29,778 bases of DNA from positions 1 through 29,778 of IMG/VR virus record IMGVR_UViG_3300005253_000643, one strand, 5' to 3'. The notes under the pieces are model-generated. The model worked only from the letters and a program-made list of their open reading frames with translations. It was not told the DNA's origin and did no database searches. Positions 1 through 29,778 of the stretch are shown in pieces (positions within the stretch are counted from its first letter, which is position 1; every line of letters starts with the position of its first letter). Origin of the DNA: a virus. Both the position numbers and the translations under genes were made by a program.

Positions 1-594
1 ACTGTCATACGTCTTGCCAATGAACCAAGAGGACCCCATTGACATATTGGATAATTGAGCATCACTGCCACCAATAGTTTCCACAATCCCATCAAAGTAA
101 CAATTCACAGATGTGCCGCTTCGCACAACAGTTGCTGAGTGCCATAATCCATCATCGTAAGTCCCAGTGCTTGTCGCATCTATTGAGCCATCCAAATCGT
201 CGTCCCTTGCAAGTAGCCGCACTGTTCCATTTGCATTACCGCGCAAAGAAATGGTGGGCCAAAAATCGCCCGGAGCGTCAGCAACTTCAATCATCCCACC
301 AGCACCGCTGGCATGAAATTGTGTGCTTTTGAACCATATAATAAAACTCCAGTTAGCAGAGCCGAAGTTCAACTCTGAAGCGTCGGGAATTGAAACAAAA
401 TCTGACGTACCATTCAAACTCAACCCATTGCCTACCCACGTCGGCCCCGTGATCATACCGTGATTCCTGTAAAACGATTCATCAACAACATTACCAGCCG
501 GTATCCCCCGCCAGTAAAAGATAAGGCCGTCGGTAGACCAGTGGCCAAGATTTAACTGCTGCCCGAACATTTTGGTGGTAACGATATTATGCAT
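1..594 (-). CDS. LamG/concanavalin-like virion protein, C-terminus cut by window edge
   Basis: An open frame of 198 codons runs off the left edge without a stop, so the C-terminus is missing. The start ATG sits a few bases after GGAG and overlaps the end of the upstream gene by 8 bases. The protein has the pattern of LamG/concanavalin-like jelly-roll domains: an N-terminal 'GLIFYWRG' strand, 'LNGTSDFVSIPD' near residues 63-75, 'WSFIIWF' near 83-90, and 'DDGLWHSATVVRSG' with 'CYFDG' near 150-170. In the family these folds bind carbohydrate or act as fibre side domains. Its place at the distal end of the tail module suggests a receptor-binding or fibre-associated virion protein. The fold call is firm; the role is inferred. 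Confidence 0.75.
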   Translation of the reverse strand, partial: MHNIVTTKMFGQQLNLGHWSTDGLIFYWRGIPAGNVVDESFYRNHGMITGPTWVGNGLSLNGTSDFVSIPDASELNFGSANWSFIIWFKSTQFHASGAGGMIEVADAPGDFWPTISLRGNANGTVRLLARDDDLDGSIDATSTGTYDDGLWHSATVVRSGTSVNCYFDGIVETIGGSDAQLSNMSMGSSWFIGKTYDS

Positions 595-1243
595 CAGCTC
601 CAGCTTCCGTGCAATAGGCTATCTCGCATTTGGTTACATCTGCTGTATCCTCAAGGAAGATAAGTTTACCGTGATTATCAAGACCACCTGCGGTTGGATT
701 GGTAACGCCAAGATTTGTTTGTGCAGCAACTTCTGAACCTGAAAAATCTGATTTTACGGCAGCACCAAGAACCAAGACAATAAATCGTGTAATTTCCTCC
801 CAGTCATCAACTGCATCCTGCTGCCTGCCCTGAACAATAATCTCTATACCTGTGGTGTTTGCTGTAACAGAAGATTGGCAAACGGCAATATCAAGAATTG
901 ATCCCCATGAAGCGCTGACATCAAAATCAGAACTTACTGCTACTGCTGCGGCAAGAGCACTTGGCGTTAATATTGCCCAGTCGTCACCCTGATTAGCCGT
1001 CTTGGTAGGCGTGGTTATCGAAGTAGTCCTCAATAATCGTGTTCGATAATGAACTCGCCCACCGTCTGGGTCAAATGCACCATTATATATTACTCTTGCA
1101 GCCTTATACGCTAACGGAATGGCAATACCGGTTGTATACACTGCCGAATTAGTGGCATGATCCTGTGTGTAGACATCATCAGCACTGTCTTTTGCGAAAA
1201 GGATGCCATCCAATACTTGAATTGTATCTATCGCTATAGCCAT
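587..1243 (-). CDS. hypothetical tail/virion protein, 218 aa
   Basis: I do not recognise a family. The protein starts at ATG after AAGGAG with good spacing. It is rich in Ala, Thr, Asp and Val, has no signal peptide or membrane segment, and alternates short hydrophobic strands with polar turns, as beta-structured phage virion proteins do. A segment such as 'EEITRFIVLVLGAAVKSDF' (about residues 149-167) suggests a structural core. It lies between a fibre-like gene and a LamG-like gene, one of a run of short distal-tail genes. Its start context (TAAATCATGGCT) is shared with two genes inside the nozzle-locus cassette. A virion role is inferred from context only. Confidence 0.6.
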   Translation of the reverse strand: MAIAIDTIQVLDGILFAKDSADDVYTQDHATNSAVYTTGIAIPLAYKAARVIYNGAFDPDGGRVHYRTRLLRTTSITTPTKTANQGDDWAILTPSALAAAVAVSSDFDVSASWGSILDIAVCQSSVTANTTGIEIIVQGRQQDAVDDWEEITRFIVLVLGAAVKSDFSGSEVAAQTNLGVTNPTAGGLDNHGKLIFLEDTADVTKCEIAYCTEAGADA

Positions 1244-1246
1244 GAT

Positions 1247-1477
1247 TTACTCCTTAACTCCACCTGCTAAAATTCTTGTTACTGTTATTGTTCCCGATAC
1301 ATCCACCTCCGAAGATGGACTTGCTGTTTTTATGCCCAGCCTTTTGTTTGTATCATCCCAGAATAACTCAGAAGTCTCTGCATTTACCCATCTTTTGAGT
1401 GTATTGTCCCAGAAAAGGACTTGGCCTTGGGCAGTACCGCTCTTTAGCCGACCGTCAATTATTGCATGGACTTCCAT
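1247..1477 (-). CDS. small tail-fibre-like protein, 76 aa
   Basis: This short protein contains two back-to-back fibre-type motifs: 'GQVLFWDNTLKRWV' (about residues 18-31) and 'LFWDDTNKRLGI' followed by 'PSSEVDVSGTITV' (about 38-65). The 'W(D/N)xTxxxLGIxTxxPxxxLDVxG' pattern is common in phage tail fibres and in regions preceding S74-type intramolecular chaperone domains. Here it stands alone as a 76-aa gene with no chaperone domain. It begins immediately after the giant ejection-protein gene and ends 3 bases before the next start. It may be a fibre adaptor or a remnant of a longer fibre. Fibre-like is well supported; the exact role is not. Confidence 0.65.
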   Translation of the reverse strand: MEVHAIIDGRLKSGTAQGQVLFWDNTLKRWVNAETSELFWDDTNKRLGIKTASPSSEVDVSGTITVTRILAGGVKE

Positions 1478-4400
1478 TTATTCAATCCTCTCTAATGGAG
1501 CCAAAGATCTTTCAAGCGCTCTTCTTAGCTCAGCTATTTCATTTCCGGAATACGCATTGTTGTCTTGAAGCCACTGAAGAAACCCTACTCTATCTGATTT
1601 CGACATCACTTGCCAATAATAAAATATAGGGGCTCTATGTTTAAGAATCCGCCCGGATACACCTTCTGCGGTTTCATATCTATCAGATTCCGCCATAAGC
1701 CTTATCGCGTCTTCATTCAATCCTCTATTAAGCAAAGAATCAATCTTCACATCTGTTGCATCCCTGTCAATGTCTTGTTCCACTTCCCATTCTCTCATAA
1801 GTCTGCCGAACTTGCCGCCTGGACCGAGATAATAACTACGACCACTTATAACTTGTTTCACCTTGGCCGCCTGTTCTTTCCAGTCAGTCCAAATAGCCAA
1901 AGTTTTTGCCATAGCTACAACAATCTTATCTTTATCCTCTTCACGTCCACGACGAGTATAAACATAAGCTATAGCAAATTGTGTCAATAATTTCTGGGGA
2001 ACTGTTTTGTCCGGGTCGGTCCAGTTTACAATATCTCTGTATACGGGCGTACCCAACTTGAAAAATTCACCGAACGGGTCACGTGATTGCCTACGTCTTG
2101 GCCCACCCAACAACCTAATAAGCAAAGATGGAACCGGTGCGAGATTCAAAGCAATAGTATCAGTGAATGGGCGTTGTGTTATCTTTACCCCTTCTAATAA
2201 TGGGTCTGACAAAGAATATACCGTATCTACATTTGTTGCAGGGTTATGGATTACCAGTTTATATCCTTTTTCTGTACGCACATCTCGTTTTTCGTTTATC
2301 TTGTATGCAATAGCAGCAGACACTATCGCGGGCAAACCCCACCGAATAAACATTTTGTATCCTACGGTCCTAAGTAGCGGCCCTTTCATGCGCCATGGAT
2401 GAGGTGCAACATTGCGCCAGAAAAATGAAAAGTTCCCGACTCGATATGACGGCGTAAACATTGCCTTATTGATCCACCGCTTTGTCTCTTTCGGGATAGA
2501 ACCATAATTTACCATCGCATCATTCACCCATTCGATTTTCTCAAAGTCCGTCATACCTTCAAGCATGGGTGTATCTTTTACGGCTTCATAAGCTGCAATC
2601 CGCATAATCTCATCCATATTCCATGTAGACATATCATTGACTGCACGTAAATTCTTTGGAATGTTTACTGGATTCAACCATTTAGCAGCAATGCGAGCGG
2701 CCTTTTCACCACTTGTCTCCCTGATATGATTCAACATATTTTGAGTTACCTCAACAACCGCAGGCTTATAACTAACAATGTTATTGAACAATCCTGCTTT
2801 GCGTAACTTTTGATATTCCGGTCCTTTCTCTGCCCATATCTGGATTGCTTTCGGCGGTTGAATATGTAAAGGTCCGCCCTCCATCTGTGGAAGCAATAAC
2901 GGTATCGCACCTTTAACACCACCTGCCCGCCATAGCTGAACAGCATCATTCTTTGTCATCACGATAGGATTGTAGAATCCTATAATTTTCAATCCAAAGT
3001 TCAACTTGTCATACGCGCGTTCCAGGGCAGAAAAGTTACGTGTATATGCAATCTCTTCCAACGCCTCTGCTATTGGAATAGGATATTTTCTGAATTTCTT
3101 AATATGAATCGGCTTGCCTTCTTCATTGACAAATGCCTGATGTTGGACACTGGCGGGAAAGATTCTTTCGTCTATTCGTACCCATTCTTTAGGAGCTAAA
3201 TCCTCCGGCAATGACAAGTCTTTATTCAAATTGATTGCGGTAATCAAATCATTGGCAAGTTCAGCCCGTGCCACTTCATGTGCCATGTGCGCATAAGATA
3301 CAGCCAAAGGCGCAGGTGTAAGGCCAAGTTCTTTTGCCTTTTCCAGAGTTGGTATTGTTCTGCCCAGAACACCTCTGGGCCGCTTGCTGATACTCCGTCT
3401 AAATCTGCCAATTATTCTTTTGCCTACCGGGTCAGTTTCGTAAAAATGATGAAGATATTGCAAGTCTCTTGCTTCTTCGATAGCATGTTCAAGATTTGTA
3501 ACTTTCAATACATCCACTTCGTCTCTGCCAAGTTCACGTTCCAGCTTCTTCTCAAGTCGCTTGAGATATGTATTCGGCCAATCGGCAGGATAACCAAGCT
3601 CTTCAAGACGCCTGCCATATTCTTCAATACCAGCCTCCAGCACTTTCAAGGTAGGTGTTAAGTCGTCCGGCAAATCCGGAAATTTCTTCGGCTGCTCACG
3701 ATGTTGCTGGATAAGAGTTTCTTCCTCAATACTGAGATGTCCGAACTTTTCAATAGCGTCCTTCGCCACAACCTTTGGTAATTCTCGTAACTGCTCTTCG
3801 TATTCGATAAAGACTTTACGGACATCCGGGTCAAGTCCACCAAATCGTCTGATAAGTTTCGTTGCTTTTTCCGATACTTGTTTTACTTGAGGTCCGGCAT
3901 CTACGAGCGGGCCGAAGTCTATGAAGCCGGGACGCATTGCTACTGTTGGCGGTTTCTTTTCAGGTGGACGCTGTATCTTTGCTTGTGGCTTCAGTATTGT
4001 TATTGGTGGTTTTGGACCGATAGGCTTCCTCGCCACCTCGGTAGGGACAGGTGTGGGTTTGGCTTCTGTGGGGGGTTGGGCAAGAATATCTAAAACTTTT
4101 TCGCCTTTTAATCTTTCTGGGTTAGTTATCAAACCTTCAAAATCGGCATCTTTAATTAACTGCCGCCTTTGTTCGATCGTTTTGCTTTCATCAAATACTC
4201 TTCTTGCTGTACCCGGCTCTAATTTTATGCCTGCCTGCTCTTGTATCGTATCAGCCCTAATTCCACCCTCGGCTTCTCCCGCCCCCTCTGGCTTCGCTGT
4301 GGGCACGACAGGCTTGACCCCCGGTTTTGCTACCTTTGCAAGGGGTTTGGCCACTGGCGCGGCAGGTGGAGGCTTTACTACTGGCTCAGTAGGTGGCTTC

Positions 4401-5899
4401 TTTGCGGATGGCTCGGCCTTAACGATGGCTTCCTCCACAGGTTGCTGTTTGGCAATAGCATCCAAAACAGGAGCAATTCTTTGGCGAATCTGGTGAAGTC
4501 TCTGGTTCAAAACATCCTCTGTGATTTTTCCCTTGTCAAATTGCTTGTTCCAGAACCGGGCCTGCCTTGACTGGCTTACTATAAGTTTCAATGCACTGTC
4601 AGGCACTTTAGTAAGGTCTATACCATTCTTGGTGCTAATGTCCCTCAAGTTACGAACAGCCTGCGATTCCAGTTTAACACGCGCCAATTTACCAGTTCCT
4701 TTTACTGCCGCGTCAAAACCTCTGAGCGCCCACGGAAGCAAAGCAGCAGTAGCAATGGCTTCTGCGTCGCCTCCAGCAACAGCAGCAGTGCCAGCAAATA
4801 AAGCAGATTGTGAACCAGTCTTGACAAAAAATCCTTTTGCGCCTTTAATAGGAATCTTGTCAATACCACGGAGCGAAACATACATGGCAGCCCCGGCGCC
4901 CGGTATCCCGCCTTCGGCCAAGTTAAGTGTTTCCCAAGCGGTTATGTTCCTGCCCGCCGCAGCCGGACCTAATAATTTTCGGGTTATCGCCAACTTAGTA
5001 ACAAAAGCAGAAACATTCGCCACTACTTCAGTTGCTTTCTCTGGAATCGTAAGAGCAGGCGGAACATCAGTAGCTTTAAGTCCGGGCGTCGTAATCGCTC
5101 TCTCGGAAGTCTTTCGGGCTATATGTTCCAGAATAGTCTGGCCTCCGAACAGTTCGTCCTTATCATCTTCGGAAATAGCCAAAAATTCCTTCATGCCCGC
5201 ATTTTCAGGTATGAGGCCCGCATCTTTTGCAGATTGGATTCGTTCTGCAAATACACCTAATTCTATACCTAACTTCCCAGCCTGTGATTTAGTACGCAGA
5301 GTTACTAACATATTGACAAAGCTGCGCCCAAACTTCTTTAAGCCTCGGCGTATCAACCCAGGCCGGGCAGAACCTAATGCCTCCTTCATTCCTTCATCAT
5401 TCAGGGCCGAATTGATTATATCAAAATTGTTTCGGACATTCTCTACGGGTGTGCCAAGTTCTACGGCCAAGTCCCATTCTTTGCCTGCTCTCTCAAACGC
5501 GTCAAGAGGCGAAACAGATACTCGCCTTTCCGCGCCAGTGATAGCATCAACCTCTGGCAGTTCTACACCGGGGACCCCTTCGTCTACGAGTTCCCCAGCA
5601 GGAGCAAGAATATCATCAGCCACGCCTTCATCTACCAAACCTATTGGTATCCCAGTCTTTGTATCGACACCGCCAACAACCAAATTAGGATGGCCCTCTA
5701 ACTTAAATTTACTTGGAAAATGTTTCCGTGGCCCAGTCTGAAGCCTCCCTTCTTCTTTGAAAAGCCCACGATAGTCATAGAAATGCCTTGGGTCGTCTGG
5801 GTCTGTGCTTAACCCTAACTCTTCGGCAACTCTTGCATACTCTTTCTGGAAGTTGCGTTCTTGCTGAGGTGTTAGTTGTGTCAGGGTAGCAACTGCCAT
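1478..5899 (-). CDS. giant internal virion/DNA-ejection protein (T7 gp16-position), 1473 aa
   Basis: At 1473 codons this is the largest gene in the window. The N-terminus holds a 'YDYRGLFKEEG...HFPSKFKLEGHPN' motif (about residues 42-75) that recurs near the start of internal or polyvalent proteins of podophages. A helical first part (to about 470) is followed by Pro/Lys/Ala-rich linkers (about 473-545 and 603-661) and a second helical part. Around 995-1015 'FYNPIVMTKNDAVQLW' resembles phage large-polyvalent-protein-associated domains. One hydrophobic stretch near 1180-1203 (MFIRWGLPAIVSAAIAY) could insert into a membrane. No transglycosylase motif was recognised. Length, position after the gp14/gp15-like genes and the membrane-capable helix fit a protein ejected with DNA. 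The start overlaps the previous gene by 19 bases. Confidence 0.7.
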   Translation of the reverse strand: MAVATLTQLTPQQERNFQKEYARVAEELGLSTDPDDPRHFYDYRGLFKEEGRLQTGPRKHFPSKFKLEGHPNLVVGGVDTKTGIPIGLVDEGVADDILAPAGELVDEGVPGVELPEVDAITGAERRVSVSPLDAFERAGKEWDLAVELGTPVENVRNNFDIINSALNDEGMKEALGSARPGLIRRGLKKFGRSFVNMLVTLRTKSQAGKLGIELGVFAERIQSAKDAGLIPENAGMKEFLAISEDDKDELFGGQTILEHIARKTSERAITTPGLKATDVPPALTIPEKATEVVANVSAFVTKLAITRKLLGPAAAGRNITAWETLNLAEGGIPGAGAAMYVSLRGIDKIPIKGAKGFFVKTGSQSALFAGTAAVAGGDAEAIATAALLPWALRGFDAAVKGTGKLARVKLESQAVRNLRDISTKNGIDLTKVPDSALKLIVSQSRQARFWNKQFDKGKITEDVLNQRLHQIRQRIAPVLDAIAKQQPVEEAIVKAEPSAKKPPTEPVVKPPPAAPVAKPLAKVAKPGVKPVVPTAKPEGAGEAEGGIRADTIQEQAGIKLEPGTARRVFDESKTIEQRRQLIKDADFEGLITNPERLKGEKVLDILAQPPTEAKPTPVPTEVARKPIGPKPPITILKPQAKIQRPPEKKPPTVAMRPGFIDFGPLVDAGPQVKQVSEKATKLIRRFGGLDPDVRKVFIEYEEQLRELPKVVAKDAIEKFGHLSIEEETLIQQHREQPKKFPDLPDDLTPTLKVLEAGIEEYGRRLEELGYPADWPNTYLKRLEKKLERELGRDEVDVLKVTNLEHAIEEARDLQYLHHFYETDPVGKRIIGRFRRSISKRPRGVLGRTIPTLEKAKELGLTPAPLAVSYAHMAHEVARAELANDLITAINLNKDLSLPEDLAPKEWVRIDERIFPASVQHQAFVNEEGKPIHIKKFRKYPIPIAEALEEIAYTRNFSALERAYDKLNFGLKIIGFYNPIVMTKNDAVQLWRAGGVKGAIPLLLPQMEGGPLHIQPPKAIQIWAEKGPEYQKLRKAGLFNNIVSYKPAVVEVTQNMLNHIRETSGEKAARIAAKWLNPVNIPKNLRAVNDMSTWNMDEIMRIAAYEAVKDTPMLEGMTDFEKIEWVNDAMVNYGSIPKETKRWINKAMFTPSYRVGNFSFFWRNVAPHPWRMKGPLLRTVGYKMFIRWGLPAIVSAAIAYKINEKRDVRTEKGYKLVIHNPATNVDTVYSLSDPLLEGVKITQRPFTDTIALNLAPVPSLLIRLLGGPRRRQSRDPFGEFFKLGTPVYRDIVNWTDPDKTVPQKLLTQFAIAYVYTRRGREEDKDKIVVAMAKTLAIWTDWKEQAAKVKQVISGRSYYLGPGGKFGRLMREWEVEQDIDRDATDVKIDSLLNRGLNEDAIRLMAESDRYETAEGVSGRILKHRAPIFYYWQVMSKSDRVGFLQWLQDNNAYSGNEIAELRRALERSLAPLERIE

Positions 5900-7515
5900 G
5901 TCTTGCCTCCATCAAATGATATGACACGCTTGCCGGGTTCAATTATCAGTCCTTTGAAATGCGCGCGGCTGCCCAAGGCGTTCCTTTTTACCCTGACATT
6001 AGAACCGGGCGGAAATTTCAGTCCTTTATCCAACATAGTTCCGATATCGCCTACGCCTACGCTGGTTTGCCCGCCTTGCGGGCCTTGCATCTGTACTATC
6101 GTCTTTGTTGAGACTGGATGCTTTGCTAAAAAGTCAGCGGCTACGACTTCGCCCTCTGTCCTTATTCTAAGTTTTTCAGCAGCAATTGCATCTGTCATGC
6201 CACCTTTAAGTTCTTCTTCGGTAAGCGGCTTTATGGCAGGGAAGAAAAGACCTGCCAATGTATTTGCTCTCAGTAGCTCGATCTCCTCATGCGGCGTATT
6301 ACTGTACGCAGCCAACACCATTTGTGCTTGTTGATATCCCTCGCGCTTGTTTTTGTCCGGGTTATCCTGGACCCATTGTTCCATTTCGTTATCAAAACGG
6401 TCAGCCCACCAGAGTTGAATTTTACGTCTTTCTATCTGGGAATCAGTAAGTTTTCCTTCGCCTCTCAAGAAGGCAAATTCATCAACCCCCAAGTCCACTA
6501 ATTGTTCCTGTCCGTCTCTGTGAGCTTCAGCAAGAAAATCTGCTTGGACTTTCTCTAACTTTGTTTCGACAAGAGTAGACAATTCTTTGTAAGCAGCATC
6601 ATCAATAGTAGGACTTTCGCCGAAACGAGCTTCGTTGAGTAAAGCAAGTACATTCGCTTTTGTATCAGCACCTCGCCATATATTCACAGCACGTGACCGT
6701 AAATTGGCTCGGACCTGTTCGTTTGTAACAATAACCTCGCCCCTTGCCTTACGTTCAACCTCAGTGTTCATCCTGACACGCCATTGTTCTTGCTCCGCTT
6801 CAGGAACCGACGAATTATCAATCATGGTATAGTCTATCGAACCGTCATTCAACGCTTTGCCCAGTTTATCTCTGTCCGCTTCCTGTTGTATTTCCAGCGC
6901 TTCTTCTATAGCAATCTCGGTTCGTTTCTGGACCAACTCAGCTTCGTTTCTCGCGCCATCCAGCAACCGTTCTGCTTCCGTTGCAGTATAAACATCACCT
7001 AACTTAAGATTGCCGATGACAGAAGCGCTGTATTTAAGGAAGTCGCCTGCATCACCTGAATCTTTGGCTTTCTGCAACAACAGGAAATCCACCTCCTGCG
7101 CGTTTTCCTGCAACTTCGCCTTTGCTGCATTTCTTGTCTGCCCGCCCACCTGTATTATCTGCCTTGCAAGATTCTCATTATACACTCTCAAGGCTTTCCT
7201 GTTTCTCGGTGCTAATGCAGCCAAGTCCGTCGAGAGCCTCTCGAAACTATTTCCATAGGTAGCAGGGTCATCGTTTCCGTCCAACTCTATAAAGTATTCA
7301 TTGATACGATTAGATGCGTCTATGCTGCTTTTACTCAACTGAGTCTTGGCAGCCATCAAGTCCCATTTTACGCCAAGGTCAAGTATGCCCCGTCCTATTA
7401 CAGCCCCAACCAAACCTGCACCTGTTCTGGTGTCTATCCTTGCGCGTACACCGGTTGTCGGAACAACACCTAATTCTTCTGGTGCTTTTATTATCGGAAA
7501 TTTTGCATCAGCCAT
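5881..7515 (-). CDS. putative internal virion protein (T7 gp15-position), 544 aa
   Basis: This is a soluble-looking protein. Residues about 60-420 are dominated by charged, Glu/Lys/Arg/Ala/Gln-rich helix with coiled-coil character. The last 90 residues are richer in Gly, Val and Lys and end 'ISFDGGKTWQLLP', a small beta domain. There is no signal peptide or membrane segment. It sits between a gp14-like and a gp16-like gene, with a 1-base gap upstream and a 19-base overlap downstream. By synteny with T7-type phages it would be the middle-sized core/ejection protein. No catalytic motif was seen, and the assignment rests on helix content, size and gene order. Confidence 0.55.
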   Translation of the reverse strand: MADAKFPIIKAPEELGVVPTTGVRARIDTRTGAGLVGAVIGRGILDLGVKWDLMAAKTQLSKSSIDASNRINEYFIELDGNDDPATYGNSFERLSTDLAALAPRNRKALRVYNENLARQIIQVGGQTRNAAKAKLQENAQEVDFLLLQKAKDSGDAGDFLKYSASVIGNLKLGDVYTATEAERLLDGARNEAELVQKRTEIAIEEALEIQQEADRDKLGKALNDGSIDYTMIDNSSVPEAEQEQWRVRMNTEVERKARGEVIVTNEQVRANLRSRAVNIWRGADTKANVLALLNEARFGESPTIDDAAYKELSTLVETKLEKVQADFLAEAHRDGQEQLVDLGVDEFAFLRGEGKLTDSQIERRKIQLWWADRFDNEMEQWVQDNPDKNKREGYQQAQMVLAAYSNTPHEEIELLRANTLAGLFFPAIKPLTEEELKGGMTDAIAAEKLRIRTEGEVVAADFLAKHPVSTKTIVQMQGPQGGQTSVGVGDIGTMLDKGLKFPPGSNVRVKRNALGSRAHFKGLIIEPGKRVISFDGGKTWQLLP

Positions 7516-7516
7516 A

Positions 7517-8059
7517 CTAAAATCCTGTTAGAAACTTTCTGCCAAATTGTGTTTGGCTCATGCCTGTCGTAGCCTTAAATGTCCCGGCAGGGGCAACGGT
7601 TCCCTTTGCGCCTTTGAATAGGCCCGTACCGATTCCCAGAGTTGCAAGCTGCATACCAAACTGGACATTGGCCGCCCTTGCTGCACTCTTGCCCCTCTGT
7701 TGTGCGATCTTGCCTGCCAATCTGTCAAGTTCGGCCTGAGACTCAGCTTGACCCGCCAACACTTCACCCTCAAACCCTATCAGGAGATTTTCAAGTTCCA
7801 GTTCAGCAGCTTGTTCGGCAGCCAAGTCAAGAGCAACAGGAGAACCCACACCTCCGGCAGCGCCAAATTTCGCAGTCAAGGCGCTCTTTATTTCAGCAGC
7901 GCGCTTTGCCTGTCGCTTCTGGGCAAAGCCAGCCCTTGCTCTTAGGGCCTCTGCCTCCTGTAAGGCAACGGCAGCATTGAAATTGGCTATGTTCTGAGCA
8001 GATTTGCCCTCGGCCCGCAAACCCCCCGCGCCAGATAATGTCTCAAAGATTCCACTCAT
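7517..8059 (-). CDS. small internal virion protein (T7 gp14-like), 180 aa
   Basis: The sequence begins with a short glycine-rich segment, 'MSGIFETLSGAGGLRAEGKS'. A long Ala/Gln/Glu/Arg-rich helix (about residues 20-135) follows, and it ends in a glycine-rich, mildly hydrophobic stretch, 'LATLGIGTGLFKGAKG'. This composition and length match the gp14-type internal proteins of podophages, which form part of the ejected channel in the outer membrane. The start overlaps the stop of the GNAT gene as ATGA, indicating coupled translation. Family assignment is by composition and position, not by a diagnostic motif. Confidence 0.6.
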   Translation of the reverse strand: MSGIFETLSGAGGLRAEGKSAQNIANFNAAVALQEAEALRARAGFAQKRQAKRAAEIKSALTAKFGAAGGVGSPVALDLAAEQAAELELENLLIGFEGEVLAGQAESQAELDRLAGKIAQQRGKSAARAANVQFGMQLATLGIGTGLFKGAKGTVAPAGTFKATTGMSQTQFGRKFLTGF

Positions 8060-8487
8060 CGAATCGCCTTTGAATATAAATAAGCATCTCCTTTGTCCGG
8101 CCAGTACTGTTTCATTAAAGCCTCTCTTTTGAAACCAAGGGCTTCTATCATCGCTATAGCCCTTGAAAACTCCGTCCTTACGGCAGCTTCGGCCCGGTGA
8201 AGATTATTGATTTTGCTCAATTCTTCTATTTTCTCTCGTATAGCGTACAAGGCCCTGAGACCATGTATGCCTTCCTTTTTACAATCTGCGGTCAATATCA
8301 GCCAGAATGACCCTCGACCCGGCCAGAAGACTTGTACGCCGCCTACGGCGACGAGAGAACCCTCGTATACCACAGCATAAGTATTGCTGTCGGGAACCTC
8401 CGAATACAGGGTGTTCTTGACCGCACCCTCAAAAGGGTTCTCTCGCACATAGTCCAAATCTTCCTGTGTTGCAGCGCGGAAATTCAT
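8056..8487 (-). CDS. GNAT-fold acetyltransferase-like protein in T7 gp13 position
   Basis: The 143 residues show the GNAT order. An N-terminal 'MNFRAATQEDLDYV' strand-helix comes first, then central strands 'YAVVYEGSLVAVGGVQVF' (about 37-54). A helix follows in the region where acetyl-CoA binds (about 72-92, 'GIHGLRALYAIREKIEEL'), and then 'RAIAMIEALGFKREALMK' near the C-terminus, the usual GFxxE/R motif. In T7-like phages a protein of this fold (gp13) is encoded between the nozzle and internal proteins, as here. It may act in assembly rather than as an enzyme: the canonical Q/RxxGxG/A pyrophosphate loop is only partly recognisable. It overlaps both neighbours by 4 bases. Confidence 0.75.
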   Translation of the reverse strand: MNFRAATQEDLDYVRENPFEGAVKNTLYSEVPDSNTYAVVYEGSLVAVGGVQVFWPGRGSFWLILTADCKKEGIHGLRALYAIREKIEELSKINNLHRAEAAVRTEFSRAIAMIEALGFKREALMKQYWPDKGDAYLYSKAIR

Positions 8488-11400
8488 CTACCTGTCACCT
8501 CCATCCTCGGTATAATTGCTCGTACTATGCAAGGTAACGGATCAGCCTGTGATATAACAAGAGTATCTTCCGTATCAAAGCCACCGTCAAGGGCAACCGT
8601 AATAAGGCCACTAAACAAACCTTCAATCTCGCTGGCATTTTTCCATCTCGGATCATCCCAATCAAAACCATGCAACGACGTATCGGAAGTCCCGAATTTA
8701 GCATTTAACGTATTGTGAAAATTGAAAGATACTTCCGGTATTTTCTTGATACTGCCATGTGTTGTGCCTGTTGGTAAATTGATATCCAATCTCATTGGAA
8801 TCGCCTGCGAAAGATAAGGTATTCCGCCTCTTACGTTTCTTGCGGCAGTTGTAAGTTCTATCTGGCCCCCGATTACCCTTTGTCTTTCCAGCACTTCACC
8901 GTCCGCCAGAATTGCAATAACTTTGTTTTCGAGATGGGCGTACCCCGTAATCGTAGTTCTTAGTTCACCAATTTCGATAACGCCGCTGTCCACAAAAAAC
9001 GCATTTTCCTTCCTGATGTCAAGATGTCTCGATTGGAATTGTTCGATATAAACTTTGTTATCGCCGTCAACAGCCCGTACTATCGAAATCCAAATCTCAT
9101 CCTCTCCCGATGCAGGAATCACTGCAACGGATTGAACCAGACCGTCCATAGGATGTTTCGCCCATGCGATGACATTTTGTTCCCGTTCGTAACTCAATGT
9201 AATCAAGTCCCCGTTCTCAAGAACGCACCATAGCATCGAGTCGGGATTTTTCTGATGCGCCACACAGACTATCCCGGAAAACGTAATGTGTTCGGCAAGC
9301 GCAGTTAAGTCGGGAGCAACGTATTTCTGTTGGTTTTCACTGAACACAAATTCTCTTATTTTCCTGCCAACCGAATCTATGAACAGCAGCACCGAACCAA
9401 CTTCTACTACCTGTATATTAGTACTACCGTAAGCAGTCTGTTTCTTCATGTCCCAGTTTTTCGGAGTCAGGGCTTCGTCTAAAGGTGATTTTATTCTCCA
9501 TTCCAACCCCCCGTCACCGGCGGCAAGAGTACCAAGCGAACCTAACCACTTACCGCGATTAGCAGTTGGAAGAATCAGAGCAAACGAATCTGCATCATTT
9601 ATCCCGGCTTCAAAATCTTCAAATTTCCCCGTCTCACTTAACCAAATATCCTGCTGGTCTGAATTAGTAAATCCATAAACTACCCGCTCTTCGAAAAACG
9701 TGACCGCAGACGGATAACCCCTTTCCCTGGACCATGCTCCTTCCGCCCATCGTTTCGTATCGGTTGTTTGGCTGACTTTGGCAACTACAGTTATTTCGGC
9801 AGTTGTATCGGAAATGATACTGTTTATACGCACAATGCCTGATTGCGTACTCGACGTAGCTGCAAGGTCCGCCTCGACGGTTCCGCTTGTATAAGCAGTT
9901 ACGTTTATTCGATATTGAACATTATCCTCTTCCTCAATTGCGCCAAGTTGAACATTTCTATCTCCTACACCGTCATTTATTACCGATATATATTCCCTGT
10001 ACGGCTCCCAGCCTGCATTATCCTCGTTTCGTTCAACTGCAACGGTAGCGTCCCAGTTTCCATGTGTATTGAAATTGAAATCCCCTTTTATATCGAGCGG
10101 AACGCCAATCACCCCCACGGCAGTTGCGGAACCGCTAACGGAACTGGTGTTTATAGCAAGACTGGCAGCGATTGTTCCGGCTAAATGTACAACAACATTT
10201 ATACGATATTGAAACCCTGTCTCTGTTTCCGTAGCTTGAAATGTCGTCACGCCCGTACTAAGAAAAGTTTTTACACCGGTGCTTGTAACCCAACCGTCAT
10301 CGCTTTTCTGTAACCTTACTGTTCCTATCCATTCTTCTGTGGTAATAGAAAAAATGTAGTCTCCGATGACATCAATTTGCTCCCCTATTAAACCAGTCTC
10401 GGTTCCTTCCAGCCTGCCATTCATTTGCCGATTCACGCGCGGATGGGTAAGTTCGAACAATGCACCTACATGCCCTGGCTGGAATATGCCCGACGACCGG
10501 GTAAGTGTTCCTGCGGTCCCGGCAATAGTCGCGTCCACATTCATTACGACGTCATCATCTTCTGCGATATCGTTTCTTTCGATAAATGGACCTTTATCAA
10601 AAACAATATCCTCCACTATAAAGCTTGTAGTCGTCACCCTTTTCAACTGGGCCTGCGGATGCGAAGGATGCACCATCCACATAACATCCGCACTTTGTAT
10701 AGTCTGGAGTTGATATAACTCTGAGGATTCGTAATCAGTCGCTACTTCAACATGAACCTCTGCATCGCCTAATAGCGGGTCGCCATCAAAATAGAACCTG
10801 GCATATTTCTCGCCAAATTCTATAGGATACGCTATATCAGAAGAAAATATAAACGGCATCATCCTCACTACAGGAAGCGGAGCGAGTATATTGACTTGTT
10901 CTATCGACAAGGCCAGTGCAAAGGTGGAGATTACAACAGTTACGTCCTGTTCTATCGCCACGGAAACAGTACCAAGAGACAGAGATAGAGACAATACTGT
11001 CGGTTCAACAGTAACGTCTATGACAACGGAAGGAGCTTTCAGGGCAAGTGTGAGAGTTTGTACTGTCCCTTCATGTGTTTTGCCTATCGTGATAGTCGGT
11101 GCGTTCAATGTTAATGTCAAAGGCACGGCGGAAGCAAGTATCGTAGGACTGTCGTCAATATCAATAGAAGGAAGCAAGAGACTTAATGACAAAGCGAGTG
11201 CGTCCGGTTCCAGGGTCACAGGAACCTGGACTTGTTTGAAGGCGGCAACAGACATGGCCGAACCATGATTGCCGTTGTAAATACCGTTACCGTAAACGCC
11301 ACCGCCATAAACACCAGTCGTCCAGCTTGTTGCTATTGCACCGGCACTTGCCTGCAAAGTAAATTGGTTACTGTCGGAATATAACCCGTTATCAGTTCTG

Positions 11401-11879
11401 TTTAGATTCGTCCCTGATTGAGCAGTAGGGGCATAATCCTGGTCAGAACCTAATACTCCAACAATAACACCCCCGTCCACGGTAGTAGTAAGAGAAACTG
11501 ACGGGCTGGTTGACGAACCCAGAGAGCCCCCATCAACATCCAAGGCACTTGTAAAGCCAGTATTAACGTTATAGCTTGACACTTGAACGTGAAGAGGGAG
11601 AGATAGCGGATTCTGCACGCTGATTTCAAGCGCAGAGCCCGTGGGAGGCTCTGTCATATACCATAGTTCACAACCCACCTGTGGTATAATGACACGAACA
11701 AAATCAGCAAGAGTTAGTTCTACGCCATCATAGGTTGGAGCAACACCGAACCGATTACCTGCGGGGCCTGTGACTATACCTACAACCAGAAGTGTTGCTC
11801 TGCTTCCACAAGTATAATCACTCGTTAACGGATTCGTAGCCCCAACAAACCGTAAATTGTTATCAAATTTATGTGCCAA
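8484..11879 (-). CDS. adhesin-like N-terminus fused to tail nozzle (gp12-like) protein lacking its own N-terminus
   Basis: Residues 1-338 are a beta-rich region: a sandwich-like part (about 1-215), then five imperfect repeats of the type 'LSLSLLLPSIDI', 'LTLTLNAPTITI', 'LTLALKAPSVVI' (about 220-335). From 339 the protein switches to the podophage nozzle/tail tubular B family: 'RMMPFIFSSDIAYPIEFG', then 'ARFYFDG', 'DVMWMVHPSHPQAQL' (about 398-412), 'YPSAVTFFEERVVYGF' (722-737) and 'DIWLSETGKFEDF' (744-756). Two tandem beta repeats of about 97 aa lie at 491-683. The family normally starts with the sequence now encoded at 13,039-13,221. The start is TTG, directly after an in-frame TGA and 8 bases after an AAGGG motif; no ATG occurs until residue 75. 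Confidence 0.8.
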   Translation of the reverse strand: MAHKFDNNLRFVGATNPLTSDYTCGSRATLLVVGIVTGPAGNRFGVAPTYDGVELTLADFVRVIIPQVGCELWYMTEPPTGSALEISVQNPLSLPLHVQVSSYNVNTGFTSALDVDGGSLGSSTSPSVSLTTTVDGGVIVGVLGSDQDYAPTAQSGTNLNRTDNGLYSDSNQFTLQASAGAIATSWTTGVYGGGVYGNGIYNGNHGSAMSVAAFKQVQVPVTLEPDALALSLSLLLPSIDIDDSPTILASAVPLTLTLNAPTITIGKTHEGTVQTLTLALKAPSVVIDVTVEPTVLSLSLSLGTVSVAIEQDVTVVISTFALALSIEQVNILAPLPVVRMMPFIFSSDIAYPIEFGEKYARFYFDGDPLLGDAEVHVEVATDYESSELYQLQTIQSADVMWMVHPSHPQAQLKRVTTTSFIVEDIVFDKGPFIERNDIAEDDDVVMNVDATIAGTAGTLTRSSGIFQPGHVGALFELTHPRVNRQMNGRLEGTETGLIGEQIDVIGDYIFSITTEEWIGTVRLQKSDDGWVTSTGVKTFLSTGVTTFQATETETGFQYRINVVVHLAGTIAASLAINTSSVSGSATAVGVIGVPLDIKGDFNFNTHGNWDATVAVERNEDNAGWEPYREYISVINDGVGDRNVQLGAIEEEDNVQYRINVTAYTSGTVEADLAATSSTQSGIVRINSIISDTTAEITVVAKVSQTTDTKRWAEGAWSRERGYPSAVTFFEERVVYGFTNSDQQDIWLSETGKFEDFEAGINDADSFALILPTANRGKWLGSLGTLAAGDGGLEWRIKSPLDEALTPKNWDMKKQTAYGSTNIQVVEVGSVLLFIDSVGRKIREFVFSENQQKYVAPDLTALAEHITFSGIVCVAHQKNPDSMLWCVLENGDLITLSYEREQNVIAWAKHPMDGLVQSVAVIPASGEDEIWISIVRAVDGDNKVYIEQFQSRHLDIRKENAFFVDSGVIEIGELRTTITGYAHLENKVIAILADGEVLERQRVIGGQIELTTAARNVRGGIPYLSQAIPMRLDINLPTGTTHGSIKKIPEVSFNFHNTLNAKFGTSDTSLHGFDWDDPRWKNASEIEGLFSGLITVALDGGFDTEDTLVISQADPLPCIVRAIIPRMEVTGR

Positions 11880-11919
11880 TCAGATACCCTTGTTTTAGTC
11901 CGGAGTTGCATTTAGCAAC

Positions 11920-12465
11920 CTATGCTTTTATGTACGAAAGCACCTTGAATGTAAATTGGGGCGTAGTGTCATTGCAAGCCATCTTGAATTTGCCTGCGGA
12001 ATTAACTGTAAGAGTTAAGAGCGTGCCCGGGGTAGTATTTGAGTTTACGAACCATACTGAAGAACTGGTCATGTCTACACTTCCCACTATAGCTGTAAAA
12101 GATAACGATTCGTCCCCACCTTGAAAAGCCGCGTTCCATACATTATCTCCACCCGTTACTGTAACCCACATTGAAATAAGGGCGGCATTTGACCCAACAA
12201 TACTGCTCATATCAACCAATTCAAAAATGCTGCCGGAACCAACCGCGCCATGAGCAATGCTTGAGCCGGGAAATGCTACAGTTGCTTTAGTATCCACATA
12301 AGCCTTGTCCGCTACCGTCCTGTCACTATCGCCGGATTGTGTTGCAGCTTCCAATACAGCGCCGTCTTTTATTTTACCGTCAGAAGCCAATGATACTTCC
12401 AGATGCGCATTTAACTCAGTACCCCATGTTCCATCGGAACCGCCTGGTGTTGGTCTCGTAGCCAT
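11920..12465 (-). CDS. fibre-like virion protein inside the nozzle cassette, 181 aa
   Basis: The N-terminus 'GGSDGTWGTELNAHLEVSL' (about 8-26) is a motif seen at the start of many phage fibre-like proteins. It is followed by 'DGKIKDGAV' and 'RTVADKAYVDTKA' (about 49-61), the latter typical of fibre proteins with a 'KAYVD' repeat. The remainder (about 70-181) is Ser/Thr/Val-rich with aromatic strands, a probable beta-sandwich. The start follows AGGAG with the shared TAAATCATGGCT context. It ends with TAG, 40 bases before the TTG start of the fused nozzle gene. Probably a small tail-spike or fibre component; the partner is unknown. Confidence 0.65.
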   Translation of the reverse strand: MATRPTPGGSDGTWGTELNAHLEVSLASDGKIKDGAVLEAATQSGDSDRTVADKAYVDTKATVAFPGSSIAHGAVGSGSIFELVDMSSIVGSNAALISMWVTVTGGDNVWNAAFQGGDESLSFTAIVGSVDMTSSSVWFVNSNTTPGTLLTLTVNSAGKFKMACNDTTPQFTFKVLSYIKA

Positions 12466-12475
12466 GATTTATCTC

Positions 12476-12886
12476 CTACCCTGCAAGGGTTATAATGCCA
12501 TCGGCATCCCACTGTATCGTGAACGTACCCGCCACAACTGCCTTTGCACCGCCGAAATCTATAGAAGCAATAAGATTATCGGTTACTGAAGTGTCATATA
12601 TCACAGCATGATACGCCGTGAAAGTTGCGGTTGTCCAATCCCTGTTAGCCGCGTCCCATTTGGTTGTTACTGCTTGCGTAACGGCCTTACTTGCCAGTGT
12701 GTTGCCACCCGTAGTATAACCACTGCCAGACGACAATTCATTAGCAGACACGTCACCTAAAACGTCATTGCCTGCCGTAAAAGTGTGGCTGTTGTCAAGC
12801 AATATCACCTTGATAACGTCCGCTTCTAAATCGACTTCCTTATTCATTAAATTTGCTTTGAATCTGTTGTAAATACCTGAAGCCAT
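12476..12886 (-). CDS. conserved phage virion protein of the 'IYNRFKANLMNKEVDL' type, 136 aa
   Basis: The N-terminus (IYNRFKANLMNKEVDL), 'VIKVILLDNSHTF' (about 24-36), 'NELSSGSGYTTGGNTL' (about 49-64) and 'TAYHAVIYDTSVTDNLIA' (about 90-107) match a small protein found repeatedly in phage structural modules. Its exact function is not established to my knowledge. The usual setting is among head, tail-tip or fibre genes. Here it lies inside the cassette that splits the nozzle gene. The start has an AAAGGA leader followed by TAAATCATGGCT, and the stop is 10 bases before the next start. Confidence 0.65.
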   Translation of the reverse strand: MASGIYNRFKANLMNKEVDLEADVIKVILLDNSHTFTAGNDVLGDVSANELSSGSGYTTGGNTLASKAVTQAVTTKWDAANRDWTTATFTAYHAVIYDTSVTDNLIASIDFGGAKAVVAGTFTIQWDADGIITLAG

Positions 12887-12889
12887 GAT

Positions 12890-13039
12890 TTATCCTTTCT
12901 CGTTTTTTGCTGTAATTTGTAAACACGGAACATGCACTATCACATCTATCCGCCCGTCAGGATGACGAATTTCCTCTGCTGTCGCTTTGATAACGCCATC
13001 CTGTACTTCAACTAATTTATCACCTATTCGTACTTTCAT
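12890..13039 (-). CDS. hypothetical 49-aa protein between nozzle N-fragment and cassette genes
   Basis: The start ATG overlaps the stop of the nozzle N-terminal fragment (TAATG), so translation is probably coupled. The product begins 'MKVRIGDKLVEVQDGVIKA' and continues with 'EIRHPDGRIDVIVHVP'. This is an alternating pattern of short beta strands, with no membrane segment or recognised motif. It ends with TAA, 3 bases before the next ATG. It is the first gene of the inserted cassette. The tight packing at both ends supports it as a real gene; no function can be given. Confidence 0.6.
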   Translation of the reverse strand: MKVRIGDKLVEVQDGVIKATAEEIRHPDGRIDVIVHVPCLQITAKNEKG

Positions 13040-13221
13040 TATGAATCCTTCGCTATTTTTACAAATTTAGTACCCGGTCTTCGTTCGATTACACCGTATA
13101 TTCTCGGAAAGAAGTTCTCCAGTTTACGACACCCGGACTTGAATTTTTCAATATCCGACCGTGCATCGATAAGAGGAGTATACTCCCCGCCGTTCAAGTT
13201 TATTACGGGTATATTTGCCAT
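13039..13221 (-). CDS. detached N-terminal fragment of the tail nozzle protein, 60 aa
   Basis: The whole 60-aa product matches the first 60 residues of the podophage nozzle/tail tubular family: 'NLNGGEYTPLIDARSDIEKF' (about 8-27), 'SGCRKLENFFPRIYGVIERR' (about 29-48) and 'PGTKFVKIAKDS' at the end. In the family the chain continues into R-x-x-P-F-x-F-S, found here only at residue 339 of the 1131-aa protein. The gene starts one base after the upstream stop and ends in a TAATG overlap, so it is placed as an ordinary translated gene. It may reassemble with the larger part in the virion, or be a relic. The similarity is clear; function as a separate chain is inference. Confidence 0.75.
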   Translation of the reverse strand: MANIPVINLNGGEYTPLIDARSDIEKFKSGCRKLENFFPRIYGVIERRPGTKFVKIAKDS

Positions 13222-13584
13222 TTATTTATCGTAAACATTAAGCACTTGACTTTTCTGAGCGGACAATACATCCATCTGGTCGGACAGACTTTCCAATGTA
13301 TCACCATCGCCGCCGATAAGCGTATCTGTAAAGTCCGCACCTTCAATAAGAACAGCATCTACCTCACTTCGGTATTCACCGAAACCAACTTTATTCGTCC
13401 CGTCATCGACTACCACTACATCACCGGCAACCAACGCCGTCGACGGAGTAGCCGTGTAATAACCAGTTACACCTATTTCCGGCAGGCTTTGGTCAGCCGC
13501 ACCTCTTGCACTGCCGTCCGGCTGCAACGCCGTAAATGTCAGGGTCTTACCTGTAAGGAAGCCGAATTTAACTTCGTTAGCCAT
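13222..13584 (-). CDS. conserved virion protein between gp11-like and nozzle genes, 120 aa
   Basis: The ATG at 13,584 is chosen over the GTG one codon upstream because it overlaps the upstream TGA (TGATG) and lies 7 bases after AGGAAG. The product begins '[17 protein letters not shown]' and contains '[20 protein letters not shown]' (about 36-55), an Ig-like or baseplate-upper-protein-like beta pattern common in phages. The last 30 residues ('[16 protein letters not shown]') form a short helix. It sits between the tail adaptor and the nozzle fragment, so a tail or fibre-attachment role is likely. The family's function is not known to me. Confidence 0.65.
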
Positions 13585-14216
13585 CACGCACTTCCTAAAC
13601 GAGAGTCAATCCTGCCGCCGCGAGTAACTCTTACATCGGTCCACGTAAACTGGTCGGCTCGACCCTTACCCCTTGTCTCTTGCCTGTCTAATACACGAAC
13701 TGAGGGCATAAGCAATTTCAAATCATCTTTAAGACTTTCTCTTATTTTTGGTGTTGCACCGGCAAGGGATGTAAGTTTCAATGCCAACTGCAAAACAAGC
13801 ACTTCAATAAATAACGGATCAAATTCGCTAACATCAGTGACTTTTTTAGTGTACCGAAGGTCTACAGATGAATCGTTAGTAAGAAACGTTAATCCTTCAA
13901 TCGCATAGGAATGTCGCGTGTTATCAACTAAAGTATTATCATAAACAGACCTGAATGCAAGAAAATCCGTCGGCAACGTAAAAGCATTGCCCCATTCAAA
14001 ATCAGGGTCGGTAGTTGCTGTTAATTGCGATCTTGCCGCAGCGAACCGCCAGAAATGAGAACGCTCTAAAGCGTCTCTTGTCTGCTCGTAATGCAATCTG
14101 CACTGGACGCCTTCTACTGAATTGTCAGTTTCTACATTACCTATCTTATTAGCACCCAGTTTGGCAAGGCTCATCTTGCAAATAGATGTTTCTGATAATG
14201 TCTCAGATAGTGCCAT
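13584..14216 (-). CDS. tail adaptor (T7 gp11-like tail tubular protein A), 210 aa
   Basis: The protein shows the gp11/adaptor pattern: '[20 protein letters not shown]' (about 11-30), '[20 protein letters not shown]' (about 38-57), '[14 protein letters not shown]' (about 81-94), and a C-terminal '[20 protein letters not shown]' helix (about 136-155). Proteins of this family form the dodecameric ring between portal and nozzle and complete the head-tail interface. The length of 210 aa is close to that of T7 gp11. The stop overlaps the next start as TGATG. The synteny of portal, capsid, adaptor and nozzle supports the call. Confidence 0.85.
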
Positions 14217-14229
14217 TACGCCTCCTTAA

Positions 14230-14808
14230 TTATACACCGTATCTGCCCCGTGTCACTTCGTAAATGCTTTTCATATCAGCAGCAGACAGAACTCTGTCAA
14301 ATAGCATGACATCACCTATTTTGCCGGTAAACAGGCCCAGGCCTTCTACCCTGCCTATATCGAGGTCGCTTGCAGTTTCGGCAGCTCCAATAGTTAATCC
14401 AACCAAATGCCAGGTATCGTTAGTTACCGCAACTGCCTCAACGCCATCTACATAAATCTTCGACGCCGCAAATCCCGAAGGGTCCACTTCCGCACCATCA
14501 ATCGTGATATAACCAGTTCCGTTAAGATCGATTAGGTAACTGACAAGCGTTACGTTGGGACTCAACATCCATAACCCAATAGTTTTAATCGCGCCGCCTT
14601 GATTGCCCACGTCGATAAAATCATCGGTCCCGTTAAATGAAAAGCCCGGATACGTCGGGGCTATATCAGTTCCTGTGACCGTGCCGGTTGCTCCGCCGAG
14701 ACTGTAATCGAATACTTCACCTGCCGTTGTCAATCCGGCCCAGAGTTTATAGTGAGCAACTAAACCGACAGTATTTACCTGTGGCACTAACAATTCCGGT
14801 TTTATCAT
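14230..14808 (-). CDS. LamG/concanavalin-like virion protein, 192 aa
   Basis: The sequence follows the LamG jelly-roll order: 'GLVAHYKLWAG' (about 15-25), 'YPGFSFNGTDDFIDVGN' (about 53-69), 'KTIGLWML' (about 74-81), 'SKIYVDGVEAVAVTNDTWHL' (about 116-135) and 'TGKIGDVMLFDRVLSAADMK' (about 160-179). The closing 'GxIxDVxxFDRxLSxxDxxxIY' motif is especially typical. Such domains bind glycans or act as decoration domains. The gene overlaps the previous one by 4 bases (ATGA) and precedes the tail adaptor. A second, only distantly similar LamG-like gene lies at the left edge of the window. Confidence 0.8.
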   Translation of the reverse strand: MIKPELLVPQVNTVGLVAHYKLWAGLTTAGEVFDYSLGGATGTVTGTDIAPTYPGFSFNGTDDFIDVGNQGGAIKTIGLWMLSPNVTLVSYLIDLNGTGYITIDGAEVDPSGFAASKIYVDGVEAVAVTNDTWHLVGLTIGAAETASDLDIGRVEGLGLFTGKIGDVMLFDRVLSAADMKSIYEVTRGRYGV

Positions 14809-15179
14809 CGGATGCCCCGAAGAGTTATGACAACGGTTAATGTTTGAGACGAACCACCGGGGTCGGCAGAAGGGTCAACGGCAATCTTCATAATACCACT
14901 TATGGGCTCGTATACGCTGAAAGTATAAGTAGCGCCATCAGCCTTTGCTCCGGAATTAAATATCTCATTGTCGCCGTTATCGTCTATGGTAAGTGTAACG
15001 GTCGGATTACCTGTTACGGAAGAGGCTTTCAATACTATCTTTTGAAGTATCCCATTAATATTAACGGTTTGTGATTGTTCGGCATGTCCGTCACCGGTAG
15101 CCCATATTTGGGTTACTATCCGTTCCCATGCCGGGGCGTCCTGAAATGAAGGCCCTGCTAAGTTTGAGGTAATTGCCAT
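14805..15179 (-). CDS. hypothetical virion protein, 124 aa
   Basis: I do not recognise a family. The protein begins 'MAITSNLAGPSFQDAPAWE' and then becomes a Thr/Val-rich series of beta strands ('TVTLTIDDNGDNEIF', about 70-84; 'TLTVVITLRGIR' at the end), which suggests a compact beta-sandwich such as a decoration or fibre-attachment domain. The start follows AAGGAG at good spacing. The stop overlaps the start of the LamG-like gene by 4 bases, so the two are probably translated together. A structural role is inferred from neighbours and composition. Confidence 0.6.
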   Translation of the reverse strand: MAITSNLAGPSFQDAPAWERIVTQIWATGDGHAEQSQTVNINGILQKIVLKASSVTGNPTVTLTIDDNGDNEIFNSGAKADGATYTFSVYEPISGIMKIAVDPSADPGGSSQTLTVVITLRGIR

Positions 15180-15191
15180 GAACTATCTCCT

Positions 15192-15506
15192 TTAGATAGG
15201 TGCACCAGCCGCAGCGAATACATGCGATTCAGGATATCTCGCCTGGTCGGTAAGCGCAGTTGTCGGTGTTTGAAAGCCAATCCCGGTAGTGTCTTCATTG
15301 GCAGTAGTCAAACCGGGAATGTCCGTTGTACTGTCATACGTTCCGGGGTCAGTTTCCGTTGCTGTAGCGCCGCCTTCGTTTACCCTTGCATATATCCGTG
15401 CCATTTCGTCTATTTCGTCCCAATGGACATCGTTTAGACTGTTGTGCGGATTAACTCTTGCGTATCGCAAGAAACCCCACAAGTGTTCGTTTCCTGTCGC
15501 TGCCAT
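15192..15506 (-). CDS. hypothetical virion-module protein, 104 aa
   Basis: No family was recognised. The first half is helical and aromatic ('EHLWGFLRYARVNPHNSL', about 7-24; 'DEIDEMARIYARVNEGG', about 30-46). The second half is Thr/Gly/Asp-rich and probably extended, including 'TTDIPGLTTANEDTTGIGF'. The start overlaps the upstream stop (TAATG) and follows AAAGGAGC. The gene lies in the run between the capsid genes and the tail adaptor, so it may be a head-completion or fibre component. Confidence that it is a real gene comes from the overlap and ribosome-binding site. Confidence 0.6.
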   Translation of the reverse strand: MAATGNEHLWGFLRYARVNPHNSLNDVHWDEIDEMARIYARVNEGGATATETDPGTYDSTTDIPGLTTANEDTTGIGFQTPTTALTDQARYPESHVFAAAGAPI

Positions 15507-15634
15507 TATTCAGCTCCTTTCGCTTTCGCTTCTCTTGAGTCTTTGTCTAAAGTTCCACCCGATTCGCCAACTGGCCGCTTACCGGTTGCTCGTTCTTCTC
15601 TGGAGATTTCTCTCGTTTCTGTTTTCTTTGCCAT
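15506..15634 (-). CDS. tiny highly charged protein, 42 aa
   Basis: This gene is too short for ordinary ORF cut-offs. The ATG follows AAAGGT with 4-5 bases between, and the stop overlaps the next start (TAATG). The product begins 'MAKKTETREISREERATGKR' and ends 'DSREAKAKGAE'. About half of it is Lys, Arg, Glu or Asp, with no hydrophobic core, so it is probably disordered or helix-forming. It is the first gene after the UUCG-loop terminator that closes the capsid unit. No function can be given. Confidence 0.55.
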   Translation of the reverse strand: MAKKTETREISREERATGKRPVGESGGTLDKDSREAKAKGAE

Positions 15635-15647
15635 TTTAGTACCTTTC

Positions 15648-15680
15648 AAAAAGTAGGCAGAGCGCCGAAGCGCTCCACCT
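15648..15680 (-). terminator. rho-independent terminator with UUCG tetraloop after the capsid genes
   Basis: On the minus strand AGGTGGAGCGC and GCGCTCTGCCT form an 11-bp stem (two G-U pairs) closed by a C(UUCG)G tetraloop. It is followed after two bases by TTTTT. It lies 9 bases after the stop of the capsid-associated gene and directly before the Shine-Dalgarno of the 42-aa gene, so it probably reduces rather than abolishes transcription into the tail genes. Confidence 0.8.
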
Positions 15681-15688
15681 GATTAAAC

Positions 15689-16486
15689 TTACCGAGTAAC
15701 TGTTAAAAACAGGAAAGGCGGATTAGCCCAGTTACCGCTGTTCCTCTTGGACATAATGTAACCGGCAATTTGAGCGTTACCGTTAGTGCCCGCATCAGTG
15801 ATGTTGCCACCTTCAGTCCATTCTGCCATCTGGTCATAAGACCCGCCGAAATCTGCGGCAGCATTCTGAGCAACGAAACATGGCCCCCATGTCTGAACCC
15901 AACCATACGAACCGGATGCTATAGCGGTAGTGGGTACACCCATAACAGGTACAAAAGTACCACCCGCATTTGTCAAGTTGATATATGGGTTGTGCATCCA
16001 CTCACAAAAACTGTTCGTTACCATCGTTCGGGTAATCGGACCATCAAGGTAAACTTTAATGGTAGCTGTTGATGGCCCCGCTTCGTGGCCGACAATACGC
16101 CGCCACTGCCTGTTCGTGGCATCAGGCTGGCTGAAGAAACCACCAACCATGTTGTTCTTAATACCGAATCCGGTAGTTACATTACCAGAAGTAGCGTCAG
16201 TAGTGATTTGAACAAACATATCGCCAATAGCAGCCGTCGCCACGGTATTCTCAGCAAAAAACGTATTGTTATTCTGAGCGCCCTTTTGCGGGCTCAAGGC
16301 CGCAGCAGCTTTGGCATATCGAAACGACCTGTCGCCGTCCTCGTGCCGAGTACCAAGTTCATAAAGCTGAACAGTACCTGTGCTGTAAACGCCAAATTCA
16401 GTTGTGTCTGAACCGTCAGGGTCTACGCGAAGCCTGCCTGTAACGATATTTGGGAAAGTTACTGATTTAATCGTATCTGTTGACAT
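15689..16486 (-). CDS. capsid-associated (decoration/minor head) protein, 265 aa
   Basis: The gene follows the major capsid gene by 14 bases and has a strong AAAGGAG leader. The product begins 'MSTDTIKSVTFPNIVTGRL' and contains 'LYELGTRHEDGDRSFRYAKA' (about 42-61), a motif I associate with virion proteins encoded beside phage major capsid genes. The rest is beta-rich with many aromatic and Gly residues (for example 'GSYGWVQTWGPCFVAQNAAA', about 192-211) and ends 'PPFLFLTVTR'. No catalytic motif is visible. Location, size and the GTRHEDGD motif support a head surface or decoration role, but a second structural subunit is equally possible. Confidence 0.65.
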   Translation of the reverse strand: MSTDTIKSVTFPNIVTGRLRVDPDGSDTTEFGVYSTGTVQLYELGTRHEDGDRSFRYAKAAAALSPQKGAQNNNTFFAENTVATAAIGDMFVQITTDATSGNVTTGFGIKNNMVGGFFSQPDATNRQWRRIVGHEAGPSTATIKVYLDGPITRTMVTNSFCEWMHNPYINLTNAGGTFVPVMGVPTTAIASGSYGWVQTWGPCFVAQNAAADFGGSYDQMAEWTEGGNITDAGTNGNAQIAGYIMSKRNSGNWANPPFLFLTVTR

Positions 16487-16500
16487 AATAAGCTCCTTTC

Positions 16501-17421
16501 TTAGGTAGTCTTGAGATTAATCTCAACGACTGCCGGGCCTTCGACCCGTGTTGCCCCAATTGACATTTCGACATAAACCTGAGTTGAATAGTTTTTGTCG
16601 TCTCGTTCCGATACACGAACCGTGGGTTCCTTGGATATGGCGAGGACAATCGCATCCTGTGCAAAAGCATAACAATTGGTCGCACCTGTATCAGTGCCGT
16701 CAGCAGACAGTAATGTGGACTTAATGAACTTAAAGCCCATAAACGTGTCTATCTGGCCCATTGCTAATGCTTTCACCGTGTTAAAATCGGCACTTTTAAC
16801 CTCTGTGGTATTCAACAGTTGATTGATATTGAACGGGTTGCACAGAAAATACCTCTGGCGTGAATCGTCAATAACCGCATCATCCAGCAATTGCTTGCAA
16901 GTGAGCAGTTTGGCGATAGTCAAAGGTGTCTCAGTGGTGTCTGTGAAGTTGGAACCGGCTGCGATTATTACGCCGTCAGAACCAACTAAACGGCATTCGC
17001 CAACTGCTATGTTAGCAATCGTAGTACCCCCGGTATGACCACCAAAGGCGTTGCCGCCCAGTGCAGTAATAAGAACTTCATCAATCGTTCTGTTGAACGC
17101 CATTACAGCGTTTTGGGCGTAAGTCGATTGAGGGTCGATAAGCAATTTGAGCTTATCGAGCGTATCAATCAAATCAGCCCAGTTGTAGTCCGCCATTGTC
17201 AACTTGCGCCGAGAATGAGGAGTATCGATCTGGGGAGTATCGCCATGCCGGGAACTAATTAGTTGTGCTGAAGTAGCACTAATCCGCTCCACGAACATGG
17301 TATCGCCAGTGACATCTTCCATTCGGGCGACTTGGCGTATCAAGGATACCATCTGCTGTGATAAGAGCAGAATGTTGGCCTTGAACTGGCTAACAAAGGC
17401 AGTGGTAATCTGGAAAGACAT
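16501..17421 (-). CDS. major capsid protein, 306 aa
   Basis: The N-terminus 'FQITTAFVSQFKANILLLSQ' (about 3-22), 'SRHGDTPQIDTPHSRRKLTM' (about 57-76), 'DYNWADLIDTLDKLKLLIDP' (about 78-97) and 'AFNRTIDEVLITALGG' (about 108-123) match a widespread major capsid family of podophages, presumably of HK97 fold. Length is normal for the family. It follows scaffold and precedes the capsid-associated gene, the expected order. The Shine-Dalgarno AAAGG lies 8 bases upstream and can pair with an upstream CCTTT, so translation may be structure-controlled. It is the first large product after a 140-base leader. Confidence 0.9.
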   Translation of the reverse strand: MSFQITTAFVSQFKANILLLSQQMVSLIRQVARMEDVTGDTMFVERISATSAQLISSRHGDTPQIDTPHSRRKLTMADYNWADLIDTLDKLKLLIDPQSTYAQNAVMAFNRTIDEVLITALGGNAFGGHTGGTTIANIAVGECRLVGSDGVIIAAGSNFTDTTETPLTIAKLLTCKQLLDDAVIDDSRQRYFLCNPFNINQLLNTTEVKSADFNTVKALAMGQIDTFMGFKFIKSTLLSADGTDTGATNCYAFAQDAIVLAISKEPTVRVSERDDKNYSTQVYVEMSIGATRVEGPAVVEINLKTT

Positions 17422-17561
17422 AAGATAACCTTTCTGCTAAAAGGACATTACTCGGAACGGCTGCCCCCAATGGGACCTATCCTACCTATCGCCGGTAAGC
17501 GTGTGGTTTACCACAATTTCCGAGACCTTTTTAGAAAGGCTACCTCTGTTTTTTGACACCG
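17422..17561 (-). promoter_or_regulatory. untranslated leader of the major capsid gene with competing hairpins
   Basis: This 140-base gap separates the Cys4 gene from the capsid gene. On the minus strand it holds CCTTT-CTAA-AAAGG (17,526-17,539), TGTGGT-AA-ACCACA (17,502-17,515) and CCTTT-TAGCAG-AAAGG (17,429-17,444). The last AAAGG is the capsid Shine-Dalgarno. The two CCTTT/AAAGG pairs can swap partners. I see no convincing -35/-10 pair. A 25-codon GTG frame exists but has no ribosome-binding site. Confidence 0.5.
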
Positions 17562-17795
17562 CTACTGGACCTTACGGCTGCCCTGTTTTGGTGTGTTTTT
17601 TGCTTTTATACCTAAAGATTTCAAATAACACAAGTAACAAATTCTGAATTTGAACTTACCGAATATCTTTTCAACTCTTTCCCTTGCAGGCGATGGGCCT
17701 AACAAGGCGACTTCGATGGCAAAATGAGCATACCCGTCTTCGTCTTTCAGGCTGCCATCACATACTGCACAATTCATATCATCCTGTTTTGGCAC
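17562..17795 (-). CDS. small Cys4 (zinc-ribbon-like) protein between scaffold and capsid, 77 aa
   Basis: Two CxxC pairs (C9-C12 in 'NCAVCDGSL', and C53-C56 in 'RICYLCYLKS') are 40 residues apart and could bind one zinc. The middle is hydrophobic and charged ('HFAIEVALLG', 'ERVEKIFGKFKFR') and the C-terminus is basic. The start lies within the scaffold gene (17-base overlap). Location between scaffold and capsid suggests a role in head assembly, but such small zinc proteins may equally be regulators. The family is not recognised. Confidence 0.6.
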   Translation of the reverse strand: MPKQDDMNCAVCDGSLKDEDGYAHFAIEVALLGPSPARERVEKIFGKFKFRICYLCYLKSLGIKAKNTPKQGSRKVQ

Positions 17796-18633
17796 TTTTA
17801 GTCATCCTTTCACGCAGAGCTAAAGCCTTCTGTACTGCCGTGTCATGTTGCGCCCTTGTAAATCCATGCTTGACATAATCAATGCCATACACATTACTTG
17901 CGGTTATATTATCAATCTCCTCTTGCGTATCAGATGTCGTTGGAATCGATGTAGCAGTAATGATACCAGCTTCTCGGTAAACCTTGCCAAGATTGGCCAA
18001 TAGCCTTGTCAGGTCCGGGTCGCTGCCATACTTCTCGACTACTCGTGCCTTAAATTCAGGAGTCTCGCCTTCTACGCCTTTGTTGATTGCCACATTGCCG
18101 TCATGCTTCTTTTGTTCAAAGGCATTACCCCAATCAGCAATCAAACCGTCTTGAAGTCCAGTCATTGCAAGTTTCTCGTCCTGTGTAACCGTAGCAAGAT
18201 GCTTTACTTTGAACTCAGTATCATATTTGATTAAAGCATCTGCCAGTTTCTTGCTTGCGCCAAACGCAAAAAGCAAATCCTGTAATCCACTCACATACTC
18301 CTGACTATAGTTCTCGTCTGGTAATTCCTCTGGCTTTGTAAAGTTGTAATCCGCCGCCGTTTCCGGCCTGCCTCCGGCTTTATGAAACGTCTCCCATTCC
18401 AGTTCAGTCGAGGCCTCATTCGGTACAGCAATCTTATCTGCACCTACCAGTTTTTGTGCATTAACTGTCTGAGACGCAAGCGATTCTATCGTCTTGGACG
18501 CCTTCAGTGTCGGATTGTCATGCAACGCCGTATCAGTTAGTAAGTGCGTCCAGTTTTCCGTGAAATTCCCTTCTGTATCGAACATAGTTGGCGCTTCTGG
18601 TTCTGCCGTTACAGCTACTGGTTCTTCTGGCAT
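17779..18633 (-). CDS. capsid assembly scaffolding protein, 284 aa
   Basis: The protein is acidic, helix-rich and soluble. It has a disordered 'EEPVAVTAEPEAPTMF' start, 'TLKASKTIESLASQTVNAQK' (about 42-61), 'EWETFHKAGGRPETAADYNF' (about 79-98) and 'GLQDLLFAFGASKKLADAL' (about 116-134). The 'GRPExxxxY' and 'P..LP' features are characteristic of scaffolding proteins encoded between portal and capsid in podophages. It directs procapsid assembly and leaves before packaging. The start overlaps the previous stop (TAATG). The position immediately before the capsid locus agrees with the call. Confidence 0.85.
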   Translation of the reverse strand: MPEEPVAVTAEPEAPTMFDTEGNFTENWTHLLTDTALHDNPTLKASKTIESLASQTVNAQKLVGADKIAVPNEASTELEWETFHKAGGRPETAADYNFTKPEELPDENYSQEYVSGLQDLLFAFGASKKLADALIKYDTEFKVKHLATVTQDEKLAMTGLQDGLIADWGNAFEQKKHDGNVAINKGVEGETPEFKARVVEKYGSDPDLTRLLANLGKVYREAGIITATSIPTTSDTQEEIDNITASNVYGIDYVKHGFTRAQHDTAVQKALALRERMTKSAKTG

Positions 18634-18881
18634 TATTCTGTCTCCTGTGCTTTTAACTGTTTTTCCTTATGTGGGTCTTTTGCTAACATCATTCGTATAT
18701 AGATTATCACACTACGCATACCTTCAAAATATGTCGTATGGTGCGTGTCTTGCAATACATAAGTAGCAACATGCTCCCTGCACTTTTCAGATAACGCCGT
18801 AAGCGTGCGTTTCCCTTCTTCTGTCCCGAAGGTTCCCTGCATGTCCATTATTAGTTGTTTGGCTTTATCGTCTCTGTCCAT
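18633..18881 (-). CDS. Bbp19-like small virion-module protein, 82 aa
   Basis: The product is short and helical: 'KAKQLIMDMQGTFGTEEGKR' (about 6-25), 'LSEKCREHVATYVLQDTHHT' (about 30-49), and 'YFEGMRSVIIYIRMMLAKDP' (about 51-70). The segment of a 'GxR' followed by a hydrophobic helix, in a gene between portal and scaffold, resembles the Bbp19 family of podophages, whose function is not defined. Both ends overlap the neighbours as TAATG. There is a real chance that it belongs to another small family; its being a gene is near certain. Confidence 0.65.
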   Translation of the reverse strand: MDRDDKAKQLIMDMQGTFGTEEGKRTLTALSEKCREHVATYVLQDTHHTTYFEGMRSVIIYIRMMLAKDPHKEKQLKAQETE

Positions 18882-20491
18882 TATACCAATGCCTCTGCCG
18901 GACTACCGGCTTCCGGGGCTTTTGTTGCACCTTGATATGCCTGACTTCCCGTGTTGGCCATTTCCAAAGCCTGTTGTGCTTCCAGAAGTGCTTGTCTTTG
19001 CGCCCGCTTATCTTCAACTTCATCCGAGTTTGCCATGTCCTCTACGGAAACACCAAGAGTTTCACCCAATCTCCTATACCCGCCATCGAAATCGATGTTA
19101 TCAGTAACGGGAAATACACTATTCATTTCTATGCCCGCCCCCACCCACTGCTGAAAGCCTCTGGCCTGTTGACTTTTCAATTCCATCGCCAACCTGCCAA
19201 TGTATTCAATCTTAAACGACTTTCCCTGCATCTCAGGCGGAAGCGGTGCAAGTTGGCCATTCCTCATAAGCAAGAGAATGTCTCTCGTAACCAAAGGACT
19301 CAACATTTCTTCCTGAAGTCTGCCGATAGGCGGACCTAACCTTTGCAACCCTTCAACCAATCGCTCCCTTATTTCAAGCGTAGTTCTTCTGTCACCCTTC
19401 AAGTCTCGTAACTGAACAAAGACATCATTAAAAAACATCTTCTTAACAACATCCTGATACATTTCGAGAATATCTTTGGAGATTGGGAAATTACCTCTTA
19501 TCCCTTCGTCTATCGCTTTAATAGAACCTAATTCCTGCACCCAGTTCAGAGCTTTCGCAAACGTCTGAACCTCACCTTCAAACGATTCCAGAACTTCTCT
19601 CGGTGGATTATTCCACTTATTACCGCACTCGACTAAATCCTTATTCATTACCTGTAACATACGAACTGTAGGTAAAGCAAAAGTTCCCTGGCCCCTGCCC
19701 CAGATTTCGTTAGATGATTTTGTCCATCTGGGTACAGCATGAGGGAACTCCTCGTAACCACCTTCACCTACTTTTATTTTATCTTTCAATGCTACATCTA
19801 TCGCTTCAAACGGCATATTCAGATTGTCTGCACGAGAAGGATTTCTTTCATCGCGGGGACGAACAATACGCAGAAACCAGAATATCTTGTTCTGGTCCTT
19901 CGGTTCAATCATGGCCTTAAGGACTGATTCCCCTGCGCTGTCACCCCATTCCTGAAATGCCTGCCGGGCAGTGTAAGGGAACTTTATCATCATGGTATCC
20001 ACACGACCCTTGACGTTTTCCATAATCAGGTAACGACCGATATCGTAGTCCATGTAATTCAAACCAATACCGGCTACCCATTCAGAGAATAAATTCCCCG
20101 TTCCGAAAACACAAATCGACCTCAATGTCTCGTTGACCTGCAACATGAAATTGGAATTGGCCCGCTTCTCATGGGAGATTTCCGTTATCTGGCCTAACGC
20201 CTGCTTGACGGATTCTATTTCATTAAGACGCCGGTCGGACATTACCACGTTATAAAATCTCTGGCCGGGCGGAAACAAGTTAATAGACAACCCGGACGCC
20301 ATCTCAACAGAAGCCATAACACCTGTCGGGTCGACTACTTCTGTTTTCTCCCGGCCCGGATGCTCTATTCTGGTTATCTGGTTCTCACGCGGGAACATAA
20401 GATCGGCAGCATTTTGATACAGAGTCCGAAAGTTCATTGCCTTGGACTCTTCATGGTTATAGAGTATAATTAGTTCTTCTGCTGTGCTCAT
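18881..20491 (-). CDS. portal protein (head-tail connector), 536 aa
   Basis: The sequence matches podophage head-to-tail connectors (T7 gp8 type). Features include 'NAADLMFPRENQITR' (about 27-41), 'DPTGVMASVEMASGLSINLF' (about 54-73), 'RRLNEIESVKQALGQITEIS' (about 87-106) and 'CGNKWNNPPREVLESFEG' near the middle. The late 'PPIGRLQEEMLSPLVTRDIL' comes near residues 395-414. Portals of this family form the dodecameric ring through which DNA is packaged and leaves. The C-terminal 'AQRQALLEAQQALEMANTGS' is an Ala/Gln-rich tail. Length is typical, and it follows the terminase and precedes scaffold as expected. Confidence 0.92.
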   Translation of the reverse strand: MSTAEELIILYNHEESKAMNFRTLYQNAADLMFPRENQITRIEHPGREKTEVVDPTGVMASVEMASGLSINLFPPGQRFYNVVMSDRRLNEIESVKQALGQITEISHEKRANSNFMLQVNETLRSICVFGTGNLFSEWVAGIGLNYMDYDIGRYLIMENVKGRVDTMMIKFPYTARQAFQEWGDSAGESVLKAMIEPKDQNKIFWFLRIVRPRDERNPSRADNLNMPFEAIDVALKDKIKVGEGGYEEFPHAVPRWTKSSNEIWGRGQGTFALPTVRMLQVMNKDLVECGNKWNNPPREVLESFEGEVQTFAKALNWVQELGSIKAIDEGIRGNFPISKDILEMYQDVVKKMFFNDVFVQLRDLKGDRRTTLEIRERLVEGLQRLGPPIGRLQEEMLSPLVTRDILLLMRNGQLAPLPPEMQGKSFKIEYIGRLAMELKSQQARGFQQWVGAGIEMNSVFPVTDNIDFDGGYRRLGETLGVSVEDMANSDEVEDKRAQRQALLEAQQALEMANTGSQAYQGATKAPEAGSPAEALV

Positions 20492-20673
20492 CCCAAAAAC
20501 CTTTTCTTCTCTGTTTCCGGTATTAAGTCACCGGTCAGGAATGTTTCGCGTCTGCCTCTGGGCGCTTTGCGCCTTGCCTGTTCGCCGACCTCCGGGCCAA
20601 CTTCCGGTATAGGCGGAGGCGGAGGAACCGGAGGAGCAGTAACTGGTTTCGGTTTTGCTAATAGTCCACCCAT
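20488..20673 (-). CDS. proline-rich small protein between terminase and portal, 61 aa
   Basis: The product begins 'MGGLLAKPKPVTAPPVPPPP', contains a basic middle (ARRKAPRGRRETFLTGD) and ends 'PETEKKRFLG'. Proteins of this type (proline-rich, then RGRxxTxLTG and KKxxLG) are frequent between large terminase and portal in podophages, although no function is established. It overlaps the portal start as ATGA and begins 5 bases after the terminase stop. It is probably disordered, perhaps binding portal or DNA. Confidence 0.7.
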   Translation of the reverse strand: MGGLLAKPKPVTAPPVPPPPPIPEVGPEVGEQARRKAPRGRRETFLTGDLIPETEKKRFLG

Positions 20674-20678
20674 GTCAT

Positions 20679-22319
20679 TTATCCTGTATTATTCGCTACT
20701 AACTGTCGTTTCTTTTTATACCGCGAGACCGTTGCTATCCTATGGCCGCTTGCTGCCAGAATAAAGTAATTAAGAGCGTTCCTGAAATGGTCCTGCCTGT
20801 CACCCGTAGGACGGTAGCGGTTCACAGTTATCCCTTTTCTTTTATCCACTTCTTCAAACCTTGCACAGTTACAACACTGTCGAGCGAACTCTTCTATCTC
20901 CGGGCATCGGGCGGGCAGTCTTACATGCCCCTGTAAAATACATCTCTGGCTTAAGTCAAATATCTCTGTACGATTAACCTTAACCACCCCGGTGTTATCG
21001 TTAAACATTGCATCGTTTACCTGTGTATCGCTGTACTGACAGAGGAATGTTTTATGCCCCGAGTTCTTCTGGTACTTTCTTGCCGCTTCGTAATACGGCC
21101 CTATATCGGCCACATCACTTTTTACATTATACCTTCGGGCCAAATCAGTTACTTCCTGAAAACCTTTGGCTTTGCAGGTTTTGATTATTTCATAACGCTC
21201 TCTGCCTGTCTTTATTCCTATGATGGTAGCGTGGTACTCTTTACCTACGTCCACACCCATTGCACACGGGCCGCTATGTTTGGTTGCCTGAGAATCATTA
21301 CCACAGTTGGCAAGGACATCGGTTATTCTTAATTTGTCTTCTCTGGCGGAATAAGCCCGGCCCAATCTTAATCTATATACATCTGCGAGATTGCCAAAGG
21401 GAGGATTCACATAATCTTCCAGTATTTCGGCAGGGTCAACCCTGGGACTCATTAACTGAGACCCCATATACCCCGACATGAACTTTGTCTTTTCAGGGAA
21501 GTCAGCAACCCATTCAGCAGAACCTTCACCAGCCCACATAGGCAGTTCTTTGCCGCATTTATCGCAACCAATATACCCAGTACCATCGGAGCGTATCTTG
21601 ACACATTCAGGAAAACTCTTCTCTGCACAAGTCCAGTGCCCGCAGGAACATCTCCTGAACCAATACCTTTGGTCGGATTGCTTGAAAATCAAATCAATAC
21701 CAAAATCTTCATGAGATGGATTACCGAGATAAACTTCTCTTTTGTGAGGACTTTCCCCCATCCGGCCTTTATACTTCTCGATTACGTCAACGTCCATGTA
21801 GTCCACTTCGTCGAATACACACTTATCAACCGAAAAACCAGCGGTCTTGGAAGAGGTGCTTTCGGCGGAGTCTCCTATCTTCTGGCTCAGGCGTGCGCCT
21901 CGCAAATACAGGAACGCACTGCAAACCTTTTTCAAGGAAGTAGTGTCCGTTCCACCTTTTTGGTCTTTGACATATTTACCGATGAAAGTCTTGTTGTTGG
22001 CTATCAGGGGTTTGAATCGAGACTTACTGAACTCACCAACTTCGTCATTGGTAGGAAAGATGTGGGCAACGCCTAATTTGTATCTGCCCTTTATCATACC
22101 GTGCATATCATCGATGGTTTCCATCTCGGTAGCACCGAAGAATTGGGCAGCCTTCATATAACACTTGCGGCGGGCAAGAGTAGACATAGGCTCTACCTGA
22201 TACTCACGGCCATGAAAACTGAATACGGCGGCCTGCAGCTTGATAGGGCACTGGCAGGCCCAGTAACCAGGGTCGAATTCCATCATGCCTTCATTGTAAT
22301 ATTCCGGGTCAGTTACCAT
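20679..22319 (-). CDS. terL: terminase large subunit (GpA-like), 546 aa
   Basis: The ATPase half has a deviant nucleotide loop, 'RRKCYMKAAQFFGATE' (about 50-65), as in GpA-type terminases, and a Walker B 'CVFDEVDYMD' (D170, E171). Cysteines C224, C226, C231, C252 and C255 form the zinc-binding insert usual in this subgroup. The nuclease half has three acidic positions of an RNase H-like site: D357 in 'MGVDVGKEY', D405 in 'VADIGPYYEA' and D510 in 'GDRQDHFRNALNY'. It drives DNA into the procapsid and cuts at the end of packaging. The small subunit is about 3.5 kb away. The N-terminus is short for the family, so an earlier start cannot be excluded. Confidence 0.92.
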   Translation of the reverse strand: MVTDPEYYNEGMMEFDPGYWACQCPIKLQAAVFSFHGREYQVEPMSTLARRKCYMKAAQFFGATEMETIDDMHGMIKGRYKLGVAHIFPTNDEVGEFSKSRFKPLIANNKTFIGKYVKDQKGGTDTTSLKKVCSAFLYLRGARLSQKIGDSAESTSSKTAGFSVDKCVFDEVDYMDVDVIEKYKGRMGESPHKREVYLGNPSHEDFGIDLIFKQSDQRYWFRRCSCGHWTCAEKSFPECVKIRSDGTGYIGCDKCGKELPMWAGEGSAEWVADFPEKTKFMSGYMGSQLMSPRVDPAEILEDYVNPPFGNLADVYRLRLGRAYSAREDKLRITDVLANCGNDSQATKHSGPCAMGVDVGKEYHATIIGIKTGRERYEIIKTCKAKGFQEVTDLARRYNVKSDVADIGPYYEAARKYQKNSGHKTFLCQYSDTQVNDAMFNDNTGVVKVNRTEIFDLSQRCILQGHVRLPARCPEIEEFARQCCNCARFEEVDKRKGITVNRYRPTGDRQDHFRNALNYFILAASGHRIATVSRYKKKRQLVANNTG

Positions 22320-22476
22320 CTTTCTTTCTCATTATTTTTGCAAGGAGCTCCGGGCTGAATTGTACTTCTGTGTTTTCCGCATTCCAGTTTTGCACAGATT
22401 CCCATACTTCTTTGAGTACTGCCATTTCAGTAGCACCCCAGCAACTTGACGATTTTCTATATGTTAGTCTTCGCAT
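22309..22476 (-). CDS. possible 55-aa protein overlapping the terminase start
   Basis: A 55-codon frame begins at ATG directly after the terminator and its stop lies 11 bases into the terminase gene. The product has two helices: 'TEMAVLKEVWESVQNW' (about 17-32) and 'SPELLAKIMRKKDGN' (about 41-55). The first ATG has no good Shine-Dalgarno; an internal ATG at codon 18 has GGGG at about 10 bases. It could be a small terminase-associated protein, a leader peptide, or the true N-terminal extension region of the operon read in another frame. It is a weak call. Confidence 0.4.
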   Translation of the reverse strand: MRRLTYRKSSSCWGATEMAVLKEVWESVQNWNAENTEVQFSPELLAKIMRKKDGN

Positions 22477-22479
22477 AAT

Positions 22480-22514
22480 AAAAAAAGCCCTACAACGGTT
22501 AAGTCGTAGAGCTT
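22480..22514 (-). terminator. rho-independent terminator before the large terminase
   Basis: On the minus strand a 12-bp stem (AAGCTCTACGAC with GTTGTAGGGCTT, two G-U pairs) encloses the loop TTAACC and runs into TTTTTTT. It lies 31 bases beyond the stop of the triple zinc-motif gene. The loop TTAACC and the TATTAT after the T run are 17 bases apart, so a promoter may overlap the terminator. Confidence 0.85.
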
Positions 22515-22544
22515 CGGTTTTCCGATTACTCAGTTATTTAATTT

Positions 22545-23219
22545 TTAGTTCGTCGCAAGAAGTTCCTTTCGGACTTTACCGAGTATGCGTTGGGACTTTG
22601 CCAATTCAAATGGAACATCGTCTGGAGAATAATTAGCAAAACGAGCCATATTCGCTGAAGTCAAATAACACCCACACGATTTTATCAAACCTGCTACGAC
22701 TGCCGCCTTGGATCTCGATATGACATTTCCACAATCACATCTAAAGTGCCAAAACAAATACCGAACATCTAACCCATCGTCCCGACGCAGTCCAACTAAT
22801 CGACCAAACCTAACACCCTTAATACTCTTCTCGCGAATACATCCGCAAGAATACTGTTTTTCTGGTACAAATGTATTAGAAGACACAAGAACTCTCTTGC
22901 CACAATCGCACAGACACGTCCATACAACAGACCCGTTCTTGTCCCTTAATTTAGTTGGTTGTATCGCAACTAACATATTACACCGTTGACCAGTCAAATC
23001 CTTAGCAAACTTCTTTCCCCAGTTACGTCCATTTTCCTTGACGATACACCCACAAGATTTTTGGGTTTTACGCAGATGGTTTGATGAAACGATAATTACA
23101 TTGCCGCAATCGCAACGACAACGCCACTTAGCCGCACGCCCCGCACCACAACCTAATGACTTTTCTGCAACCAACCGGCCAAATCTCTGCCCGGTAATAT
23201 CTATCGCTTTACGGCCCAT
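22545..23219 (-). CDS. free-standing protein with three tandem CDCG/SCGC zinc repeats, 224 aa
   Basis: The ATG at 23,219 overlaps the upstream stop (TGATG) and follows GAGG; a GTG one codon earlier is less likely. Three repeats of about 52 residues (8-60, 75-129, 134-186) each run 'GxRFGRLV', then W-x-C-x-CDCG, and end in SCGC, with 4-5 cysteines per repeat. This module normally stands before AP2 or HNH domains in phage homing-type proteins. Here no HNH or AP2 motif follows, only a helical tail (about 195-224, 'DVPFELAKSQRILGKVRKEL'). It may be a DNA-binding remnant of a mobile element or a regulator. It sits between the small and large terminase genes. Confidence 0.7.
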   Translation of the reverse strand: MGRKAIDITGQRFGRLVAEKSLGCGAGRAAKWRCRCDCGNVIIVSSNHLRKTQKSCGCIVKENGRNWGKKFAKDLTGQRCNMLVAIQPTKLRDKNGSVVWTCLCDCGKRVLVSSNTFVPEKQYSCGCIREKSIKGVRFGRLVGLRRDDGLDVRYLFWHFRCDCGNVISRSKAAVVAGLIKSCGCYLTSANMARFANYSPDDVPFELAKSQRILGKVRKELLATN

Positions 23220-23437
23220 CACTTAACCTCCAGAAAAGCATTATGCAGTCCTGTGATTTTCCGCTTCAAACAAGCATACTCCAAATCCAACTTTGCAGAT
23301 GCAATCATCTTGCCAGCCATATTCGTCATCTCCTTGGCATCAAAGGCCTTAACATGCCCATTCTTAACATTCTCAAACAAAATTGCCAACTCACTTCTCA
23401 GATCCGTCGTGTTCCTAATTCTTGTGTCCTTACTCAT
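23219..23437 (-). CDS. small helical phage protein, 72 aa
   Basis: The product starts 'MSKDTRIRNTTDLRSELAIL' and continues with 'EMTNMAGKMIASAKLDLEYA' (about 36-55). The pattern of an N-terminal R-x-T-T-x-L-R-S-x-L and a helix with 'A.K..SAKL.' occurs in many short phage proteins near terminase genes; their function is unknown to me. There is no membrane segment. The stop overlaps the start of the zinc-repeat gene. An AAAGGAGCAGAAC leader supports the start. Confidence 0.6.
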   Translation of the reverse strand: MSKDTRIRNTTDLRSELAILFENVKNGHVKAFDAKEMTNMAGKMIASAKLDLEYACLKRKITGLHNAFLEVK

Positions 23438-23451
23438 GTTCTGCTCCTTTT

Positions 23452-23679
23452 TTAAGGTTGTCCGGTTTCGCCCTGACTTGTTCTTGCACCTTGAAAATGC
23501 CGGACTGCATCTTGGACTTTCTTTGCATCCGGTTTTATGCTTTGTTCCACATTGGAGTTTACATATACACCGTTTTGGTAATTCAATGTTACCCTACCAT
23601 AAAAACCGGGCAAATGCAAACCTAAATTCCTGCCAGTTGAGTTTATCACTGCTTCCATATTTTCGTCAACCATAGGCAT
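23452..23679 (-). CDS. hypothetical protein, 75 aa
   Basis: The core 'LPGFYGRVTLNYQNGVYVNS' (about 23-42) followed by 'NVEQSIKPD' resembles the beta-hairpin layout of small 'YG.V...Q.G' proteins (DUF2292-like), but similarity is too short for a firm assignment. The N-terminus is acidic and helical, and the C-terminus is polar ('FQGARTSQGETGQP'). The start is immediately after the TAA of the 51-aa gene, so translation is probably coupled. Confidence 0.55.
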   Translation of the reverse strand: MPMVDENMEAVINSTGRNLGLHLPGFYGRVTLNYQNGVYVNSNVEQSIKPDAKKVQDAVRHFQGARTSQGETGQP

Positions 23680-23835
23680 TTATCCTGTCCTCAACCATAC
23701 CACCAAAGACTCTTTTACGCTTTCAGCAATATCCGCATCTTGTGGATATCGGTACGTCTCTGATTCTTCATTCGCACAGATAACAACCACCAGCGTCTTT
23801 GTACCACGGTGAGTACAAATCTTAATATCTATCAT
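23680..23835 (-). CDS. hypothetical 51-aa protein
   Basis: A strong TTAGGAG leader lies about 6 bases before the ATG, and the stop abuts the next start (TAAATG). The product starts 'MIDIKICTHRGTKTLVVVIC', a pair of beta strands, and ends in a helix, 'ADIAESVKESLVVWLRTG'. It is soluble and acidic overall. No family was recognised. The spacing and leader make it a likely real gene although it is short. Confidence 0.6.
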   Translation of the reverse strand: MIDIKICTHRGTKTLVVVICANEESETYRYPQDADIAESVKESLVVWLRTG

Positions 23836-23844
23836 TCTTTTCTC

Positions 23845-24006
23845 CTAATAGGCATTTATCAAACTCTCGACTTCATTCAGCTTCATCTGTATCACTTCAA
23901 GGGCCTCTTCCTGTTCCATATCATTGCTTGGGTTGCCCGTCTCTAAGAACACGGCTGTCCGGGCTTCCTGTAGGCCGTGAAGGGCATTTTCAAGGTTTTG
24001 CGTCAT
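23845..24006 (-). CDS. hypothetical 53-aa acidic helical protein
   Basis: The ATG overlaps the stop of the preceding gene (ATGA) and follows GAGGAAGAAG. The product is almost entirely helical and acidic, running from 'MTQNLENALHGLQEARTAVF' to 'LEVIQMKLNEVESLINAY'. It could form a coiled coil. It lies in a string of tightly coupled small genes between the terminase subunits. No function is recognised. Confidence 0.6.
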   Translation of the reverse strand: MTQNLENALHGLQEARTAVFLETGNPSNDMEQEEALEVIQMKLNEVESLINAY

Positions 24007-24137
24007 CTCTTCTTCCTCAACTTCGCCCCGCCTGCCCTGGCCCCGAAGAGGCCCTTCTGGGCTTTTGTGAGCTTATGGCCACGGACAGAGCCATGTTTGA
24101 GTATTTTCTTTGCCTTGGCGCGGGTTAGTTTAGCCAT
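24003..24137 (-). CDS. conserved basic 44-aa phage protein
   Basis: The sequence 'KAKKILKHGSVRGHKLTKAQ' (about 8-27) followed by 'KGLFGARAGG' matches a short basic protein seen in many phages and prophages ('ILxHGxVRGxxLTxxQxGxFGAxAGG'). Its role is unknown to me; similar genes are usually near packaging or head genes. It overlaps the upstream gene by one base and the downstream gene by four. The net positive charge would allow binding to DNA or RNA. Confidence 0.7.
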   Translation of the reverse strand: MAKLTRAKAKKILKHGSVRGHKLTKAQKGLFGARAGGAKLRKKR

Positions 24138-24373
24138 TATTGCACCGTCTCATAAGCTATACCATGAAACAACGTGCCTGGCAGCGGAAAAGGTGGTGAT
24201 TCCAACGGAGGGTACACTGGCCAGCACGAAGGATACACAGGCCAAGTAACCACCTCATCCTGAACAGATACCCAGCCTGCCCCACCACAACCACGGCAGG
24301 TCTCTATTGTGCCAGCAGGTATGCCGTTGCCGCCATTCCCCCGACAAAGCGGGCATGTTTCAGCATGTACCAT
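24137..24373 (-). CDS. small zinc-finger protein (CxxCxGxG type), 78 aa
   Basis: Two DnaJ-like zinc half-sites are visible: 'CPLCRGNGG' (about 7-15) and 'CRGCGGAGW' (about 26-34), separated by 11 residues between pairs. They probably bind a single zinc. The rest is rich in Pro, Tyr and Trp ('WPVYPSCWPVYPPLESPPF') and probably disordered. The start follows GGGGAG. A regulatory or chaperone-adaptor role is possible, but only zinc binding is supported. Confidence 0.6.
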   Translation of the reverse strand: MVHAETCPLCRGNGGNGIPAGTIETCRGCGGAGWVSVQDEVVTWPVYPSCWPVYPPLESPPFPLPGTLFHGIAYETVQ

Positions 24374-24566
24374 TACAACTCCCCGTTATAAACCATGATA
24401 CACCAGTGCTTTCACTAACAAATGGCACTACGTGAAGCAATTTTTCAGCCTGGGCATCGGTTAATCGCTGAGTCCAACCTAAAACCCGCCTTGCCAGCCT
24501 CCAGTTTGCTGTAAAGGCCCGCGATAAGGCTTTGTTTAGCTCAGCGTTATCCATTATGTTAGCCAT
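24360..24566 (-). CDS. hypothetical 68-aa protein
   Basis: Three ATGs are possible at the 5' end (24,575, 24,566, 24,554). The one at 24,566 has the best distance from GGAGGA, the first being too close. The product has a helical part ('NAELNKALSRAFTANWRLAR') and 'GWTQRLTDAQAEKLLHVVPF', and ends 'GSCNGTC'. There is no membrane segment, and no family was recognised. It overlaps neighbours at both ends, as do other genes in this string. Confidence 0.5.
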   Translation of the reverse strand: MANIMDNAELNKALSRAFTANWRLARRVLGWTQRLTDAQAEKLLHVVPFVSESTGVSWFITGSCNGTC

Positions 24567-24777
24567 TGTAAACATCCTCCTCCTTGTCGTTCAAGAAGTC
24601 CCAGCCAAGAGGAACAGGCTCTGTCGAACCGGCAGGGTGGTCAGGGAACCGGATCATGGTGCAAGGGCCGCCCTCGGTAGAAGCAGTCAGGGATTCAACA
24701 GGCTCAGCCACCTTCTTACCCAGCAAAGCACCACACAAACCAAGGAACCCGTTTTTAGCTAATTGTCGTCTGTTCAT
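24559..24777 (-). CDS. 72-aa protein with twin-arginine-like N-terminus
   Basis: The start is chosen at 24,777 because GGAAAG stands 8 bases upstream; the longer frame would need TTG. The product begins 'MNRRQLAKNGFLGLCGALLG', that is RR, a short polar stretch and a hydrophobic segment, as in twin-arginine or lipoprotein-like signals. The hydrophobic run is short and no cleavage site is clear. The C-terminal part is polar ('EPVESLTASTEGGP', 'DHPAGSTEPVPLGW'). It may be exported or membrane-attached; this is inference. Confidence 0.5.
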   Translation of the reverse strand: MNRRQLAKNGFLGLCGALLGKKVAEPVESLTASTEGGPCTMIRFPDHPAGSTEPVPLGWDFLNDKEEDVYNG

Positions 24778-24925
24778 GTAACGATCTTTCCAATAACTCG
24801 TAGTTCTCAAAGATAAAGTCTATACATAACACATGAACCCTTGGGTGAGAGTCAGAAAGCGTTTTCCATTCTAACCTGTCCAGTCTCTGTAACAAGTCTT
24901 GTTTTTCTGCTTCGTCAAGGTTCAT
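24755..24925 (-). CDS. hypothetical 56-aa protein
   Basis: The ATG follows AGAGG by 6 bases in a leader (GAGAGGTAGATATG) that closely resembles those of two nearby genes. The product is helical and acidic: 'MNLDEAEKQDLLQRLDRLEW' and then 'HVLCIDFIFENYELLERSLH'. Its end overlaps the next gene by 23 bases in another frame. No motif was recognised. The leader and overlap support a real gene. Confidence 0.55.
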   Translation of the reverse strand: MNLDEAEKQDLLQRLDRLEWKTLSDSHPRVHVLCIDFIFENYELLERSLHEQTTIS

Positions 24926-24934
24926 ATCTACCTC

Positions 24935-25120
24935 TCAGGAAAAGAACTCAGCTAAAGTAACATCGGGGTGGATTAAATGACAAACGCTGCCACAAAGACC
25001 GGGCCGACCGTCCAAAGGGACCTCCTCGTTGCAGTGGCGGACATATACGACCTTGGCATCAGGCGAACTTATCTTCCTGGTCGCGTTATTGATCATCTCT
25101 TTTCTGTAAGCGTCTGTCAT
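24935..25120 (-). CDS. hypothetical 61-aa protein
   Basis: The leader AGAGGTAGACATG matches that of the next gene. The product begins 'MTDAYRKEMINNATRKISSP', has a strand 'AKVVYVRHCNEEV' (about 22-34), and contains three cysteines in 'RHCNEEVPLDGRPGLCGSVC', perhaps metal-binding, with H48 close by. It ends in an acidic helix. No family was recognised. Confidence 0.5.
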   Translation of the reverse strand: MTDAYRKEMINNATRKISSPDAKVVYVRHCNEEVPLDGRPGLCGSVCHLIHPDVTLAEFFS

Positions 25121-25131
25121 GTCTACCTCTA

Positions 25132-25223
25132 AAACAAAGGACTTATGTCAATTATTTTATTTTGTATTCTCTCGGCGCATTTAACAGAAACGCGGTTTTC
25201 CTGAAATAAACAAAGGACTTATG
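25132..25223. repeat. 16-bp direct repeat with promoter-like flank
   Basis: AAACAAAGGACTTATG occurs at 25,132-25,147 and at 25,208-25,223, 76 bases apart. The gap between genes holding them (25,121-25,236) contains no convincing ORF. On the minus strand the first copy is part of ATTGACATAAGT, a 12-base sequence also present at 26,359-26,370 in the divergent control region. Confidence 0.7.
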
Positions 25224-25236
25224 GCTGTAATTCCAG

Positions 25237-25323
25237 CTATTTCCAGATTCTGAATCCCAGCCAAGGCCAAAACTTAGTATTTCCAAACCACTTGAAAGCT
25301 AAATTGTAAATTATCCATCGCAT
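25237..25323 (-). CDS. 28-aa cationic, tryptophan-rich peptide
   Basis: AAGGAG stands 7 bases before the ATG, the best leader in the neighbourhood. The 28-residue product has five Trp (3, 12, 19, 21, 27), four Phe and one Tyr, with Arg/Lys at 2, 11, 17, 25 and 28, and no acidic residue. It is thus strongly cationic and amphipathic, with a 'FWPW' turn near 18-21. Such composition is known from membrane-active peptides. It lies in the string next to a lipoprotein gene. Function in lysis, exclusion or host damage is inference. No homologue is recognised, and a chance ORF cannot be excluded. Confidence 0.5.
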   Translation of the reverse strand: MRWIIYNLAFKWFGNTKFWPWLGFRIWK

Positions 25324-25511
25324 GGTATGCTCCTTATCTACCTCTCATGTCTTGTATTGCTAAATACCACATATATCTATACCACCCTAATGAATTACAC
25401 TGCCCCGCTCGCGATTGGGGGTTAAGCCCTTTTCAGGCCCCTGTCCCTGCCTGCCCTTGCCCTGGTACCAGTCAGGCCCTGATCGTGGACTGGCGCTGTG
25501 CCTGTGGCCGC

Positions 25512-25628
25512 TCAGTGGCAGCCTGCGACCCAGTCAGATAGCTCAAGGTACGTGTACGTGGGCTGGTAGGATAAACCACAACCACTGATACACACCAGCA
25601 CTAACAGTATTAAGATATACTTCATCAT
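25512..25628 (-). CDS. 38-aa lipoprotein with clear lipobox
   Basis: The product starts with Lys3 and a hydrophobic stretch 'ILILLVLVC' followed by the lipobox I-S-G-C (Cys17). The leader is GAGGAG before an ATG-ATG pair. After cleavage only about 22 residues ('CGLSYQPTYTYLELSDWVAG' plus C-H) would remain, attached to a lipid. Small lipoproteins of phages include Rz1-type outer-membrane spanins and superinfection-exclusion proteins. This one lacks the proline-rich tail usual for Rz1, and no Rz partner was found beside it. Confidence 0.65.
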   Translation of the reverse strand: MMKYILILLVLVCISGCGLSYQPTYTYLELSDWVAGCH

Positions 25629-25637
25629 TACGCTCCT

Positions 25638-25811
25638 CTACCCAGTTTGAGCTTGATAGCGGCACGAGCCCTCAGTGGCTTGCTGCCTGTCGTACCACAG
25701 CAACCCTTCCTTGACCGCTGCCTCACAACGGTTGCGACTAACATCAACGGCAGCCTGTACCGCCTGCCTGTCGGCACGTGCCACGTCATCTATCATGTCT
25801 TGCTCTGTCAT
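25638..25811 (-). CDS. hypothetical 57-aa protein
   Basis: The start at 25,811 is preferred over an upstream in-frame start because GAGGGAG lies 7 bases before it; it comes directly after the small terminase stop. The product is helical: 'MTEQDMIDDVARADRQAVQA' and then 'VDVSRNRCEAAVKEGLLWYD'. It is soluble with two cysteines. No family is recognised. The leader (GAGGGAGCGTAAGATG) is similar to that of the following lipoprotein gene (GAGGAGCGTAATGATG), suggesting parallel translation signals. Confidence 0.55.
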   Translation of the reverse strand: MTEQDMIDDVARADRQAVQAAVDVSRNRCEAAVKEGLLWYDRQQATEGSCRYQAQTG

Positions 25812-25812
25812 C

Positions 25813-26250
25813 TTACGCTCCCTCACTCAGTCTCTTCTTAATAGCGGCCCTGGCCATAAGCCTGAACTCGTCCACCTGCTCAACAGTTACAGGAGTAGGC
25901 ACCTCTGCTACGCCAGTAAGGCCAACATCAATGAAGTCGCACTCAGACTTGCCTAACAACTCACTGGCTCTGAGCCTGTCGCACATATTGGGCGCTGTTT
26001 TCATAGTCTTGGACCAGAATAGCTTGCGTTCTTCCCTGTCTGCGACGTGTTCTGCCTTAATCCCTGCCTCTATCGCTGCTATGGCCTGCCTTACCCGTAG
26101 ATTACCGTAGACGTCCCCTACGGCCTTGCCTGACTTGCAACTGGACTCAGCATAACCTACAGTCCTCATGGATTGTGCCTTGTCCCGCCCGTTACTACAG
26201 AACTCTCGTGCTACTGCTTCAACCGTGCTTTGGTCTTTTATACTTGGCAT
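25813..26250 (-). CDS. terS: terminase small subunit, 145 aa
   Basis: The N-terminal half follows the Terminase_2-type pattern: 'VAREFCSNGRDKAQSMRTVG' (about 13-32), then 'YAESSCKSGKAVGDVYGNLR' and 'VRQAIAAIEAG', i.e. helix-turn-helix with an A/G-Y-x-E/S motif and a 'N..VR.AI' helix. The middle ('WSKTMKTAPNMCDRLRASEL', about 79-98) is the usual oligomerisation/linker helix, and the C-terminus is helical. Small terminases recognise the packaging site and stimulate the large subunit. It is the first gene of the minus-strand block, beside the divergent control region, and its partner lies about 3.5 kb downstream. Confidence 0.75.
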   Translation of the reverse strand: MPSIKDQSTVEAVAREFCSNGRDKAQSMRTVGYAESSCKSGKAVGDVYGNLRVRQAIAAIEAGIKAEHVADREERKLFWSKTMKTAPNMCDRLRASELLGKSECDFIDVGLTGVAEVPTPVTVEQVDEFRLMARAAIKKRLSEGA

Positions 26251-26363
26251 TATAAATCTTTGTCCTTATCCTGCTTATATACGCCCTTTTCGACCCCGTG
26301 AGTAACATAATTTTGTTCTTATCTTGCTGCTTTTCATGTAAAGCCTTGTGCTTACTGTACTTA

Positions 26364-26409
26364 TGTCAATAATAATTCATTTGACACCTTAGCCGTTGTG
26401 ATGTATAGT
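26364..26409 (+). promoter_or_regulatory. sigma70-type promoter of the plus-strand operon and overlapping dyad
   Basis: TTGACA (26,381-26,386) and TATAGT (26,404-26,409) are separated by 17 bases, a near-consensus promoter directed to the plus strand, with the first gene 48 bases further. On the other strand TTGACA occurs at 26,364-26,369, making a TGTCAA-N11-TTGACA dyad. No matching -10 was found for that minus copy, so it may be an operator half-site or part of a weak divergent promoter. Confidence 0.85.
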
Positions 26410-26456
26410 ATCAGTAATGGAACGTACTGTCAATCTTATTTTTAGGAGTACTTACT

Positions 26457-26675
26457 GTGACTCTTGACAAATTCAGCATTATCAAGCGAGCAGACTCGGT
26501 TTACTATGTTATCTTCGACTGTAAACCTTATAAGTCTCAATCGTTGGGTACCTGTTCCAGTCGATCAGGAGCAACCCGACGAGTTAAGGCTTTCGCAAAA
26601 CGCAATTCAGTTATGGACTATTTAACTATTTACTCTGAAAACCCCCTGATCCCAGAGGGCGAGGCCGTACAATAG
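26457..26675 (+). CDS. first gene of plus-strand operon, 72 aa, unknown
   Basis: The start is GTG, 10 bases after AGGAG and about 48 bases after the promoter -10. The product begins 'MTLDKFSIIKRADSVYYVIF' and continues 'CKPYKSQSLGTCSSRSGATR', with a C-terminal helix 'RVKAFAKRNSVMDYLTIYSE'. This is a strand-strand-basic loop-helix arrangement, and its basic charge could suit nucleic-acid binding. The family is not recognised. Being the first gene from the strongest promoter, it may be expressed earliest after infection; that is inference. Confidence 0.65.
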   Translation: MTLDKFSIIKRADSVYYVIFDCKPYKSQSLGTCSSRSGATRRVKAFAKRNSVMDYLTIYSENPLIPEGEAVQ

Positions 26676-26740
26676 GCAAGTATGTTAAACTGGGCTGTTT
26701 TTTTACTAAAGTCAGTGTCACAGTTTTTGGGAGCATAACA

Positions 26741-26881
26741 ATGACACTCAAAGAATTAAATGAACTGGCCGAAAACGAAAACGCTTACCTTTTTTTTAGT
26801 ATCGACGGCGTTAGATATGAAATCGACAATCTTATTGGTTCTGATGAAATAGAGATCACCCTGTCCGGCCATGAGTACTAA
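26741..26881 (+). CDS. 46-aa acidic protein, unknown
   Basis: GGGAG stands about 7 bases before the ATG. The product begins 'MTLKELNELAENENAYLFFS', then 'IDGVRYEIDNLIGSDEIEIT'. It has a short helix and several beta strands, with a net negative charge. It contains a slippery-looking run of T's (CTTTTTTTTAG), but the frame stays open. No family was recognised. Gene order and leader support translation. Confidence 0.55.
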   Translation: MTLKELNELAENENAYLFFSIDGVRYEIDNLIGSDEIEITLSGHEY

Positions 26882-26926
26882 AGCCCACACGGGGCCTTAA
26901 TTAAAACCTTTTTTAGGAGACCTCTC

Positions 26927-27130
26927 ATGTTCGACAAAAGCAAAAAAGACATTATCAGAGACGTCAAAAAAGCATCTGCTGTATATGTCGCTGTTCATGG
27001 TATGACAGAACACGATATGTATTATGTCAAAACCACCCGCGTTGCTATACTGGATGTTATCTCTGATGTTGAAGACGATATACCCTTCGACTATGATGTC
27101 GATAAGTGGGGAGATGTCAATATCGGATGA
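26927..27130 (+). CDS. 67-aa acidic protein, unknown
   Basis: The leader CCTTTTTTAGGAG precedes the ATG. The product begins 'MFDKSKKDIIRDVKKASAVY', then 'VKTTRVAILDVISDVEDDIP' and ends in an acidic 'FDYDVDKWGDVNIG' stretch. The N-terminus is basic and the C-terminus strongly acidic, a feature of some phage DNA-mimic or inhibitor proteins, but nothing specific supports that. The family is unknown. Confidence 0.6.
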   Translation: MFDKSKKDIIRDVKKASAVYVAVHGMTEHDMYYVKTTRVAILDVISDVEDDIPFDYDVDKWGDVNIG

Positions 27131-27189
27131 TACCCAGCCCTCACAGCCCGCCGGTGCAACTCCGGCACAGGGCCTTGATTGGAGATAGT

Positions 27190-27372
27190 ATGATAGCTCA
27201 TAAAATAACCGTTAACAAGCGTATTATCGAGTCAGATTTTGCTAATCGGCACGATAAGTACCGTAAACAGCGTCGGGCGCGTATTGCTGATTGTATCGCG
27301 TGTATACGCCAGCTGCAAAATAACCCGACAGAAGCCGATAAGTACAATAACCCGGCTAAGCACTTTAATTGA
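27190..27372 (+). CDS. 60-aa basic helical protein, unknown
   Basis: The start at 27,190 is preferred because GGAG lies 6 bases upstream; the longer frame would begin inside the preceding gene. The product is basic and helical: 'SDFANRHDKYRKQRRARIAD' and then 'CIACIRQLQNNPTEADKYNN'. The CxxC motif (IADCIACI) may bind metal or be reactive. It could bind RNA or DNA. No family is recognised. Before the gene a small hairpin (GCCGG-TGCAACT-CCGGC, about 27,150-27,166) is present. Confidence 0.55.
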   Translation: MIAHKITVNKRIIESDFANRHDKYRKQRRARIADCIACIRQLQNNPTEADKYNNPAKHFN

Positions 27373-27395
27373 AACCCTTTTTAGGAGTACAGACA

Positions 27396-27728
27396 ATGGA
27401 CGTTTACATTTATCAAGCAGACCTGTATTGTGCCAACTGTGGCGAAAAGATTAAAACTGCCTTAGAAAAAAACAATCCTTTGCACTGGCCAGCAACCCAA
27501 ACCGACTCCGATTCGTACCCGCAAGGCCCTTATCCTGATGGTGGCGGTGAAGCCGACTGCCCCCGACACTGCGACAAGTGCGGCTGCTTTCTTCAGAATC
27601 CACTTACTTCAGCCGGATATGACTACGTACAAAAAGCATTGCAGCAACACTTACATTCTGGCAGTGAGTGTATCGGTCAATGGTTCGAGTATTACAATTT
27701 TTTCGTCAAATCGTCCGAAACTGAATAA
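27396..27728 (+). CDS. conserved phage protein with Cys clusters, 110 aa
   Basis: The ATG at 27,396 is preferred over the one 27 bases upstream because the shared leader (TTTTTAGGAG) is just before it. The sequence has 'YCANCGEKIK' (about 11-20), then 'SYPQGPYPDGGGEADCPRHC' (about 38-57), 'DKCGCFLQNPLTSAGYDYVQ' (about 58-77) and an aromatic end, 'WFEYYNFF'. This pattern (two CxxC units, 'GGGEAD.P.HC..C..FL.NPLT') is found in many phages, though without known function. Probable zinc-binding host-takeover or regulatory protein. Confidence 0.7.
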   Translation: MDVYIYQADLYCANCGEKIKTALEKNNPLHWPATQTDSDSYPQGPYPDGGGEADCPRHCDKCGCFLQNPLTSAGYDYVQKALQQHLHSGSECIGQWFEYYNFFVKSSETE

Positions 27729-27787
27729 CACCCTGCCGCTAATGGCTGTAAGAGCTTAGATTGACCTTTTTTAGGGAGACCTGTATT

Positions 27788-27982
27788 ATGAAATTGCGGT
27801 GCGATGATTGTCAGAAGATATTCGATATCCCCGATGATAAATGGGACGACTACAATATCTATCGTAAATGGGATGGCGGTGGTTCCCCTGTTGCGTGTGC
27901 ACCACATTTGCTGTGTCGCAAGTGCACTGATAAACAAATTGCACATATGCAGCGGAGTCAATCATCAAAACAGCTTAACTGA
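27788..27982 (+). CDS. 64-aa Cys4 zinc-ribbon protein
   Basis: The start at 27,788 follows TTTTTTAGGGAG. Two CxxC units, 'RCDDCQKIFDIPDDKW' (C5-C8) and 'LLCRKCTDKQ' (about C43-C46), frame a middle of about 35 residues with Tyr, Trp and Asp. This is a classic small zinc ribbon, and a likely nucleic-acid or RNA-polymerase-binding protein. No specific family is recognised. The C-terminus is polar. Confidence 0.6.
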   Translation: MKLRCDDCQKIFDIPDDKWDDYNIYRKWDGGGSPVACAPHLLCRKCTDKQIAHMQRSQSSKQLN

Positions 27983-28009
27983 TAACTTTAATGAAGGGAA
28001 CGTGAGAAT

Positions 28010-28249
28010 ATGGGCAAGTACAATCGGATGGCTAAAATAATCAGGGTACAACGCAAGCAAAATAAATCCCGAATGGTCGGCCAAACTTTCTGTACTCTCG
28101 CGTCCAACGAAAGAAGAAAATCCCCCTGGTTGGGCTCAGCATGGTTTGAACCGGGCAGAGACGAAGCAAGAAAGCAATTTATCGCGGCTTGGAAAGAAGA
28201 AACCGCACAAATGTTAATCAAAAACCCAAGCCTTGTCTTGGTCGATTAA
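28010..28249 (+). CDS. 79-aa basic protein, last gene of plus operon
   Basis: The product begins 'MGKYNRMAKIIRVQRKQNKS', has a central aromatic part ('SPWLGSAWFEPGRDEARKQF', about 38-57) and ends in a helix, 'IAAWKEETAQMLIKNPSLVL'. It is basic at the N-terminus. A leader AAGGGA is present about 11 bases from the ATG, weaker than in the other genes. A strong terminator follows 11 bases after the stop, confirming its end-of-operon position. The function is unknown. Confidence 0.6.
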   Translation: MGKYNRMAKIIRVQRKQNKSRMVGQTFCTLASNERRKSPWLGSAWFEPGRDEARKQFIAAWKEETAQMLIKNPSLVLVD

Positions 28250-28260
28250 ACACCAATTTA

Positions 28261-28297
28261 CCCCCTTTGCGTTGTAGCGCGAGGGGGGCTTTTTTTT
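28261..28297 (+). terminator. rho-independent terminator of the plus-strand operon
   Basis: An 11-bp stem (CCCCCTTTGCG with CGCGAGGGGGG, two G-U pairs) has loop TTGTAG and is followed by C and eight T's. It comes 11 bases after the last gene of the operon. The T run is on the plus strand only, so it acts mainly in that direction. Confidence 0.9.
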
Positions 28298-28430
28298 AAA
28301 AGCAACAATTGAAGCATCCCAATGTGGCCCCTTGATTAATAGAGTGGCACCATCAACTCCGCGCGTTTCATTTTCGGCCTTGCTGCTTTTTTTACACATC
28401 TATCGCTATTTACTTGTTAATGAGCTATAT

Positions 28431-28610
28431 TCAGGGCCTCAGATTCGCCCAGGATAGACGATCTCGCACCTGTTGGTAGTCTGCCATACCCCTTATCTCA
28501 AGAGAGGTCAGTCCATGTCCGTACTCCTCCCAAAACTCTGCACCCATCTCGTCAGGCTCGTCGAACCATTCGTCCAGTAACTCTATTGCTTTGGTGTTAT
28601 TGCTTTTCAC
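28431..28610 (-). CDS. hypothetical 59-aa acidic protein
   Basis: The start is GTG, 6 bases after GGGGA and inside the preceding gene (14-base overlap). The product contains 'IELLDEWFDEPDEMGAEFWE' (about 9-28), then 'YGHGLTSLEIRGMADYQQVR', and ends 'WANLRP'. It is acidic and aromatic. No family is certain. It is the last gene of the right-hand minus cluster and is followed by about 130 bases with no gene before the plus-operon terminator. Confidence 0.5.
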   Translation of the reverse strand: MKSNNTKAIELLDEWFDEPDEMGAEFWEEYGHGLTSLEIRGMADYQQVRDRLSWANLRP

Positions 28611-28767
28611 CTTCCGTCCCCACTGCTACAAGCACTATCTCAAGAGCTTTTACTGCATCTTTCAATAATGTCGGCGTCGTCATTACGTCGGTAACAAAAT
28701 CTTCGTAGCTTTCCACAACCCCATTGCCCACTTGCTGTAATAGTTGTAATTTCTCTTTATCTTCCAT
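28597..28767 (-). CDS. hypothetical 56-aa helical protein
   Basis: The gene begins 2 bases after the stop of the 137-aa gene, with only a weak leader (GAGAAGAAG). The product is a two-helix, acidic protein: 'MEDKEKLQLLQQVGNGVVES' and 'PTLLKDAVKALEIVLVAVGT'. No membrane segment is long enough to be convincing. No family was recognised. Tight spacing on both sides supports it. Confidence 0.5.
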   Translation of the reverse strand: MEDKEKLQLLQQVGNGVVESYEDFVTDVMTTPTLLKDAVKALEIVLVAVGTEGEKQ

Positions 28768-28769
28768 GT

Positions 28770-29183
28770 TTATACTTCTTCTCGCGCGCCTATTGCAGCT
28801 TCGCGTAATTGCAATATATCGACTAATTCCTGGACCCTGAAACGATTTAAGGTTATTCGCTTGTCGTCTGGTAAATCCTCTGCCAGGGCTTCAGCTATAT
28901 GACTAACAGCCCTAACATGTGTTTGTAACTGCCTGATTATCTGCACAGCCTCCCATAAACAATTTCCCTTACGATAAGCATAAAGACCCATATTGTCCAC
29001 CTTCTTGCAATACTCCTCTATCTGTTCAGGTGTGAATTGCTGTAAGTCGGGCTTATCAGGCGTACTTACGTCGTTTCCGTAGTGTCCGGATCGTACTTCC
29101 GCTAACATCTCGGCAGTTGTCCCTTGAATGCCGGAGGTTAACTCTCGCGCCCTGATACCTCTTTCTGCTATGGTTTCACCCAT
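28770..29183 (-). CDS. hypothetical 137-aa helical protein
   Basis: The protein starts 'MGETIAERGIRARELTSGIQ', continues 'FTPEQIEEYCKKVDNMGLYA' (about 50-69), and has long C-terminal helices, 'IIRQLQTHVRAVSHIAEALA' (about 82-101) and 'NRFRVQELVDILQLREAAIG'. It is soluble, charged and largely alpha-helical, possibly dimeric. Its start lies 16 bases inside the preceding gene. No motif identifies it; a regulatory or host-interaction role is only possible. Confidence 0.6.
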   Translation of the reverse strand: MGETIAERGIRARELTSGIQGTTAEMLAEVRSGHYGNDVSTPDKPDLQQFTPEQIEEYCKKVDNMGLYAYRKGNCLWEAVQIIRQLQTHVRAVSHIAEALAEDLPDDKRITLNRFRVQELVDILQLREAAIGAREEV

Positions 29184-29344
29184 TCAATCACCGCTTTCTG
29201 CCCAAATTTCCGCCTTTTCGCCAATTTGCGCATGATTTTCAGAATCCCCCTTGTTTTTTCATCTCTCGGTTCAATCCAGTGGTATTCTTCTGGTTCGCCA
29301 AATCCGTTTTGGATTGTATCAAACACTTCTGTTAGTCTACCCAT
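29168..29344 (-). CDS. hypothetical 58-aa basic protein
   Basis: The product begins 'MGRLTEVFDTIQNGFGEPEE' and ends with a basic helix 'ILKIMRKLAKRRKFGQKAVI' (about 34-53). The ribosome-binding site (AAGGA) is rather far, 13 bases from the ATG. An opposite-strand frame of 113 codons overlaps the gene and is regarded as a shadow. It is the first gene of the right-hand minus cluster, directly downstream of a dyad-rich intergenic region. Possible nucleic-acid binding is suggested by charge only. Confidence 0.5.
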   Translation of the reverse strand: MGRLTEVFDTIQNGFGEPEEYHWIEPRDEKTRGILKIMRKLAKRRKFGQKAVIEWVKP

Positions 29345-29607
29345 CGTAGCACGAATCCTTTTTTCTTATGCGCCGTCTTATTTAAGGGCCGCACCTACTA
29401 CTGCCTTTGCGTCCCTGTCAGGCTCTTTACAGTGTGTAGTACTTGCTCTACAGGTACTCTTTAATCATCTGTTAGCAGGATTTGTTAATTTCAGTACGAC
29501 CTGCCACGGGCCCTTGCGTGTGTTCACTGATGGGGAGACCTTCCTTGTTTATCGTCGGGAAGTGTGATTACACAACCGACACCTGTAAGTTTACCAGATA
29601 ATATATA
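29345..29607. other. dyad-rich intergenic region without a convincing gene
   Basis: No open frame with a leader was found in this stretch. It contains AGTAC...GTACT and an overlapping GTAG...CTAC inverted repeat (about 29,431-29,458). It also has an imperfect dyad GTCGG-gaag-TGTG-atta-CACA-a-CCGAC (29,554-29,580), and AGTTTACCAGA at 29,588-29,598, which matches the terminator stem further on. It would be the upstream control region of the minus cluster, but no strong -35/-10 pair was seen. Confidence 0.5.
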
Positions 29608-29659
29608 AAAAGGGCTACCAGAGTAAAGTTCTGGTAAACTCACTCCCGGCAGCCCTTTT
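29608..29659 (-). terminator. branched, two-way terminator with a competing hairpin
   Basis: AAAAGGGCT (29,608-29,616) pairs with AGCCCTTTT (29,651-29,659). Inside, TACCAGA (29,616-29,622) pairs with TCTGGTA (29,630-29,636). Runs of T's follow on both strands. It lies 16 bases beyond the stop of the partial gene at the right edge. An extra copy, AGTTTACCAGA at 29,588-29,598, pairs with 29,630-29,640 over 11 bp and excludes the main stem. Confidence 0.75.
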
Positions 29660-29675
29660 ATTTCGTTGCTTCTAT

Positions 29676-29778
29676 TCATTCCTGAACCGCCCCTTGACGC
29701 AGAGACGCCATCACCTTGTCAATCCCAACACCTTCAGCGGCCGGGTGTGTTCCATAAATTTTATCGCCACCAAAAAGC
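29676..29778 (-). CDS. C-terminal 33 codons of a gene entering from the right edge
   Basis: The frame is open from the window edge to TGA at 29,676-29,678. The visible C-terminus contains 'GGDKIYGTHPAAEGVGIDKV' followed by 'MASLRQGAVQE'. There is not enough sequence to name the product. A terminator immediately downstream on the same strand supports a real gene end. Its main part lies outside this window. Confidence 0.6.
   Translation of the reverse strand, partial: LFGGDKIYGTHPAAEGVGIDKVMASLRQGAVQE

Follow-up and report, generated by a model that had tools for sequence, protein, structure and literature searches.

Short-tailed phages have the nozzle as their DNA gate, elsewhere a single conserved chain. 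In phage T7, the N-terminal 45 residues of the nozzle protein gp12 contribute three strands to the platform barrel, and the fibre is located between the docks of adaptor and nozzle (PMC6702177). The nozzle of phage SU10 comprises extra domains between the propeller blades as well as a fibre dock (PMC9509320). For Vibrio phage OWB, the tail tubular proteins A and B (adaptor and nozzle) were described as able to bind a host receptor (PMC7241545). The split reported in PMC9915841 concerns a tailspike, not a nozzle. In the searchable literature no precedent for a split nozzle was found, which agrees with the original prediction, where no described phage tail with the arrangement analysed here was known.

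Two separate reading frames for one nozzle

The window, i.e. the whole stretch of 29,778 nucleotides that was analysed, comprises positions 1-29,778 of the incomplete IMG/VR record IMGVR_UViG_3300005253_000643 of an uncultivated phage. The nozzle locus contains the following features, all on the minus strand:

13,584-14,216 (-): g210, upstream tail protein, probable adaptor (PHROG 394)
13,222-13,587 (-): g121, between adaptor and nozzle; position shared with intact relatives
13,039-13,221 (-): N60, nozzle N-terminal chain, 60 aa (PHROG 376 positions 5-61)
12,890-13,039 (-): g49, small conserved cassette gene, 49 aa; in all window-type relatives
12,476-12,886 (-): g136, cassette gene, 136 aa (PHROG 644, unknown function)
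11,920-12,465 (-): g181, small tail-fibre-like protein, 181 aa; conserved first ~60 aa
8,484-11,879 (-): large chain, 1131-aa ORF, TTG start
11,202-11,879 (-): large chain residues 1-226, putative adhesin domain; in frame with the core, kept in relatives
10,869-11,201 (-): large chain residues ~227-337, repeats (LSLSL..PS), stalk or linker by sequence and alignment
8,484-10,868 (-): large chain residues 338-1131, nozzle core with propeller, tip and C-terminal platform (PHROG 376 positions 66-711)
8,056-8,487 (-): g143, GNAT-like gene by profile matches, directly downstream of the nozzle core

N60 starts with ATG, ends with KDS-TAA and matches the tail protein family PHROG 376 at profile positions 5-61 (E 3e-15), while residues 338-1130 of the large chain match positions 66-711 (E 7e-153). 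The two products therefore cover complementary, non-overlapping stretches of one nozzle profile. The 1131-aa ORF reads ...APLPVVRMMPFIFSSDIAYPIEFG; hence R-M-M-P-F begins at residue 339, and the end of N60 lies ~2.17 kb from codon 338 of the large chain. Accordingly, the original prediction correctly described the 60-aa product as the start of the nozzle family ending at K-D-S, the resumption of the missing residues at residue 339, and the intervening three small genes (49, 136 and 181 aa) and 338 fused codons. The contiguity of residues 1-60 and 339 onward in intact members, which it presupposed, was found in PHROG 376, in the solved nozzle of Cobetia phage Carin1 (PDB 8ck1), where N60 aligns to residues 17-62 and the large chain to residues 72-828 of one chain, and in dozens of intact relatives, which carry N60 and core at constant spacing within a single ORF. 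No second nozzle copy was present in the window record, where only N60 and the large chain were found, and two close relatives (records of 45.6 kb and 45.1 kb) likewise contained no nozzle sequence beyond the two pieces. Membership of the nozzle family is clear from the whole-profile match, the nozzle fold and the position in the structural operon, behind the adaptor gene. The adaptor gene g210 is a neighbour kept in both split and intact relatives. Upstream of it, at 14,230-14,808, lies a gene for a LamG/concanavalin-like protein, kin to a virion structural PHROG and kept in several relatives; in the relative L022 (4475-5043), the adaptor gene matched in two overlapping frames, pointing to a frameshift or a further split.

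Each part has its own start, as had been predicted. The ATG of N60 abuts the stop of g121 (TAAATG), the start of g49 overlaps the stop of N60 (TAATGA), and g136 and g181 have good ribosome sites. The large gene begins with TTG shortly behind an in-frame TGA and is preceded by AAGGG; its start in relatives frequently abuts the stop. In L006 (9989-10010), the large chain has no ATG, GTG or TTG ahead of the conserved AHTFDNN, and its start is perhaps ATT, ATC or ATA.

Introns within structural genes occur in phages, so that a break bridged after transcription by an intron, an intein, or frameshifting or readthrough, with a mature nozzle of one chain, has to be considered. Readthrough is conceivable for L121, L122 and L150, where the second break consists of a single in-frame stop followed by ATG. 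Against such bridging, no Rfam intron was found in the window at the gathering threshold, N60 terminates only a few residues from the break and carries no intein half, and the junction PLPVVRMM of the large chain is, on inspection, unlike an intein end. Since conserved genes together with 338 in-frame codons fill the intervening 2.2 kb and relatives show clean breaks with own starts, splicing, which the original prediction had wanted excluded, is very unlikely, and bridging as a whole is highly improbable.

The AlphaFold2 (AF2) model of the intact relative L030 (pLDDT 85.5, pTM 0.81) showed TM-scores of 0.70/0.73 to Carin1 and ~0.52/0.56 to T7 gp12. The break site maps to a loop at residues 57-64 of this model, between the strands 51-56 and 65-70. 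In the AF2 model of the window's large chain, the nozzle fold begins at ~residue 335 and matches the Carin1 and T7 nozzles; the first 17 PDB matches were all podophage tails. The break thus parts the last strand of N60 from the first strand of the core at their connecting turn, which leaves the core with a free N-terminus, presumably at the surface. The proposal of a head-proximal N-terminus was amended: by analogy with T7 gp12, the platform barrel, which touches the adaptor, would receive strands from N60.

Conservation in window-type relatives and the cassette genes

A search of metagenomic phages, as had been proposed, identified the same arrangement in 11 further IMG/VR records (L002-L008, L012, L014, L020, L022), which came from scans with the large protein and with N60. 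In every window-type record two separate ORFs were found. Because other records show this break with these same genes (large protein 62-91% identical), it is no product of chance or of an assembly slip; the original claim that it is not random thus holds. N60, g49 and g136 are present in 11/11 relatives. The fused large gene is present, whole or partial, in all except L008 and L012, whose contigs end inside the cassette; with L014, which contains only its N-terminal part, 3/11 relatives end before the core. The eight window-type rows of a 63-core tree group as a single clade with a support of 100/100. A gene for an HNH endonuclease lies inside the nozzle cassette only in L004 (8715-9215), a possible clue to how the cassette entered or spread.

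The identity of N60 was 74-90%, with 34/61 invariant columns among seven records. For the window compared to L002, dN/dS was 0.12 for N60, 0.11 for the core and 0.31 for the adhesin part. Judged from these sequence comparisons, N60 is under purifying selection, and selection on the adhesin part is looser than on the core in this pair.

Residues 1-226 of the large chain are kept among relatives, with no significant match in Pfam or PDB. The 338-aa N-terminal part had no match among 50,697 phage records, and its AF2 model (pLDDT <50) gave no fold; one of eight members of the adhesin domain matches a minor tail protein PHROG. We infer an adhesin function for residues 1-338. Among the cassette genes, g136 matched PHROG 644 (E 2.5e-25) with an identity of 68-96% in relatives and no significant match in a PDB search. 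For g49, no significant PHROG, Pfam or NCBIfam match was obtained; the NCBIfam search returned nothing. The first ~60 residues of g181 are conserved (PTPGGSDGTWGTELN), whereas the C-termini are unrelated between relatives; in the counterpart of L005 the C-terminus matches PHROG tail-fibre families. Constant first 60 residues followed by a varying remainder would resemble exchangeable fibre tips.

Recurrent break sites and the empty tailspike slot

A wider set of records was obtained by a profile search with the window and intact relatives, and four nozzle segments were mapped by HMM onto all ORFs. Three recurrent break sites were observed on the nozzle profile. S1, the site of the window (profile ~62-66), is also broken in 13 records with other inserts or none (L016, L099, L118, L121, L122, L129, L130, L131, L132, L138, L149, L155, L165). 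S2 (profile ~312) lies ahead of the motif W-L-S-x-T-G-D-Y and is broken alone in L045, L141, L147, L148 and L150; S1 and S2 together result in five three-chain nozzles (L099, L121, L122, L149, L165). S3 (profile ~567) lies past the propeller and is broken in L041, L044, L143 and L152, so that nine records are broken at S2 or S3 only. Because the breaks in L141, L099 and L165 are insert-free and each could be a one-base indel, these records were given little weight. L158, whose ORFs overlap, was excluded as an apparent frameshift. In-frame enlarged nozzles with no chain break were observed in L038, L145, L151, L161, L163 and L172; they offer a contrast for asking why other nozzles are cut.

In L041, L044 and L143, the downstream chain has an adhesin-like domain at its start, together with a long Ser/Pro stalk. 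The same Ser/Pro repeats stand at the end of the upstream chain in L041 and L044, a sequence pattern that would fit the later cutting of an insert once in frame. Six records (L016, L130, L131, L132, L138, L155) contain two copies of N60; in most of them at least one copy extends into a long domain, of GLUG type or another, or into C/Y-E-N repeats, and several copies are fused to putative adhesins. C/Y-E-N repeats, found after N60 modules in L016 (4998-5414), L131 (4100-4414) and L132 (5172-5582), resemble those with which some tailspikes of intact relatives end at the C-terminus. In the records with duplicated N60 the core has its own ATG (MIRMIPF, MTTRLIPF, MATRMVPF, MTRMVPF) just before the R-x-x-P-F strand, and in L016, L131, L132, L138 and L155 it carries no N-terminal domain that might take over from N60.

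This bears on whether N60 is a decaying remnant, with the large chain alone forming the nozzle and its new N-terminal domain replacing the lost strands. In favour of this reading, the core chain even without N60 is long and shows good conservation, and the new domain is beta-rich. Nonetheless, N60 was found in every S1-broken record whose sequence includes the region upstream of the core, it is under strong purifying selection and duplicated in six records, and the five cores just named have no substitute domain. Altogether, a remnant appears improbable.

In the tree of 63 cores the split label changes six times, at least four of them on well supported branches, and the break-site state changes twelve times. 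An earlier tree of 34 rows placed all split rows together (86/91), unlike the 63-core tree, so that the deepest order is tentative. A scan of genome contigs yielded only four distant relatives, among them L099 on a contig that had been assigned to a Phycisphaerae MAG. Nozzle gene fragmentation, accompanied by putative domain display, is real, conserved and recurrent. The predicted two-chain nozzle is supported, although it is not peculiar to this phage: it represents one of the forms found in a diverse lineage whose nozzles break at three sites.

In intact relatives, the gene that follows within ~45 bp of the nozzle stop encodes a beta-helix and a gp17-like adaptor domain, and it sits between the nozzle and the counterpart of g143. 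In split genomes with an insert, this tailspike gene is absent. A search with PF03906 gave no match anywhere; since it stayed blank even in genomes with a gp17-like spike, it was uninformative and was replaced by an own tailspike-adaptor profile built from intact relatives. This profile matched 9/9 intact records and 0/12 split records, all searched whole. A clade of 54 rows comprised 28 split records with no spike, 1 split with spike, 22 intact with spike and 3 intact with no spike, where most records are fragments and the counts cover the recovered sequence. The only split record with a spike was L141 with its insert-free break, and the three intact ones with no spike (L142, L151, L156) have enlarged nozzles. 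L038 and L145 have an enlarged in-frame nozzle yet keep the spike. Weak spike matches (26 bits) inside the nozzles of L156 and L157 were disregarded. Since the tree implies only about two changes of spike state, the pattern is not statistically independent evidence, and an independent-pairs test of split versus tailspike was not significant. The pattern fits a replacement of the spike by a nozzle-borne domain in few independent events.

The nozzle could also consist of two chains with residues 1-338 and the small genes being structural decoration or assembly parts, and with the host bound by another fibre. No characterised adhesin matches the domain significantly, g136 belongs to a family of unknown function, and the window record is incomplete. 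The tailspike slot behind the nozzle is empty, however, and at related break sites there are fibre-like small genes as well as inserts of clearly modular make-up, with GLUG repeats and Ser/Pro stalks, which makes mere decoration rather unlikely.

Proposed assembly and comparison with known systems

The best explanation, to which we assign a probability of roughly 0.68, is a two-chain nozzle in which N60 provides platform strands and the large chain displays an adhesin replacing the tailspike. The nozzle of gp12/PHROG 376 type would be made as two polypeptides from one operon, where coupled translation may keep the chain amounts matched. N60 would dock non-covalently on the core chain and, by strand addition as suggested by T7 gp12, complete the platform of each of six subunits beneath the adaptor. 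At the junction of platform and propeller, the core's new N-terminus would emerge from the nozzle and carry the repeat stalk and the adhesin-like domain of ~220 residues, with the small fibre-like genes sharing the cassette. Receptor binding, performed in sister phages by a separate tailspike, would thereby have moved into the nozzle. For the whole lineage the odds appear even that nozzles of two or three chains are cut at fixed surface turns, that the cuts and the detachable N60 module serve as exchangeable docking points for adhesins, and that receptor recognition is wired into the DNA gate with no tailspike needed.

A gate bearing an adhesin would be a shortcut from receptor contact to gate, whose signal would be directly testable. 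The recurrent breaks reveal nozzle turns that tolerate cutting and display, and they show how phages can shift receptor binding between proteins. Annotation pipelines will miss or mislabel split nozzles.

Compared to known systems, the Carin1 nozzle is similar in sequence (E 2.5e-75) and, via L030, in fold, but it is a single chain with no insert in the turn between N60 and core, and its solved assembly includes tail fibres. T7 gp12 shares the domain order of N-terminal platform strands, propeller, tip and C-terminal platform, whereas its nozzle is one chain and the gp17 fibres, docked between adaptor and nozzle, bind the receptor (PMC6702177). In SU10, the additional domains are in-frame within one chain, and long and short fibres are separate (PMC9509320). 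For OWB, neither a split gene nor an added adhesin domain is described (PMC7241545). The intact sister phages (L024-L046, L116, L120, L127, L128, L139) share the flanking gene order and the core (38-46% identical), but encode the nozzle in a single ORF with a beta-helix tailspike carrying a gp17-like adaptor immediately behind it.
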